From Cellulomonas sp. RIT-PI-Y (GTDB lineage: Bacteria; Actinomycetota; Actinomycetes; Actinomycetales; Cellulomonadaceae), in NCBI RefSeq assembly GCF_025642745.1, contig NZ_JANZKP010000011.1, forward strand, positions 1 to 64,000: a stretch of 64,000 nucleotides of DNA, read 5' to 3'. Each line of letters opens with the position of its first letter. Position 1 is the first letter of the stretch. The translations under genes were made by a program, and so were the position numbers. The notes under the pieces are model-generated. The model was not told the DNA's origin. It was given only the letters and a program-made list of their open reading frames with translations, and did no database searches. Positions 1-64,000 of this stretch are shown in pieces.

Positions 1-2
1 CC

Positions 3-563
3 GTCCTGCCCGGTCCCGCCTCCGAGGACGACCACGACGGCATGACCATCCTCAGCGGCGAGCTGGCCAGCATCCGGCAGAACCTGCCGTCCTGGGCGGT
101 CTCCGAATCCGGGCAGTGGCCGTCCGGGCCCGCCGTCGCGCCCGGCACGGGTTCGCCCGCCGCGCCCGGCACCGCCCCGCTGGAGGCCGTGGCGCTGACA
201 CCGCCGCCCCCCGCGCCGGACTCGTTCCCGCGGGTGGCGCTGTCCACCGGCGTCGTGGTGCCGGTCGACGGCGTGCTGCTGATTGGCCGCGCCCCGCAGG
301 CCGCCCGGGCGCCGGAGGGGGTGCGCACCCGGCTGGTCGCGGTGCCCAGCCCCACCCAGGACATCTCCCGCACGCACGCCGAGCTCCGGGTCTCCGACGG
401 ACGGGTGCTGGTCACCGACCTGTTCTCGACCAACGGCGTCACCGTGGCCTCCGGCGGTCTGCCGCCGCGCAAGATCGCCGCGGGGGAGCCCGTCGCGGTG
501 GGCGCGGGGGAGATCGTCGACCTGGGTGACGGCGTGACCTTCACCGTGGAGCCGCCTGCATGA
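3..563 (+). CDS. FHA domain protein, 5' end outside the window
   Basis: The reading frame is open from base 3, so the first ATG seen (base 42) need not be the true start and the gene probably begins upstream. After a short N-terminal piece and a Pro/Ala-rich linker, the C-terminal ~100 residues form a forkhead-associated (FHA) domain, a phosphothreonine-binding fold. The conserved marks are visible: an IGR strand, SRTHAEL and STNG. It should read phosphorylation made by the kinase encoded immediately downstream, whose ATG overlaps this stop by four bases (ATGA). No membrane segment is visible in the part present. The family role is known; the specific partner is inferred. Confidence 0.85.
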   Translation, partial: VLPGPASEDDHDGMTILSGELASIRQNLPSWAVSESGQWPSGPAVAPGTGSPAAPGTAPLEAVALTPPPPAPDSFPRVALSTGVVVPVDGVLLIGRAPQAARAPEGVRTRLVAVPSPTQDISRTHAELRVSDGRVLVTDLFSTNGVTVASGGLPPRKIAAGEPVAVGAGEIVDLGDGVTFTVEPPA

Positions 564-2020
564 GCCCACGCGAGGCCGCGCCGGCACCGCGACTCCCGGG
601 CTACACGTTCTCCCATCTGCTCGGCGGTGGCGGTGCCGCCGACGTGTACTGCTACGACCAGCAGCTGCCAAGGCGCCAGGTGGCGGTCAAGGTGCTGCTG
701 CCCTCGGTCGACGACGCGGAGAAGTCCGCCTTCGAGCGGGAGGCCGACCTCACTGCGCGGGTGTCCCAGCACCCGTCGATCGTCACCGTCTACCAGGCGG
801 GGGTGTCCGAGGACGGTCGCGAGTACCTGGTCATGGAGCACTGCCCGCGCCCGACCCTGGGCCAGCGCTACCGCACCGAGCGGATCGGCGTGCCCGAGGT
901 GCTGCGGATCGGCGTGCAGCTGGCCTGCGCGGTGGAGTCCATGCACCGGGCCGGGATCGTGCACCAGGACATCAAGCCCGCGAACATCCTGGCCAACGAC
1001 TTCGGCCGGCCGGTCCTGAGCGACTTCGGCATTGCAGCGCCGATCGACGACCCGGCACCCGCGGTCGGCATGTCGATCCCGTGGGCGGCGCCAGAGCTGC
1101 TGGCCGCCGCGCCGCAGGCCGGGCCCCGGGCGGATGTCTACTCGTTGGCCGCGACGCTGTTCTCCGCGCTCGCGGGCCGGTCGCCCTTCGAGCGGCCGCA
1201 CGGCCAGAACGAGGCCGCCGACCTGGTCGGGCGGATCGAACGGGGCACCCCGACCCCGTTCACCCGCGAGGACGTCCCGGCCCGGTTGCACACCGTGCTG
1301 GCCCGGGCGATGGCCACCGACCCGGCCCGACGGCACGCGCACGCGGTGGACCTGGCGATGGACCTGCGTGCGGTGGAGGCGGACCTCGGCCTGCCGCTGA
1401 CCCCGTTGGACCTCGGGGAGGCCCCGGGGGCGGCCGTCGTCGGCGGCGTCGACCCGGACGCGACCCGGGTCCGTGGTGTGCGCCAGATCCGGCCGGACGA
1501 CGACGCCACCCGGACGCGCCCGGTGCACGCGGTGCCCGCCGTACCGGAGCCCGAGGTCGACCTGCGGGTGTCGGTGGACCCCGAACCCCGGCGCCGGCAC
1601 ACCGGTCGGCTGATCGCCGGGATCCTCTCCGCGGTGGTGCTGGTCGCCGCGGTGGTGGTCGTGCTGCTGGTCACCCGGGACCCGGATCGCGGTGTCAACC
1701 GGGACGACGACCCGCTGGCGAACCCGGTGCCCACCGTCGGCCTGACCGTCCCGACCCCGATCGGTCTGAGCGGCACCCGTCAGGCGGACGGCAGTGCGGT
1801 CTTCACCTGGCGCAATCCTGATCCGCAGGAGGGCGACAGCTACCTGTGGGGCGTGCTGCGCAGCACCGGCCAGACCCGACTCCAGCCGACCGAGACCACC
1901 AGCGTGACCATCCCGGCCGAGGACATCGACGACCTCGACGCGGAGGTCTGCGTCGAGGTGTCGGTGGTCCGGGCGGACCGGCGGGCCTCCACCGCACCGG
2001 CCCAGGGGTGCACCGAGTGA
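560..2020 (+). CDS. membrane Ser/Thr protein kinase (PknB-like) with extracellular domain
   Basis: A 486-residue Hanks-type kinase. The kinase domain spans about residues 14-280: Gly-rich loop LGGGGAADVY, ATP-anchoring Lys44, catalytic loop HQDIKPAN with Asp137, DFG at Asp155, and an APE motif. The usual HRD is HQD, and the activation segment has no Thr in the normal phosphorylation positions, so activation may differ from classical PknB. An acidic/proline linker leads to one membrane segment at about 350-372, and the ~110 residues outside resemble an FN3-like beta domain rather than PASTA repeats. The start is fixed by the ATGA overlap with the FHA gene. The next gene is coupled through GTGA. 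Confidence 0.92.
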   Translation: MSPREAAPAPRLPGYTFSHLLGGGGAADVYCYDQQLPRRQVAVKVLLPSVDDAEKSAFEREADLTARVSQHPSIVTVYQAGVSEDGREYLVMEHCPRPTLGQRYRTERIGVPEVLRIGVQLACAVESMHRAGIVHQDIKPANILANDFGRPVLSDFGIAAPIDDPAPAVGMSIPWAAPELLAAAPQAGPRADVYSLAATLFSALAGRSPFERPHGQNEAADLVGRIERGTPTPFTREDVPARLHTVLARAMATDPARRHAHAVDLAMDLRAVEADLGLPLTPLDLGEAPGAAVVGGVDPDATRVRGVRQIRPDDDATRTRPVHAVPAVPEPEVDLRVSVDPEPRRRHTGRLIAGILSAVVLVAAVVVVLLVTRDPDRGVNRDDDPLANPVPTVGLTVPTPIGLSGTRQADGSAVFTWRNPDPQEGDSYLWGVLRSTGQTRLQPTETTSVTIPAEDIDDLDAEVCVEVSVVRADRRASTAPAQGCTE

Positions 2021-5000
2021 GGTGGCCCTGGGACCGCAAGCGCACCGCGTCGACCGCCGCCGTGGTGACGGTGCCCGCCGTGCTGGCGACGCTCGCCGTC
2101 GTCAACCCCGGCTTCCCGCTGGCGCAGGTGGAGCTGAACGACGGAGCGGTCTGGCTGACCGCGACCAGCACCCTGCAGCTCGGCCGGTACAACGCGCAGG
2201 TCGAGGAGCTCAACGCCGGCCTGGTGGCCAGGAGCGGGGACTTCGACGTGCGGCAGGAGGCCTCCGACGTCCTGCTGGTCGAGCCCGGCACGCTCACCGT
2301 GGTCGACCCCGCGTCGGTCGCGGCCGCCGCCGAGGTGCCGGTGCCCGCGGGCGCCCAGATCGCGATGCAGGCCGGAACGGTGGCGGTGCTGGACGGCGAC
2401 GGCCAGGTCTGGGTGCGCACCCTGGCCGACCTGCCCGCCCTGCAGACCGGCACCGACCCGGCGGACGCCAGCGTGGACGGAGACGCCCGGGTGGTGGTCG
2501 GCAGCTCCGGCGACGCCTTCCTGGTTGCCGCGGACACGGGTGACGTGACCCGGATCAGCCCGGTGACCGGGGGGACGGCGACCAGCACCGGGGAGACCGG
2601 CCTGGGCGGCGGCGTCGACGCGGTGACCGCGGTCGGCGACACCGTGGTCGGCCTGGACGGCGACACGCTGCGCACCGCGGGCGGTTCGGTGTCGCTGGGC
2701 CTGAGCCAGCCGGTGCTGCAACAGGCCGGGCCGCCGGCGGACACCGTCCTGGTCGCGGGGAGCGCCGGTCTGGTCGAGGCCTCGGTGGCGAACGGGTCGG
2801 TGACCGCGCAGTACGACGGCGGCAGCCGCGGCGGCACCCCCGCGGCCCCGGTCCGGGTCGGCGACTGCGCGCACGCGGCCTGGCCCTCCGCCCGGGACAA
2901 CTACCTCATGCTCTGCGACGACCAGGCGGAGCAGCTGCTCACCCTGGACGGGATGACCACCGGCGCCACCCTGGTGTTCCGGGTCAACCGCCAGGTCGTC
3001 GCGCTGAACGAGACCCGCGACGGCCGGCTCTGGCTGCCGTTGCAGGACACCGAGCTGCGCGAGCCGGACTGGTCCCAGGTGATCCCGGAGGAGGAGACCC
3101 AGGACGACAGCGAGCAGGCGGAGGGCGACCGCACCACCCACGAGCTGGTCGCGGAGTGCTCCACCAACAGCGCCTCTCCGTCCGCGGTCGACGACGACTA
3201 CGGCGTGCGACCGGGCCGGTCCGCCATCCTGTCCGTGATCGACAACGACACCTCCTCGGACTGCGGCATCCTGGTGATCACCGAGTTCGATCCGTTGCCG
3301 GAGTCCTTCGGCACCCTGGAGCCGGTGTACGGCGGCCGGGCGTTGCAGGTCCGCGTCGAGCCGGGCGCCACCGGCACCGCGACCTTCAGCTACTCGATCA
3401 GCGACGGCCGGGGCACCAGCTCGCCGTCCACCGCGACCGTCACGCTCACCGTGCGCGACACCCAGAACGATCCGCCGGTCCAGCAGCGCACCGGCAGCAT
3501 CCTGCTGGAGCAGACCGCCACCGCGACCTACTCGGTGCTGGCCGACTTCACGGATCCGGACGGCGACGAGCTGACCCTGGTCGGCGCCACCGCGGAGAAG
3601 GGCACCGCCCGGTTCCGGCAGGACGGCACCCTGACCTACGTCGCCGACGGTGGGGACCTCGGCCCGACGACCGTGCACCTGCTGGTGTCCGACGGGACGA
3701 ACACCACCGAGGGCACCGTGGACGTGGACGTGCGGGCCGCGGGGTCGTTGGACTTGCAGCTGGACCCGGTGCACGCCCAGACCTACACCGACCTGGCCGT
3801 CGAGTTGGACCCGCTGGCCGCGGTGCGCACCCACGGCGCCGAGACCCCGCGACTGGCCGGGGTGGACCAGGTCGGCGGCACCACGATCACCCCCGACCTG
3901 GACCAGGGCACCATCCGGTTCTCCGCGGCCTCTGCCGGGACGTACTACGTGTCCTTCACCATCACCGCCGCCCCGCAGCAGGCCACCGGCCTGGCCCGGA
4001 TCGACGTGGTCGACCCGCCGGAGACCCCGGAGCCGCCGACCGCCGTCCTGGACCGGGCCTGGCTGCCCACCGGCGGCGACCTGACCGTCGCACCGCTGGC
4101 GAACGACACCGACCCGGCCGGCGGCGTCCTGGTGCTGCAGTCGGTGAGCGCGCCGGAGGAGCTCAGGGTCGCGGTGCAGAACCACGAGCTGGTCGAGGTC
4201 TCCGCGGTCGGCGCGCTGACCGAGCCGGTGGTCCTCGAGTACGTGGTGACCAACGGCAGCGCCAGCGCGACCGGGGAGATCCTGGTCCAGCCGGTGCCCC
4301 CGGCCAGCACCTCGCAGCCGCCGGTGGTGCCGAACGCCGTCGTCGAGGTCCGCACCGGCGGCGTGGTCACCATCCCGGTGCTGGCGGACGCCTACGACCC
4401 GGACGGCGACACCCTCGCCCTGGTCACCGAGTTCGCCGAGCCGCTCGGGTCCGGCGAGGGTCTGATGTTCGTCTCCGGGGACGTGCTGCGCTACCAGGCA
4501 CCCGCCACCGCGATGACCGTCCGGGCGACCTTCGTGGTCCGGGACAGCACCGGCAACGAGACCGCGGCCACCGCCACCGTCCGGGTGCACGACTCCGATC
4601 CGGCCACCAAGGTGCCGCCCCGCCCGAAGGACGTGGTCGCCCGGGTGTTCACCGGCGACACGGTCCGGATCGCCGTCCCGCTGATCGGCATCGACGTGGA
4701 CGGCGACGGCGTCAGCCTGCTCGGCGTGGACACCGCGGGCACCAAGGGCCGGGTCACCGCGGTCGGTGCGGACTGGCTGGAGTACGAGGCGCTGCCAGGG
4801 GAGTCCGGCACCGACGAGTTCACCTACGCGGTGGAGGACTGGACCGGTCAGCGTGCGGTCGGCACCGTCCGGGTGGGCATCGCCGACCGCCCGGAGGACA
4901 GCAACCGGGTCGTGGCCCGGGACGACCAGGTCACCGTGCGTCCCGGCCAGCGGGTGGAGGTGCGCGTCCTGGACAACGACGTCGACCTGGCCGGTGGCGA

Positions 5001-7878
5001 CCTGAGCGTGGACCCGGCGCTGGAAGTGCCCGAGGGTGTGACCGCGGAGGTCCAGGGCCGGCGCGTCGTGGTGGACGCCCCCGACGCGGCGGGCACCTAC
5101 GCGATCGGCTACACGGCGGTGAACGAGATCGGCGCCTCCTCCGGCGCGGTGCTGACCGTGGACGTCGCCCCGGACGCGGCGGTGCTGCCCCCGGTCGCCC
5201 AGGACGTGGTCGTGCCCCCGGCCGACACCATCGACCGGACCTCGGTGGACGTGGACGTGCTGGAGGTCGCCCAGAACCCCAGCGGTCCGATGTCCGACCT
5301 GGCCGTCTCGGTGCCCACCAGCGCCCAGGACGTGGCCACCGTGCTGGAGGACGGCACGGTGCGGATCACCCTGGCCGCGACCGCGCAGACCCTGCCGTAC
5401 CGGCTGACCAACACCGCCGACGACACCGGCACCGCCACCGCCTACGCGTTCATCACCGTGCCCGCCCTCGGCTTCTTCCCGCCGCAGCTGCGACCCAGGG
5501 CGGACGAGCTGCGGGTGGCCAGCGGGGACACCCTCACCATCGCACTCGGCGCCCAGGTGCAGGTCGCCCCGGGCCGGACCGCCCAGATCGACGACGCCGG
5601 CGCGGTCACCGCGACCCGGTCGGACGGCGGTGCGCTGGTGGTCGACGACACCACGCTGCAGTTCACCTCCGAGCCGGGCTACGCCGGTCCGGCCTCGATC
5701 ACGGTCCCGGTCACCGACGCCACCGGCCCGGACGACCTGAACGCCCGCACCCGGACGCTCACCCTGCCGATCACCGTGTTCACCGAGGACGACTACCCGC
5801 CGACCTTCTCGCCCAGCCGGATCGAGGTCGCGCCGGGCGAGGCCCCGGTGTCGGTGGACCTGCGGAACTTCACCCAGGGCGTCGAGGGCTCCGCCGGGGA
5901 CCAGGTCTACGGCTTCCGCCTGACCTCCGGGGCACCGGCCGGCTTCACCGCGTCGCTGGACGGCACCCGGCTGAGCGTGTCCGCCGCCACCAGCACGACG
6001 AAGGGCAGCGCGGGCACCGTCCAGCTCCAGCTCAGCTACGGCCGCGCCGGCACCATGGACGTCCAGGTCGAGGTGCGCGCCATCGCCAGCACCCGGCGCC
6101 TGGCCAGCGTCCCGGACCGCACCCTCAACGACGGCGTGCAGGGGCAGGACACCGCAGTCGACGTGCTCGCCGGGGCGTACAACCCGTTCCCCGAGCAGGC
6201 GCTCACCGTGGTCGGCGCCACCGTGCAGACCTCCGGGACCGGCACCGCCTCCGTGTCCGGCGGCAACGTGATCGTCCGGCCGAACGCCGACCTGACCGGG
6301 CAGATGGTGGTGCAGGTCCGGGTGCGCGACGCGACCGACGACGCCTCCCGTGAGGTCGCCGCCACCATCTCGCTCCGGGTGCGGGGCAAGCCGGCGGCGC
6401 CCAAGGCGCCCCGGGTCGGCGAGGTCCGCGACTCCACCGTGGTGCTCAGCTGGGACGCGCCGGACGCACGCGGCGAGCCGATCACCGGGTACCGCGTCAC
6501 CGTGAGCCCCGGCGGTCAGCAACGCGCCTGCGCGTCGACCACCTGCACCCTCGACGGCCTGACCAATGACGTCGAGTACACCTTCACCGTGGCCGCCCAG
6601 AACGCGGTCGGCTGGTCCGACCCGAGCCCGGCGTCCGCCACCGCCCGGCCCGACGCGGTCCCGGACGCCCCGGCCGCGCCGACCCTGCAGTGGGGCGACA
6701 AGGAGATCACCGCGAACTGGGTCGCCCCCGCGTCCAAGGGATCGCCGATCACGTCTTACACCGCGACCATCTCGCCCGCCCCCCGCGGCGGATCGGCCAG
6801 CCAGACCGTGACCGGGACCTCGGCGACCTGGCGCGGGCTGGAGAACGGCACGGCGTACACCGTGCAGGTCCGGGCGCACAACCGGGCGCCGCAGCCGAGC
6901 GGGTGGAGCCCGTCGTCGGCTGCCGCGACCCCTGCGGCACCGCCGTCGTCGCCGAGCTTCGGTGCCGAAGCGGTGCAGTCAGTGGGCGCCGGTCAGCTCC
7001 AGGTCGCGTGGACCCCCTCCGAGTCGGACAACGGCGCCCCTCTGACCTACGTGCTGACCGTCGCGGGCGAGGGTCGGCGGTGGACCGAGCGGTTGGCCGC
7101 GAGCGTAACCAGTTACACGATCCCGGGGACCGTGGCCAACAATGCCCCCTACACGTTCTCCCTCTACGCGACCAATGTCGCCGGTGACTCCCGGCCTCTC
7201 GTGACGGTCGAGGGGAGGGCGTTCGACGTGCCCAGCGCACCAGGTCAGCCGTCCATCTCTGCGGCCTCTGGTGACACGGCGGCCGGGCAGGGGTGGGTCA
7301 GGATCTCCTGGCGGGCGGCCTCCGGCAATGGAGCGGATATCGACCGCTACGACATCCAGACATCGGCGGGAACGGTGACCTCGGTCGGCGCGGCGAATGC
7401 CACGATCAGCGGCCTGAGTGCGGGTCAAGCGTTGACGGTTCAGGTCACGGCGCACAATAGGCGAGGATCGGGGCCCCCTGCGGCCATGAGCGTCGCGGAC
7501 AATACCGTCCGCACCCTCTCCACTGGCCCGCGTGGGCTAACGGTGACACCCATCACCGGTGAGGGACAACCCACACAGGCCACTCTGTCCTGGTCCGAGC
7601 CCGATGACGTCGGCGGTACCTCGGTGCAGCAGTACGAGTACCGGCTCTCCGGCTGGGGAGTACTCGGCGCGCCGATCACTTCTCCCGCGCCTGACCCGGC
7701 GAACTCCACCTCCGTGAACGTCGCCCTGCCGACCGATCGAGTGGTCACCAACCCGAGCACCGTGACACTGGAGGTCCGCGCCCGGACCGCGATCGGCTGG
7801 GGCCCATGGACCTCCTTCGCCCAGCGCGTGGGATGGAGCGAACCAGCGCCCGATCCCACCGGGGGCGCCGACGGATGA
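2017..7878 (+). CDS. giant exported Ig-like/fibronectin type III repeat protein
   Basis: The start taken is GTG at 2017, overlapping the kinase stop as GTGA; an in-frame ATG at 1846 lies well inside the kinase gene and is rejected. The product is 1953 residues. A basic stretch (RWPWDRKR) and one hydrophobic segment form a signal anchor. Residues ~40-330 look like a beta-propeller-type domain, followed by an acidic linker. A long run of cadherin/Ig-like repeats follows, with recurring DPDGD and LDNDV motifs and Ca-binding character. From about residue 1455 there are five FN3 domains. It is probably a surface or wall-spanning adhesin or scaffold in the kinase/MoxR cluster. No sortase motif or C-terminal membrane segment is visible. 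The last ~950 bases have visibly different codon use. Confidence 0.9.
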   Translation: MRWPWDRKRTASTAAVVTVPAVLATLAVVNPGFPLAQVELNDGAVWLTATSTLQLGRYNAQVEELNAGLVARSGDFDVRQEASDVLLVEPGTLTVVDPASVAAAAEVPVPAGAQIAMQAGTVAVLDGDGQVWVRTLADLPALQTGTDPADASVDGDARVVVGSSGDAFLVAADTGDVTRISPVTGGTATSTGETGLGGGVDAVTAVGDTVVGLDGDTLRTAGGSVSLGLSQPVLQQAGPPADTVLVAGSAGLVEASVANGSVTAQYDGGSRGGTPAAPVRVGDCAHAAWPSARDNYLMLCDDQAEQLLTLDGMTTGATLVFRVNRQVVALNETRDGRLWLPLQDTELREPDWSQVIPEEETQDDSEQAEGDRTTHELVAECSTNSASPSAVDDDYGVRPGRSAILSVIDNDTSSDCGILVITEFDPLPESFGTLEPVYGGRALQVRVEPGATGTATFSYSISDGRGTSSPSTATVTLTVRDTQNDPPVQQRTGSILLEQTATATYSVLADFTDPDGDELTLVGATAEKGTARFRQDGTLTYVADGGDLGPTTVHLLVSDGTNTTEGTVDVDVRAAGSLDLQLDPVHAQTYTDLAVELDPLAAVRTHGAETPRLAGVDQVGGTTITPDLDQGTIRFSAASAGTYYVSFTITAAPQQATGLARIDVVDPPETPEPPTAVLDRAWLPTGGDLTVAPLANDTDPAGGVLVLQSVSAPEELRVAVQNHELVEVSAVGALTEPVVLEYVVTNGSASATGEILVQPVPPASTSQPPVVPNAVVEVRTGGVVTIPVLADAYDPDGDTLALVTEFAEPLGSGEGLMFVSGDVLRYQAPATAMTVRATFVVRDSTGNETAATATVRVHDSDPATKVPPRPKDVVARVFTGDTVRIAVPLIGIDVDGDGVSLLGVDTAGTKGRVTAVGADWLEYEALPGESGTDEFTYAVEDWTGQRAVGTVRVGIADRPEDSNRVVARDDQVTVRPGQRVEVRVLDNDVDLAGGDLSVDPALEVPEGVTAEVQGRRVVVDAPDAAGTYAIGYTAVNEIGASSGAVLTVDVAPDAAVLPPVAQDVVVPPADTIDRTSVDVDVLEVAQNPSGPMSDLAVSVPTSAQDVATVLEDGTVRITLAATAQTLPYRLTNTADDTGTATAYAFITVPALGFFPPQLRPRADELRVASGDTLTIALGAQVQVAPGRTAQIDDAGAVTATRSDGGALVVDDTTLQFTSEPGYAGPASITVPVTDATGPDDLNARTRTLTLPITVFTEDDYPPTFSPSRIEVAPGEAPVSVDLRNFTQGVEGSAGDQVYGFRLTSGAPAGFTASLDGTRLSVSAATSTTKGSAGTVQLQLSYGRAGTMDVQVEVRAIASTRRLASVPDRTLNDGVQGQDTAVDVLAGAYNPFPEQALTVVGATVQTSGTGTASVSGGNVIVRPNADLTGQMVVQVRVRDATDDASREVAATISLRVRGKPAAPKAPRVGEVRDSTVVLSWDAPDARGEPITGYRVTVSPGGQQRACASTTCTLDGLTNDVEYTFTVAAQNAVGWSDPSPASATARPDAVPDAPAAPTLQWGDKEITANWVAPASKGSPITSYTATISPAPRGGSASQTVTGTSATWRGLENGTAYTVQVRAHNRAPQPSGWSPSSAAATPAAPPSSPSFGAEAVQSVGAGQLQVAWTPSESDNGAPLTYVLTVAGEGRRWTERLAASVTSYTIPGTVANNAPYTFSLYATNVAGDSRPLVTVEGRAFDVPSAPGQPSISAASGDTAAGQGWVRISWRAASGNGADIDRYDIQTSAGTVTSVGAANATISGLSAGQALTVQVTAHNRRGSGPPAAMSVADNTVRTLSTGPRGLTVTPITGEGQPTQATLSWSEPDDVGGTSVQQYEYRLSGWGVLGAPITSPAPDPANSTSVNVALPTDRVVTNPSTVTLEVRARTAIGWGPWTSFAQRVGWSEPAPDPTGGADG

Positions 7879-7931
7879 CCATCGCCCCGACCACCACCTC
7901 GCACCACCCGACAGGAGTCCACCCACGATGA
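7875..7931 (+). CDS. possible 18-codon coupling mini-ORF
   Basis: An ATG at 7875 overlaps the stop of the giant gene (ATGA). The frame runs 18 codons and ends with a TGA that overlaps the MoxR ATG at 7928, again as ATGA. The peptide is rich in Thr, His and Pro and resembles nothing I recognise. An AGGAG ribosome site for MoxR lies inside it. It may only serve to carry ribosomes across the 49-base gap between two coupled genes, or it may be chance. Confidence 0.3.
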   Translation: MTIAPTTTSHHPTGVHPR

Positions 7932-8881
7932 CCCCCGACGAGTCCACCTGGTTCTCCCAGACCTTCGGCGCGCTGACCCGCAACGTCTCGCGCGCGGTGC
8001 TCGGCGCCGACGGCCCGGTGCGGCTGGTGCTGACCGCGATGGTCGCCGAGGGCCACGTGTTGCTGGAGGACGCTCCGGGCACCGGCAAGACCTCGCTGGC
8101 CAAGGCGATCGCCGCCTCGGTGCGGGGCAGCCACCAGCGGATCCAGTTCACCCCCGACCTGCTGCCCAGCGACGTCACCGGCGTGACCATCTGGGACCAG
8201 GGCACCCGGGAGTTCGTCTTCCACGAGGGCCCGGTGTTCACCTCGGTGCTGCTCGCGGACGAGATCAACCGTGCCTCGCCCAAGACCCAGTCCGCGCTGC
8301 TGGAGGTGATGGAGGAGGGGCACGTCACCGTGGACAAGGACACCCACTCCGTGGGCCGCCCGTTCATCGTGATCGCCACCCAGAACCCGGTGGAGCAGGC
8401 CGGCACCTACCGCCTGCCGGAGGCCCAGCTGGACCGGTTCCTGGTGCGCACCTCGCTCGGCTACCCGGATCGCACCGCCACGGTGGAGATCCTGTCCGGT
8501 CAGCGGGACCGGACCGCCGCGCTGGAGGCGGTGATCGGCACCGAGCACGTGCTGCGGATGGCCGACCTCGCGCAGGGCGTGCACGTCGACGGCGCGGTGC
8601 TGGACTACGTGGCGCGGCTGCTGGAGGCCACCCGCGAGGACCCGCAGACCTCGCTGGGTGCGAGCGTCCGCGGTGGTCTGGCGCTGGTGCGGTGCGCCAG
8701 GGTCGCGGCCGCCGCGTCCGGACGGACCTACGTGGTGCCGGACGACATCAAGGAGCTGGCGGTCCCGGTGCTGGCCCACCGTCTGGTGCTGGACCCCGAG
8801 GCGGACTTCCTGGGTGCGACCACCACGGACGTGGTGCAGCGGGCGCTGGACAGCACGCCGCCCCCGGTGGCGCGGGCCTGA
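7928..8881 (+). CDS. MoxR-family AAA+ ATPase
   Basis: This 317-residue cytoplasmic ATPase is of usual length for the MoxR family. Walker A is APGTGKTS (Lys54, Thr55) and Walker B is LLADEIN (Asp111, Glu112). It is followed by the sensor-1 region with IATQNPVEQ and the typical PEAQLDRF segment. MoxR proteins act as chaperone-like ATPases and are almost always encoded next to DUF58 and transglutaminase-like membrane proteins, exactly as here. AGGAG lies about 10 bases upstream of the ATG. The DUF58 gene follows after three bases. What it remodels is not known; the adjacent envelope proteins are the obvious candidates. Confidence 0.93.
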   Translation: MTPDESTWFSQTFGALTRNVSRAVLGADGPVRLVLTAMVAEGHVLLEDAPGTGKTSLAKAIAASVRGSHQRIQFTPDLLPSDVTGVTIWDQGTREFVFHEGPVFTSVLLADEINRASPKTQSALLEVMEEGHVTVDKDTHSVGRPFIVIATQNPVEQAGTYRLPEAQLDRFLVRTSLGYPDRTATVEILSGQRDRTAALEAVIGTEHVLRMADLAQGVHVDGAVLDYVARLLEATREDPQTSLGASVRGGLALVRCARVAAAASGRTYVVPDDIKELAVPVLAHRLVLDPEADFLGATTTDVVQRALDSTPPPVARA

Positions 8882-8884
8882 GCG

Positions 8885-10045
8885 ATGGGACCTCTGCGGA
8901 CTCGACTGTCGGCGGTGGGCTGGGGTGCGATCGCCCTCGGCCTGCCGCTGCTGGTCGTGGGTCTGTGGCTGAGCTGGGCCGAGCTGACCGCCGTCGGCGC
9001 GGTCGCGATGGCGGCGGTGCTGGTCGCCCTGGTCACGACGCTCGGGCGGCTGCCGCACGGGGTGCGTCTGGACCTGGCAGACCGCCGGGTGCGGGTGGGG
9101 GAGCGCGCGTTCGGCGGCGTCGTGGTGACCGCGCCGCAGCGCCGGACCCGGGCGATCGGGCTGGAGTTGCAGGTCGGGCACGGCCGCGCGGAGCTGGACG
9201 TGCCGCCGCTGGCCCCGGGCGCGGTGCATGAGGAGCTGTTCGCGGTGCCGACCCACCGCCGGGCGGTCGTGACCGTGGGCCCGGTGCGGGCGGTGCGGGC
9301 CGACCCGCTGGGGCTCGCGGTGCGCCGGGTGACGGCCACCGGCGCGCAGGAGCTGTACGTCCACCCCCGGATCGTCATGCTGACGGGCGCGGACGCGGGC
9401 CTGCTGCGTGACCTCGAGGGCGGGTCGACCCGCGACCTGTCGGACGCCGACCTGGCCTTCCACGCGCTGCGGGACTACGTGGTCGGTGACGACCGACGCT
9501 CGATCCACTGGCGCACCACCGCCCGGCGCGGGGTCCTGACGGTCAAGCAGTACGAGGACACCCGCCGCACCCAGACCGCCGTGGCGATGTCCACCGACCC
9601 GCGCGACTACGCCCGGGACGAGGAGGACCTGGAACTGGCGGTGGGCGTGCTCGCCTCGCTCGGCGTGCAGGTGATGTCCGAGGAGCACCCGCTGGCGGTG
9701 CTGGCCGGGACGAACCGGGTCCGCACCACCGGTCGCCGGCCGTTCCTGGACGACTGCTCCGCGCTCGCACTCACCCCGGACGGCTCCGGCACGTCCCTGC
9801 TCGGCCGTCGGGTCGCCCGGGAGGTGCCGGACGTGACGCTGGCGTTCCTGGTCACCGGGTCCGAGCCCACCGACGCCGACCTGCGCGCGGCCGCCCGGCA
9901 CGTGCCCGAGGGCACCCGCACCCTGGCGATCGGCTGTCGTCCCGGCGCGGAGGTGCGGGTCCGGACGTTGCGCGGACTGAGCCTGGTGCAGCTGGGCGCG
10001 CTGGACGACCTGCCCCGGGCCCTGCGGCTGGCGGCGCGGGCATGA
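8885..10045 (+). CDS. DUF58 domain membrane protein
   Basis: A 386-residue protein with two hydrophobic segments at about residues 10-58 followed by a large soluble region. The DUF58 hallmark GDDRRSIHW lies at about residues 201-209. The region after it has a von Willebrand factor A-like fold in this family. DUF58 proteins are genetic partners of MoxR ATPases and TgpA-type proteins; their biochemical role remains poorly defined. The stop overlaps the next gene as ATGA (10042-10045), so the two are probably made together. Confidence 0.92.
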   Translation: MGPLRTRLSAVGWGAIALGLPLLVVGLWLSWAELTAVGAVAMAAVLVALVTTLGRLPHGVRLDLADRRVRVGERAFGGVVVTAPQRRTRAIGLELQVGHGRAELDVPPLAPGAVHEELFAVPTHRRAVVTVGPVRAVRADPLGLAVRRVTATGAQELYVHPRIVMLTGADAGLLRDLEGGSTRDLSDADLAFHALRDYVVGDDRRSIHWRTTARRGVLTVKQYEDTRRTQTAVAMSTDPRDYARDEEDLELAVGVLASLGVQVMSEEHPLAVLAGTNRVRTTGRRPFLDDCSALALTPDGSGTSLLGRRVAREVPDVTLAFLVTGSEPTDADLRAAARHVPEGTRTLAIGCRPGAEVRVRTLRGLSLVQLGALDDLPRALRLAARA

Positions 10046-12444
10046 GCGCGCCGACCGCCGTTCCCGCGCCGACCTCAGCGGAACCGGTCGCCGTGCCGGT
10101 CGCGCGGGTGTCGCCGGTCCGGCGGTTCGCCGAGGTCGCCGTGCCGCTGGTCGCCGTGCTGCTCGCCCTCACCCCGCTGCTCCCGGTCTACGGGGGCGCC
10201 ACGCTGCTGCGCCCGGTGCTCGGCGGCGCGCTGCTCGGCACCCTGCTGGCGCTCGCGATGGTGCGGTGGCGCTGGAACGGCCTGGTCGCGACCGCGGTCA
10301 CCCTGGCCGCCACGGCGGTGCTCGGCGGACCGCTCGCCACCCCGGACGCCACGATCGCCTCGGTGGTGCCCACCCCGACGTCGCTCGCCCAGGTGGTGCG
10401 CGGTGCGGCGCTGGGCTGGAAGGACGCGCTCACCCTGCAACCCCCGCTCGGCGACTCGGGCTGGTTGACGGTGCCGCCGTTCCTGCTCGCGCTGGTCGGC
10501 GCGCTGGCCGGTGTGCGGCTGGCGCGGGCGGGTGACCGGTGGGCCCCGTTGTCCGCCGTCCCGGCCCCGGTCGTGCTGGTCGGCGCCGTGCTGCTCGGAT
10601 CACGGGACACCGTGCTGCCCGCCGTGGTCGGTGCGGTGCTCGGCCTGGGCCTGCTGCTCTGGGCGTCGTGGCGAGCGGGCCGGTTCCGGCTGCGGCGTCC
10701 CGCGGCGCTCGCGGTGCTGCTGGTGGTGGCCCTGGGCGCCGGGATCGGTGGCGGCGCGGCGGTGCAGGCCGCCGACGACCGGTTCGTGCTGCGCGAGCGG
10801 CTCGTCCCGCCCTTCGACCCCTACGACTACCCGAGCCCGCTGTCGGCCTTCCGCTCGTTCGTGAAGCAAGACGACACCGTCGACCTGTTCACCGTCACCG
10901 GTCTGCCCCAGGGCGGCCGGATCCGGCTGGCGACCTTCGACCGGTTCGACGGCGTGGTCTGGAACGTGGCCGGGGACGGCAGCTCGCGCTCCTCCGGGCA
11001 GTTCCGCCGGGTCGGCAGCACCGTGGACGACACCGGGGCCGCCGTGGCGGGCGAGCGGGCCGAGGTGGACATCCGGGTGGACGGTCTCACCGGGGTCTGG
11101 CTGCCGACCGTGGGCGCGGCGGAGTCGATCACGTTCGACGACGCCACCGCCCAGTCCGAGCTGCGCTACAACGACGCCACCGGCTCCGCCGTCCTCACCG
11201 GCGGTCTCACGACCGGCACGCACTACACCGTCGACACCGTGATCCCCGCCGAGCCCGAGGACACCCAGATCGGCGCGGCGGCGGTGGCCCCGACCGACCT
11301 GCCCGAACCGAGCGGGGTGCCGGACGCCGTGGTCACCGCCGCCGGTGACGCGGCCCGGGACGCCCGGACGCCGCTGGAGGTGGCCCGCGCGATCGAGCAG
11401 GAGCTCGCCGAGAGCGGCTACTTCTCGCACGGGCTCACCGCCGCCGGGGACTACCCGTCGCTGTCCGGGCACGGCGCGGACCGGTTGACCGCCCTGCTCG
11501 GCGGGGACCTGATGGTCGGCGACGACGAGCAGTACGCCTCCGCGATGGCCCTGATGGCCCGGGAGATGGGCCTGCCCGCCCGGGTGGTGATGGGCTTCGT
11601 CCCCGGGATGACCGACGACGGCACCATCGCCGCGCGGGAGGCCGCCGAGCCGATCACGGTCTCCGGCGCGGACCTCCACGCCTGGGTCGAGATCCCGTTC
11701 GACGGCTACGGCTGGATCACTTTCGACCCGACCCCGCCGGAGTCGCAGACCCCGCAGGAGGACGACGAGACCAGCCCGTCCGAGCCGGAGCCCCAGGTCG
11801 CCCAGCCGCCGCCCCCGCCCGCCGACCCGGTCGACCCGCCGGACGACGACGCCGAGGACCCGCAGACCGACGATCCCGGCCAGGACACCGAGCTCACCGT
11901 GTGGCAGACCGTGCTGCTCGGTGTGGCGGCCGGGTCCGGTGTGCTGCTGCTGATCGCCGCGCCGTTCCTGGCGATCGTGGCGCTGAAGGCCCGGCGACGG
12001 CGTCGTCGCCGCTCGGACCCGGCACCGGTGCGCCGGGTGGTCGGAGGCTGGCAGGAGGTCCTCGACCTCGCCACGGACCTGCGGCTGAGCACCGACCCGC
12101 TGGCCACCCGCCGGGAGACCGCGGTCGCGCTCGGTGCCGCCTTCGGCGGCCACCAGCCCGCGGACGGTCGTCGAGGCCGCCGGGACCGTGACGCGCACGA
12201 CCTGGCCCCGGCGGTCCGGGAGCTGGCCGCCCACGCCGACGCCGTGGTCTTCGGACCCGGCGAGCCCACCGTCGACCAGGCCCGCCGGTTCTGGTCCGAC
12301 GTCGACCGCACCCTGGCCCGGATGCGGGCCGCCACCCCACGTCGGGCACGATGGCGGGGACGGTTCACCGCCCGGTCGTTGCGCGCCCGCGCCGCCGTAC
12401 GCCGCCGAGACCGGGCGATCAGGACGAGGAGACAGCAGCGATGA
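10042..12444 (+). CDS. TgpA-like transglutaminase-fold membrane protein, catalytic Cys replaced
   Basis: An 800-residue membrane protein. About six N-terminal membrane segments (residues 30-245) precede an extracellular transglutaminase-like domain, a Pro/Asp/Glu-rich linker, one more membrane helix near residues 620-645 and an Arg-rich cytoplasmic tail. Family members carry a Cys-His-Asp triad. Here His546 (LHAWVEI) and Asp562 (ITFDPTP) are present, but the motif usually read as GYCEQFA is GDDEQYA, placing Asp495 where the nucleophilic Cys should be. It is therefore probably a binding or structural pseudoenzyme. It overlaps its neighbours by ATGA at both ends. Confidence 0.92.
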   Translation: MSAPTAVPAPTSAEPVAVPVARVSPVRRFAEVAVPLVAVLLALTPLLPVYGGATLLRPVLGGALLGTLLALAMVRWRWNGLVATAVTLAATAVLGGPLATPDATIASVVPTPTSLAQVVRGAALGWKDALTLQPPLGDSGWLTVPPFLLALVGALAGVRLARAGDRWAPLSAVPAPVVLVGAVLLGSRDTVLPAVVGAVLGLGLLLWASWRAGRFRLRRPAALAVLLVVALGAGIGGGAAVQAADDRFVLRERLVPPFDPYDYPSPLSAFRSFVKQDDTVDLFTVTGLPQGGRIRLATFDRFDGVVWNVAGDGSSRSSGQFRRVGSTVDDTGAAVAGERAEVDIRVDGLTGVWLPTVGAAESITFDDATAQSELRYNDATGSAVLTGGLTTGTHYTVDTVIPAEPEDTQIGAAAVAPTDLPEPSGVPDAVVTAAGDAARDARTPLEVARAIEQELAESGYFSHGLTAAGDYPSLSGHGADRLTALLGGDLMVGDDEQYASAMALMAREMGLPARVVMGFVPGMTDDGTIAAREAAEPITVSGADLHAWVEIPFDGYGWITFDPTPPESQTPQEDDETSPSEPEPQVAQPPPPPADPVDPPDDDAEDPQTDDPGQDTELTVWQTVLLGVAAGSGVLLLIAAPFLAIVALKARRRRRRRSDPAPVRRVVGGWQEVLDLATDLRLSTDPLATRRETAVALGAAFGGHQPADGRRGRRDRDAHDLAPAVRELAAHADAVVFGPGEPTVDQARRFWSDVDRTLARMRAATPRRARWRGRFTARSLRARAAVRRRDRAIRTRRQQR

Positions 12445-14057
12445 GCACCGCAGCCGTGATCGGCGCACCACCCGCCCCCGTGGGTCGTCGCGTCGTCGCC
12501 GCCCTGATCGACGGGCTGGGCACCGCGCTGTGCGCCCTGCCGATCTGGCTCGCCGTGCTGACCACCGGCGTGGACGCGGAACGTGCCGCGACCGCACCGG
12601 TGCTGCCGGTGCTGCCCAGTCTGATCGGCGGGGGACTGCTGCTGGTGTGGGGCGTCGTGCAGTGGGTGCTGCACGGCACGAAGGGCTGGACGATCGGACG
12701 CCGCCTGCTCGGACTGCGCGTCGTCGACGTGATGACCGGTCGGCCGATCGGGCTGGGCCGCGCGCTGGTGCGGACGCTGATCGTCGCGCTCGGCACCGTG
12801 GCCTGCGGCGTCGGGCAGTGGGTGGTGCTCGCGTCGGTGTTCTGGGACCCGACCGGCCGCCGTCGTGGTTGGCACGACCGGATCGCGGAGGCCGTGGTGG
12901 TCGACGTGCGCGCCACCTCCGCGGGATCGCGGCTGGACGGGTACCGGGAGCGTGACCCGCGGGCCGGTGGCAGGTCCGGCGCGACGCCCACCGCAGCGTC
13001 GTCCCTCGCCGCGTCGGCCGCCGGTGGTGCCGCCTCCGAACGGCCGTCCGACGTCACCGCGGGGCCGTCGTCGAGCACGATCCCGGTCCCGCCGTCGGAG
13101 GCCGCCGCGGGCCGGCTCCCGGGAGTCACCCCCGTCGCGCCGTCGCGCCCCGACGCTCCGCAGGCGCCCGGTCAGACCCGCTGGGCCGGGATGATCGCGA
13201 ACGGTCAGCCGCCCCGTGGGCCGGGGCTGGTCCTGCCGCCGCTGGGCGGATCGCGCGCGGCGGCGGACGAGCAGCCGCCGCTCCCGCCGACGACGCCGTC
13301 GGCGGGTCGGCCCGCGATCGGCGCGCCGTTGCTCCCGGTCCCCGGGCCGGGGCTCGGCGACACCCAGGGACTCGCGGTCGGTGAGGCGCTGTCCGCCCAG
13401 GACGATGCTGCTGGTCCGGCCGCGGGCACGACCCGGGAGACCGATCCCGACGCGATGCGGTGGACGGGTACCCCCGCCGCCGTGCCCGAGGACGGTCCGC
13501 AGGCCGGCGTGGCGGCCCCTGAGACCCCGCTGCCCGGCAACGCCATGGGCGACACCACGCAGCTCCCGCCGGTCCCCGGGGAACCGGCCGCCGCGCCCGT
13601 CGTCCCGCCGATGGACTCGTTCTGGTCCGACCCGGCGCCCACCCACGACACGTCGACGCCGCCCGGTCCTGCCCGTTCCGCCGCGGGCACCCCGCGGCCC
13701 GGGGGGATCGCCCCCGGGCCCGCCGGCTGGGCCGCCCGACTGCCCGACGGCACCCTGCTCGACCTCGACGGCGGCCCGGTGCTGATCGGTCGCAATCCCG
13801 CGGGGCTGGTCGGACTGCGGGCGGTGGCGGTGCACGACCCGGGCATGTCGGTGTCCAAGACCCACCTGGTGATCGGTGCGGACGTCGCCGGCGCCTGGGT
13901 GATGGACCGCGGCTCGACCAACGGCACCCTGGTCACGCTGCCCGACGGTGAGCGGATCGTCTGCCTGCCCGACCAGCGGGTCCGGGTGGCGCCCGGGTCG
14001 GTGGTCTTCTTCGGCGATCTGTCCCTGACCGTCGGCCTGCTCGATCCGGACGCGTGA
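12441..14057 (+). CDS. RDD membrane domain-FHA domain fusion protein
   Basis: The start is ATG 12441 (ATGA overlap with the previous stop, GAGGAG upstream), not the in-frame ATG 90 bases earlier inside the preceding gene. The protein has 538 residues. Residues ~10-155 are an RDD domain with membrane segments and the motif KGWTIGRRLLGLRVV. Residues ~156-425 are a Pro/Ala/Gly-rich low-complexity linker. Residues ~430-535 form an FHA domain (LIGRNPAG, SKTHLVIG, STNGT). The fusion places a phosphothreonine reader at the membrane and closes the cluster that began with another FHA protein. It is likely recruited by phosphorylation from the cluster's kinase. Confidence 0.9.
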   Translation: MSTAAVIGAPPAPVGRRVVAALIDGLGTALCALPIWLAVLTTGVDAERAATAPVLPVLPSLIGGGLLLVWGVVQWVLHGTKGWTIGRRLLGLRVVDVMTGRPIGLGRALVRTLIVALGTVACGVGQWVVLASVFWDPTGRRRGWHDRIAEAVVVDVRATSAGSRLDGYRERDPRAGGRSGATPTAASSLAASAAGGAASERPSDVTAGPSSSTIPVPPSEAAAGRLPGVTPVAPSRPDAPQAPGQTRWAGMIANGQPPRGPGLVLPPLGGSRAAADEQPPLPPTTPSAGRPAIGAPLLPVPGPGLGDTQGLAVGEALSAQDDAAGPAAGTTRETDPDAMRWTGTPAAVPEDGPQAGVAAPETPLPGNAMGDTTQLPPVPGEPAAAPVVPPMDSFWSDPAPTHDTSTPPGPARSAAGTPRPGGIAPGPAGWAARLPDGTLLDLDGGPVLIGRNPAGLVGLRAVAVHDPGMSVSKTHLVIGADVAGAWVMDRGSTNGTLVTLPDGERIVCLPDQRVRVAPGSVVFFGDLSLTVGLLDPDA

Positions 14058-14097
14058 CCGCATGACGGACACCGGTCGCGTCCGCACCGGCCCGGAG

Positions 14098-14109
14098 TAT
14101 GGTGGCCGG
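14098..14109 (+). promoter_or_regulatory. -10 element of the leuA leader transcript
   Basis: TATGGT is followed by exactly six bases and then the GTG of the leucine leader peptide, so the transcript should begin at or next to that start codon (leaderless). No convincing -35 is visible. Confidence 0.6.
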
Positions 14110-15976
<1,867 letters not shown>

Positions 15977-15985
15977 GTCCCGCCG

Positions 15986-16023
15986 GCCCGGACCGGTGCC
16001 ACGTCGGCGGCACCGGCCCGGGT
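15986..16023 (+). terminator. hairpin after leuA
   Basis: CCGGTGCC (15993-16000) pairs with GGCACCGG (16009-16016). The stem extends past one A/C mismatch through a further CCCGG/CCGGG, giving about 14 bp with an 8-base loop. It lies ten bases after the leuA stop and has no T-run, as is common for high-GC terminators. Confidence 0.6.
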
Positions 16024-16158
16024 GCTACCACCCCGGACGGCCGGGTCGCCGGGTGGAATCCGCCCGGCGTCCGGGTGAAAAGGCGCTCGCTCCCGATGCC
16101 GGTCGCCCCGGGTGGCCGATGCTCACAGCACATCGGCCGGTCGACGAGGGAGGGGGCC

Positions 16159-17727
16159 ATGAGCGCAGAGCTTGCCGTGGTGTCCGAGTTCGGCCCGTTG
16201 CACCCGCTCGCCGGAGCCGGGTTCTCCGCGTTGCAGCACGGCCGCGCGGATCTGGCCGAACAGCTCTCCCGGCGGGTGGCGCTGGTCGCCTCGTCCGCCG
16301 GGGACGAGGACACCTGGCGCTACGCCCAGTTCGTGCTCGGCCGCGCCCTGATCGCGCAGCACCGGCCGTGGGACGCGCTGACCGCCATCGACGAGCTGGT
16401 GGCCGCGACCCGGGACGACGACCGTCCGTACTGGCGTGCCAAGGCGCTCGGCGCCCGGGCGATCGCCCTGCGCGGCACCGGAGCCGAGCACGAGGTGATC
16501 GAGGTGCTCGCCGAGGTGTGGGTGCTCACCGACGCCGCGGACGGCACCGTCTACAACCAGGTCTCGGCCACCGTGATGCTGGCCAACGCCCTGCGCACGG
16601 TCGAGCTCTACGACCAGGCCGACCGGCTGCTGTCCGGGCTGTGGCGGGTGGTGGAGCCCGAGATCGTCCCGATGGTCGTCCTGGACGGGGCGCGCGCCCT
16701 CGCCGAGTGGGCGCTGCACCTGGCGCTGATCGACGACCCGCGGGCCGGCGAGATCCAGCACCGCCTGGCGTCCCGGTCCCTGCTGCTGCGCCGCGTGGCG
16801 GACGACGACCCGGAACTGCGCGGCTACGCGCTCGCCTACGAGGCGCTGGCCGCGTACCTGCTCCGGGACATCCAGGGTGCGACCCTGGTGATCGACGCGT
16901 TGCGACGCCGCTCCTGGCCGCGCCGCGGCACCGTCGAGTGGCAGGTCGCCAGCTTCGTCTCCGGCATGCTCGCCTGTACGGCCGGCCGGTTCGCCGAGGC
17001 CACCGAGGAGCTCGAGGACCTGCGGGAGGTCGCGGTCGATCACGGACAGGACCTCTGGACGGTGGTCGCCGACGAGGCCCTGGTCCAGATCGCGACCGAG
17101 CGCTTCGGCCCGCACCCCGCGCTCGGCCACGCCCGCAACATGTTCCGTCGTGCCGTCTCCCGGTGGGCGGCGCAGCAGGCCGACCGGTTCGAGGCGGTGC
17201 GCACCCGGATCCGGCTGCACGAACTGCTGGCCGAACGCGATCGAGCCACCCGGCTGACCCGGGTCGACCCGCTGACCGGGGTGGGCAATCGGCGGGCGCT
17301 CCAGCACCGGCTGGACAGCTCCGGCACCGTCAGTGCGATCTTCGTCGACGTTGACGACTTCAAGCTGGTCAACGAGCAGTTCTCGCATGTCACCGGCGAC
17401 GTCGCGCTGATCGAGCTGGGCCGTCTGATCGAGTCGGTCGCCGGTCCGGGGGAGCTGGTCGCCCGCTACGGCGGCGACGAGTTCGTGGTGATGCTGCCCG
17501 GCCGGGACGCCGACGTCACCGAGCTGGACCGCCGCGCCGCCGACCTGGTCCGGCTGGTCCGCGAACACGACTGGTCCGCCCTCGCCCCCGGTCTGCGGGT
17601 CACGATCTCGGTCGGCGTCGCGGTGGCCGCCGAACCCGCGGTCGTGCTGGCCGAGGCGAGCACCGCCGTGCTCACCGCCAAGCGGCTGGGCCGGGACCGG
17701 GTGACCGTGGCGGGGCTGAGCGTGTAG
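16159..17727 (+). CDS. GGDEF diguanylate cyclase with helical-repeat sensor region
   Basis: The start is ATG 16159 behind GAGGGAGGGGG; the frame is open upstream but not coding there. The product is 522 residues. Residues ~1-365 are all-helical, TPR-like and rich in Ala/Leu, with no membrane segment. Residues ~370-520 form a GGDEF domain with RYGGDEF at 438-442 and the substrate/metal segment VDVDDFK. The active-site motif is intact, so synthesis of cyclic di-GMP is likely. There is no EAL or HD-GYP domain. It is monocistronic. The TPR-like part probably receives an intracellular protein signal; that is inference. Confidence 0.9.
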   Translation: MSAELAVVSEFGPLHPLAGAGFSALQHGRADLAEQLSRRVALVASSAGDEDTWRYAQFVLGRALIAQHRPWDALTAIDELVAATRDDDRPYWRAKALGARAIALRGTGAEHEVIEVLAEVWVLTDAADGTVYNQVSATVMLANALRTVELYDQADRLLSGLWRVVEPEIVPMVVLDGARALAEWALHLALIDDPRAGEIQHRLASRSLLLRRVADDDPELRGYALAYEALAAYLLRDIQGATLVIDALRRRSWPRRGTVEWQVASFVSGMLACTAGRFAEATEELEDLREVAVDHGQDLWTVVADEALVQIATERFGPHPALGHARNMFRRAVSRWAAQQADRFEAVRTRIRLHELLAERDRATRLTRVDPLTGVGNRRALQHRLDSSGTVSAIFVDVDDFKLVNEQFSHVTGDVALIELGRLIESVAGPGELVARYGGDEFVVMLPGRDADVTELDRRAADLVRLVREHDWSALAPGLRVTISVGVAVAAEPAVVLAEASTAVLTAKRLGRDRVTVAGLSV

Positions 17728-18044
17728 GTCCCGGGACGCCGTCGGCTCCGTCCGGGGCAGGTGGGTTGGCGGGTCTACGGTCGATTCACGGGTGCTGACC
17801 TGTGCGAACACCGCCCGATACCGGGTCGTTCGTCGCGGGCGGGGCTGATCCGGAGATCACCGACTCGCTGGAGACCGCCTGGAACGGTGAGGAGGACGGT
17901 GCGTCGCGCACCCGAGCACCGCACCGGACCACCCGCGGCCATCCCCTCCGTCACCCGACCCCAGGTGTGAACGTTCGGGGCGCATCCGGCCGACCCGGCG
18001 CACCGGATCGACCGGATGTGGGCGCGATGGCGGACAATGCTGCG
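17728..18044. other. intergenic region before recO
   Basis: I find no supportable gene here. A 10-base palindrome GTCCCGGGAC (17729-17738) lies directly after the GGDEF stop. The recO promoter is at the right end. Frames that stay open on either strand lack recognisable protein sequence. Confidence 0.5.
18033..18044 (+). promoter_or_regulatory. -10 element of recO-uppS
   Basis: GACAAT (18033-18038) is followed by six bases and then GTG 18045, matching the leaderless layout seen elsewhere in this window. TCGACC near 18008 is a weak -35 candidate. Confidence 0.55.
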
Positions 18045-18776
18045 GTGAGTCTCTACCGCGATGAGGCGATCGTGCTGCGCACCCACAAGCTGGGTGAGGC
18101 GGACCGGATCGTCACCCTGCTGACCCGGGGCAACGGCAAGGTCCGCGCCGTCGCCAAGGGGGTCCGGCGTACCACCTCGCGGATCGGTTCCCGACTGGAG
18201 CCGTTCATGCACGTCGACTTGCAGTTGAGCACCGGTCGCAACCTGGACGTGGTCACCCAGGTGGAGACGCTCGGACCCTACGGCCGGCCGGTCAGCGAGG
18301 ACTACGCGCTGTACACGGTCGGCACCGTGATGCTGGAGACCGCCGAACGGCTGGTGGAGGCGGAGCACGAGCCGTCGCTGCAGCAGTACTGGCTGCTGGT
18401 CGGCGCGGTGCGTTCGCTCGCGACCCGGGAGCACGCCCCGGGTCTGGTGCTCGACTCCTACCTGTTGCGCGCGCTGGCCATCGCCGGGTGGGCGCCGAGC
18501 TTCACCGACTGTGCGCGCTGCGGTCGCCCCGGCCCGCACCACGCCTTCGCGGTGGCCGTGGGGGGCGCGGTCTGCACCACCTGTCGGCCGCCGGGTTCTC
18601 CGGCCCCCGCGCCGGAGACCTTCGCCCTGCTGGCCGCGCTGATGACCGGCGACTGGTCGGTGGCCGACGCCTCCGCCGAGCGGCACCGCCGGGAGGGCAA
18701 CGGTCTGGTCGCCGCATACTCCCAGTTCCACCTGGAGCGCCAGCTGCGTTCCCTGCCCCTGGTCGAGAGGATCTGA
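18045..18776 (+). CDS. recO: DNA repair protein RecO
   Basis: RecO loads RecA at gaps in the RecFOR recombination pathway. The 243-residue protein begins at GTG 18045 with the family's typical N-terminus ([20 protein letters not shown]); an in-frame ATG at 18027 would add six residues. The N-terminal OB fold is followed by a helical domain with a zinc site of two Cys pairs, CARC (156/159) and CTTC (177/180). Its stop overlaps the uppS start by one base (TGATG), the usual actinobacterial recO-uppS order. Confidence 0.95.
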
Positions 18777-19558
18777 TGAGCCCGCAGTCCCCGCCGCCGC
18801 ACCCCAGCGGTGCCCGGCCGCCCGCCCTCCCGTCCGCGCTGGTCCCGAAGCACGTCGCGATCGTGATGGACGGCAACGGTCGCTGGGCCAACGCCCGGGG
18901 ACTGCCCCGCACCGAGGGGCACAAGGCGGGCGAGGCCGCACTGCTGGACGTGGTGGCCGGGGCGATCGATCTCGGCATCACGCACATCTCCGCCTACGCG
19001 TTCTCGACCGAGAACTGGTCGCGCTCGCCGGAGGAGGTGAAGTTCCTGATGGGCTTCAACCGGGACGTGATCCGCCGCCGCCGGGACGTCATGCACTCCT
19101 GGGGCGTCCGGGTCCGCTGGGCCGGTCGTCGGCCTCGGCTCTGGCGCTCGGTGATCAACGAGCTCGAGGACGCCGAGCGGATGACCGCGGACAACACCAC
19201 CTGCACCCTCACCATGTGCGTGAACTACGGCGGCCGGGCCGAGATCGCCGATGCCGCGCGGGCGATCGCCCAGGACGTGGCCGCGGGCCGGCTCAAGGCG
19301 GACCGGATCTCGGAGAAGACCGTCGCCCGTTACCTCGACGAGCCGGACATGCCGGACGTGGACATGCTCTGGCGCACCGGCGGCGAGCAGCGGACCTCCA
19401 ACTTCCTGATCTGGCAGGCGGCCTACGCCGAGATGGTGTTCACCCCCGAGCCCTGGCCCGAGGTCGACCGACGTGCGCTGTGGGCGGCGGCGGAGACCTA
19501 TGCGCGGCGCGACCGGCGGTACGGCGGGGCGGTGGACACGCCGGAGGCCGCGGGCTGA
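18776..19558 (+). CDS. uppS: undecaprenyl diphosphate synthase-family cis-prenyltransferase
   Basis: This 260-residue enzyme extends an allylic diphosphate with isopentenyl units to make the polyprenyl carrier lipid for cell-wall synthesis. The start ATG 18776 is coupled to the recO stop; the longer upstream frame runs inside recO. The signature MDGNGRWA (catalytic Asp32) opens the domain, followed by Hxx[10 protein letters not shown] and the C-terminal [11 protein letters not shown] segment. Ahead of it is a short Pro-rich extension typical of actinobacterial forms. Product chain length cannot be read from sequence. Confidence 0.94.
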
Positions 19559-19762
19559 CTCGATCCGACATCGGGTGAGGACCGGCTGCACGTCGCCGTC
19601 GCGGTGCCCGACCGGCGGCCCGTGGTGGAGTCGATGCTCGCCGGCGGTGCGACCCTGGTGGCCGAGCGGGACCTGAGCCAGTTCGGCACCGACTTCGCGT
19701 GGACGGTGCTGGCCGACCCGGAGGGCAATCAGGTCTGCGTCGCGGAGCTGGAGGGCTCCTGA
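19559..19762 (+). pseudogene. C-terminal remnant of a VOC/glyoxalase-like protein
   Basis: In the uppS frame directly after its stop, 67 codons read as the second half of a vicinal-oxygen-chelate domain: EDRLHVAVAVPDRR, then a GGAT segment, then WTVLADPEGNQVCVAE, and a stop at 19760-19762. Family members are about 115-130 residues; the first half is missing and no start codon with a ribosome site precedes it. The last ~34 bases overlap the end of the convergent DedA-like gene. It is read as a truncated relic. Confidence 0.7.
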
Positions 19763-20292
19763 ACCCGGCGGCGCCGGCGGAGGACGACCAGTGCGACCAC
19801 CCCGGCCAGGAGCGCGAGCACCCCGGCGAGCGCCCACGGTGACGCGAGGGCCAGCTGCGCGGCCGCCCACACCGCGCCGAGTCCGACCGTGCCCCAGATG
19901 AACGCCCAGGCGATCGACCCCGGGATGGACGCGAGCAGGAACCGGGGGTAGGGCATCCGCAGCAGGCCCGATCCCACGAACACCGCGGTCTGCACCCCGA
20001 CCGTGACGTAGGCGAAGGTCACGGCCAGCGGTCCCCAGCGGTGCACCAGTGCGAGTCCGCGCCGGGCGGTCGGCGTGGTCGTCAGGCGCTGGGCGTGGCC
20101 GCGCAGGACGTGCAGGCGGCCCTCGGCGGTGGGCTGGTCGACCCGGTCCGCGAGCCGTCCGGCGCCGGTGAACACACCGCGGCCCAGCCAGTAGAACAGG
20201 TGCGACCGGCCCATCACGATCACGAAGAGCGCGCCGATCACCGCCCAGAACGGCCATCCGGCCATCCCGTACACGGCCGCTGCATCGGTCAT
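19729..20292 (-). CDS. DedA/VTT-domain membrane protein
   Basis: A 187-residue integral membrane protein of the DedA (SNARE-associated/VTT) family, whose members move or flip envelope lipids such as the undecaprenyl phosphate carrier. Four or five hydrophobic segments are visible, with the reentrant region around HRWGPLAVTFAYVTVGVQT and a Gly/Pro motif near GSIAW. It is short but complete. It ends in a basic RRRRR stretch. A leaderless-type promoter precedes the ATG, so it is transcribed apart from znuB upstream. The link to the nearby uppS is suggestive only. Confidence 0.85.
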   Translation of the reverse strand: MTDAAAVYGMAGWPFWAVIGALFVIVMGRSHLFYWLGRGVFTGAGRLADRVDQPTAEGRLHVLRGHAQRLTTTPTARRGLALVHRWGPLAVTFAYVTVGVQTAVFVGSGLLRMPYPRFLLASIPGSIAWAFIWGTVGLGAVWAAAQLALASPWALAGVLALLAGVVALVVLRRRRRVQEPSSSATQT

Positions 20293-20304
20293 GGCGTCAG
20301 TCTA
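20293..20304 (-). promoter_or_regulatory. -10 element of the DedA gene
   Basis: On the minus strand TAGACT (20304-20299) is followed by six bases and the ATG at 20292, the same leaderless geometry as recO, dgt and dnaG. Confidence 0.6.
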
Positions 20305-20343
20305 CGAGTGAGGACAGGCTGACCTGACCGCAGGACGGCCGGT

Positions 20344-21267
20344 TCAGGGCGTCCGCGCGAGGTCCACGTCGTCCGGCAGCTCCGGGTGCGGGTCCCGGGC
20401 CAGCGACGCCCTGCGGTGGCGGCCGAACAGCGGGCGCAGCACGGCGGTGCCGGCGTAGAGCGCGATCGCCAGCAGCACGATGGTCGCGCCGGGCGGGTAG
20501 TCCTCCCAGTAGGTGATCGAGAGGCCGACCACGCTGACGGCGACGCCGATCCCGCTGGCGATGCCCATGGTGCGGCTGAACGACCCGGCGAACAGCTGGG
20601 CGACCGCCACCGGCACGATCATCAGCGCGGACACCAGCAACAGCCCGACCACCCGCATGGCGACCGTGACGGTCAGCGCGGACATCACGGCCACCACCAT
20701 GTTGAGGAAGGTCACCGGCAGGCCGGATCCGCGGGCGAACTCCTCGTCGTGGCTGACCGCGAACAGCACGTGCCGCAGGCCGAGGCCGATCAGCAGGACG
20801 CCGACCGCCAGGCCGACGGTCCACCACAGGTCCTGGCCGGTCACGGTGGCGATCGAGCCGAACAGGTAGGACATCAGGTTCGCGTTGGTGCCGCCGGCGA
20901 CCTTGATCAGGAGCACACCACCGGCGATGCCGCCGTAGAACAGCAGGGCCAGCGCCAGGTCACCGGAGGTGCGGCCGCGGGCGCGGACCCATTCGATGAT
21001 GACCGAGCCGATCACCGCGGCGACCACGGCCCCGGGGATCGCCAGGGTGTCGGCGGGGGACAGGCTGGCCCAGGTGCCGACCAGCCAGCCCATCGCGACA
21101 CCGGTCAGGGCCACGTGGCCGATCCCGTCGCCCATCAGGGCCAGCCGACGCTGGACCAGGAAGGTGCCGACCACGGGTGCGGCGGCGCCGACCAGGACGG
21201 CGGCGATCAGGGCGCGCTGCATGAGCGGGGAGCTGAGCATGTCGCCCAGGGTGCTGATCCAGCTCAC
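20344..21267 (-). CDS. znuB: zinc ABC transporter permease
   Basis: A 307-residue ABC-3 family permease with about eight hydrophobic segments, including the family's GDGIGHVALTGVAMGWL segment near the second helix. It forms the membrane channel of the ZnuABC importer. It begins at GTG 21267, overlapping the znuC stop by four bases (GTGA). The C-terminal tail is short and charged. Zinc specificity is taken from the partner binding protein and the operator upstream. Confidence 0.93.
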   Translation of the reverse strand: MSWISTLGDMLSSPLMQRALIAAVLVGAAAPVVGTFLVQRRLALMGDGIGHVALTGVAMGWLVGTWASLSPADTLAIPGAVVAAVIGSVIIEWVRARGRTSGDLALALLFYGGIAGGVLLIKVAGGTNANLMSYLFGSIATVTGQDLWWTVGLAVGVLLIGLGLRHVLFAVSHDEEFARGSGLPVTFLNMVVAVMSALTVTVAMRVVGLLLVSALMIVPVAVAQLFAGSFSRTMGIASGIGVAVSVVGLSITYWEDYPPGATIVLLAIALYAGTAVLRPLFGRHRRASLARDPHPELPDDVDLARTP

Positions 21268-22061
21268 GGCAGGACCTCCATCGACAGGCCGGTGCCGGAC
21301 TCCGGCGGGACGTCCGCGTGCGGGTGGGTGTGGTCGTGCCCGGGCTCGGCGTGCTCGCCGCGCGGGGTGGGCGGCGGACCGTCGTGCACCACCCGGCCGT
21401 GCCGCAGGACGACGGCGCGGTCGATCAGGGTGGAGAAGGACCCGATCTCGTGCAGGATCACCAGCACCGAGCTGCCGCCGCCGTGCAGGCGCCGGACCGT
21501 CTCGACGAAGGTCTCCTGGGTGGGCAGGTCGATGCCGGAGGTCGGCTCGTCCAGGACCAGCAGCTCGGGGTCGCGGATCAGTGCCCGGGCGATCAGCACC
21601 CGCTGCTGCTGGCCGCCGGACATCTCCAGGACGGAGCGCTTGGCCAGGGCGGTCATGCCGACCTGTTCCAGTGCCGCCATCGCCCGGCGGTGTGCACCAC
21701 GCGGGGGACGCAGGCGACGACCGTGCACCAGACCGGAGACGACCACCTCGACCGCGGTGGCCGGGATGCCGCCGCCGGCGGGCAGCCGCTGCGGGACGTA
21801 GCCGACCCGCGCCCAGGGGACCGCGGGGCCGAGCGGCTCGCCGAGCAGGTCGATCCGGCCCGCGGTGTGCGGGGTGATCCCCAGCACGGTGCGGACCAGG
21901 GTCGACTTGCCGGAGCCGTTGGCGCCGAGCAGGGCCACGACCTCCCCGGCGCCGACGGTCAGGTCGACGCCGAACAGGATCTGCTGGCCGCCGAGCTGGA
22001 CGTCGACGCCGTGTGCGCGCACGGCGGGTGCGCGCACCGCGTCCGCTGAGTCATCGTTCAC
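21264..22061 (-). CDS. znuC: zinc ABC transporter ATPase
   Basis: A 265-residue ATP-binding subunit. Walker A GANGSGKST, signature LEMSGGQQQR, Walker B LLVLDEPTSG and the switch His in VILHEIG are all present. I choose GTG 22061 because it overlaps the znuA stop as GTGA; GTG 22067 is possible. The C-terminal tail is His-rich (GHDHTHPHAD), a feature of zinc-handling proteins that may bind metal. Confidence 0.93.
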   Translation of the reverse strand: MNDDSADAVRAPAVRAHGVDVQLGGQQILFGVDLTVGAGEVVALLGANGSGKSTLVRTVLGITPHTAGRIDLLGEPLGPAVPWARVGYVPQRLPAGGGIPATAVEVVVSGLVHGRRLRPPRGAHRRAMAALEQVGMTALAKRSVLEMSGGQQQRVLIARALIRDPELLVLDEPTSGIDLPTQETFVETVRRLHGGGSSVLVILHEIGSFSTLIDRAVVLRHGRVVHDGPPPTPRGEHAEPGHDHTHPHADVPPESGTGLSMEVLP

Positions 22062-22999
22062 GAGCACGACAATGCCGTGCGCAGCGCCTCGAGGTTGGCA
22101 TCCGCGATCGAGACGTAGTCCTGCGTGTCGTCGGTGAGACCCTCGATCGGGTCCAGCACCGCGGTCTGCACGCCCAGCTCGTCGGCGAGGGTCTCGGCGA
22201 CCTTCGGGCTGGCCAGGGTCTCGAAGAAGATCGTGGTCACGCCCTGGTCCTGCACCAGCGAGGAGATCTCGCGCAGCCGGGCCGGGGAGGGCTCGGCCTC
22301 CGGGTCGACGCCGGAGATGCCGACCTGGGTCAGGTCGTACTGCTCGGCCAGGTAGCCGAAGGCCTCATGGGTGGTGACGATGGTCCGCTCCTGGCAGGTC
22401 GCGAGGCCGTCGGTGTAGCGCTGGTCCAGCTCGTCCATCGAGGTGGCGAAGGCGGCGGCGTTCGCGGTGAACTCGTCGGCGTGGTCCGGGTCGATCTCGC
22501 CCAGGGCCGCGGCGACGTCGTCGGCGACCTTCGGGAGCAGGGTCGGGTTCAGCCAGAAGTGCGGGTCGTTGCTGCCGTGCTCGTGGTCGTCCTCGCCCTC
22601 CTCCTCGTCCTCGGAGTGCTCGGCGGCGTGCAGCGTCACGTCGTCGGCGGCGTCCACCACGTGCGACGGCGGGTTGGCGTCCACCGCCTCGTCCACGGAC
22701 GCCTGGAAGTCGGAGAGGTAGACCACCAGGTCCGCGCGGCCGAGCTCGTTCACCTGCGACGGCGACAGCTCCAGGTCGTGCGGCTCGGCCCCGGGCGGGG
22801 TCAGCGAGGACACGCTGACGTGGTCCCCGCCGATCTGCTGCGCGATGTACTGCAGCGGGTAGAACGAGGCGAGGACCGAGATGCCGTCGCCGGTGCCGTC
22901 CGTGCCGCCGCTGTCACCCGAGGAGGAGCAGGCGGAGAGGGCCAGACCGGTGACGGCGAGGCCCGCGGTGAGCAGCAGGGCGCGACGGGGGGTTCTCAT
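22058..22999 (-). CDS. znuA: zinc-binding lipoprotein of ABC importer
   Basis: A 313-residue cluster A-I substrate-binding lipoprotein. The lipobox ends at Cys24. Predicted metal ligands are His74, His147, His211 and Asp283; His at the third position is the zinc-type choice, against Glu in Mn-type proteins. A His/Asp/Glu-rich loop precedes the second ligand (about residues 124-142), another zinc-type trait. The start is ATG 22999; a TTG at 23014 lies inside the operator and is less likely. It is the first gene of znuACB and sits directly behind a Zur-like site. Confidence 0.94.
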   Translation of the reverse strand: MRTPRRALLLTAGLAVTGLALSACSSSGDSGGTDGTGDGISVLASFYPLQYIAQQIGGDHVSVSSLTPPGAEPHDLELSPSQVNELGRADLVVYLSDFQASVDEAVDANPPSHVVDAADDVTLHAAEHSEDEEEGEDDHEHGSNDPHFWLNPTLLPKVADDVAAALGEIDPDHADEFTANAAAFATSMDELDQRYTDGLATCQERTIVTTHEAFGYLAEQYDLTQVGISGVDPEAEPSPARLREISSLVQDQGVTTIFFETLASPKVAETLADELGVQTAVLDPIEGLTDDTQDYVSIADANLEALRTALSCS

Positions 23000-23034
23000 G
23001 ACATCGATTCTCAACTAGATGAGAATCGATGTCA
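22999..23034. promoter_or_regulatory. double Zur-like operator of znuACB
   Basis: TGACATCGATTCTCA (22999-23013) and its exact reverse complement TGAGAATCGATGTCA (23020-23034) flank a 6-base spacer. Each 15-mer fits the TGA-N9-TCA form of actinobacterial Zur boxes and is itself partly palindromic, so two repressor dimers could bind. The left copy overlaps the znuA start codon, so bound repressor would block transcription. It also lies about 93 bases upstream of glyQS. Confidence 0.8.
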
Positions 23035-23057
23035 AAACGCGGTCCGTCGCTCCCGGG

Positions 23058-23098
23058 TAGCCTGGGCGGGATCTTCCCCGCGCCAGCCAGACGCGGGG
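23058..23098 (+). promoter_or_regulatory. probable glyQS promoter and 5' UTR hairpin
   Basis: TAGCCT (23058-23063) is a -10 candidate. CCCCGCG (23076-23082) and CGCGGGG (23092-23098) form a 7-bp hairpin in the leader before the GTG at 23127. It is not a T-box by any mark I can see. Confidence 0.35.
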
Positions 23099-23126
23099 CC
23101 CTCGGCACTCCAGGAGAGCAGTCACT

Positions 23127-24512
23127 GTGGCAGCACCGTCCCGTCTCGATTCCGTCGTCTCCCTCGCCAAGCGCCGAGGTTTCGTGTTCCAGAGCGGGGA
23201 GATCTACGGCGGATCCCGCTCGGCCTGGGACTACGGGCCTCTGGGTGTCGAGCTCAAGGAGAACATCAAGCGCCAGTGGTGGCGGACCGTGGTGCAGAGC
23301 CGCGACGACGTCGTCGGTCTGGACTCCGCGGTCATCCTGCCCCGCCAGGTGTGGGTGGCCTCCGGTCACGTCGGGGTGTTCACCGACCCGCTGACCGAGT
23401 GCCTGTCCTGCCACAAGCGGTTCCGCGAGGACCAGATGATCGAGGAGTTCGAGGAGAAGAAGGGGCGTGCCCCTGAGGGCGGCCTGGCGGAGATCGCCTG
23501 CCCGAACTGCGGCACCCGTGGTCAGTGGACCGAGCCGCGTGACTTCAACATGATGCTCAAGACCCACCTGGGCCCGGTGGAGGACGAGTCCGGCCTGCAC
23601 TACCTGCGTCCGGAGACCGCCCAGGGCATCTTCGTGAACTTCGGCAACGTGCTGACCACCGCGCGCAAGAAGCCGCCGTTCGGCATCGGCCAGATCGGCA
23701 AGTCCTTCCGCAACGAGATCACGCCGGGCAACTTCATCTTCCGGACCCGCGAGTTCGAGCAGATGGAGATGGAGTTCTTCGTCGAGCCGGGCACGGACGA
23801 GACGTGGCACCAGTACTGGATCGACGCGCGCACCGACTGGTACGTCGACCTGGGGTTGTCCCGGGAGAACCTGCGGCACTACGAGCACCCCTCGGAGAAG
23901 CTGTCGCACTACTCCAAGCGGACCGTCGACATCGAGTACCGGTTCGGCTTCTCGGGCTCGGAGTGGGGGGAGCTCGAGGGCATCGCGAACCGCACCGACT
24001 TCGACCTGTCCACGCACAGCAAGCACTCCGGGCAGGACCTGTCCTACTTCGACCAGGGCAAGAACGAGCGCTGGGTGCCCTACGTGATCGAGCCGGCCGC
24101 CGGCCTGACCCGATCGCTGATGGCCTTCCTGATCGAGGCCTACCACGAGGACGAGGCGCCGAACTCGAAGGGCGGCGTCGACAAGCGCGTCGTGCTCCGG
24201 CTCGACCCGCGCCTGGCCCCGGTCAAGGCCGCGGTGCTCCCGCTGTCCCGCAACGAGCAGCTGTCCCCGGTCGCCCGTGAGCTGGCGGCCGAGCTGCGCA
24301 AGAACTGGAACGTCGACTTCGACGACGCCGGGGCGATCGGTCGCCGGTACCGCCGTCAGGACGAGATCGGCACCCCGTTCTGCATCACGGTGGACTTCGA
24401 CAGCCTGGAGGATCGGGCCGTCACCATCCGGCACCGTGACGACATGACGCAGGAGCGCGTCCCGCTGGACCAGGTGGTCTCCTACCTGGCGGCCCGGCTG
24501 ATCGGCGCCTGA
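23127..24512 (+). CDS. glyQS: glycyl-tRNA synthetase, single-chain type
   Basis: A 461-residue class II synthetase of the eukaryote/archaeal-like dimeric type used by actinobacteria, charging tRNA-Gly. It starts at GTG 23127, 8 bases after CAGGAGAG. Class II motif 2 ([18 protein letters not shown]) and motif 3 near [10 protein letters not shown] are visible. Two Cys pairs, CLSC (92/95) and CPNC (125/128), form the zinc-ribbon insertion. The C-terminal ~100 residues are the anticodon-binding domain. A strong hairpin follows. It is divergent from the zinc importer, but any zinc link is speculation. Confidence 0.96.
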
Positions 24513-24530
24513 CCCTGGCACGTTTCTGGC

Positions 24531-24567
24531 GGTCCGGCCCCCGGGAGGAATCCCCGGGGGCCGGACC
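24531..24567 (+). terminator. glyQS terminator hairpin
   Basis: GGTCCGGCCCCCGGG (24531-24545) pairs perfectly over 15 bp with 24553-24567, with a 7-base loop AGGAATC. There is no T-run. It ends five bases before the GTG of the next gene, so the two genes are probably transcribed separately or by partial read-through. Confidence 0.75.
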
Positions 24568-24571
24568 GTCG

Positions 24572-25738
24572 GTGCACGGGCACTCGCACGGGGCCGCCGA
24601 CCTGCCCCCGGTCCCGGTCGGACGGCGGGCCCGCGTCGTGGTCTACGGCCTGCTGCTCGCGGCGCTGGTCGTGACGGCGGTCGGCCTGGTCGCGCTCTGG
24701 CCCCGGGGCGACCTGCCCGTGCTGCAGACCGCCCCCGACGGCGCGACCTACCAGCGGATGACCGTGACCGCCGTCGACCCGGACAGCGCCGACTCGGTGA
24801 TCACGGCGGAGGACGCCGCCGGCGAGCCGGTGACGGTGCAGATCGGCGCGGAGTACCTGGACGTCCTGCACGACGGCGACGTGATCCGGGTCCTGGTGCT
24901 CGACCCGTCGATGACCGGCGGCACCGCGACCGCGATCTTCGTCGACCTGGTGCGCGGGCCGCCGATGCTCCTGATGGCGCTGGTGCTCGGGCTCCTGGTG
25001 CTGGCGGTGGCCCGGCTGCGTGGCCTGGGCGCCCTGCTCGGGCTCGGGGTGTCGGTGGTCGGCGTGCTCTGGTTCACCGTCCCGGCCCTGGCCGAGGGAC
25101 GTCCCGCCCTGGCGGTGGCCCTGGTGACGTCGGCGGCGCTGATGTTCGTCCTGCTCTACCTGGCGCACGGCATCTCGCTCCGCACCTCGACCGCGCTGCT
25201 CGGCACCCTCGGCGGGCTGCTGGCCACCGGGCTGCTCGCCGCCTGGGCCACCGGTGCCACCCACCTGACCGGGCTCAGCGGGGAGAACGCCCTCGATCTG
25301 CGCCAGCTCGCCCCGGACGCCAGCCTGCGCGGCGTCCTGCTGTGCGGCATCGTGCTGGCCGGTCTGGGCGTGCTGAACGACGTCACCATCACCCAGGCCT
25401 CGGCGGTCTGGGAGATGCGCGCGCTGTCACCGACCGCCGGGCGGTGGGCGCTGTTCCGCGGCGGGATGCGGGTCGGCCGGGACCACATCGCCTCGACGGT
25501 CTACACCGTGGCCTTCGCCTACCTCGGCGCGGCCCTGCCGCTGATCATGCTGGTGGCCATGTCCGACCGGACGCTGCTGGACACCCTGACCAGCGGGGAG
25601 ATCGCCGAGGAGGTGGTCCGCACCCTGGTCGGGTCGATCGGCCTGGTGCTGGCGATCCCGTTGACGACCGCGGTGGCCGCCGCGCTGGTGCCCGGCCCGG
25701 TCGCCGCTCAGTCCTCCGAGGCCGGCACGCCGTCCTGA
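24572..25738 (+). CDS. YibE/F-family membrane protein
   Basis: A 388-residue protein starting MHGHSHG, a His-rich N-terminus common in this family. One N-terminal membrane helix is followed by an extracellular OB-like portion (residues ~50-125), then seven or eight membrane segments. The conserved core includes LYLAHGISLRTSTALLGTL, GVLNDVTITQASAVWEMR and GRDHIASTVYTVAFAYLGA. The family's biochemical role is not established; some members lie near bacteriocin or metal-stress genes. Its end overlaps, tail to tail, a paralogue on the other strand. Confidence 0.88.
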   Translation: MHGHSHGAADLPPVPVGRRARVVVYGLLLAALVVTAVGLVALWPRGDLPVLQTAPDGATYQRMTVTAVDPDSADSVITAEDAAGEPVTVQIGAEYLDVLHDGDVIRVLVLDPSMTGGTATAIFVDLVRGPPMLLMALVLGLLVLAVARLRGLGALLGLGVSVVGVLWFTVPALAEGRPALAVALVTSAALMFVLLYLAHGISLRTSTALLGTLGGLLATGLLAAWATGATHLTGLSGENALDLRQLAPDASLRGVLLCGIVLAGLGVLNDVTITQASAVWEMRALSPTAGRWALFRGGMRVGRDHIASTVYTVAFAYLGAALPLIMLVAMSDRTLLDTLTSGEIAEEVVRTLVGSIGLVLAIPLTTAVAAALVPGPVAAQSSEAGTPS

Positions 25739-27009
25739 TCGGCCTGCGGTGCCGGACCGCCGTCCTGTTCGGCCCGCGGTGCCGGACCGCCGTGGGCGTG
25801 CGCGTGCTCGACCACCCGGTGCCGCCCGCTGGCCGCCCCCGGCACCGCCGCGACCACCGCCGCGACAGCCGTGGTCAGCGGCACGGCCAGCACGAGTCCG
25901 ATCGACGACACGCAGGTCCGCACGATCTCCTCCGCGAACTCCCCGCCGGTCAGCGTGCTCCACAGCGGCAGGCCGTAGAGCTGCAACAGCATCAGGATCG
26001 GCAGTGCCGCCCCCGAGTAGGCGAAGGCGATGGTGTAGACGGTGGAGGCGATGTGGTCCCGGCCGATCCGCATCCCGCCCCGGAACAGCTCGCGGCGACT
26101 CGCTCCGGGGGAGGCCGTCCGCAGCTCCCACACCGCGGAGGCCTGGGTGATCGTGACGTCGTTCAGCACGCCGAGCCCGGCCAGCACCAGCCCGCACAGG
26201 AAGATCCCGCGCAGCGAGGTGGCCCCCGAGTCGCCGAGCAGCTGGGCCAGCCGGTAGCTGTCCTCGGTGCTGGCGACGTTCAGCCGGGCCCACCGCACCG
26301 CGATCACCCCGAGCCCCGCGGTGAGCAGCAGGCCGGCCAGGGTGCCGAGCAGGGCCGTCGAGGTGCGCAACGACACCCCGTGCGCGAGGTAGAGCACCAC
26401 GGTCATGATCACCGTGGCGGCGCACAGCGCGACGACCAGGGCGGGTCGGTCGGACAGCAGCGCGGGCAGCACGTAGCCGCCGATGGTGACGAAGGCGAGC
26501 GCCAGTCCGACCAGGGCGCGGGCGCCGCGGGCCCCCGCGACCAGCACCACCGCCAGCGCGAAGGCCAGGGCGATCGCGACCAGCGGCAGGGTGCGCTGGT
26601 AGTCGTGCCAGGCCCAGACCTCGGTGCCGCCGTCCGTGCCGGGGTAGTGCTGCACCACGATCCTCGTCCCGGGCGAGACCTCACCGTCGGTGACCGCGGA
26701 CGGCGCCCAGAGCTGGATCTCCCGGCCCTGCTCGGTGCCACTGGTGACCTCGGCGGTCAGGCGCAGGCAGGGCACGGTGTCCGGGATGGTGCCGTCGGCG
26801 AGCCGGTCCTCCTCGATGCCGTCGCAGCGGCGTTCCTCGGTGGCGGTGACCACGGCGGAGGGGTAGTCGACGTCCACGTCGGTCAGCACCTGGGCGCTGC
26901 TCGGGGTGCTGCCGTCCGGCCAGGTCAGGGCGATGCCGATCCCCGCGGCGAGCACCAGGGGGACCAGGACGGCGGCGACGATCAGGCGGGCGCGTCGGGC
27001 GGGATGCAC
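25708..27009 (-). CDS. second YibE/F-family membrane protein
   Basis: A 433-residue paralogue of the gene facing it, sharing HGVSLRTSTALLGTL, GVLNDVTITQASAVWELR and GRDHIASTVYTIAFAYSGA. It starts at GTG 27009; longer upstream frames run into the dusB gene. An N-terminal membrane helix precedes a larger extracellular domain (about residues 40-145) with a Cys pair, then the polytopic core. The C-terminus carries two imperfect copies of a ten-residue Gly-Pro-Ala/Gln-Asp repeat, encoded by a 30-bp tandem duplication in and next to the convergent overlap. Function unknown. Confidence 0.87.
   Translation of the reverse strand: MHPARRARLIVAAVLVPLVLAAGIGIALTWPDGSTPSSAQVLTDVDVDYPSAVVTATEERRCDGIEEDRLADGTIPDTVPCLRLTAEVTSGTEQGREIQLWAPSAVTDGEVSPGTRIVVQHYPGTDGGTEVWAWHDYQRTLPLVAIALAFALAVVLVAGARGARALVGLALAFVTIGGYVLPALLSDRPALVVALCAATVIMTVVLYLAHGVSLRTSTALLGTLAGLLLTAGLGVIAVRWARLNVASTEDSYRLAQLLGDSGATSLRGIFLCGLVLAGLGVLNDVTITQASAVWELRTASPGASRRELFRGGMRIGRDHIASTVYTIAFAYSGAALPILMLLQLYGLPLWSTLTGGEFAEEIVRTCVSSIGLVLAVPLTTAVAAVVAAVPGAASGRHRVVEHAHAHGGPAPRAEQDGGPAPQADQDGVPASED
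25731..25790. repeat. 30-bp tandem duplication at converging gene ends
   Basis: Two adjacent 30-base units (25731-25760 and 25761-25790) differ at two positions. They encode a repeated ten-residue piece at the C-terminus of the minus-strand gene. The first unit includes the stop codon of the plus-strand gene (25736-25738). Confidence 0.8.
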
Positions 27010-27022
27010 CCGGCCGATTCTG
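27010..27022 (-). promoter_or_regulatory. -10 element of the leftward YibE/F gene
   Basis: CAGAAT (27022-27017, minus strand) is followed by seven bases and the GTG at 27009, which implies a leaderless or nearly leaderless transcript. Confidence 0.45.
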
Positions 27023-27073
27023 CCGTTTCGGATCACCGAAGATTCCGATGACGCGCCGGGTCGGCGGCCGGGG

Positions 27074-27085
27074 GACAATGAGGTG
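27074..27085 (+). promoter_or_regulatory. -10 element of dusB
   Basis: GACAAT (27074-27079) precedes tandem GTG codons. The second GTG (27086) lies exactly six bases after the hexamer, as at recO. Confidence 0.55.
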
Positions 27086-28252
27086 GTGACCGCCCCGACC
27101 ACCACCCCCGTGCTGCCCCCGCTCCGGATCGGCCCGCTGACCATCGACACCCCGGTGGAGCTGGCCCCGATGGCCGGGGTGACGAACGCCGCCTTCCGGC
27201 GGCTGTGCCGCGAGGCGGGCTCCGGGCTGTACGTGGCCGAGATGGTCACCAGCCGGGCGCTGGTCGAGCGCACCCCGGAGTCGATGCGGATCATCGAGCA
27301 CGACCCGAGCGAGCGCCCCCGGTCGGTGCAGGTCTATGGCGTGGACCCGGCGACCGTCGGCGCCGCGGTGCATCTGATCGCCTCGGAGGACCGGGCGGAC
27401 CACATCGACCTGAACTTCGGCTGCCCGGCGCCCAAGGTCACCCGGCGCGGCGGCGGCGCGGTGCTGCCGTGGAAGAGCGAGCTGTTCCGCGGCATCCTCA
27501 CCGCCGCGGTCGCGGCCGCCGAGCCCTACGGCGTGCCGGTCACGATGAAGATGCGCACGGGCATCGACGACGACCACCTGACCTACCTGGAGGCCGGCCT
27601 GGTCGCCCAGGACCTCGGAGTGGCCGCGGTGGCCCTGCACGGCCGCACCGCGGCGCAGCACTACTCCGGCCAGGCCGACTGGGAGGCGATCGCCCGGCTC
27701 AAGGAGGCCGTGACCGACATCCCGGTGCTCGGCAACGGCGACATCTGGTCCGCCGAGGACGCGCTGGAGATGGTCCGGCAGACCGGGTGCGACGGCGTGG
27801 TCGTGGGCCGTGGCTGCCAGGGACGCCCGTGGCTGTTCGCCGACCTGCAGGCCGCGTTCAACGGCTCGGACGAGCGGATCACCCCCGGGCTGCGGGAGGT
27901 CGCGGTCACGATCCGGCGGCACGCCGAGCTGATGATCGAGCACTTCGGCGAGGAGCTGAAGGCGATGCGCGAGCTGCGCAAGCACATGGCCTGGTACTTC
28001 AAGGGCTACCCGGTCGGCGGCACCCAGCGCCAGGGGCTGGCGATGGTGTCCTCGATGATCGAGCTGGACGAGCGACTCGGGGCCCTGGACCTGGACCAGC
28101 CGTACCCGGGTGAGGCGGCCGAGGGCCAGCGTGGCCGGGCCGGATCGCCCAAGCGCCCGATCCTGCCGGAGGGGTGGCTGGACTCGCGCGAGCTGTCCGA
28201 GGACTTCCGGCGCCACCTGCACGAGGCCGAGCTGTCGATCTCCGGCGGCTGA
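27086..28252 (+). CDS. dusB: tRNA-dihydrouridine synthase
   Basis: A 388-residue FMN-dependent enzyme that reduces uridines in the tRNA D-loop. The start is one of two adjacent GTG codons (27083 or 27086). The TIM barrel opens with VELAPMAGVTN; the catalytic Cys is in DLNFGCPAPKVTRRGGGA; the flavin phosphate-binding portion includes LGNGDIWS and VVVGRGCQGRPWLF. The C-terminal helical tRNA-binding domain contains the MRELRKHMAWYFKG motif. It is divergent from a YibE/F gene and convergent with the alpha-glucosidase gene. Confidence 0.94.
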   Translation: MTAPTTTPVLPPLRIGPLTIDTPVELAPMAGVTNAAFRRLCREAGSGLYVAEMVTSRALVERTPESMRIIEHDPSERPRSVQVYGVDPATVGAAVHLIASEDRADHIDLNFGCPAPKVTRRGGGAVLPWKSELFRGILTAAVAAAEPYGVPVTMKMRTGIDDDHLTYLEAGLVAQDLGVAAVALHGRTAAQHYSGQADWEAIARLKEAVTDIPVLGNGDIWSAEDALEMVRQTGCDGVVVGRGCQGRPWLFADLQAAFNGSDERITPGLREVAVTIRRHAELMIEHFGEELKAMRELRKHMAWYFKGYPVGGTQRQGLAMVSSMIELDERLGALDLDQPYPGEAAEGQRGRAGSPKRPILPEGWLDSRELSEDFRRHLHEAELSISGG

Positions 28253-28285
28253 GTCCCCGTCGGGCCGAGATCGGTACCTCCGCAC

Positions 28286-28334
28286 CGAGTTCGTGACCCC
28301 GGCGACCGATGTCGGCACCGGAGTCACGAACTCG
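28286..28334. terminator. bidirectional terminator between dusB and the alpha-glucosidase gene
   Basis: CGAGTTCGTGAC (28286-28297) pairs perfectly with GTCACGAACTCG (28323-28334). The enclosed 25 bases can form a smaller inner stem. It lies between two convergent stops and should work in both directions. Confidence 0.75.
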
Positions 28335-28357
28335 ACGCGAGGGCGAGGGCTACGGCG

Positions 28358-30103
28358 TCACCCGAGGCGCAGCCACACGGTGGTGTCGCCGGGCAGCTCG
28401 TCGCCGGGGTCGGCGTCGCCGGTCAGGCCGGAGGACAGCAGCACCTGCGCGCCGGTGGGCAGCGGCACCGGGGTCGAGCCCAGGTTGGCCACTACCAGGA
28501 CGTCGCGGTTGCGGAAGGCGATCACCTGGTCGGTGCCGGCGTACTCCTCGGCCCAGACCATGCCGCCCAGGCCGAGGCCCAGCTCGCGGCGCAGGCGGAG
28601 GGTCTCGCGGTACAGCTCCAGGGTGGAGCCGTCCTGACCGGTCTGGACATCGGCGGCGTAGGCCTTCCACTCCTCCGGCTGGGGCAGCCAGGTCAGCCCG
28701 GTGGGGGAGTAGCCCATCGCCGGGGCGTCGGCCTCCCAGGGCAGCGGCACCCGGCACCCGTCACGGCCCCGCTCGGCACCGTTGGTCCGGAAGAACGCCG
28801 GGTCCTCGCGCAGCTCGTCGTCCAGCGAGGTGTGCTCCGGCAGGCCGAGCTCCTCGCCCTGGTAGAGGTAGGCCGAGCCCGGCAGGCCGAGCAGCAGCAG
28901 GCTGGCGGCGCGGCCACGGCGCAGGCCGAGCTCCTCGTCCGGCTGCGGGTCGGTGCGGCCGATGCCGTTCGGGCGGTCGCCCGGCGTGGGCAGGCCGAGA
29001 CGGGACGGGTGCCGGACCACGTCGTGGTTGGACAGCACCCAGGTGGTCGGGGCGCCGACCGAGTCGTTGACCTGGTACGACGCGGCGATGATCTCGCGAA
29101 GCGCCGGGGCGTTCCAGCCGGTGGCCAGGAAGGCGAAGTTGAACGCCTGGTGCATCTCGTCCGGGCGCACGTAGCGGGCCAGGCGGGACAGCGGGTCGAC
29201 CCAGGCCTCGGCGACCAGCATCCGGTCCCCGTCGTACTCGTCCAGGATCCTGCGCCAGGCGCGGTAGATCTCGTGCACGCCGTCCTGGTCGAACATCGGC
29301 CCCTGGTTGCCGCCGCCGCCGGATACCGACTCGGGGTCCCCGTCCGCCGCGTCGTCAGTCCCGTCGATCATCGAGACGTGCCCGTCCCAGTCCGGCAGGC
29401 CGTCGGCCTTGACCATGCCGTGCGCGACGTCGATCCGGAAGCCGTCGACACCCCGGTCCAGCCAGAACCGCAGCACCGACTCGAACTCGGCGCGCACCTC
29501 CGGGTTGGTCCAGTCCAGGTCCGGCTGCTTCGAGTCGAACATGTGCAGGTACCACTGGCGGTCGGCGGTGCCGTGCCGCTCCTCGGAGAGCCGGGTCCAG
29601 GCGGGGCCGCCGAAGATCGACTGCCAGTTGTTCGGGGGCAGCTCGCCGTCGGCACCCTTGCCCTCCCGGAACAGGTAGCGCGCGCGCTCCGGGGAGCCCG
29701 GCTCGGTCCTCAGCGCCTCCTGGAACCACACGTGCTCGTCCGAGCTGTGGTTCGGCACCATGTCGACCACGACCTTCAGGCCCAGGTCGTGCGCCCGGGT
29801 CAGCAGGGCGTCGAAGTCGGCCAGGGTCCCGAACAGCGGGTCGACGTCGCGGTAGTCGGAGACGTCGTAACCGGCGTCGGCCTGCGGGGAGCGGTAGAAC
29901 GGGGACAGCCACACCGCGTCCACGCCCAGGGCGGCCAGGTGGTCCAGGCGGCCGGTGATGCCGGGCAGGTCACCGATGCCGTCGCCGTTCGCGTCGGCGA
30001 AGGAGCGCGGATAGACCTGGTAGATCACCGCGTCGCGCCACCACTCGCCGTGGTCGGGGCCGGGGGCGTGCACAGCGAGCGTGCGGGAGTCGAGCGTGGT
30101 CAC
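28358..30103 (-). CDS. GH13 alpha-glucosidase
   Basis: A 581-residue intracellular glycoside hydrolase family 13 enzyme with no signal peptide. It probably splits glucose from maltose, maltodextrins or related alpha-glucosides brought in by the neighbouring transporter. Catalytic residues fit the family: nucleophile Asp225 (GFRIDVAHG), acid/base Glu299 (VAEAW) and Asp361 (SNHD). It starts at GTG 30103, 21 bases after malR, and is transcribed with it. Linkage preference (alpha-1,4, -1,6 or sucrose) cannot be assigned with confidence. Confidence 0.92.
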   Translation of the reverse strand: MTTLDSRTLAVHAPGPDHGEWWRDAVIYQVYPRSFADANGDGIGDLPGITGRLDHLAALGVDAVWLSPFYRSPQADAGYDVSDYRDVDPLFGTLADFDALLTRAHDLGLKVVVDMVPNHSSDEHVWFQEALRTEPGSPERARYLFREGKGADGELPPNNWQSIFGGPAWTRLSEERHGTADRQWYLHMFDSKQPDLDWTNPEVRAEFESVLRFWLDRGVDGFRIDVAHGMVKADGLPDWDGHVSMIDGTDDAADGDPESVSGGGGNQGPMFDQDGVHEIYRAWRRILDEYDGDRMLVAEAWVDPLSRLARYVRPDEMHQAFNFAFLATGWNAPALREIIAASYQVNDSVGAPTTWVLSNHDVVRHPSRLGLPTPGDRPNGIGRTDPQPDEELGLRRGRAASLLLLGLPGSAYLYQGEELGLPEHTSLDDELREDPAFFRTNGAERGRDGCRVPLPWEADAPAMGYSPTGLTWLPQPEEWKAYAADVQTGQDGSTLELYRETLRLRRELGLGLGGMVWAEEYAGTDQVIAFRNRDVLVVANLGSTPVPLPTGAQVLLSSGLTGDADPGDELPGDTTVWLRLG

Positions 30104-30124
30104 AGGGGAAGTGCCTTCCGGATC

Positions 30125-31156
30125 TCAGAGGGGAGCGGAGCTGGTCGACCCACGGACGATCAGCTCGGGGTGGAACAGGAGTTCGTTGCGCGAGGTCGGC
30201 GTTCCGGCGATCTCGCTCATCAGCGCGGCGACCGCGGCGCGGCCCATGGCCTGCACCGGCTGGCGCACGGTGGTCAGCGGCGGATCGGTGAAGCCGATCA
30301 GCACCGAGTCGTCGAAGCCGACCACCGACAGGTCCTCCGGCACCCGCAGCCCGCGTTGGCGGGCGGTGCGGATCACGCCGAGGGCCATCAGGTCGGAACC
30401 GCAGATGATCGCGGTGTGCCCGCTGTCCAGCAGCTCGTGCGCGGCGGTGGCGCCGCCCTCGACGGTGAACAGCGTGGAGACCACGTGCTCGCTGTCGTCG
30501 GTGAGGTCGAGCCGTTCGCGCAGCGCGTCGGCGAAGGCCTGCCGCTTGCGCCGGGCGGGGACGAACCGCTCCGGGCCGATCGCCAGGCCGATCCGCCGGT
30601 GGCCGAGGGACAGCAGGTGCCGCATGGCCTGGTCGATCGCCACCGAGTCGTCCGCCGCCACGGTGGGGGCGTCGATGCCGGGGGCCGAGCCGTTGACCAG
30701 GACGATCGGCAGCCCCCGGCCGCGCAGGGCCAGGTAGCGGTCGATCGGCTGGTGGGTGTCGGCGTGCAGGCCGGACAGGAAGATGATCCCGGCGACGTCG
30801 TGCTCCAGCAGGATCTCGACGTACTGGTCCTCGGTGGTGCCACCGGGCTGCTGGGCGCACAGCAGGGGGGTGAACCCGCGCTGGGTCAGCACCGACTCGA
30901 TCACCTGGGCGAAGGCGGGGAAGACCGGGTTGGACAGCTCGGGCACCACCAGGCCCACCAGCCCGGTCGAGCGGGGTCGCAGCTTGTCCGGCCGCTCGTA
31001 GCCGAGCAGGTCCATCGCCGTGATCACCGCCTGCCGGGCGGTCACGGACACGCCGGGCTTCCCGTTCAGCACACGGGACACGGTCGCAGTGGAGACGCCT
31101 GCCTGTTCGGCGAGGTCGGTCAGCCGGGTACGCACGCCGGGGAGCGTAGAAGACAC
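30125..31156 (-). CDS. malR: LacI-family repressor of the maltose genes
   Basis: A 343-residue LacI/GalR regulator. The N-terminal helix-turn-helix reads LTDLAEQAGVSTATVSRVLN, followed by a hinge helix and a periplasmic-binding-protein-like effector domain. It starts at GTG 31156 behind GAGGAGG. It is divergent from malEFG, and the shared region holds TTGCAA-type operators, so it most likely represses both directions and is released by maltose or a related sugar. Effector identity is inferred from context. Confidence 0.92.
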   Translation of the reverse strand: MSSTLPGVRTRLTDLAEQAGVSTATVSRVLNGKPGVSVTARQAVITAMDLLGYERPDKLRPRSTGLVGLVVPELSNPVFPAFAQVIESVLTQRGFTPLLCAQQPGGTTEDQYVEILLEHDVAGIIFLSGLHADTHQPIDRYLALRGRGLPIVLVNGSAPGIDAPTVAADDSVAIDQAMRHLLSLGHRRIGLAIGPERFVPARRKRQAFADALRERLDLTDDSEHVVSTLFTVEGGATAAHELLDSGHTAIICGSDLMALGVIRTARQRGLRVPEDLSVVGFDDSVLIGFTDPPLTTVRQPVQAMGRAAVAALMSEIAGTPTSRNELLFHPELIVRGSTSSAPL

Positions 31157-31218
31157 CGGACCTCCTCGTCGTCATCGTCCGTGGTCCATCGGAGTGTGTC
31201 ACTCGGTTGCGGGCGGTT

Positions 31219-31292
31219 CTTGCAAGGCGTTGCAACCGATGCCTGAAAGTTACCGTAACGGCTTGCAAGAGTTGCTGCAACGACGTTACGGT
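31219..31292. promoter_or_regulatory. MalR operators and malEFG promoter
   Basis: CTTGCAAG (31219-31226) with GTTGCAAC (31229-31236), and CTTGCAAG (31262-31269) with GTTGCTGCAAC (31271-31281), form two composite LacI-type operators. Between them is another palindrome, GTTACCGTAAC (31249-31259). A promoter TTGCAA (31263-31268), 18-base spacer, TACGGT (31287-31292) lies inside the second operator, so repressor binding would cover the -35 region. Confidence 0.75.
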
Positions 31293-31363
31293 CCGGTACA
31301 CCGAGCCAGCGCGGGGCGGTCCCGCCGAGCGCTGGACCCCCGTCAACACTTGGGAGACTCACG

Positions 31364-32590
31364 ATGCGACGGAGCATCTCCGCCGTGGCCGTCATGGCTG
31401 GCCTGGCGCTCACCCTCACCGCCTGCTCGTCCGGCGACGACACCTCGTCGGACGACTCCTCGACCGCCGCCGCCGGCGACGGCTCGACGCTCACCATCTG
31501 GGTCGACGAGACCCGCCAGGACGCCGTGGAGGCCGCTGCGGAGGACTTTACCGCCGAGACCGGCACCAAGGTCGAGACGGTGCTGAAGAACTACGACGAC
31601 ATCCGGACCGACTTCATCTCCCAGGTGCCGACCGGCAAGGGCCCGGACATCACCGTCGGCGCCCACGACTGGCTCGGCGAGCTGACCAAGAACGGCGTCG
31701 TCGCCCCGATCGAGCTCGGCGACCTGGCCGACGAGTTCGAGGACGTCTCGGTCCAGGCCTTCACCCAGGACGGCCAGGTCTACGGCCTGCCCTACGCGGT
31801 GGAGAACATCGGCCTGATCCGCAACACCGCGCTCGCCGCGGACGCGCCGACCACCTGGGACGACATGATCGCCGCCGGCCAGGCCGCGGGCACCCAGTAC
31901 CCGGTGCTGATCCAGACCGGCGAGGAGGGCGACCCCTACACCTACTACCCGCTGCAGACCTCCTTCGGCGCCCCGGTGTTCGAGCAGAACGACGACGGCT
32001 CCTACAACTCGACGCTGGCCCTGGGCGGCGCGAACGGCGAGGCCTTCGCCGGATGGCTGGCCGAGCAGGGGGCCGCGGGCACCCTGGACACCGCGATCAC
32101 CTACGACATCGCGCTCGAGGCGTTCAAGAACGGTCAGTCGCCGTTCATCATCGGCGGTCCGTGGATGCTCGACTCCTTCGAGGGCCTGGACCTGGCCGTC
32201 TCCGCCATCCCGTCCGCGGGTGGCCAGGACGCGCAGCCGTTCGCGGGCGTGCAGGGCTTCTACGTCTCCGCGCAGAGCCAGAACGCGCTGCTGGCGAACG
32301 ACTTCCTGCTGAACTACATGTCGACCGAGGACGCGCAGCTCGCGCTGTACGAGGCCGGCCACCGTGTCCCGGCGCTGACCGCGGCCGCCGACACTGCCTC
32401 CGCCGACCCGGTCACCGCCGGCTTCCGTGAGGTCGGCGCCAACGCCGTGCCGATGCCGTCCATCCCGGAGATGGCCTCCGTGTGGACCTACTGGGGCGTG
32501 ACCGAGGCCGCGGCCATCACCGGCGCGCAGGACCCGACCGCCGCCTGGCAGAAGATGGTCACCGACATCCAGGGTGCCATCGGCGGCTGA
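31364..32590 (+). CDS. malE: maltose/maltodextrin-binding lipoprotein
   Basis: A 408-residue solute-binding protein of the family 1 (MalE) type. The signal peptide ends in a lipobox with Cys21, so it is anchored to the outer face of the membrane. A Ser/Asp-rich linker follows. The mature part shows typical motifs such as YGLPYAVENIGLIRN and FIIGGPWML. It captures maltose or maltodextrins for MalFG. The first gene of its operon, it is followed by a strong hairpin before malF, which should favour a high binding protein to permease ratio. Confidence 0.94.
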   Translation: MRRSISAVAVMAGLALTLTACSSGDDTSSDDSSTAAAGDGSTLTIWVDETRQDAVEAAAEDFTAETGTKVETVLKNYDDIRTDFISQVPTGKGPDITVGAHDWLGELTKNGVVAPIELGDLADEFEDVSVQAFTQDGQVYGLPYAVENIGLIRNTALAADAPTTWDDMIAAGQAAGTQYPVLIQTGEEGDPYTYYPLQTSFGAPVFEQNDDGSYNSTLALGGANGEAFAGWLAEQGAAGTLDTAITYDIALEAFKNGQSPFIIGGPWMLDSFEGLDLAVSAIPSAGGQDAQPFAGVQGFYVSAQSQNALLANDFLLNYMSTEDAQLALYEAGHRVPALTAAADTASADPVTAGFREVGANAVPMPSIPEMASVWTYWGVTEAAAITGAQDPTAAWQKMVTDIQGAIGG

Positions 32591-32599
32591 ACCGCCTGA

Positions 32600-32637
32600 C
32601 GTGGCCGGTGCGGGGAACGATCCCCGCACCGGCCACG
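32600..32637 (+). terminator. malE-malF intergenic hairpin
   Basis: A perfect 17-bp stem (32600-32616 with 32621-32637) and a four-base loop ACGA sit in the 86-base gap inside the operon. It probably attenuates transcription and protects malE mRNA 3' ends. Confidence 0.8.
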
Positions 32638-32676
32638 CACGTTCCCACCAGCTCGTGAACCGCCCCGGAGGCACCG

Positions 32677-34275
32677 ATGCCCACCCCTGAGTCCACCGCG
32701 GTCGCGCCCCGGAAGCGCCGCGGCCGCGACCTCTCGCACGCCCGCGACTTCCGCCCCGGCTTCCTGGTGAAGCTGGTGCTGGTCGCGCTGATCGACGCCT
32801 TCGGGATCTACGGCATCCTCGCCGCCTGGAACCAGGAGGCCTGGGGCATCCTCACCTCGATGGTGGTGCTGCTGGCGGTCACCAACTGGGTGTACTTCGC
32901 CAAGAAGGCGCTGCCGCTGAAGTACGTGCTGCCCGGCCTGGTCTTCCTGCTGGTCTACCAGGTCTACGTGATGGCCTACACCGGCTACGTCGCGTTCACG
33001 AACTACGGTGACGGCCACAACTCCACCAAGTCCCAGGCCGTCGAGGCGCTGCTGGTGCAGAACGAGCGCCGGGTCGAGGGCACCGAGTCCTACCAGCTGA
33101 CCGTGGTCGGCTCCGGCGACGAGCTCGGCTTCGCGGTGCTGGACGCCGACGGCGACGTCCGCGTCGGCACCGCCGAGCAGCCCCTGGAGGAGGTCGACGC
33201 GACCGTCGACGCCGGCCAGGTCACCGCGGTCCCCGGCTTCGACGTGCTGGACCGCACCACCGTGCTGGAGCGCCAGGACGAGGTCACCAGCCTCCGGGTG
33301 CCGATCTCCGACGACCCGAACGACGGATCGATCCGCACCCAGGACGCCCGCACCGGATACGTGTCCGAGTCGACGCTGCACTACGACGCCGACGCCGACA
33401 CCCTGACCGACTCCACCACCGGCACCGTCTACTCCCCGAACGACCACGGGCAGTTCGAGGCCGAGGACGGCAGCACGCTGGCGGTCGGCTGGCGGGTGTT
33501 CGTCGGCGGGGAGAACTTCACCACCGCCTTCACCGACAGCCGGTACGCCGCACCGTTCTGGAAGATCCTGGTCTGGACTTTCGCCTTCGCGATCGGCTCG
33601 GTGGCGACCACGTTCCTGCTCGGCCTGTTCCTGGCCGTGGTGTTCAACGACGTGCGCCTGCGCGGCCGGAAGGTCTACCGCACGCTGCTGATCCTGCCGT
33701 ACGCCATCCCCGGCTTCCTGGGCGCGCTGCTCTGGGCCGGCATGCTGAACCGCAAGTTCGGCTTCATCAACGAGGTGATCCTCGGCGGGGCCAACATCGG
33801 CTGGCTGACCGATCCGGTGCTGGCCAAACTCGCGGTGCTGGGCGTCAACCTCTGGCTCGGCTTCCCGTACATGTTCCTGATCTGCACCGGTGCGCTGCAG
33901 TCGCTGCCCGGTGACGTGATGGAGGCGGCCAAGATCGACGGCGCGAGCCCGTGGCGGGCGTTCCGGTCGGTGACCATGCCGCTGCTGCTGGTCTCGACCA
34001 CCCCGCTGCTGATCAGCAGCTTCGCCTTCAACTTCAACAACTTCACGCTGATCTACATGCTGACCGGCGGCGGGCCACGGTTCTCCGACGCCTCCGTGCC
34101 GCTCGGCCACACCGACATCCTGATCTCGATGGTCTACAACATCGCCGGGGTGGACGGGAACAGCCAGAAGAACTACGGCCTGGCGAGCGCGCTGTCGATC
34201 ATGATCTTCGTGATCGTCGGCGGGATCTCGGCCCTGGCCTTCCGCAAGACCCGTCAGCTGGAGGAGCTCAACTGA
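32677..34275 (+). CDS. malF: maltose ABC transporter permease with large extracytoplasmic loop
   Basis: A 532-residue permease. Three N-terminal membrane segments are followed by a ~190-residue extracytoplasmic insertion (about residues 110-285), the equivalent of the MalF P2 loop that contacts the binding protein. Five or so further membrane segments carry the EAA-loop ATPase-docking motif (EAAKIDGASPWRAF). GGAGG precedes the ATG. Its stop overlaps malG by one base (TGATG). No ABC ATPase gene lies in this operon, so a shared MsiK-like ATPase encoded elsewhere is expected. Confidence 0.94.
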   Translation: MPTPESTAVAPRKRRGRDLSHARDFRPGFLVKLVLVALIDAFGIYGILAAWNQEAWGILTSMVVLLAVTNWVYFAKKALPLKYVLPGLVFLLVYQVYVMAYTGYVAFTNYGDGHNSTKSQAVEALLVQNERRVEGTESYQLTVVGSGDELGFAVLDADGDVRVGTAEQPLEEVDATVDAGQVTAVPGFDVLDRTTVLERQDEVTSLRVPISDDPNDGSIRTQDARTGYVSESTLHYDADADTLTDSTTGTVYSPNDHGQFEAEDGSTLAVGWRVFVGGENFTTAFTDSRYAAPFWKILVWTFAFAIGSVATTFLLGLFLAVVFNDVRLRGRKVYRTLLILPYAIPGFLGALLWAGMLNRKFGFINEVILGGANIGWLTDPVLAKLAVLGVNLWLGFPYMFLICTGALQSLPGDVMEAAKIDGASPWRAFRSVTMPLLLVSTTPLLISSFAFNFNNFTLIYMLTGGGPRFSDASVPLGHTDILISMVYNIAGVDGNSQKNYGLASALSIMIFVIVGGISALAFRKTRQLEELN

Positions 34276-35156
34276 TGTCTGCGACGACTCCTGACCACAG
34301 CCGGCTGTCCGCCGGCCGCTGGGTGCGCGAACTGGGCTGGCGGCACCTGATCGGCGTGATCTTCGTGATCTACGCCGCGTTTCCGCTGATCTACCTGGTG
34401 TCCGCCTCGCTGTCCTCCGGCGGCACGCTGACCGGGTCGAACAGCCTGTTCACCGACGTGACCGGGTCGAACTTCAGCACGCTGTTCGACACCACCAAGT
34501 TCTGGACCTGGCTGGGCAACTCGCTGATCATCTCGGTCGCCTCCTCGGTGGGCGCCATGCTGCTCGGCGCCGCCGCGGCCTACGCGTTCAGCCGGTTCCG
34601 GTTCCGGGGCCGCCGGTCGTCGCTGACCGGGCTGCTGATCATCCAGATGTTCCCGCAGATGCTGGCGTTCGTGGCGATCTTCCTGCTGCTGCTCGGCCTG
34701 GGCGAGGTGTTCCCGGCGCTCGGCCTGAACGGCAAGCTCGGCCTGATCGCGGTGTACCTGGGCGGCGCGCTCGGGTCGAACACCTTCCTGATGTACGGCT
34801 TCTTCAACACCATCCCGCGCGAGCTGGACGAGGCCGCGAAGATCGACGGCGCCACCCACGCGCAGATCTACTGGACGATCATCCTGCGCCTGGTCGCGCC
34901 GATCCTGGCCGTGGTCACGCTACTGGCGTTCATCAGCACCTTCGGCGAGTTCATCGTCGCCCGGATCGTGCTGCCCGCCGAGTCCTCCTGGACCGTGGCG
35001 GTCGGCCTGTACTCGCTGGTCTCCGACCAGCTGGCCGCCAACTGGGGCGTGTTCGCCGCCGGTGCGGTGATCGCCGCGGTCCCGGTGCTCGCCCTGTTCC
35101 TGTTCCTGCAGAAGTACATCGTCGGCGGTCTGACCGCCGGTTCCGTGAAGGGTTGA
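34275..35156 (+). CDS. malG: maltose ABC transporter permease
   Basis: A 293-residue permease with six membrane segments and the EAA motif (DEAAKIDGATHAQIYW). The start is ATG 34275, overlapping the malF stop; an earlier in-frame ATG at 33951 lies inside malF. With MalF it forms the translocation pore. It is followed after three bases by a GH13 gene that starts with TTG. Confidence 0.94.
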   Translation: MSATTPDHSRLSAGRWVRELGWRHLIGVIFVIYAAFPLIYLVSASLSSGGTLTGSNSLFTDVTGSNFSTLFDTTKFWTWLGNSLIISVASSVGAMLLGAAAAYAFSRFRFRGRRSSLTGLLIIQMFPQMLAFVAIFLLLLGLGEVFPALGLNGKLGLIAVYLGGALGSNTFLMYGFFNTIPRELDEAAKIDGATHAQIYWTIILRLVAPILAVVTLLAFISTFGEFIVARIVLPAESSWTVAVGLYSLVSDQLAANWGVFAAGAVIAAVPVLALFLFLQKYIVGGLTAGSVKG

Positions 35157-35159
35157 TCC

Positions 35160-36971
35160 TTGCTCCAACCGCACCATGACGGGTCCGAGCTCTACGTCCC
35201 GTCCGGGACACCGCGGCTGGGGGAGGTGGTGCCGGTCCGGCTGCGCGTCCCCGGCCCGGCACCCGAGGCGGTCTGGCTCCGGGTGGTCGAGGACGGCGAG
35301 CCGCGGGTGTACCCCGCCGCGCTCGCCGACTCGACCCCCGACGAGCACTGGTTCACCGCCGACGTCCGGGTGACCAACCCCGTCACGCAGTACCGCTTCC
35401 TGCTGGTCGGACCGCAGTACGACGGCGGCCAGGCCTGGCTGAACGGCGAGGGACTGATCGCCCGGGACGTGCCCGACGCCAGCGACTTCCGGCTCACCAC
35501 CACGGAGCCGGGACCGGTGTGGGCACGGGACGCGGTGGTCTACCAGGTGTTCCCGGACCGGTTCGCCCGTTCCGCCGCCGCCGACGACCGCGAGCTGCCG
35601 GACTGGGCGCTGCCCGCGCAGTGGGGCGACGAGCCGATCGGCGGCGGACCGGGCACCGGCACCCAGTTCTACGGCGGCGACCTGGCGGGCATCGAGGAGC
35701 ACCTGGACCACCTGCAGCGGCTGGGCGTCAGCACGCTCTACCTCACCCCGTCGTTCCCGGGCCGGTCCAACCACCGCTACGACGCCGCCACCTTCGACGC
35801 GATCGACCCGCTGCTCGGCGGGGACGACGCGCTGGCGTCGCTGGCGGAGGCCGTGCACGCCCGCGGCATGCGGATCGTCGGGGACCTCACCACCAATCAC
35901 ACCGGGGTGTCGCACGACTGGTTCCACCGCGCGCAGGACCCCGGATCGGAGGAGAACTCCTTCTACTACTGGACCGACACCGAGCCCGGGTACGTCGGCT
36001 GGCTCGGCCACGCCTCGCTGCCCAAGCTGAACCACAACGCGCCGGCGCTGACCGCCCGGATGGACTCGGTGGTCGCCCGCTACCTGGACCGGCCGTTCGG
36101 GCTGGACGGCTGGCGGATCGACGTGGCCAACATGACCGGCCGGCAGGGCGCCGACGACCTCACCCACGAGGTCTCCCGCCGGGTGCGCGCCACCATCGAG
36201 TCGGTGCGGCCGGACGGGGTGCTGATCGCCGAGCACTTCCACGACGCCGGAGCCGACCTGGTCGCCGGTGGCTGGCACGGCACGATGAACTACTCGGCGT
36301 TCACCCGCCCGGTGTGGAGCTGGCTGGCCGGCGACGTGCCCGGCATCCGGTACTCCGAGCTCCCGGTGCCGATCCCGCACCGCCGGGGCGCCGAGGTGGT
36401 CGCCGCGATGCGGGACTTCGGGGCGGCCGTGCCCTGGTCGGTCACCACCCGGCAGTGGAACCTGCTCGGCTCGCACGACACCCCGCGGATCCGCACCCTG
36501 CTCGGCGACGACAGCCGGGTCGAGGTCGCCGCCGGGCTGCTGTTCACCTACCCCGGCACTCCGGTCCTGTTCGCCGGGGACGAGGGCGGCGCGGTCGGCA
36601 GCAACGGAGAGCACGGCCGGGTCACCATGCCGTGGACGCAGATCGAGGCCGGTGGCGGTCCGGACTGGGACGCCGGCACCTTCGCGGTCTACCGGGCTCT
36701 GATCGCGCTGCGCTCCGAGCACCGGGCCCTGCGCGAGGGAGGCCTGCGCTGGGTGCTGGTCGAGGACGACGCGCTGGCCTTCCTGCGGGAGACCCGGGAC
36801 GAGCGCCTGCTGATCGTGGCCGCGCGGGCGCCGTGGGCCGGTGGCGAGCTGCCCGCGTCCCTGGGCTCGCCCGAGACGCTGTACGGGGGAGCCGACCTGA
36901 CGGTGACCGCAGCCGGGGCGCTCGCGGTCCCGGGCACCGGTCCCGGCTTCGGGGTCTGGCGCCTGCGCTGA
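35160..36971 (+). CDS. GH13 maltodextrin hydrolase (neopullulanase/cyclomaltodextrinase-like)
   Basis: A 603-residue cytoplasmic enzyme. Residues ~1-110 form an N-terminal beta domain like CBM34, followed by the GH13 barrel. Catalytic residues are Asp321 (DGWRIDVAN), Glu358 (LIAEHF) and Asp440 (GSHDTPR). The CBM34-GH13 arrangement fits cyclomaltodextrinase, neopullulanase or maltogenic amylase. The only usable start between the malG stop and the conserved N-terminus is TTG 35160, behind AAGGG, giving a rare start codon. As the last gene of malEFG it would shorten imported maltodextrins. Confidence 0.9.
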   Translation: MLQPHHDGSELYVPSGTPRLGEVVPVRLRVPGPAPEAVWLRVVEDGEPRVYPAALADSTPDEHWFTADVRVTNPVTQYRFLLVGPQYDGGQAWLNGEGLIARDVPDASDFRLTTTEPGPVWARDAVVYQVFPDRFARSAAADDRELPDWALPAQWGDEPIGGGPGTGTQFYGGDLAGIEEHLDHLQRLGVSTLYLTPSFPGRSNHRYDAATFDAIDPLLGGDDALASLAEAVHARGMRIVGDLTTNHTGVSHDWFHRAQDPGSEENSFYYWTDTEPGYVGWLGHASLPKLNHNAPALTARMDSVVARYLDRPFGLDGWRIDVANMTGRQGADDLTHEVSRRVRATIESVRPDGVLIAEHFHDAGADLVAGGWHGTMNYSAFTRPVWSWLAGDVPGIRYSELPVPIPHRRGAEVVAAMRDFGAAVPWSVTTRQWNLLGSHDTPRIRTLLGDDSRVEVAAGLLFTYPGTPVLFAGDEGGAVGSNGEHGRVTMPWTQIEAGGGPDWDAGTFAVYRALIALRSEHRALREGGLRWVLVEDDALAFLRETRDERLLIVAARAPWAGGELPASLGSPETLYGGADLTVTAAGALAVPGTGPGFGVWRLR

Positions 36972-36988
36972 GGCGGGGCGCGGGCGAT

Positions 36989-37000
36989 TAGGCTGAGCGC
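36989..37000 (+). promoter_or_regulatory. -10 element of dgt
   Basis: TAGGCT (36989-36994) is followed by six bases and GTG 37001, the leaderless layout. Confidence 0.6.
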
Positions 37001-38278
37001 GTGAGCAGCAGCGATCTCCCCGACGGGTACGCCGAGGCCGATCGGGAACGGTGGGTGCCGGAGGCGCCGAAGTCGCGCGCTCGCAGTCCGTTCGAGCGGG
37101 ACCGGGGGCGCCTGGTGCACTCCTCGGCGCTCCGGCGGCTCGGGGCCAAGACCCAGGTGCTCGGCCCGAGCTCGGACGACTTCATCCGGACCCGGCTGAC
37201 CCACACCCTGGAGGTCGCGCAGGTCGGCCGGGAGATCGGCAAGATCCTCGGCTGCGACCCCGACGTGGTGGACACCGCCTGCCTCGCCCACGACCTCGGC
37301 CACCCGCCGTTCGGGCACAACGGCGAGCGCGCGCTGGCCCACCTGTCCCGGCACATCGGCGGGTTCGAGGGCAACGCCCAGACCCTGCGGCTGCTCACCC
37401 GGCTCGAGCCCAAGGTGATCACCGACGACGGCCGCAGCGCAGGGCTGAATCTGACCCGGGCCAGCCTGGACGCCTCGGTGAAGTACCCGTGGGCGACCGG
37501 CGACGGCCCGATCAGCCCGTCCAGCGGCCGGCCGACCCACAAGTTCGGGGTCTACGCCGACGACCAGCCCGTGTTCGACTGGCTGCGCGGCGACGCCCCG
37601 GTCGGGCGCAAGTGCCTGGAAGCGCAGGTGATGGACCTCGCGGACGACATCTCCTACTCGGTGCACGACGTCGAGGACGCGGTGGTCGGTGGCCGGTTCG
37701 ACCTGGGGGTGCTCGCCCAGCCGGAGGAGCGCGGCCGGGTCGTCGAGGCGATCCAGACCTGGTACGGCGACGCGATCGACGCCGCCGGGCTGGAAGCGGC
37801 GATGGACCGCCTGGTGCACGCCCGGCTCTGGCAGACCGGATTCGACGGGTCGCGGGCGGCGCTGGCCGCGCTGAAGAACACCACCAGCCAGCTGATCGGC
37901 CGGTTCGCCCGGGCCGCGCAGCTCGCCACCCGGGAGGTCTACGGTCCCGGGCCGCTCACCCGGTACGCGGCGGACCTGATCGTGCCCACCGCCACCACCG
38001 CGGAGATCCTGGTCCTCAAGGGCCTGGCGGTGGCCTACGTGATGGCCCCCCGGGAGCTGGAGCCGCTCTACCAGCGGCAGCGGGAGATCCTGGCCGACCT
38101 GGTGCAGGTGCTGGCCGACCGGGCACCGGTCAGCCTGGAACCCCCGTTCGCCGCCGACTGGCGGGCGGCCGACGACGACGGGGCACGCCTGCGGGTGGTC
38201 ATCGATCAGGTCGCCTCGCTCACCGACGTCTCCGCCGCGGCCTGGCACGCCCGGCTCGCGCCGCCGCCGCGCTACTGA
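37001..38278 (+). CDS. dgt: dGTP triphosphohydrolase-like HD-domain protein
   Basis: A 425-residue member of the deoxyguanosinetriphosphate triphosphohydrolase-like family, which releases triphosphate from dNTPs. The HD metal site is visible as RTRLTHTLEVAQ, CLAHDLGHPPFGHNGE and the later DLADDISYSVHD. It starts at GTG 37001 without a Shine-Dalgarno sequence. In many actinobacteria dgt precedes dnaG; here an alcohol dehydrogenase gene lies between them. Exact nucleotide preference is not predictable. Confidence 0.92.
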   Translation: MSSSDLPDGYAEADRERWVPEAPKSRARSPFERDRGRLVHSSALRRLGAKTQVLGPSSDDFIRTRLTHTLEVAQVGREIGKILGCDPDVVDTACLAHDLGHPPFGHNGERALAHLSRHIGGFEGNAQTLRLLTRLEPKVITDDGRSAGLNLTRASLDASVKYPWATGDGPISPSSGRPTHKFGVYADDQPVFDWLRGDAPVGRKCLEAQVMDLADDISYSVHDVEDAVVGGRFDLGVLAQPEERGRVVEAIQTWYGDAIDAAGLEAAMDRLVHARLWQTGFDGSRAALAALKNTTSQLIGRFARAAQLATREVYGPGPLTRYAADLIVPTATTAEILVLKGLAVAYVMAPRELEPLYQRQREILADLVQVLADRAPVSLEPPFAADWRAADDDGARLRVVIDQVASLTDVSAAAWHARLAPPPRY

Positions 38279-38384
38279 GTGCTCACCACCTAGTTCTGGT
38301 CCCAGCCGCTGCGTGGCCCCGCCATCCGCGGTGCACTGGAGGGGCGCACATCCGCGCGTCCGCCAGAGCCGTCGGAGGATCACC

Positions 38385-39416
38385 ATGAGCACGATGAAGG
38401 CCGCTGTCGTCCACGAGTTCGGGAAGCCGCTCACCGTCGACGAGATCGCCGTCCCGGCCCCCGGGCCGGACGAGGCCCTGGTCAAGGTCCGGTACACCGG
38501 CGTCTGCCACACCGACCTGCACGCCGCGCACGGCGACTGGCCGGTCAAGCCCGCCCCGCCGTTCGTCCCCGGCCACGAGGGGGTGGGCGAGGTGGTCGCG
38601 ATCGGCGAGCACGTCACCCGGGTCGCCGTCGGTGACCTGGTCGGCAACGCGTGGCTGTGGAGCGCCTGCGGCGAGTGCGAGTACTGCGAGACCGGCTGGG
38701 AGACGCTCTGCCCGCAGCAGCAGAACGGCGGCTACGCGGTGGACGGCTCCTTCGGCCAGTACATGCTGGTGGACGCCCGCTACGCGCCGGTGATCCCGGA
38801 CGGGGTGGACCTGGCCGCGGTGGCGCCGATCCTGTGCGCCGGGGTCACGGTCTACAAGGGGCTCAAGCGGACCGACACCCAGCCCGGCCAGTGGGTGCTG
38901 ATCTCCGGCATCGGCGGGCTCGGCCACATCGCGGTGCAGTACGCGGTCGCGATGGGCCGCCGCGTCGCGGCGGTGGACGTCGACGACGACAAGCTCGCCC
39001 TGGCCCGCACGCACGGCGCCGAGCTCACCGTGAACGCCCGGACCTCGGACGACCCGGCGGCCGAGCTGCAGCGGCTGACCGGCGGCGGGGTGCACGGCGC
39101 GCTGGTCACCGCGGTGAACGCGCACGCCTTCCCGCAGGCCGTCGGGGCGTTGCGCCGGGGAGGCACGGTCGCGCTGGTCGGGCTGCCGCCGGAGCAGTTC
39201 CCGCTGGACATCTTCACCACCGTGCTCCGGGGGCTGACCGTCCGGGGCTCGATCGTCGGCACCCGCAAGGACATGGCCGAGGCGGTCGACTTCTTCGCGC
39301 GGGGGAAGATCCACCCGACCTACAGCGTGCGTCCGATAGCGGACATCAACGCGATCTTCGGGGAGATGGAGCAGGGCGCGATCGACGGGCGGATCGTGCT
39401 GGACCTGGAGTCCTGA
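38385..39416 (+). CDS. adhP: zinc-dependent alcohol dehydrogenase
   Basis: A 343-residue medium-chain dehydrogenase that interconverts alcohols and aldehydes with NAD. Start ATG 38385 lies behind GGAGGA; a longer frame upstream lacks support. Catalytic zinc ligands are in GVCHTDLHAAHGDW and PGHEG. The structural zinc site has four Cys (CGECEYCETGWETLC). The Rossmann segment is SGIGGLGHIAVQYA. It resembles AdhP-type ethanol-active enzymes. It separates dgt from dnaG and has its own ribosome site, which suggests an inserted gene. Confidence 0.92.
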   Translation: MSTMKAAVVHEFGKPLTVDEIAVPAPGPDEALVKVRYTGVCHTDLHAAHGDWPVKPAPPFVPGHEGVGEVVAIGEHVTRVAVGDLVGNAWLWSACGECEYCETGWETLCPQQQNGGYAVDGSFGQYMLVDARYAPVIPDGVDLAAVAPILCAGVTVYKGLKRTDTQPGQWVLISGIGGLGHIAVQYAVAMGRRVAAVDVDDDKLALARTHGAELTVNARTSDDPAAELQRLTGGGVHGALVTAVNAHAFPQAVGALRRGGTVALVGLPPEQFPLDIFTTVLRGLTVRGSIVGTRKDMAEAVDFFARGKIHPTYSVRPIADINAIFGEMEQGAIDGRIVLDLES

Positions 39417-39457
39417 CCGCGCTCGCCGGACCGTCGTCGGGGCCGAGGCCGAGGACC

Positions 39458-39469
39458 TAGGATCGACGG
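39458..39469 (+). promoter_or_regulatory. -10 element of dnaG
   Basis: TAGGAT (39458-39463) plus six bases, then GTG 39470: leaderless layout. Confidence 0.6.
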
Positions 39470-41512
39470 GTGGCGGGACGGATCCGGCGGGAGGACGTGG
39501 AGGCGGTCCGCGAGCGTGCCCGGATCGAGGACATCGTCGGCGAACAGGTCGCACTGAAGACCGCCGGCGTCGGTTCGATGAAGGGCCTGTGCCCCTTCCA
39601 CGACGAGCGCACCCCGTCGTTCCACGTCCGCCCCCAGGTCGGGCTCTACCACTGCTTCGGCTGCGGCGAGGGCGGCGACGTCATCGACTTCGTGCAGAAG
39701 GTCGATGGGCTGCCGTTCAGCGAGGCCGTCGAGTACCTGGCCGGACGGGTCGGGATCCAGCTGCGCTACGAGGAGGGCGGTGGTCCCCGGCCCGGGATGG
39801 AGCCCGGCACCCGGCAGCGGCTGCTGGAGGCGCACCGGGTGGCCGGTGAGTTCTTCACCGAGCAGCTGCTCACCCCCGGCGCCGCCGCGGCCCGCGACTT
39901 CCTGGCCGGACGCGGTTTCGACCGCGCCGCCGCCGACCAGTTCGGCATCGGCTACGCGCCGCAGAGCTGGGACCAGCTGCTCCGGCACCTGCGCGGCCGG
40001 GGCTTCACCGAGAAGGAACTGGTCGCCAGCGGCCTGATGAGCCAGGGCAACCGCGGCATCTACGACCGGTTCCGCGGCCGGCTGGTCTGGCCGATCCGCG
40101 AGGTCACCGGCGACACCGTGGGCTTCGGCGCCCGGCGGCTCTACGACGACGACCAGGGCCCCAAGTACCTGAACACCCCGGAGACCGCGCTCTACAAGAA
40201 GTCGCACGTGCTCTACGGCATCGACCTGGCCAAGCGGGAGATCGCGCGGACCAAGAAGGTCGTGGTGGTCGAGGGCTACACCGACGTGATGGCCATGCAC
40301 CTGTCCGGCGTGGGCACCGCCATCGCCACCTGTGGCACCGCCTTCGGACCGGAGCACGCCCGGATCGTGCGTCGGCTGATGGGCGACGTCGGCGACAAGG
40401 GCGCTGTGGTCTTCACCTTCGACGGCGACGAGGCCGGGCAGAAGGCCGCGATGAAGGCGCACGAGCAGCAGGGCGTGCTCGGCGTGCCCGCCTACGTCGC
40501 GGTCGCGGACGACGGCATGGACCCCTGCGACCTGCGGCAGCGCAAGGGCCCGGACGCGGTGCGGGCCCTGGTCGACTCCCCGCCGCCGCTGTTCCGGTTC
40601 GTGCTGCGCCGCCAGCTCGCCGACTACGACCTGAGCACCGTCGAGGGCCGGGCCGGTGCGCTACGCGAGGCCGCGCCCACCGTGGCCGGGATCCCGCGGC
40701 CGGACCTGCGCGAGGGCTACACCCGGGAGCTCGCCGGCTGGCTCGGGATGGACTTGCGGACCGTGCAGCAGGCGGTGCGTGCGGCCGCGTCGGCGGCGCG
40801 GACGGGCGCGGGCTCCGGTGCCGCGGGGTCGGCGCGGCCGGCTCAGGGTGGGTCGTCCGGGCCGGGCGGGTACCGCGACGGGCGGCCCGGCGACGGCCGT
40901 GGCGGATACGGCGGGACGGACGGGCGTCCGGGTGCGGGGCGCTCGGGACCGGGCGACGACCGGGGTGCCGGGGGCGCGGGCCACGCGTCGGGTGACCCCG
41001 TGCCCGTCCTGCAGATGCCGCTGCCCGATCCGCGCGATCCGGTGGCGACCACCGAGCGGCGTGCGCTGGAGGTCGTGCTGCAGCTGCCCGACCTGGTGCC
41101 GATCGAGTTCGACCAGCTGGAGCCGGACACCTTCGGCGCCCCGGCCTACCGTGCCGTGCACACCGCGGTGCGCGCCGCGGGCGGCGCGACCCAGGCCAAG
41201 GCGCTCGCGGGCGCGCACGGGGCGGCCGCGTGGGTCGAGGCGGTGCGGGAGCAGGCCGCCGGGCCGGTGCACTCGCTGATCACCCGGCTCGCGGTGGAGC
41301 CGATCCCGGAGGACCGGCCGGACAGGCTGCCCGGCTACGCCCGGGGCCTGGTGATGGCGCTGGTGGAGCTGGCGCTGACCCGGCACATCGCGGATCTGCG
41401 GGGCCGGTTGCAGCGGATGGACGCGGCGGCGGAGCCGGCGGCACAGCGGGAGCTGTTCCAGCAGCTGCTGGCCGCCGAGGACCAGCGGCGCAGCCTGCGC
41501 GAGAGCGCCTGA
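39470..41512 (+). CDS. dnaG: DNA primase
   Basis: A 680-residue primase that lays RNA primers at the replication fork. The N-terminal CHC2 zinc finger has CPFH and CFGC; the TOPRIM domain carries VVVVEGYTDVMAMH and the acidic FTFDGDEAGQ; the C-terminal part (~residues 520-680) is the DnaB-helicase-binding domain. Between the core and this domain is a Gly/Arg/Ser-rich linker (about residues 440-510) of low complexity. It starts at GTG 39470 behind a leaderless promoter. Its stop comes two bases before the end of a convergent helicase gene. Confidence 0.96.
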   Translation: MAGRIRREDVEAVRERARIEDIVGEQVALKTAGVGSMKGLCPFHDERTPSFHVRPQVGLYHCFGCGEGGDVIDFVQKVDGLPFSEAVEYLAGRVGIQLRYEEGGGPRPGMEPGTRQRLLEAHRVAGEFFTEQLLTPGAAAARDFLAGRGFDRAAADQFGIGYAPQSWDQLLRHLRGRGFTEKELVASGLMSQGNRGIYDRFRGRLVWPIREVTGDTVGFGARRLYDDDQGPKYLNTPETALYKKSHVLYGIDLAKREIARTKKVVVVEGYTDVMAMHLSGVGTAIATCGTAFGPEHARIVRRLMGDVGDKGAVVFTFDGDEAGQKAAMKAHEQQGVLGVPAYVAVADDGMDPCDLRQRKGPDAVRALVDSPPPLFRFVLRRQLADYDLSTVEGRAGALREAAPTVAGIPRPDLREGYTRELAGWLGMDLRTVQQAVRAAASAARTGAGSGAAGSARPAQGGSSGPGGYRDGRPGDGRGGYGGTDGRPGAGRSGPGDDRGAGGAGHASGDPVPVLQMPLPDPRDPVATTERRALEVVLQLPDLVPIEFDQLEPDTFGAPAYRAVHTAVRAAGGATQAKALAGAHGAAAWVEAVREQAAGPVHSLITRLAVEPIPEDRPDRLPGYARGLVMALVELALTRHIADLRGRLQRMDAAAEPAAQRELFQQLLAAEDQRRSLRESA

Positions 41513-41513
41513 C

Positions 41514-43751
41514 CTAGCCGTCCGCCTCCTCGGCCAGCTGCTCCCAGACCGGTCCGTACCCCAGACGGGCCTGCTCCAGCTCGACCACCTCGCGCGCCAG
41601 CCGTGCCTCGGTGACGTCGACCGCGGCCGCCGCCGACGTCGCCAGCGCGGAATCGCGGACGTAGGCGTCGAAGGTCCGCTGCTTGCGCGCCAGCAGTTCG
41701 GTGATCCGCTCGTCCACACCGTCCTCGGCCAGCAGCCGGTGGGCGACCACGGCGTGGACCTGGCCCATCCGGTGCAGCCGGGCGACCGCCTGGGCCTCCG
41801 CGGTGGGGGTCAACTGCGGTTCGCAGAGCACCGCCACCGAGGCGGCCTGCAGGTTCAGCCCCACCCCGCCGACCGTGATCTGCGCGATCAGCACCCCGTC
41901 GCGGGGACCCTCGGAGAACGCGTCGATCACCTCCTGCCGTCGGTCCGCGGGCATCGATCCGGTCAGCGGGCCGAACACCGGCGCACCGCCCGGCCGGGTC
42001 AACGCGTCCGCGGCCAGGTCGAGCACGTCGCGGAAGTAGGAGAAGACCACCGTGCGTCGCGCCTGCTCACCGGCCTCCTCGACGATCGACCGGAGCCGGT
42101 CCAGTTTGGCCGACTCCTCGGCGGTGCCGACGGTCCAGGCAGCACGGCGCATCGCCATGAAGTTCCCGCTCGCGACCGCCTCGCGGTAGACCCGCTCGTC
42201 GGCGGGGGAGAGGTCCACCCAGTCGTCGACCAGCACCAGGTCCGGGAGCTCCACCAGCACGTCCTTCTGATTGCGACGCAGATAGACCGAGGACACGGTC
42301 CGCCGGAACGCGTCGGCGCCGACCAGGCCGAGATGCCGGGGGAACGAGTCGGCCAGGCCGGGGTCCAGCAGCCGGACCAGTGCGACGAAGTCCTCGATCC
42401 GGTTGTCCATCGGGGTGCCGGTGAGGAAGAGGACACGCCAGACCGCTCGGGTCCACTCCGCCACCACGGCGGACCGCTGGGCGTCCGGGTTCTTGACGTA
42501 GTGCGCCTCGTCCACGACCAGCAGGGCGACCGGCGGTCCGTCGAGCTCCAGGTGTGCCAGCGCCTCGTAGGTGGTCACGGCGACGCCGCCCTCGGTCCGC
42601 CAGCGTGCCGTCGCCCCGGCCCGGTCCGGACCGTGCAGTCGATGGGCGGGCAGCGTGGTCCGGGCCTGGATCTCGCGCAGCCAGTTGACCAGGACACCCG
42701 CGGGGCAGACCACCAGGAAGTGCCGGTCGCCGAGCGCCGCGAGGTGGGCGATCGCCGCCAGGGCCTGGACGGTCTTGCCCAGACCCATCTCGTCCCCGAG
42801 CAGCACCCGGCCCTGGGTCAGGGCGAAGCGCGCGCCGAACTCCTGGTACCCGCGCAAGGACACCCGCAGCGCACTCTGGTCCAGCGGGAAGGCGGCCACG
42901 GTCTCGGCGAGCTCCGTGGTGAGCATGCCGCGTTCGGCCAGCACGTCCTGGGCCAGCGGGACGATGCGGCCGAGCACGGTGTAGAACTCCGCCGCGCGGC
43001 GTTCGAACGCGTCCCAGAGCTGGGAGCTCCCGGTGTCCGGCACCGCGCAGGCCTCGCTCAGCCGGCGGAGGGTGGACGCGAGCGACCTGGGGTCGTCGTC
43101 GGTGCCCAGGACGGCGTCCCACTCGCCCAACTCCGCCAGGGCGTCCCGGGTCCGTCGTCTGGTCGCGGGCCGGGACAGGGCGAAGCGCAGCCGTCCGGTC
43201 GCCGGTTCCGCGGCCGGGGCATGCACCCCCACGGCCGTCACGTACTCGGTCAGCGCCCGGCGGTGCGGCTCGACCAGCGGGGTCAGCCGCATCAACCGGT
43301 CCAGGAGCCGCAGCACCTCGATCGTGGTCGCGGTGTCCGGCCGGCCGGAGCGGTCGATCTCCAGCCGGACCGGCAGTCCGCGCCGCACCACGGCGGCCAC
43401 CTGTTCCACCGCGGCGACCACGCTGCGGGCGGTCTGCGCGCCGACTCCGGGGATCCGGTCCAGGGTGTCCGCGGACACCCCGAGCAGGTCCGCGGCGGTG
43501 GGGTATCCGGCGTCCTGCAGCGCGCGCAGGCGCAGATTCCGATCGGTCATCGCTCCGAGCTGGACCACCGGGACCACGCCGAGCTCCGCCCGGACCCGGT
43601 CGTCGCGGTCGGACTCGACGATCGTGGCGATGCGCAGGGTGGCCGCATCCAGGTGGTCCAGCACGGAGCGCGCCAGTCCGGCGGCGGCACGGTGGCGCTC
43701 CAGGAGGGTGCGGGCCGGACGGCCTGGCTCGATCGGAGTCGCGGGGTGCAT
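41514..43751 (-). CDS. SNF2-family DEAD/H helicase
   Basis: A 745-residue SWI2/SNF2 ATPase. After a helix-hairpin-helix-like stretch near residues 90-115, the helicase core begins with Walker A GDEMGLGKTVQAL (Lys326), then VVDEAHYVKN, FLTGTPMDN, and in the second lobe TVGGVGLNLQAA and RLHRMGQ. It probably moves along double-stranded DNA in repair or restart; no nuclease or methylase partner is adjacent. Start ATG 43751 follows a leaderless-type TACCAT. An in-frame ATG at 43880, touching the upstream stop as TGATG, would add 43 residues with a seven-residue repeat. Confidence 0.9.
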   Translation of the reverse strand: MHPATPIEPGRPARTLLERHRAAAGLARSVLDHLDAATLRIATIVESDRDDRVRAELGVVPVVQLGAMTDRNLRLRALQDAGYPTAADLLGVSADTLDRIPGVGAQTARSVVAAVEQVAAVVRRGLPVRLEIDRSGRPDTATTIEVLRLLDRLMRLTPLVEPHRRALTEYVTAVGVHAPAAEPATGRLRFALSRPATRRRTRDALAELGEWDAVLGTDDDPRSLASTLRRLSEACAVPDTGSSQLWDAFERRAAEFYTVLGRIVPLAQDVLAERGMLTTELAETVAAFPLDQSALRVSLRGYQEFGARFALTQGRVLLGDEMGLGKTVQALAAIAHLAALGDRHFLVVCPAGVLVNWLREIQARTTLPAHRLHGPDRAGATARWRTEGGVAVTTYEALAHLELDGPPVALLVVDEAHYVKNPDAQRSAVVAEWTRAVWRVLFLTGTPMDNRIEDFVALVRLLDPGLADSFPRHLGLVGADAFRRTVSSVYLRRNQKDVLVELPDLVLVDDWVDLSPADERVYREAVASGNFMAMRRAAWTVGTAEESAKLDRLRSIVEEAGEQARRTVVFSYFRDVLDLAADALTRPGGAPVFGPLTGSMPADRRQEVIDAFSEGPRDGVLIAQITVGGVGLNLQAASVAVLCEPQLTPTAEAQAVARLHRMGQVHAVVAHRLLAEDGVDERITELLARKQRTFDAYVRDSALATSAAAAVDVTEARLAREVVELEQARLGYGPVWEQLAEEADG

Positions 43752-43765
43752 CGGCGCCGATGGTA
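43752..43765 (-). promoter_or_regulatory. possible -10 of the SNF2 gene
   Basis: TACCAT (43765-43760, minus strand) lies eight bases before ATG 43751. It supports the shorter start but is weaker than the six-base cases. Confidence 0.35.
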
Positions 43766-43793
43766 GCCGGGCGGGGCCCGGAGGACCGCCGGG

Positions 43794-43877
43794 CGAGAGG
43801 ACGTGGTCCCCGCACGCGAGGACGTCGTGCCCCGACGAGGGGAGGTGGTGCCCGGGCGAGCGGGTGCGGTGCCCCGG
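43794..43877. repeat. four-copy degenerate 21-bp tandem repeat
   Basis: Units 43794-43814, 43815-43835, 43836-43856 and 43857-43877 share the pattern CGAG-GG-CG-GGTGCCCCG with substitutions. Read on the minus strand in the helicase frame, they encode heptapeptides such as PGHRTRS, PGHHLPS, SGHDVLA and CGDHVLS. Confidence 0.7.
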
Positions 43878-43879
43878 CA

Positions 43880-46570
43880 TCACCCGGCCGTCGATGGTGC
43901 CGACGGCACGACCGCCGGACGCCGTCGCCGCAGGCCGATCGCACCGGCGCCGACCACCACCGCCGTCAGCCCGACCGCCGCCAGCACCCGCACGGTGGTG
44001 CCGGTGGTGGCCAGCAGGGACGGCGTCGTCGCACCGGGGACGTCGGCCACGGTCAGGGTCTCCGAGGGCTCGCCGCAGACACCGGTGCTGATCACCTCGC
44101 CGTCCCGGTCGCGCGTCGTCTCGACGAACCCGTAGCTGCCGGGGGCGGTGGTGCGGTACCGGTCGGTGTCGGCGGAGCCGGGGCTCCGGTCGATGATCAG
44201 CGGTGCCGAGGTCCAGACCCGTGTCTCCGGGGTGCAGCGGAGCTCCTGTCCGTCCGGGACGTGGAACAACTCCGCGGTCGTGGTCGCACCGCTCGGGAAC
44301 TCGCCCCGCCAGGAGATGCTGTCCCACAGCTCGTCGCCGAGGGTGGGCCGGTCCGAGCCGGCGCGCGCCGTGGTCTCCACCTCCGGCGGTGCGGGAATCC
44401 GGATCGTCTCGGAGTCGGCGCCGCACTCCCCGCGGTGCAGGACCTGGCCGTCGGGGTTCCGGGCGGTCTCGACGTAGCCGTAGGACACCCCCGGTTCGGC
44501 GGTGAGGGTGGTCGATGGGGTCAGCTGCCGGCCCGCCGTGGTGACCAGGACCGGGTCCCCGGCCACGACTCTGGTCTCCGGGGAGCAGACCGGGGTGTCA
44601 CCGGTCCAGCGGTACAGGTCGTTGGCGAGCAGCACGCCCTCCGCCGGGACGGTCCCGGTGATCCCGGTGGCGTCCCGGAGCACCAGCTCGGCGCCGGACA
44701 CCGGGTCGCCGTCCACCCGGATGGTGGTGGCGAGGGCGAGCGGCTCCGACCCGGGCAGGGCAGGGACGAGGGTGAACTGCTCGGTCGGATCGGTGACCGA
44801 GGTGGTCATCGGTGCGGTGCGGTCGTCACCGGCGAAGACCGTGCGGGCCGCGACGGTTCCGGGCTCCAGGTCCAGCACACCGTCGCCGTCGGTGTCCGCC
44901 TCGGAGGGCCAGGCGAACGCAGGCGCGGACAGGGTCTGGAACCCGTTCACCGCGGGACGCTCGACCGACCCGATCAGCCGGGCCGTGCCGTCGTCCAGTG
45001 CGGAGTCGGCGACCGGGACGTCGGACGGGAAGAACCAGAGCTCGGTGCGCTCCACCGGGCGATCGGCGCCGAACCCGGCACCGCCGGAGAAGTCGCCGTG
45101 ATCGCTCGGGTAGCCCTCGGCCCACAGGTCGTCGATCAGGCGCAGCCCGTCGGAGGTGGCGCGCACGCTCAGGCTGGTCACGACCTCCGGGGTGTGCCGG
45201 AGCGAGCTGGACTCGTCCGGCAGCCCGAAGGTGTCCTGCCAGGCGGACAGCAGCACCGCCCGTCGATCGGTCGGCATCGCGGCGTGGTCCGTCCGCCACT
45301 GCCAGGTCAGGATGCCGGGGTCGGTCGCGGCCACCGCGGTGGGGTCGGCGCAGGCCCGGTACACCCCGGGTCCGGTCGCGTCGATCCGCACCGTGTCGAC
45401 CTGCTCGGCGTCCGCGGGGGCATCGGCGAGCTCGGCGGAGGGACGCAGACCCGAGCGCCAGAGCGTGGCGACCAACGGGACGGTCACCGGGGTGCCTTCG
45501 ATCGAGAGCCAGGAGTAGCCGGGCGCCGCGCGCAGGTCGAGGGTGTCGCAGGCGGGGGCGTCGGCGTCGAGGATCGCGTCCTCCACCGCGGAGGTCCCGG
45601 TGACGCGGAAGCCGTTCGCGACCGAGAACTCGGCCGGCGGCGCGGGTCGCTCGGTGGGCTCGCCGGGCAGGCCGGGGGAGAGCGACAGGTTGTCCTGCCG
45701 ACTGCCGTCCATCCCGTAGAGCACCAGCCGCGTCGTCCGCAGCCCGGTGAACCGCACCCGGGCCACCACGTCCCCGACCCCGCTGGCGGCGTAGTGCAGG
45801 GTCAGCGGGCCGTCCGGGGTGCGACCGGACCAGGTCGCCGACTCGTCCGGACCGGCGCGACGGTCGGCATCGGTGTCGAACACGGCGCGGTCGGTCGGCA
45901 CCAGGTCACCGGCCGCGTCGCGCTGCAGCAGCTCGGCGGTGACCTCGAGGTCGCGGACCCAGGCACCGGAGGCGCTCAGCACGCCGAGACCGGTCAGGTC
46001 CCCGTAGCGCAGGTCGCCGGATCGGACCACCGGCGTCGCGTCCTGGTACGGCCCGGACTGGGCGACCGCGGCCGCGACCATCGCGGCGGACCGCTCGCGC
46101 ACCTCGGCCGGTGCCGCGTCCGCGAGCAGACGCTTGGCCTGCGTCACGTCCCCGTTCGCCACGACGCCCGGGACCTCGGCGCGCTGGTGGACCGTGTAGG
46201 CGACGGCCGCCTGGGCGAGGGCGTCGGCCGGGTCGGCGTAGGTCTCCACCACCCACGCCAGCACCGGGTCGTCGTGGGCGGTGACCGTGACCGGCGGCGC
46301 GCCGACCCCGGGTGCGACCCACATCTGGATGCACCAGGACATCCGGCCGTCCGAGCCGGTCGGGGGCTCGAACGCGCCCAGCCAGGTCGAGCCGTAGCCG
46401 GGCAGCGGGACATGGATGCCCTGGCCGAGGGTGCCCTGGGTGGCGGCGGCCGGCGGTGCAGTCGCGGGGGAGACCAGGGTCAGCCCGGCCAGGGCCAGGA
46501 CGACGCCGATCAGGAGGTGGGTCAGGGCTCCGCCCGGGGTGCGGGCGTGCCACGGTGTTCTGGCTCGCAT
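43880..46570 (-). CDS. LAxTG-anchored surface protein with possible thioester domain
   Basis: An 896-residue exported protein: signal peptide (residues 1-~43), a long beta-rich ectodomain, and at the C-terminus LATTG (853-857), a hydrophobic segment and RRRR, a sorting signal of the LAxTG kind used by class E sortases. Near the N-terminus WCIQMW (Cys80) and ALAQAAVAYTVH (Gln120) resemble the Cys and Gln segments of Gram-positive thioester adhesin domains. A Ca-binding-like DTDGDGVLD lies mid-protein. The last ~230 residues hold two related domains, each with a GY(F)VET..DG..G.C.....ET pattern. Ligand unknown. Confidence 0.8.
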   Translation of the reverse strand: MRARTPWHARTPGGALTHLLIGVVLALAGLTLVSPATAPPAAATQGTLGQGIHVPLPGYGSTWLGAFEPPTGSDGRMSWCIQMWVAPGVGAPPVTVTAHDDPVLAWVVETYADPADALAQAAVAYTVHQRAEVPGVVANGDVTQAKRLLADAAPAEVRERSAAMVAAAVAQSGPYQDATPVVRSGDLRYGDLTGLGVLSASGAWVRDLEVTAELLQRDAAGDLVPTDRAVFDTDADRRAGPDESATWSGRTPDGPLTLHYAASGVGDVVARVRFTGLRTTRLVLYGMDGSRQDNLSLSPGLPGEPTERPAPPAEFSVANGFRVTGTSAVEDAILDADAPACDTLDLRAAPGYSWLSIEGTPVTVPLVATLWRSGLRPSAELADAPADAEQVDTVRIDATGPGVYRACADPTAVAATDPGILTWQWRTDHAAMPTDRRAVLLSAWQDTFGLPDESSSLRHTPEVVTSLSVRATSDGLRLIDDLWAEGYPSDHGDFSGGAGFGADRPVERTELWFFPSDVPVADSALDDGTARLIGSVERPAVNGFQTLSAPAFAWPSEADTDGDGVLDLEPGTVAARTVFAGDDRTAPMTTSVTDPTEQFTLVPALPGSEPLALATTIRVDGDPVSGAELVLRDATGITGTVPAEGVLLANDLYRWTGDTPVCSPETRVVAGDPVLVTTAGRQLTPSTTLTAEPGVSYGYVETARNPDGQVLHRGECGADSETIRIPAPPEVETTARAGSDRPTLGDELWDSISWRGEFPSGATTTAELFHVPDGQELRCTPETRVWTSAPLIIDRSPGSADTDRYRTTAPGSYGFVETTRDRDGEVISTGVCGEPSETLTVADVPGATTPSLLATTGTTVRVLAAVGLTAVVVGAGAIGLRRRRPAVVPSAPSTAG

Positions 46571-46834
46571 GGGTGCTCGTCCTTCGTCGCAGGTGGCGTC
46601 CCGGCGGGCCGGGGCCGACGAAGGTCCGGTGCCGGGCGCTCGGGCCTGGGGTGATGTGGTGACGGCGACGAGTCAGCCAGCGCGACGGCGAGTGGACCAG
46701 GGGCGGGCCCGCGGGGCTGGGGACCACGCGGTGCGGGACGAGACTGTGGACAGACGGAGTCCGGGCTGTGGGGGCACCCGGCACTCCCCGCGGCGGTGCG
46801 GTCGGATCCGGCCACGGTGCCGGACGGCGCACCG
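46571..46834. other. spacer between surface-protein gene and kdpD remnant
   Basis: No gene is supportable in these 264 bases. The frame that continues from the kdpD remnant to a stop at 46673 no longer resembles KdpD. The promoter of the surface-protein gene should lie here, but I see no clear hexamers. Confidence 0.4.
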
Positions 46835-47310
46835 CTCGATGTCGTCGGCGGCGCGCAGCACGGCATCGGGCACGGTCTCCCGCTGCGGGACCCCGGTGAT
46901 CGTGCGCACCACGTCGTTCAACGACTCGATGCGCTGGATGTTCACCGTGGTCACGACGTGGATGCCGGCATCGAGCAGCTCGGCGACGTCCTGCCAGCGC
47001 TTCTCGTTCCGGGAGCCCGGCGCCTTGGTGTGGGCGAACTCGTCCACCAGCGCGACCGCGGGCGCCGGGCCAGGACGGCGTCCAGGTCCAGCTCGGACAG
47101 GGTGACGCCCCGGTGCTGGACCTCGACGCGGGGGACGACCTCGAGTCCGTCCAGCAGGGCGGCCGTGGCGGCACGGCCGTGGGTCTCCACGACCGCGACC
47201 ACCACGTCCTTGCCGTCCGCGCGCAGGTCCCGGCCCGCCTCCAGCATCGCGAAGGTCTTGCCGACGCCTGGGTCGGCGCCGAGCAGGACACGCAGACGGC
47301 CCCGCTGCAT
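46673..47310 (-). pseudogene. kdpD: kdpD remnant: frameshifted and truncated sensor kinase
   Basis: The start (ATG 47310) is coupled to kdpC (TGATG). The first 84 codons match the KdpD N-terminus, including Walker A GADPGVGKT. At about 47058 a one-base loss shifts the frame (CGCCCGCGG where CCGGCGG-like sequence is expected). The next frame continues with DEFAHTKAPGSRNEKRW and TTVNIQRIESLNDVV down to VLRAADDIE at 46835. After that similarity stops: the Usp domain, membrane helices and histidine kinase are absent, and no kdpE follows. It is most likely non-functional. Confidence 0.85.
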
Positions 47311-47915
47311 CAGCCGAGACGGTCCAGCGCGAGGTTCAGGTCCAGGACGTTCACGCTCGCCTGTCCCAGGACGCCGAGGTCCGGACCGGACGTCGCGTCC
47401 GCCACCAGCGCGCGGACCTGGTCCTCGGACAGCCCGCGCTCGGCCGCTACCCGGGGCACCTGCAGCGCGGCGTACTCGGGGCTGATGTCCGGGTCCAGGC
47501 CGGACCCCGACGCGGTCAGCGCGTCCACCGGCACGTCGTCCGGGTCCACGCCCTCCAGCTCCGCGACGGCGGCGCGCCGCCCCTCGATCGCCGCGATCAG
47601 GTCCTCGTTCTCCGGGCCGTCGTTCGACCCGGAGGACGCTGCGCCGTCGTAGCCGTCCCCGGCTGCCGACGGGCGGGACTGGAAGTACTGCCGCAGGGGT
47701 GTTCCGTCGGCGTCGGTGAACGACTGCCCGATCGACGACGAGCCGACGACGGTGCCGTCGGCGTCGGTGACCAGCGAGCCGTCCGCCCGTGCGGGCATGA
47801 TCCGCCCGAGACCGGTGACCAGCAGCGGGTAGGCGATGCCGCAGATCACGGTCATCACGAGCAGGGCACGCAGGGCGACGCGCAGATGCGGCCAGGTGGT
47901 GCGGGGGGAGCTCAT
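47310..47915 (-). CDS. kdpC: potassium-transporting ATPase subunit C
   Basis: A 201-residue subunit with one N-terminal membrane helix (about residues 13-33) and an extracytoplasmic domain carrying the conserved GSSSIGQSFTD, SGSGLDPDISPEYA and NVLDLNLAL motifs. It stabilises the KdpFABC high-affinity K+ pump. It lies 24 bases after kdpB. Confidence 0.95.
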   Translation of the reverse strand: MSSPRTTWPHLRVALRALLVMTVICGIAYPLLVTGLGRIMPARADGSLVTDADGTVVGSSSIGQSFTDADGTPLRQYFQSRPSAAGDGYDGAASSGSNDGPENEDLIAAIEGRRAAVAELEGVDPDDVPVDALTASGSGLDPDISPEYAALQVPRVAAERGLSEDQVRALVADATSGPDLGVLGQASVNVLDLNLALDRLG

Positions 47916-47939
47916 GTCGTTCCTCTTTCTCTGCCCGGC

Positions 47940-50117
47940 TCAGAAGCCCGGCAGCAGGCTGATGAGCAGGTCGACGGCCTTGATGCCGATGAAGGGTGCG
48001 ACCACGCCGCCGAGTCCGTAGACCAGCAGGTTGCGGCCGAGGATCGAGGTGGCGGCCGCCGCGCGGTACGTCACGCCGCGCAGGGACAGGGGGATCAGGG
48101 CGACGATGATCAGTGCGTTGAACACGATCGCGGACAGGATCGCCGAGGCCGGCGACGACAGCTGCATGATGTTGAGCGTCGCGAGCCCCGGGAACACCCC
48201 GGCGAACAGCGCCGGGATGATCGCGAAGTACTTGGCCACGTCGTTGGCGATCGAGAACGTGGTCAGCGCACCGCGGGTGATCAGCAGCTGCTTGCCGATC
48301 CGGACGACGTCGATCAGCTTGGTCGGGTCCGAGTCCAGGTCCACCATGTTCCCGGCCTCCTTGGCGGCCGAGGTCCCGGTGTTCATCGCCACGCCGACGT
48401 CCGCCTGGGCCAGGGCCGGGGCGTCGTTGGTGCCGTCGCCGGTCATCGCCACCAGGTTGCCGCCGGCCTGCTCGCGCCTGATCAGGTCGAGCTTGTCCTC
48501 CGGCGTGGCCTCGGCCAGGAAGTCGTCGACCCCGGCCTCGGCCGCGATGGCCTTCGCGGTGAGCGGGTTGTCCCCGGTGATCATCACGGTGCGGATGCCC
48601 ATCGCGCGCAGTTCGGCGAACCGCTCGGACAGGCCGTCCTTGACCACGTCCTTCAGGTGCACCACGCCCAGCACGCGTCCGGTGCCGTCGCCGTCCTCGA
48701 CCGAGACGACCAGCGGCGTGCCGCCGTCGGCGGAGATGCGGGTGACGTGCTGGTCCAGCTCCGTGCGGACGGCGGCGGGCAGGGCGCCCGCCTCCTCGAG
48801 CCAGGCCACCACCGCGCTGCCGGCTCCCTTGCGGATCCGGGTGCCGTCGGGGAGGTCGACACCGCTCATCCGGGTCTGCGCGGTGAACGGCACGACCTCG
48901 GTCCCGGCGACCGGCGCGGCCGGATCGTCGCCCGCAGACCGGTCCGCCGCCAGATCGACGATGGACCTGCCCTCCGGGGTCGGGTCGGCGGCCGACGCCA
49001 GGGCGGCGCTGCGCACCAGGTCCAGCTCCCGCACCCCGCTCAGCGGGAGGAAGGCGACGGCCCGCCGGTTGCCGTAGGTGATGGTGCCGGTCTTGTCGAG
49101 CAGCAGCGTCGTGACGTCGCCCGCGGCCTCGACCGCGCGCCCGGACATCGCCAGCACATTGCGCTGGACCAGGCGGTCCATCCCCGCGATGCCGATGGCG
49201 GACAGCAGCGCGCCGATGGTGGTCGGGATCAGGCACACCAGCAGCGCGATCAGCACGGGGACGCTCACCGAGGCCCCGGCGTAGTCCGCGACCGGGTCCA
49301 GGGTGAGGGCGACGACGACGAAGATGATCGAGAGCGAGGCCAGGAGGATGTTCAGGGCGATCTCGTTCGGCGTCTTCTGCCGGGCGGCGCCCTCGACCAG
49401 CGCGATCATCCGGTCGACGAAGGTCTCGCCGGGCGTGGAGGTGATCCGCATGACGATCCGGTCGGAGAGCACCCGGGTGCCGCCGGTCACCGCGCTGCGG
49501 TCGCCGCCGGACTCGCGGACGACCGGGGCGGACTCCCCGGTGATCGCGGACTCGTCCACCGAGGCGATGCCCCAGACGATGTCGCCGTCGCCGGGGATCA
49601 GCTCGCCGGCGGTCACCACGACCACGTCGCCCAGCGTGAGCTCGGGCGAGGCGACCTGACGGGTCCGGGCGTGCTCGGCACCGGGGTCCGTGGCGGCCTG
49701 GTAGTCCTCGACCACGGCCGCCTGGGTGGCGGACCGGGTCTGGCGCAGGCTGTCGGCCTGGGCCTTGCCGCGGCCTTCGGCGACGGCCTCGGCCAGGTTC
49801 GCGAACACGACGGTGAGCCACAGCCAGACCGCGATCGCGGCGGTGAAGGTGACCGGGGTGGCCGTGCCACCGGAGGGCTCCGGGCCGCCGGTGAAGGGCT
49901 CGACGACCGCGAGCACGGTGGTGAGCGCCGCGCCGACCTCGACCACGAACATCACGGGGTTGTGCCACATGATCCGCGGGTCGAGCTTGCGGACCGCGCC
50001 GGGCAGGGCGTCGCGGAGCTGCGCGAGCCCGAACGCGCGGGCCGGGGCCGCTCCGGAGTGCGGGGCGGAGCCGGTGGTCGCCGGCTCGGAGATGGTGTGG
50101 AGGGACATGGATGTCAC
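47940..50117 (-). CDS. kdpB: potassium-transporting ATPase ATP-binding subunit
   Basis: A P-type ATPase subunit that energises K+ uptake. TGES loop (ITGESAPV), phosphorylation motif [12 protein letters not shown] and [17 protein letters not shown] are intact. I take GTG 50117, which overlaps the kdpA stop as GTGA, giving 725 residues; ATG 50108 would be three residues shorter. Frames extending farther upstream are inside kdpA. It works with KdpA, KdpC and KdpF in the membrane. Confidence 0.95.
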
Positions 50118-51784
50118 AGACCTTCCGCCAGGGGACCCAGCGCGAGAACGGGGAAGTAGGTCAGGGCGGTCACGATCACCGTGACGCCCACGAGCAGGCC
50201 GACGAACTGCGGGCGGTGGGTCGGCAGCGTCCCGGCGGTGGCCGGGACCTTGTCCTGCGCCGCCAAGGACCCGGCCAGCGCCAGCACCAGGACGATCGGC
50301 AGGAACCGGCCGAGCAGCATCGCCACCCCGAGCGCGGTGTTCAGCCACGGGGTGTTGGCGGTCAGACCGGCGAAGGCCGAGCCGTTGTTGTTCGCCGCGG
50401 AGGTGAAGGCGTACAGCACCTCGGAGAACCCGTGCACGCCCGGGTTCCAGATCGAGGTGGACTCGACGTCCGCCCGGACCGCGGGAAGGGCGAAGGACAG
50501 TGCCGTCCCGGCCAGCACCAGGGTCGGGGTGACCAGGATGGACAGCGACGCCAGCTTGATCTCGCGCGGGCCGAGCTTCTTGCCCAGGTACTCCGGGGTG
50601 CGTCCGACCATCAGACCGCCGACGAAGACCGCGATCACGGCGAGGACCAGCATGCCGTAGAGGCCCGAGCCGACGCCGCCGGGGGCGATCTCGCCCAGCA
50701 TCATGTTCAGCATCGGGAAGAACCCACCGAGCGCGGTGAACGAGTCGTGCATGCCGTTGACCGCGCCGGTCGAGGTGAGCGTGCTGGCCGAGCCGAACAG
50801 GGTGGTCGCCGCGATGCCGAACCGCTGCTCCTTGCCCTCCATCGCGCCGCCGGCCAGCTCCGGCGCGGTGCCGGCGCCGCGCGACTCGACCACGGTGAGC
50901 AGGGTGAGGCTGACCAGGAAGATCGTCGCCATCGCCGCGAGGATCGCGTAGCCCTGCTTCGCGCTGCCGACCATGCGGCCGAAGGTGCGCGGCAGGCTGA
51001 ACGGGATCGCGAGGAGGAGCAGCACCTCGACGGCGGAGGTCCAGCCGGTCGGGTTCTCGAACGGGTGGGCGGAGTTCGCGTTGAAGAACCCGCCGCCGTT
51101 GGTGCCGAGCAGCTTGATCGCCTCCTGCGAGGCGACCGGACCGCCCGGGATCGACTGGGTGCCGCCGGCCAGCGTCGTGACCTCGGTCGGCCCCGCCCAG
51201 TTCTGGATCACGCCACCGGAGATCAGCACGACCGCCGCGACGACGGACAACGGCAGCAGGATCCGGAGCGTGCCGCGGGTGAGGTCGACCCAGAAGTTGC
51301 CGATCGTGCCGGACCGGCGGCGGGCGAAGCCGCGCGCCAGGGCGATCGCCACCGCCATGCCCACCGCGGCGGACACGACGTTCTGCACGGCCAGGCCGAC
51401 CGCCTGCACCGCGTAGCCGAGCGTCGCCTCCGGGGAGTACGACTGCCAGTTCGTGTTCGTCACGAACGAGATCGCCGTGTTGAACGACAGGTGCTCGCCG
51501 ACCGCCGGCAGCCCGAGGTCCCAGGGCAGCCAGGACTGGGCGCGCTGGAGCAAGTAGACGAACAGCACGCTCACCAGCGAGAACGCCAGCAGGCTCCGGA
51601 CGTAGGACCGCCAGGTCTGCTCCGAGCGGGAGTCCACCCCCATCACCCGGTACAGCACGCGCTCGATCCGCAGATCACGGTCGCCGGTGTAGACCCGGGC
51701 CATGTAGTCGCCCAGCGGGCGGTACACCGCGGCGACCAGCGCGAGCACCAGGACGATCTGGCCGATCGCGAGCCAGGCGGCCAT
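50114..51784 (-). CDS. kdpA: potassium-transporting ATPase potassium-binding subunit
   Basis: A 556-residue channel-like subunit, the usual length, with ten membrane segments and the K+ selectivity segments such as [19 protein letters not shown]. The start ATG 51784 overlaps the kdpF stop (TGATG); a start 30 bases upstream would be inside kdpF. Confidence 0.96.
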
Positions 51785-51873
51785 CAGAACTTCTCGGGCT
51801 TGACGAGCGCCCACACCAGGTAGACGACGGCGGCCACGCCGAGGACGGCGGCCACCAGGTTCAGGACCGTCAC
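51784..51873 (-). CDS. kdpF: potassium-transporting ATPase small subunit KdpF
   Basis: A 29-residue single membrane helix starting [12 protein letters not shown] and ending ALVKPEKF, the hallmark KdpF tail. It stabilises the pump. It overlaps the upstream peptide gene by GTGA and kdpA by TGATG, so five small overlaps or junctions keep the operon coupled. Confidence 0.92.
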
Positions 51874-51953
51874 AGCTTCTCGACCCCCGCCGCGACGGCG
51901 CTCACGAGCGCGAACAGGGCGACGACGGCCGCCACGAACACCAGGTCCAGCAC
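51870..51953 (-). CDS. 27-residue membrane peptide preceding kdpF
   Basis: GTG 51953 lies seven bases after GGGGAG and opens a 27-residue hydrophobic helix ([18 protein letters not shown]) ending GVEKL, with the stop overlapping kdpF as GTGA. Size and layout imitate KdpF but the tail differs. Coupling and hydrophobicity support translation. It may be an extra pump or regulatory subunit; function unknown. Confidence 0.65.
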
Positions 51954-52099
51954 AGGGGGCTCCCCACGTGGTGCGTCATCGCTCCGGCGCACGCGCTCCG
52001 GAGACGACGGGACCGGCGTTCGCCGGGCCACGGACCATCACAGGCCCGCTACGGGGGACCGGCGGCCATCCTGACGACTTCCATACGGGTCGGCGGCGA
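51954..52099. promoter_or_regulatory. kdp upstream region
   Basis: This 146-base gap precedes the kdp operon and follows the end of an ABC operon on the same strand. It holds small hairpins: CTCCGG/CCGGAG (51982-51987 with 51998-52003) and CCGGCG/CGCCGG near 52012-52026. I see no convincing promoter hexamers or KdpE site, in line with the missing regulators. Confidence 0.35.
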
Positions 52100-52930
52100 T
52101 TACTCACGCATCCCGTGCGCCGCGGGCTCGGCCGGCGACCCGTGCTCCCCGGTCGCGACCCCCACCACCTGGACCGACACCCGCTCACCCGTGCGCTCGA
52201 TCCGGGCCTCGACCCCGAACACCCGGCGCAGGGTGTCGGCGGTGAGCACCTCTGCGGTCGGCCCGGCGCGGTACACGCCGCCCGCGGCGAGCACCACGGC
52301 GTCGTCGCAGTACTGCGCGGCCAGCGCCAGATCGTGCAGGACCACCACCACGGTCGTGCCCGCACCCGCGAGCCGGGTCAGCAGCGCCAGGAGCTGATGC
52401 TGGTGCCGGATGTCCAGGTGATTCGTGGGCTCGTCCAGCAGCAGCACGGCCGGCTCCTGGGCCAGGGCCCGGGCCGCCTGGACCCGTTGGCGCTCCCCGC
52501 CGGACAGCGTGCGCCAGCGCCGCCGTTCCGTGCCGGTCATCCCGACCGCGGCCAGCGCCCGGGCACAGGCCGCGGTGTCCTGCGGCGTCTCGGGCGCGAG
52601 CCGGCCGCGATGCGGCAGCCGGCCCAGCGCGACGACGTCCCGGACGGTCAGGTCGGTGTCGGTGTCGCTGGACTGCTCCATCATCGCCAGGGTCCGGGCT
52701 CGCTCGCGCCGCGGGATCCGGTCGAGCGCATGCCGGTCGACCAGCACCGTGCCCGCCGTCGGGGTGAGCACCCCTGCCAGGAGGTGCAGCAGGGTCGACT
52801 TGCCGGAACCGTTCGGGCCGAGCAGGCCGGTGACCCGGCCCGGCGTGATCGCGAGGCCGACATCCGCGAGGATCGGCTCCGGCCGGCCGGGGACCGTGTA
52901 GCGCAGTCCCTCGCCGTGCAGACTGCTCAT
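52100..52930 (-). CDS. FecE-type ABC transporter ATPase
   Basis: A 276-residue ATPase of the siderophore/haem/cobalamin uptake class. Walker A GPNGSGKST, signature TLSGGERQR, Walker B LLLDEPTNHLD and switch His in VLHDLALAA are present. The start ATG 52930 overlaps the permease stop by four bases (ATGA). It powers the FecCD-type permease encoded just before it. A longer frame upstream lies within that permease gene. Confidence 0.92.
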   Translation of the reverse strand: MSSLHGEGLRYTVPGRPEPILADVGLAITPGRVTGLLGPNGSGKSTLLHLLAGVLTPTAGTVLVDRHALDRIPRRERARTLAMMEQSSDTDTDLTVRDVVALGRLPHRGRLAPETPQDTAACARALAAVGMTGTERRRWRTLSGGERQRVQAARALAQEPAVLLLDEPTNHLDIRHQHQLLALLTRLAGAGTTVVVVLHDLALAAQYCDDAVVLAAGGVYRAGPTAEVLTADTLRRVFGVEARIERTGERVSVQVVGVATGEHGSPAEPAAHGMRE

Positions 52931-53964
52931 GTCCGCTCCCTCCGGTGCAGGATGATCAGGAACGCCGGGACCCCGATCAGTGCCGTGATCACCCCGGCCG
53001 GGAGCTGTCGGGGTGCCAGGGCGGTCCTGCCGACCAGGTCGGCGATCAGCAGGAAGCACGCACCGCCGAAGGCGCTGGCCCCCAGCAGGCGGCGGTGTGA
53101 CGGTCCGACCAGGGCACGGACCGCGTGCGGGACGATCAGGCCGACGAATCCGATCGCGCCGACAGCGGAGACCACCACCGCCGTGACCGCCGCGGTCGCG
53201 ATCAGGGCGACCGTGCGGACCGCCGCCACCGGCACGCCGAGGGATCCGGCGGCGATGGCGCCGAAGGCGAAGGAGTCCAGATCGGCGGCGATCAGCCGCA
53301 GCACCAGGAGGGCGGCCACGGTGACGGCGCCGCACAGCAGGACGGCCGGCCAGCGCGCGGCGGCGAGCGAGCCGGTGAGCCAGTAGGTCAGGCCGCGCGC
53401 CGCGTCCGCGTCCCCCCAGCCGAGCAGCACCAGCGAGGTCATGGCGGTGAAGAGCTGGCCGACCACCACGCCGGTGAGGACCAGCCGCCCGGTGTTCGCG
53501 CCGTGCCGGCCGAGCAGCACCAGCACCAGCGCGAACGCCACCAGCCCCCCGACCAGGGCGCCCGCCGCCAGAGACAGCGCCCCGGAGCCCAGTCCGGCGA
53601 CCAGCACCAGCACGGCACCGGTGGAGGCCCCGGAGGAGATGCCGAGGAGGTACGGCTCGGCGAGCGCGCTGCGGGTCACCGCCTGGAGTGCCACGCCGCA
53701 GGTCGCCAGACCGGCACCGGCCACCGCGGCCAGCAGCGCACGCGGCAGGCGCAGCTGCCAGACCACCGAGTCGGTCAGGGCGGGCAGGGGATCGACCGGG
53801 AGTCCGAGGTGACTGCCGAGCGACCTCAGGGTCTGTGACCAGCCGATGTCCCCGCCGCCGACCGCGACGGCCACCAGGACACCCGCTGCGAGCAGCAGGA
53901 GTGCTCCGGTGGCCGTCGTGATCCCGCGTGCCCGGTCAGCGCTGGGCGAGGACGACGTAGTCAT
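52927..53964 (-). CDS. FecCD-type ABC transporter permease
   Basis: A 345-residue permease with about nine or ten membrane segments and family motifs RLPRALLAAVAGAGLA, LGISSGASTGA and GFVGLIVPHAVR. It imports chelated metal or a corrinoid. Its start overlaps the end of the preceding methyltransferase gene by 29 bases, so translation is coupled. Confidence 0.93.
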   Translation of the reverse strand: MTTSSSPSADRARGITTATGALLLLAAGVLVAVAVGGGDIGWSQTLRSLGSHLGLPVDPLPALTDSVVWQLRLPRALLAAVAGAGLATCGVALQAVTRSALAEPYLLGISSGASTGAVLVLVAGLGSGALSLAAGALVGGLVAFALVLVLLGRHGANTGRLVLTGVVVGQLFTAMTSLVLLGWGDADAARGLTYWLTGSLAAARWPAVLLCGAVTVAALLVLRLIAADLDSFAFGAIAAGSLGVPVAAVRTVALIATAAVTAVVVSAVGAIGFVGLIVPHAVRALVGPSHRRLLGASAFGGACFLLIADLVGRTALAPRQLPAGVITALIGVPAFLIILHRRERT

Positions 53965-54700
53965 CGAGGTGCTGCCACACCGGTCCGGCCTCCCGGAACC
54001 GGGCGGCCCGCAGCGCGGCGACGTGGAACGCCAGGCTCAGGTCCGGGTTGGCCGGCCGGCCGGCGAACCGGCGGGCCCGCTCGGCCGCCAGCGGTGCGAG
54101 CTGCGGATGCCCGGCGATCGTGGCGAACCACTCGTCCCAGCTCTGGGCGCCCGCGGCGTGGTCCCGTGCCTGGGTCGCGGCGTCGTCGCGGCGGCCGAGC
54201 TCCTCGAACAGCGGCCGTCCGCCGGGCTGTCGGAGATGATCGGCGTTCAGCAGGAGGCCGCCGGGACGCAGCACCTCCCCGACGTCCCGGTAGACCCGGG
54301 TCAGGACGTCCGCGGGCAACCAGTGCAGCGCGGTGGAGGACAGCACCGCGTGCGGACGCTCCCCGGCCAGCACCTCGGTCCAGCGCGGGTCCCACAGGTC
54401 GGCCTGCCGGAAGCTGACCCGCTCACCGTGCTCGGCCAGGGCCAGGCGGCCCAGCGCGAGCAGTACGGGGTCGTAGTCCACCGCGAGGCAGGTCATCCCG
54501 GGGAACCGGCGGAGGGCCCGGTCCGAGATCGACCCCGGACCGCAGGCGAGGTCGACGATCACCGCATCGGCGGGGGCGACCTCGGCCAGCACGTCCAGCA
54601 TGACGGCGAACCGGTCCTCGCGGCGGTTGATGTAGGCCGCCTGCTGGCGGTCCCACGCGTCCAGCTGCGCCCGGCCCCACGCGGGCGTCGCAGCGCTCAT
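53936..54700 (-). CDS. class I SAM-dependent methyltransferase
   Basis: A 254-residue soluble methyltransferase. Motif I reads VIVDLACGPGS, followed by an acidic residue in AVDYDP and a post-motif SSTALHWL. It lies between the binding-protein gene (ATGA overlap) and the permease gene, so it is part of the uptake operon. It may modify the imported ligand or a precursor; the substrate is unknown. Confidence 0.85.
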   Translation of the reverse strand: MSAATPAWGRAQLDAWDRQQAAYINRREDRFAVMLDVLAEVAPADAVIVDLACGPGSISDRALRRFPGMTCLAVDYDPVLLALGRLALAEHGERVSFRQADLWDPRWTEVLAGERPHAVLSSTALHWLPADVLTRVYRDVGEVLRPGGLLLNADHLRQPGGRPLFEELGRRDDAATQARDHAAGAQSWDEWFATIAGHPQLAPLAAERARRFAGRPANPDLSLAFHVAALRAARFREAGPVWQHLDDYVVLAQR

Positions 54701-55692
54701 GACGTCGCCCCCGCGTACTCGACCAGGGCACCGGACAGGGTGGCCAGGGCGTCGATGCTGCGCACCGAGGGATCCATCTCGGTGGCGGGGACGGCGACCA
54801 GGCGGTCCTGCTGCACGGCGGTCAGCCCGGCGGTGACCGGGTCCGCGCGCAGGGCGTCGATCTTGTCCTGCGCGCTGTCCCCGTCGAGGCCGCGGGACAG
54901 GTCGGCCAGCACCAGCACGTCCGGGTCGCGCTGGGCGATCTGGTCCCAGCTGGTCTCGGTCCACTGGGCGTCCAGGTCGTCGAAGGCGTTGTCGGCCCCG
55001 GCCAGCTCGGTCAAGGTCTGGGGGAGTCCGGCGTTGCCGGCGACGATCGGGGCGCCGTTGATCGTGGAGTAGATCCACACCACGTCCATCGTGTCCAGGG
55101 CTCCGGCGGAGTCGGCGACCCGGTCCAGGGTCTCCTGCTGCGCGGCGATCAGCTCCGCACCGCGGTCCTCGACGCCGAAGACGCTCGCCAGGTCGGAGAT
55201 CTCACCGAAGATCTGGTCGAATCCGGCCCGTTCGGCGATCAGGGCGGTGTCCTCGCAGTCGTTCGAGGACAGGTAGGCGGGGACGCCGAGCCCGATCAGC
55301 TCGGACCGCTCGCCGACCGCGTCCGCGGAGAAGGCGGAGGCGCGCATCGAGTACACGAAGTCCGGGTTCGCCTCGCGCAGCTGTTCCGCGGTCGGGTACT
55401 GGTCGGCGAGCACGGGGATCTGCGCATAGGCGTCGGCGAACTCCGGGGCCACGGCGTCGGTCAGATAGCTGGTGCCGATCATCGCGTCGCCCAGGCCGAG
55501 GGCGAGCAGGAGCTCGGTCGCGCCCTGCTCCAGCGTGACCGCGCGCTCGGGGGCGGCGTCGACGGTCAGGTCCAGCCCGCAGCTGGACACGGTGGTCGTC
55601 CGGGCCTCCGGGGTGGGGTCCGCGTCCGGGTTCGCGCTGCACCCGCTCGCGAGCAGCGCGAGGGCTGCGATGGGAATGACAATCGTTCTCAT
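54697..55692 (-). CDS. FecB-type substrate-binding lipoprotein
   Basis: A 331-residue cluster A-II binding protein. The lipobox ends at Cys18. The two lobes joined by a long helix are suggested by ERAVTLEQGATELLLALGLGD and the C-terminal DALATLSGAL. Such proteins bind siderophores, haem, cobalamin or other metal chelates. The start ATG 55692 lies exactly six bases from TATGCT and within a Zur-like box, so the operon is probably switched on by zinc shortage and its ligand may be a zinc chelate. Ligand identity is inference. Confidence 0.88.
   Translation of the reverse strand: MRTIVIPIAALALLASGCSANPDADPTPEARTTTVSSCGLDLTVDAAPERAVTLEQGATELLLALGLGDAMIGTSYLTDAVAPEFADAYAQIPVLADQYPTAEQLREANPDFVYSMRASAFSADAVGERSELIGLGVPAYLSSNDCEDTALIAERAGFDQIFGEISDLASVFGVEDRGAELIAAQQETLDRVADSAGALDTMDVVWIYSTINGAPIVAGNAGLPQTLTELAGADNAFDDLDAQWTETSWDQIAQRDPDVLVLADLSRGLDGDSAQDKIDALRADPVTAGLTAVQQDRLVAVPATEMDPSVRSIDALATLSGALVEYAGATS
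55677..55691. promoter_or_regulatory. Zur-like box at the FecB-type gene start
   Basis: TGACAATCGTTCTCA (plus strand) matches the znuA copy TGACATCGATTCTCA in its ends and AT-rich core. It covers the first codons downstream of the start point. Confidence 0.6.
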
Positions 55693-55704
55693 AGGACCAG
55701 CATA
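55693..55704 (-). promoter_or_regulatory. -10 element of the FecB-type operon
   Basis: TATGCT (55704-55699, minus strand), six bases, then ATG 55692: leaderless layout. Confidence 0.6.
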
Positions 55705-55766
55705 AGGCACCGCGGCCCGAGCTCGGGCCAGGTCGGAGGGGCTGGACTGCGGCCTAGAGAGCATTT

Positions 55767-55786
55767 AAGTTCGGAGGTCCGAACTT
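55767..55786. promoter_or_regulatory. palindromic operator before the Mn-type ABC genes
   Basis: AAGTTCGGA and TCCGAACTT form perfect 9-bp arms around GG, embedded in an AT-rich TTTAAG stretch 13 bases before the ATG. Size and place suit a DtxR/MntR-class metalloregulator; identity is inferred. Confidence 0.6.
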
Positions 55787-55799
55787 CGACCGAAGGAGC

Positions 55800-56723
55800 A
55801 TGGTGCGTACCTCACGGATGGCGATCGGCGGGATGCTGGCGGCGGCACTCCTGCTCGGCGGATGTGTCCCGGCGGAACGGGGCGGGAGCGCGGACGACGA
55901 CCGGCCCGTGGTGCTCACCACGTTCACCGTGCTGGCCGACATCGCGCGGAACGTGGCGGGCGACCACCTGCGGGTCGAGTCGATCACCAAGGTCGGGGCG
56001 GAGGTCCACGGCTACGAGCCGACCCCCGGCGACATCGCCGAGGCCGCCGACGCGGCCCTCATCCTGGACAACGGACTGAACCTCGAACTGTGGTTCGAGC
56101 AGTTCGTCGAGTCGGTCGACGCCCCGCACGTGGTGGTCTCCGACGGCGTCGAGGTGATGGAGATCGAGGGGGACGCCTACGCCGGTAAGCCGAATCCGCA
56201 CGCGTGGATGAGCCCGGCGAACGTGCAGCTCTACGTCGATACCATCGTCCGGGCGTTCAGCGACCTCGACCCGGAGCACGCGGAGGAGTATGCCGCGAAC
56301 GGCGCCTCCTACCAGGAGCAGCTGCAGGGCATCCAGGACGACCTGGTCGACGAGCTGGCGGTGCTGCCCGCTCAGCAGCGCGCCCTGGTGACCTGCGAGG
56401 GTGCGTTCTCCTACCTGGCCCGGGACGCCGGACTGGACGAACGGTACATCTGGCCGGTCAACGCCGAGCAGCAGGCGACCCCGCAGCAGATCGCCGCGGT
56501 GATCGAGTACGTCCGGGCGAACGACGTCCCCGCCGTGTTCTGCGAGTCCACCGTCTCGGACAAGCCGATGCAGCAGGTCGTCTCGGCCACCGACGCGGTC
56601 TTCGGCGGGACGCTGTACGTCGACTCGCTGTCCGAGCAGGACGGGCCGGTGCCGACCTACCTGGACCTGATCCGGCACGACGCGGACACCATCGTCGACG
56701 CCCTGACCGGGGCCGGGGCATGA
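55800..56723 (+). CDS. mntA: manganese-type ABC metal-binding lipoprotein
   Basis: A 307-residue cluster A-I binding protein with lipobox Cys22. Predicted ligands are His70, His134, Glu200 (TCEGAFSYL) and Asp275; Glu at the third place and the lack of a His-rich loop are Mn/Fe-type traits, unlike the ZnuA in this window. AAGGAG lies very close to ATG 55800, so GTG 55803 may be the true start. Its stop overlaps the ATPase gene as ATGA. Confidence 0.9.
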   Translation: MVRTSRMAIGGMLAAALLLGGCVPAERGGSADDDRPVVLTTFTVLADIARNVAGDHLRVESITKVGAEVHGYEPTPGDIAEAADAALILDNGLNLELWFEQFVESVDAPHVVVSDGVEVMEIEGDAYAGKPNPHAWMSPANVQLYVDTIVRAFSDLDPEHAEEYAANGASYQEQLQGIQDDLVDELAVLPAQQRALVTCEGAFSYLARDAGLDERYIWPVNAEQQATPQQIAAVIEYVRANDVPAVFCESTVSDKPMQQVVSATDAVFGGTLYVDSLSEQDGPVPTYLDLIRHDADTIVDALTGAGA

Positions 56724-57460
56724 CCGCGGCGGTGGTGGTGCGGGACCTGAGCATCAGCTACGGACCGGTCCGGGCGCTGGAGGGGGTGGACCTCGACCTG
56801 CCGCCCGGCCGGGTCACCGGGCTGATCGGGATGAACGGCTCCGGCAAGTCCACCCTGTTCAAGGCGCTGATGGGACTGGTCCGCCCCGACAGCGGCACGG
56901 TGCTGCTGGACGGGGCCGACCCGCACACGGCGCGGCGGCGTGGGCTGGTCGGTTACGTCCCGCAGAGCGAGGAGGTGGACTGGAGCTTCCCGGTCGACGT
57001 CCGGGACGTGGTGATGATGGGCCGGTACGGCCGGCAGGGCCCCACCCGCCGGGCGCGCGACGCAGACCGCGCGGCCGTGGCCGACGCGCTGGACCGGGTC
57101 GAACTCACCGGGCTGGCCGGCCGGCAGATCGGACAGCTCTCCGGCGGCCAGCGCAAGCGGGCGTTCGTGGCCCGCGGCATCGCCCAGGGCGCGCGGATCC
57201 TGCTGCTCGACGAGCCCTTCGCCGGGGTCGACAAGCGCAGCGAGGCGACCGTCGTCCGCCTGCTGCGCGAGCTGGCCGACGACGGCTGCACGGTGGTGGT
57301 CTCGACCCACGACCTGCACGCGCTGCCGCAGCTCGCCGACCAGGCGGTGCTCCTGCTCCGCCGGGTGCTGTTCCGCGGCACGGTGGCCGAGGCGCTGCGG
57401 CCGGAGACGCTGGCCCGCGCCTTCGGCCTCGACGTGCTCGGCCGGGGGACGGCGGCATGA
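56720..57460 (+). CDS. mntB: metal ABC transporter ATPase
   Basis: A 246-residue ATPase. Walker A GMNGSGKST, the family segment VPQSEEVDWSFPV, signature QLSGGQRKR, Walker B LLLDEPFAG and VVSTHDL are all seen. ATG 56720 is coupled to the binding-protein stop; a longer frame from upstream lies out of frame inside that gene. The segment after Walker A is typical of Mn/Zn importers. Confidence 0.92.
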   Translation: MTAAVVVRDLSISYGPVRALEGVDLDLPPGRVTGLIGMNGSGKSTLFKALMGLVRPDSGTVLLDGADPHTARRRGLVGYVPQSEEVDWSFPVDVRDVVMMGRYGRQGPTRRARDADRAAVADALDRVELTGLAGRQIGQLSGGQRKRAFVARGIAQGARILLLDEPFAGVDKRSEATVVRLLRELADDGCTVVVSTHDLHALPQLADQAVLLLRRVLFRGTVAEALRPETLARAFGLDVLGRGTAA

Positions 57461-58338
57461 GCGTCCTCGACCTGCTCCTCGAGCCGCTGCAGTACGAGTT
57501 CATGGTCCGGGCCCTGGTCACGACCGTGATCGCCGCCGTGGTCTGCGCCGTGCTGTCCTGCTGGCTGGTGCTGATCGGCTGGTCCCTGATGGGTGACGCC
57601 GTCTCGCACGCCGTGCTGCCGGGAGTGGTGCTGGCCTACGTGCTCGGCGTCCCGTTCGCGCTCGGCGCCCTGGTCTTCGGCCTGCTCGCGGTCGGACTGA
57701 TCGGCACCGTGCGCGGCACCAGCCGGGTGAAGGAGGACGCCGCGATCGGCATCGTCTTCACCACGCTGTTCGCTCTCGGCCTGGTGCTGATCTCGGTCAC
57801 CCCGAGCCAGACCGACCTGAACCACATCATCTTCGGCAACGTCCTCGGCGTCTCCGCCGCGGACCTGACCCAGATCGCCGTCCTGGCCGTCGTGGCGCTC
57901 ACCGTGCTGATCCTCAAGCGCCGTGACCTCACCCTCTACGCCTTCGACCCCACCCACGCCCACGCGATCGGGCTGTCACCCCGCCGGCTCGGCGCCCTGC
58001 TGCTCGGACTGCTGGCGCTCACCGCCGTGGTCGCCTTGCAGGTGGTGGGGGTCGTCCTCGTGGTCGCGCTGCTGATCATCCCCGGTGCCACCGCCCACCT
58101 GCTCACCGACCGGTTCGGGCGGATGCTGGTGCTCGCCCCGGCCCTGGCCGCGATCTCCGCGGTGCTCGGCCTCTCTCTCAGCTACTGGTGGGACGCCTCG
58201 TCCGGTGGGCTGGTGGTCGTGGTCCAGGGGGCGGTGTTCGCGGTGGTCTACCTGTTCGGCCCCCGGCACGGCGTCCTCGGCCGGCGACTGGCGGGTCACC
58301 GATCCGTCGCCGCCGGCGCCGGGCGGTCTCCCGGGTGA
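57457..58338 (+). CDS. mntC: metal ABC transporter permease
   Basis: A 293-residue ABC-3 permease with about eight membrane segments and the conserved SLMGDAVSHAVLPGVVLAY. ATGA overlaps with the ATPase gene. It ends the three-gene Mn-type importer operon and is followed by a hairpin shared with the convergent LRR gene. Confidence 0.92.
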   Translation: MSVLDLLLEPLQYEFMVRALVTTVIAAVVCAVLSCWLVLIGWSLMGDAVSHAVLPGVVLAYVLGVPFALGALVFGLLAVGLIGTVRGTSRVKEDAAIGIVFTTLFALGLVLISVTPSQTDLNHIIFGNVLGVSAADLTQIAVLAVVALTVLILKRRDLTLYAFDPTHAHAIGLSPRRLGALLLGLLALTAVVALQVVGVVLVVALLIIPGATAHLLTDRFGRMLVLAPALAAISAVLGLSLSYWWDASSGGLVVVVQGAVFAVVYLFGPRHGVLGRRLAGHRSVAAGAGRSPG

Positions 58339-58350
58339 GACGCGCGCCCT

Positions 58351-58383
58351 CGCCCGGACCGGGACCGGCACGGGGTCCGGGCG
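58351..58383. terminator. bidirectional terminator
   Basis: CGCCCGGACC (58351-58360) pairs with GGTCCGGGCG (58374-58383), loop 13 bases, between two convergent stops. Confidence 0.65.
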
Positions 58384-58395
58384 GGATGCGGGGCG

Positions 58396-60357
58396 TCACG
58401 CCCTGCTGCGGCGCCGCAGTGCCACCAGGCTCAGGCCGACGCTGAGCAGACCGAGCCCGGCCAGTCCGACCAGGACCGACGTGCCGGTGACGGCGAGCCG
58501 CGGTGCGGTGGTGGAGGTCTCGGCGGCGACCGGCGTGGGGTCGGGGGAGATGACCTCGGTGCCCGGGTCGGTGGCACCCTCGCCGTCCGGCGTGGTCCCA
58601 TCGACGCCCGGTGCCGGGTCGGTGGCGTCCTCGTCCGTGCCGGGCTGCTCGGCATCGGGCGTCACGGCATCCGGTGCGTCGGCGTCGGGCGTGTCGGCAT
58701 CGGGTGTCTCGGTGTCCGGCACCTCGGGGTCGGCCACGGCCACCACGGTCTGCGTCGCGGTGCCGCTGAAGGTGCCCCAGGCGCCGATCCCCGACGGGAC
58801 CGACCAGGTCATGGTGGAGACACCGGCGTCGGCGTAGGTGCGGGTGCCGTCGACCTGCTCGGCCTGCGGGCCGTCGACCACGGTGAGGGCGACCAGGCCG
58901 TTCAGGTCCCGCACGATGTCAGCGGTCGGCTCACCCACCAGCACGTCGGGCAGGGTGATGGCCTGGCCGTAGGCGGAGACGTTGACCAGGGTGGTCACCT
59001 CGGCCAGCGGCGAGAGGTCGCTGATCCGGTTGTACCCGATGTCCAGGTAGCTGAGCGCCGCCATGCCCGCCAGCGGGCCGAGGTCGCTCACCTGGGTCCG
59101 GTTGACGGTGAGGTTGGCGAGCGCGGGCAGGTCGGTCAGCGGGCTCAGGTCCGTGACGGGGAGCTGCCAGAGGTACAGGGAGGTCAGGGTGGTGAGGCCC
59201 GTGATCGGGGCGAGGTCGAGGAACAGCGGGCACTTGGTGATCTGCAGCGAGCTCAGCGCCGGCAGGTCGGAGAGCGGCGACACGTCGGTGATGTCCATCT
59301 GACTCAGGGTCAGCGCCCACAACGCGGTCAGCCCCGCGATCGGACTCAGGTCGGTGGCGGGCACGTCGGTGAGCTTGACGATCTGCAGCGCCGTCAGCCC
59401 GGCGAGCGGGCTCAGATCCGTGAGCTCCTCGATGCCCAGGGCCTCGAACGAGACGAGCCGGGGCAGCGCGGCGACCGGGTCGATGTCCGTGATCGGCAGC
59501 GCGACCACCTGGAGCTGGTCGAGGGTCGGGATCCGCTCCAACGAGGTGAGGTCGGTGAGCGGGAGGTCGTTCAGGCTGAGCTGCCGTAACGGCAGGCCCT
59601 CGAGCAGGGTCAGGTCGGACACCGGCATCGACCAGAGGTTCAGCCAGTTCAGCGCGGGCATCTCGGGGATCCCGGTCAGGTCGGAGGCGGCCACGCCGTT
59701 CAGGGAGAGCGACTGCACCGAGGTCATCCCCGCGAGCGGGCCGAGGTCGGTCACGGCCGAGTTGTTCAGGTGCACCCCCCAGGTCCCCTTGAGCTCGTCG
59801 ATGCCGGTCAGGTCGACGAGCGCGGGGTCGGAGCAGAAGAAGTCGTTGTAGTTCGTCGCCACCACGTCCATCGGGATCGACTGGTCCGCGGGCAGCTCGT
59901 CGATCTCCTGGATCGACGCGACCCAGTCCCGCACGCACTGGCGCAGCGCGGGGTCCGGGAAGATCTCCTCGTCCGTGCGTCCGTCGCGGACCACCTCGTC
60001 CGTGACCGCCAGCGACGACGCCGACATCGGACTCGGGCTCGGGCTCGCCGGAGCCTCGGCCGTCGTCGCGGCGGACGCGTCATCGGTCCCGGGCTCGGCG
60101 GTCGCGTCGACCGGCTCGTCGTCGGAGGGCTCCGCCGCCTGCGACCCGTCGTCGGACTCGTCGGCCGAGCGGGTCCCGTTGTCCCCGTCCTCGCGCGCGT
60201 CCTCGTCGATGTCGTCGTCGGTGGAGGTCTCGTCGAGGACGACGACGGGAGCCGGATCGATGTCGTCGGCCCGGGCGACGGAGGTGCCGCCGAGGCCGGC
60301 CAGCACGGCGGCGGTGACGGCGGCGCTGACGGGGCGGCGGAGACGGTGCAGGTGCAT
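58396..60357 (-). CDS. leucine-rich repeat surface protein with LAVTG sorting signal
   Basis: A 653-residue exported protein. Start ATG 60357 follows GAAGGA by seven bases; an earlier in-frame ATG has no signal sequence. Signal peptide (~1-33), an acidic low-complexity stretch (to ~125), then about fifteen internalin-like 22-residue repeats of the form LTDLSPLAGLTAL-like (about 160-515), an Ig-like region, a Pro/Asp/Thr-rich wall-spanning tail, LAVTG (621-625), a hydrophobic helix and RRRSR. The sorting motif matches class E sortase substrates, as for the other surface protein here. The LRR face probably binds a protein or polysaccharide partner. Confidence 0.9.
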   Translation of the reverse strand: MHLHRLRRPVSAAVTAAVLAGLGGTSVARADDIDPAPVVVLDETSTDDDIDEDAREDGDNGTRSADESDDGSQAAEPSDDEPVDATAEPGTDDASAATTAEAPASPSPSPMSASSLAVTDEVVRDGRTDEEIFPDPALRQCVRDWVASIQEIDELPADQSIPMDVVATNYNDFFCSDPALVDLTGIDELKGTWGVHLNNSAVTDLGPLAGMTSVQSLSLNGVAASDLTGIPEMPALNWLNLWSMPVSDLTLLEGLPLRQLSLNDLPLTDLTSLERIPTLDQLQVVALPITDIDPVAALPRLVSFEALGIEELTDLSPLAGLTALQIVKLTDVPATDLSPIAGLTALWALTLSQMDITDVSPLSDLPALSSLQITKCPLFLDLAPITGLTTLTSLYLWQLPVTDLSPLTDLPALANLTVNRTQVSDLGPLAGMAALSYLDIGYNRISDLSPLAEVTTLVNVSAYGQAITLPDVLVGEPTADIVRDLNGLVALTVVDGPQAEQVDGTRTYADAGVSTMTWSVPSGIGAWGTFSGTATQTVVAVADPEVPDTETPDADTPDADAPDAVTPDAEQPGTDEDATDPAPGVDGTTPDGEGATDPGTEVISPDPTPVAAETSTTAPRLAVTGTSVLVGLAGLGLLSVGLSLVALRRRSRA

Positions 60358-60780
60358 GGCAGTGTCCTTCGAGTGCGGCGGCTGAGCCGTGCCGCGGTGC
60401 GGTCGGCGTGCCCCGACCGATGGCCGCACCGTGCCGGGACACCCTCAGATTGCGCGCCTCCGCGAGCCACTCAGAGCCCGCGTACGGGTTTCCACGTAGG
60501 CGGTGCAGCGCCATCACCCTGGACGCGGCTCGAAGGTGTGCCACGCCACCGCGGGTGGGCCCCCGCCGCATCCAGGCCGGGTCGTCCCGGGCTGAGTAGC
60601 GCTACCGGAGTCGCGGGCGGTGAAGCACCTCGCGTGCGTGCTCGGTCTGCACGTCGTGCCCCCTGCCGCGGGTGAGCGTCAGCTCACGATTCCACCGATG
60701 CCAGGCAGCGTCGGGTCCGCCGTCCACTCCCCGAGAGCGCCGTCATGAATCCCACCGTCGTCGCAGCGTCGTGCCCGTGT
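60358..60780. other. intergenic region before the LacI gene end
   Basis: No supportable gene. Two palindromes stand out: GTAGCGCTAC (60596-60605) and GTGAGC-GTCA-GCTCAC (60672-60687). The second lies 94 bases beyond the LacI stop and could be a weak terminator. The promoter of the LRR gene must be in the left part, but I see no clear hexamers. Confidence 0.4.
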
Positions 60781-61779
60781 TCACGGAGTCTGAGTGGACG
60801 CCCTGACCATCAGGTCACCGGTGAGCTCGACCCGGCGGGTGCCGGTGCGGCCGGCCAGGAGATCGAGCATGAGCTCGGCGGCGATGCGGCCCGACTCCTC
60901 AAAGGGCTGCCGGACCGTGGTGAGCCCGAGGACCGTTGCGAGCGGGGAGTCGTCGAACCCGGCGACCGCGACCCGCTGGTCCGATCGCGTTCGGGAGGCG
61001 GCCAGAGCGCCGACCGCGATCAGCTCGTGGTTGCCGACGACGGCGGTCACCGAGGAGTCTTCGGCGACCCGGTCCAGGGCCGCACCGTAGGCCGCGGGGT
61101 CTTCGAGGTCGTCGATCTGCAGAGTGCGCAGTCGGCCGCCGCCGTCCTGCAGCGACGCCGTCAGCCCCTCGACCCGCAACATCCCGCCGGAGGTGTAAGC
61201 GGGAGAGCGCTGCTCCTCGTGGAGGAACACGGCGTTCCGGTGGCCTCGTTCGAGGAGATGCCGACCGAGCAGTGTGCCGGCGCCCCGATCGTCGGTCCGG
61301 ACCGAGGAACCCGGGGCATCGACGACATCGACCATCACGACCGGGGCGGAGGCGGTGAGGGCGTCGTGGGCCTCGCGCGTCAGGGGGACCCCCATCAGGA
61401 CCACGCCGTCGATCCCGGCGCGGACCGGCAGGGCGTCCAGCAGGGGCTGGTCGGCCGCCGCAGCGGAGGCGACATCGTGCACGATGACGTCGATGCTGGT
61501 CTCGCGCAGACGATCCAGGATGCCGGCCAGGCGTCGCCCGTACGAGGGATAGGACGAGAACGGTGCGACCACCGCGATCCCGGCGGTGCGCCCGCCACGG
61601 GTCACCCCGTCCTTGGACAGCGGCCGGTACCCGAGCTCGCGGGCGGCCTGGACGACGCGCCTGCGGGTCTCGGCGCCCACCCGTTCGGGATGGTTCACGG
61701 CCAGCGAGACGGTCGAGATGCTGACCCCCGCTCGCTCCGCGACGGAGTAGATCGTCCCGCGAGGCCTCCGGTCGTCCAT
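60781..61779 (-). CDS. LacI-family transcription regulator
   Basis: A 332-residue regulator. The helix-turn-helix (TIYSVAERAGVSISTVSLAVN) begins ten residues after ATG 61779; the longer in-frame extension reads through the divergent promoter and is rejected. The C-terminal effector-binding domain is of the sugar-binding type. It faces two esterase genes and very likely controls them and the transporter gene behind them. Confidence 0.9.
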   Translation of the reverse strand: MDDRRPRGTIYSVAERAGVSISTVSLAVNHPERVGAETRRRVVQAARELGYRPLSKDGVTRGGRTAGIAVVAPFSSYPSYGRRLAGILDRLRETSIDVIVHDVASAAAADQPLLDALPVRAGIDGVVLMGVPLTREAHDALTASAPVVMVDVVDAPGSSVRTDDRGAGTLLGRHLLERGHRNAVFLHEEQRSPAYTSGGMLRVEGLTASLQDGGGRLRTLQIDDLEDPAAYGAALDRVAEDSSVTAVVGNHELIAVGALAASRTRSDQRVAVAGFDDSPLATVLGLTTVRQPFEESGRIAAELMLDLLAGRTGTRRVELTGDLMVRASTQTP

Positions 61780-61874
61780 GTCGCCCGAGTGTAGGGCCGG
61801 CACACCTTGCCCGTCGGCCTCGACACCTCTACTCTTCAACTCATTCGATCGAAGTTCTTCGATGAGGAGTTCGG
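61780..61874. promoter_or_regulatory. divergent promoters and LacI operator
   Basis: Rightward: TTGCCC (61807-61812), 17-base spacer, TACTCT (61830-61835), then the palindrome TTCGATCGAA (61844-61853) over the expected start point, and GATGAGGAG before GTG 61875. Leftward: TACACT (61893-minus-100, i.e. 61793-61788) eight bases before the regulator's ATG. The palindrome is the probable operator. Confidence 0.65.
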
Positions 61875-62819
61875 GTGGATCCGTTCTTGCGCCACTGGCT
61901 CGAACGGGCGCGCGAGCTCGGGTCGGGTGGTGGCGGTGCGACGTGGCAGGAGCGCAGGGCATCGGCGCGCGTCCTGTCCGACCGCCTGGCCCTGGAGTTC
62001 ACGGCCGCGGTCGACCCGACTGCCCGTGACCTGGTCGAGGTGGGCGAGGTGTCGCTCGCCGGGAGGACGGCGCGCCGTTACCGTCCGGCTGCTCGCGGGG
62101 ACGAACCGCTTGCCACCCAGCTCTACCTGCACGGTGGGGGCTTCTGGTCGGGGAGCGTCCACGAACGCGTCAACGACCGTCTGTTGGCCGCCAGGTCCCT
62201 GCTGTCCGGTGTGCAGGTGTACTCGCTGGACTACCGGCTCGTGCCGGAGAACGAACCGGGCGCGGCCGTCGAGGACACCGTCGACGCGATGGGGTCCCTG
62301 CTGTCCGGCGATGTGGCCGGCGTGGACGTGAGCGGGGTCGGGCTCGGGGGCACCTCCGCGGGGGCGTCGATCGCCGCCGCGGCGTCGGTCCGACTCCGTG
62401 ACGCGGCGGCCCCGGTCCGGCATGTGCACCTCGAGGTCCCCGCCGTGTGTGTGAGGCCGGAGCAGGAGTCGGTGCGCGCCTTCTCCCGGGGGTACGGCCT
62501 GGACGATCCGCTGGCCGGCATCGGTGACCACCCGCTGCTCGGGTCCGACGCGTGGGCGGGTGCGCTGTCCGGCCTCCCCCCGACGCTGGTGATGACTGCG
62601 GCGCTCGACCCCTTGCGCGACGGGGGTGAGGTGTTCGCCAGGAGGCTCGCCCGTGCGGGTGTCGACGTGCGGGTCGTCCGCGGTCAGGACCACCTGCACG
62701 CCACCATCGGCTGTACCGGCGGATACCCCCCCGCGCGCTGGTGGCACCGCACGGCCGCCTCCGAGCTCGCCCGACACTATGGGACCACCGGCGCCACCGT
62801 CACACCGTGGACCGACTGA
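61875..62819 (+). CDS. alpha/beta-hydrolase fold-3 esterase
   Basis: A 314-residue hormone-sensitive-lipase-type esterase without a signal peptide. HGGGF (86-90) forms the oxyanion hole, nucleophile Ser161 sits in GTSAG, and Asp245 and His275 fit the triad. It starts at GTG 61875 with GATGAGGAG upstream. A regulator of sugar-responsive type and a second esterase suggest removal of acyl groups from a carbohydrate or plant-derived compound; this is inference. Confidence 0.9.
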   Translation: MDPFLRHWLERARELGSGGGGATWQERRASARVLSDRLALEFTAAVDPTARDLVEVGEVSLAGRTARRYRPAARGDEPLATQLYLHGGGFWSGSVHERVNDRLLAARSLLSGVQVYSLDYRLVPENEPGAAVEDTVDAMGSLLSGDVAGVDVSGVGLGGTSAGASIAAAASVRLRDAAAPVRHVHLEVPAVCVRPEQESVRAFSRGYGLDDPLAGIGDHPLLGSDAWAGALSGLPPTLVMTAALDPLRDGGEVFARRLARAGVDVRVVRGQDHLHATIGCTGGYPPARWWHRTAASELARHYGTTGATVTPWTD

Positions 62820-62837
62820 CCCCGAGAGGACTCCTGT

Positions 62838-63797
62838 ATGCCGTTCGACCCCACCGTCCGAGCCCGGTATCGCGCAGCCCTCCGTGCGGGAGGCGAGCGG
62901 ACGCGTGACCCTGAACGCCGCCGGGTGCTCGCGTTCGAGGCCGAGCGCGCCGCGTGGCCCGAGGTCGGTCTGCCGCTGCCCGAGGCGCGCCAGGAGGAGG
63001 TCGTCGTCCCGGTGGCGGGACATCCCGACGTGCGGGTGCGCATCGTCCGGCCCGATGACGCGGGAGCGCTGCCGGCGGTCGTGCAGTTCTTCGGCGGCGG
63101 GTTCCGGCAGGGCGGTCTCGACCACCCGTCGACCGACTGGACGAATCGCAGCCGGGCGCGGGACGCGCGGGTGGCGGTGGTCGCCGTCGACTATGCCCTG
63201 GCCCCGGAGCACCGGTGCCCGACCCCGGTGGAGCAGGGTCACGCGGTGCTGCAATGGGTGCGCGAGCACGGACCGGAGCACGGGATCGACGTACAACGGC
63301 TCGCAGTGGGAGGGCAGTCGTCCGGGGCCAACATCGCGGCCTCTCTGGCGCTGCTCGACCGCGACCGGTCTCATGACGGACCGCCGCTGCGTCTGCAGGT
63401 GCTCGAGGTGCCGGTGCTCGACCTGACGACCCGCCGCATGCGATTCGGTGCCCTGCGTCGGATCGGCGTCCCCGCGTGGGCCGTGCGTCGTGAGTACCTC
63501 GGGATCGGGCGGGACTACCTCGCGCGCGCCTCGCAGGCTCTCGATCCGATCGCCTCGCCGCTGCGGCACCCGGACCTGTCCGGGCTGCCCCCGGCCCACC
63601 TGCTCCTGGCGCAGTACGACGTGTTGCGAGGTGACGGCGAGGCATATCACGCACGCCTGCGTGCCGCGGGAGTCGAGTCCAGTGCGTTCGTCGGGCTCGG
63701 GCTCGGCCACGACTCGCCGGGGTGGCCGGGGACGCTGCTCGCCGCCCGTGATTGGCACGGCCACGTCGTCTCGGTGCTCCGGGGCCTGCATGTCTGA
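62838..63797 (+). CDS. second alpha/beta-hydrolase, FGGG variant
   Basis: A 319-residue relative of the preceding esterase. Ser161 in GQSSG and a C-terminal GHDSPGW His are present. The oxyanion motif, usually HGGG, is FFGGGF here (Phe85), an uncommon change. It lies 18 bases after the first esterase gene and its end overlaps the transporter gene by eight bases, so the three form an operon. Substrate unknown. Confidence 0.88.
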   Translation: MPFDPTVRARYRAALRAGGERTRDPERRRVLAFEAERAAWPEVGLPLPEARQEEVVVPVAGHPDVRVRIVRPDDAGALPAVVQFFGGGFRQGGLDHPSTDWTNRSRARDARVAVVAVDYALAPEHRCPTPVEQGHAVLQWVREHGPEHGIDVQRLAVGGQSSGANIAASLALLDRDRSHDGPPLRLQVLEVPVLDLTTRRMRFGALRRIGVPAWAVRREYLGIGRDYLARASQALDPIASPLRHPDLSGLPPAHLLLAQYDVLRGDGEAYHARLRAAGVESSAFVGLGLGHDSPGWPGTLLAARDWHGHVVSVLRGLHV

Positions 63798-64000
63798 GGC
63801 CAGGACGGTGGCCGAGGTCGAGGCGCCGTTCGCCCGGGTCCAGCGCAGTGGATTCGTGGTGGTCCTGGTCGCGGCCTGGTTCGGCGCAAATCTCGTCGTG
63901 GCCGGAATCAGTGGTGCGGCGGCCCCCCGTGCGCTGGCCGTCTGGGATCCCGACCTGAAGGACGCGCGCCTGGCGGTGGTCGCGGGCATCGGCGGGCTCG
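63790..64000 (+). CDS. major-facilitator transporter, 3' end outside the window
   Basis: ATG 63790 lies inside the end of the esterase gene. The 70 codons present show a short hydrophilic N-terminus, a membrane segment (GFVVVLVAAWFGANLVVAG), a loop with WDPDLKDARL and the start of a second helix (VVAGIGGL). This fits the first two helices of a major-facilitator protein. It probably exports or imports the compound handled by the two esterases. The family call rests on little sequence. Confidence 0.6.
   Translation, partial: MSEARTVAEVEAPFARVQRSGFVVVLVAAWFGANLVVAGISGAAAPRALAVWDPDLKDARLAVVAGIGGL

Follow-up and report, generated by a model that had tools for sequence, protein, structure and literature searches.

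Units that combine a MoxR ATPase, a DUF58 protein, and a transglutaminase-fold protein are widespread, but what they do is poorly understood, and the transglutaminase is easily assumed to be the output enzyme. The locus studied here, contained in the first 64,000 nucleotides of a Cellulomonas contig (hereafter the window), raises the question of what such a unit does if its transglutaminase-fold protein lacks the catalytic Cys. An earlier note had proposed that Asp replaces this Cys, that only the nucleophile has been lost, and that the protein keeps a conserved binding or structural role rather than being in decay. We examined this proposal by comparing the predicted fold, the active-site columns, and the genomic context of the protein with those of its relatives.

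The transglutaminase-fold gene and its operon

The gene (10042..12444, forward strand) encodes, according to its translation and Pfam, a TgpA-type membrane protein of 800 aa with a transglutaminase-fold extracytoplasmic domain (window:10042-12444:+, LMVGDDEQYASAM). Its Transglut_core domain (PF01841; 11350..11730, forward strand, aa 437-563) belongs to the transglutaminase superfamily by its profile match (E 2.9e-18, 66.6 bits versus a cut-off of 23), and TgpA_N matches aa 37-403 (32.2 bits versus a cut-off of 30). Hydrophobic segments lie within aa 25-244 and at 618-652, which gives the architecture of TgpA, namely a TgpA_N membrane region, the transglutaminase domain, a late membrane helix, and a C-terminal tail, the sidedness of which we infer.

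All the surrounding genes identified from the list of open reading frames and Pfam lie on the forward strand and follow one another with overlaps or short gaps: an FHA-domain protein (42..563), a protein kinase (Pkinase, 560..2020), a large Big_9/fibronectin type III (FN3) repeat protein (2017..7878, with its start inferred at a GTG at 2017 that overlaps the kinase stop), a MoxR AAA ATPase (7928..8881; AAA_3, E 1.3e-61), a DUF58 protein (8885..10045), the transglutaminase-fold protein, and a protein with an RDD membrane domain and an FHA domain (12441..14057). The DUF58 gene ends at 10045 and overlaps the transglutaminase-fold gene, which starts at 10042 and in turn ends at 12444, overlapping the start of the RDD-FHA gene at 12441; the intact, coupled kinase/FHA/MoxR/DUF58 operon described before is therefore borne out. 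Because base 1 of the contig is also the start of the window, the region preceding the first FHA gene is out of view. A hydrophobic stretch C-terminal to the kinase domain in the translation suggests that the kinase may be membrane-anchored. The catalytic loop of this kinase reads HQD in the translation, the usual motif of protein kinases being HRD.

The window has the order kinase, FN3, AAA ATPase, DUF58, and transglutaminase, which is the one described in bifidobacteria as PFNA (kinase, fn3, AAA ATPase, duf58, tgm), and adds FHA genes at both ends. In the PFNA papers, the TGM protein is labelled a transglutaminase, "presumably a cysteine protease", and ligand binding by its membrane part is discussed (PMC6803598, PMC8430577).

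The extracytoplasmic part (10762..11799, forward strand, aa 241-586) was modelled from alignment A1, which contains 61 ectodomain sequences (mean pLDDT 90.1, pTM 0.89), and the predicted fold is that of the periplasmic domain of Pseudomonas aeruginosa TgpA, whose structures 6g4h (E 3.4e-14) and 6g49 (E 9.5e-14) are the best Foldseek matches. VIA-align, used as a second look at Foldseek's own list, also recovered the transglutaminase fold (Z 21.8, rmsd 3.1, 247 aligned residues with 6g49; Z about 6 to 9 with human transglutaminases), and the A1 profile retrieved 6g49 by sequence as well (E 3e-11). Weaker structure matches include protein 4.2 (VIA-align) and Rad4 (Foldseek). TgpA (PA2873) is reported to be an inner-membrane protein with a periplasmic transglutaminase-fold domain, to be co-transcribed with PA2875 and PA2874, to keep the Cys-His-Asp triad, and to have a periplasmic domain that is active in a colorimetric assay (PMC3507681). 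The window protein is similar to it in being a membrane protein with an extracytoplasmic domain of this fold, whereas it has Asp for Cys and its operon adds kinase, FN3, and FHA genes. We take PA2875 and PA2874 to be the MoxR and DUF58 proteins of that system.

The active-site motif of the window protein, located by translation and alignment of relatives, is VGDDEQYA (11515..11538, forward strand, aa 492-499), which includes GDDEQYA where TgpA has Cys, and the triad columns, which lie on the same strand, read Asp495 (11524..11526), His546 (11677..11679), and Asp562 (11725..11727). Of the residues expected in an active transglutaminase, the His and the acidic residue are present, and Asp495 replaces the Cys that opens the central helix. 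In a Cys-type paralogue, GYCTQYA aligns with GFCAHYA (GFCAHYAGAM) of TgpA chain 6g49, and in the profile of the window relatives QYA aligns with HYA of the same chain; taken together, the two alignments indicate that Asp495 occupies the position of the catalytic Cys, and the replacement claimed in the earlier note is thus confirmed by DNA, translation, and alignment. Since the 800 residues include no Cys at all, no shifted Cys could replace the catalytic one. In the predicted model, 495 is the first residue of the former catalytic helix and 494 the last one before it, so that residue 494 would be the N-cap in this single model; Asp, Asn, and Thr are favoured helix N-caps.

Residue 495 and its neighbours among relatives

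Relatives were collected in two ways. In a seeded scan of genome contigs with six seed patterns, 80 of 167 confirmed stretches were kept, and these had Asp at 495 in 80 of 80, His at 546 in 75, and Asp at 562 in 64; of the 67 seeded loci whose upstream sequence was long enough, 65 showed the order FN3-MoxR-DUF58-transglutaminase. One of the seeds was MVGDDEQY, so the count of Asp at 495 is biased and was not taken as proof, and unseeded relatives were therefore collected by querying whole genomes with the full protein. The samples comprised the family (21 genomes including the window's own), the order (39, including its own), a family of mostly small genomes (21), and the class (40, including its own). 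By score, 39 non-window genes from both family samples and the order sample (E 1e-30 or better) were assigned to the PFNA set, and five rows (L107, L140, L182, L197, and L200) were added via their placement in the tree, giving 44 unseeded PFNA-type rows from 41 genomes. A later addition of 20 stretches yielded 19 transglutaminase rows (none from L214), of which 3 PFNA rows and 1 GT-type row (defined below) lack the Cys and the other 15 have it. A weak match in the order sample (G034:C493) and 15 class-sample matches with E 1.5e-19 or weaker stand outside the counts. For the trees, thinning removed 52 of the 80 seeded loci and left 28, each duplicate pair (L090/L120, L100/L119, and L099/L106) contributed a single row, and L160 gave no transglutaminase match.

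None of the 39 genes matching the window protein at E 1e-30 or better has Cys at 495, and the same holds for all 44 unseeded PFNA-type rows, so that the search for a Cys in close relatives, by which the proposal could have been overturned, left it standing. The best-scoring match that bears the Cys has E 2.4e-25 (row L198 from genome G025 of the order sample). A uniform Asp at this column, which the earlier note had expected throughout the clade, was not found: residue 495 is Asp in 21 of the 44 rows, Ser in 7, Ala in 6, Glu in 6, and Gly in 4, and Gly, Ser, Ala, or Glu is found in other members of the genus and family to which the window belongs. The idea that the nucleophile alone was lost fits the window protein and many relatives but not the clade, in which His is found at 546 in 13/44 and Asp or Glu at 562 in 27/44 unseeded rows. 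The positions beside 495 are far more uniform. Residue 494 is Asp in 43 of the 44 rows and Asn in 1, compared with Tyr or Phe in 66/66 rows of the Cys type, and Glu496 and Gln497 are each present in 44/44 (first 51 Cys rows: Glu at 496 in 13, Gln at 497 in 40). No variation is seen at Gly493, Arg514, Gly518, and Glu550 across the first 41 PFNA rows or the first 51 Cys rows. Judging from the aligned sequences, the truly fixed residues are the neighbours Asp494, Glu496, and Gln497, and not Asp495.

In the family sample, the gene is present in 17 of the 20 other genomes, with Asp at 495 in 7, Ala in 4, Gly in 3, Ser in 2, and Glu in 1; of the remaining genomes, G004 contributes L107, a distant row with Asp-Arg-Glu, G018 has a GT-type row (L100) together with a Cys-type row (L112), and G001 was seen to have the Cys type only (L103). 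Among the 26 genomes outside the order in the class sample, each represented by one row, 23 have the Cys type, 3 the GT type, and none the PFNA type. The nearest relative found, L001, is 79% identical over the match and has Asp at 495; the presence of Asp there and in all 80 kept loci of the scan partly seeded on MVGDDEQY, together with the lack of Cys in the 44 unseeded rows, indicates that Asp495 of the window is not due to chance or sequencing error. The window protein (Asp495) and L082 (Gly495) have 234 of 375 positions in common. Among the close relatives L040, L042, and L121, residue 495 alternates between Asp and Ala, with Phe as the third triad residue. Genome G041 carries a second PFNA-type transglutaminase, L196 (G041:C1:523500-531000), with a Gly-Arg-Asp triad, in addition to L129 (Glu-Thr-Arg) and L200, another divergent copy.

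A Cys shifted to a nearby position was also considered and rejected, as the window protein has none and the first 41 unseeded relatives have none at 495. Within the cut region, 30 of these 41 relatives have no Cys and 11 have one or two, several of which are in the membrane part. One Cys precedes the motif by a few residues in L107 and L182, two lie close to the His column in L139 and L140, and in L133 and L180 a single Cys is located later in the former catalytic helix or immediately past its end.

These observations make it likely that the window protein is a member of a TgpA-family pseudoenzyme branch that belongs to the PFNA operon. A different explanation is that Asp495 has itself been selected in this lineage, forming with His546 and Asp562 an Asp-His-Asp site that binds a metal or a ligand. 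Asp is found in 12 of the 13 unseeded rows that bear His, most seeded loci have Asp-His-Asp/Asn, and the coupling of Asp and His is pronounced in Fisher tests (p 9e-5 in 41 unseeded rows and 3e-8 in 70 rows). However, it is not significant on phylogenetically independent pairs (median p 0.25), and L004 and L006, two of the 8 rows that group nearest to the window, retain Asp495 with Ser or Thr in place of His. Furthermore, L040 and L042 have Ala or Thr at the His column and Phe at 562, and L121 has Ala495 despite being identical to L040 (Asp495) at 335 of 375 positions. The three PFNA rows added later (D-S, D-T, and G-R) have no His, and two of them have Asp. We therefore regard a selected Asp495 as unlikely.

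Cys-bearing paralogues and the loss of the nucleophile

All 66 Cys rows have Cys-His-Glu or Cys-His-Asp, with an aromatic residue before the Cys as mentioned above, and MoxR, DUF58, and transglutaminase-fold genes are adjacent in many of their loci; many of these TgpA-like paralogues, which come from the same class, share the MoxR and DUF58 neighbours with the window, and all differ by their complete triad. Phylogenetic analysis of all 146 aligned rows after removal of the three triad columns (tree 2, a quick search with some long branches) placed the 73 PFNA rows (the window, 28 seeded, and 44 unseeded) in one group without any Cys row (support 100, read from the re-rooted tree). A single branch (support 94) splits the 80 Cys-less rows, i.e., these 73 and 7 others, from the 66 Cys rows. 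With every Cys-less row on the same side of this branch, losing the Cys once would be enough to explain them. In tree 1, also a quick search with some long branches, which included 102 rows (26 of the then 51 Cys rows) with the triad columns removed, Asp at 495 required nine changes.

The 7 other rows form a second Cys-less set that adjoins the PFNA clade in the tree. L100, L109, L155, L161, L165, and L205, referred to as the GT type, have GTSEQF, GTTEQF, or GTAEQF, and L102 has GYAEQYA; Glu496 and Gln497 are present in 7/7, and kinase, MoxR, or DUF58 matches share the locus with several of these rows.

The paralogues also bear on the question of whether the PFNA-type protein might be a pseudo-subunit that contributes to catalysis by completing the active site of another, Cys-bearing transglutaminase. 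PFNA-type and Cys-type genes do occur together in many sampled genomes (such as G020, G016, and G008). However, in the genome of the window organism (completeness 99.98), the protein studied here is the single Transglut_core match at E 0.001 or better, and it is Cys-less, which makes a role of this kind very unlikely.

One bifidobacterium-like genome, G057, has the published PFNA order at L192 (G057:C9:109000-128500). Its phosphoketolase domain is about 90% identical (rough count) to the crystal structures of the 3ahc group, presumably Bifidobacterium proteins. The transglutaminase-fold protein of this genome (L128) falls within the PFNA clade and has VGDSEQYA at the motif, and its His and Asp columns are occupied by Thr and Tyr, respectively. 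With a Ser-Thr-Tyr triad, the published label of transglutaminase or cysteine protease does not fit this protein. For the PFNA branch as a whole, the sequences leave Cys-based catalysis untenable.

Selection and a proposed non-catalytic role

The remaining catalytic possibility is a new catalyst, in which Asp495 would act as the nucleophile of an Asp-His-Asp triad, as in Asp-nucleophile hydrolases. The window protein has all three residues, and its fold is predicted to be intact, but residue 495 is Ala or Gly in 10/44 and His is missing in 31/44 unseeded relatives, and the close relatives L004 and L006 lose the His while keeping the Asp; such a catalyst is highly improbable.

Selection was estimated by the Nei-Gojobori method on these high-GC genes, with dS being about 2, near saturation, in two of the 11 PFNA pairs. 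The dN/dS of the transglutaminase core is below 1 in 11/11 pairs and ranges from 0.07 to 0.31 in ten of them; in the eleventh, the window versus L082, it is 0.44 in the core and 0.67 in the rest of the ectodomain, which is not low. One Cys-type pair gave 0.41 for the core. The values below 1 indicate that the gene is kept by purifying selection. Decay, either as a pseudogene or as a recent loss in a single strain, would account for the missing nucleophile, but it has a negligible chance of being correct given the full-length frame of 800 aa that overlaps both neighbours, the dN/dS below 1, and the lack of Cys in the whole sampled branch.

The absence of the Cys from the clade and from every position of the window protein, the intact fold and operon, and the dN/dS below 1 together argue for a conserved non-catalytic role rather than decay, in agreement with what had been proposed. 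Based on gene order and topology, the pseudoenzyme probably serves a MoxR-DUF58-transglutaminase membrane complex as an extracytoplasmic sensor or scaffold. After the loss of catalysis, the Cys column probably turned into a helix-start position like any other, one that accepts Asp, Ser, Ala, Glu, or Gly, and Asp494, Glu496, and Gln497 probably became fixed, holding the helix and the site. In proteins bearing Asp495 the His is frequently retained, perhaps as part of an Asp-His ion pair that replaces the Cys-His pair; the retention of His546 and Asp562 in many Asp-bearing relatives is not demanded by a purely structural reading. The domain might then serve as an extracytoplasmic binding or scaffold module for the large FN3 surface protein or for a cell-wall ligand, with its membrane segments and C-terminal tail forming the connection to the MoxR-DUF58 machine and kinase/FHA signalling.

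Catalytically inactive transglutaminase-fold proteins have been reported, including EPB42 (protein 4.2), Rad4/XPC, and CC2D2A (PMC10318531), so a protein of this kind is not new in itself. The likeness lies in a transglutaminase- or papain-like fold that outlives catalysis, whereas those proteins are eukaryotic and the window protein is a bacterial membrane protein from an operon with a kinase and MoxR. In the open-licence PMC literature, including the accessible portions of PMC6803598, PMC8430577, PMC3507681, PMC10318531, and PMC7159879, we found no statement that the PFNA transglutaminase lacks the Cys and no bacterial, kinase-linked, clade-wide case of a Cys-less transglutaminase.

A large branch keeps the whole unit without the nucleophile, implying that the conserved work of the unit in these bacteria is not cross-linking. 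More speculatively, and on balance doubtfully, an order-wide switch of this membrane machine from enzyme to receptor may have occurred. The former catalytic pocket, remodelled with Asp494, Glu496, and Gln497 at its core, would then bind a peptide that derives from the cell wall or from FN3, and would gate both the MoxR ATPase and the kinase/FHA pathway. If so, the bifidobacterial PFNA "transglutaminase" would be a sensor rather than an enzyme that cross-links. The finding offers a testable correction for the literature on bifidobacterial PFNA and singles out Asp494, Glu496, and Gln497 as the residues of interest.
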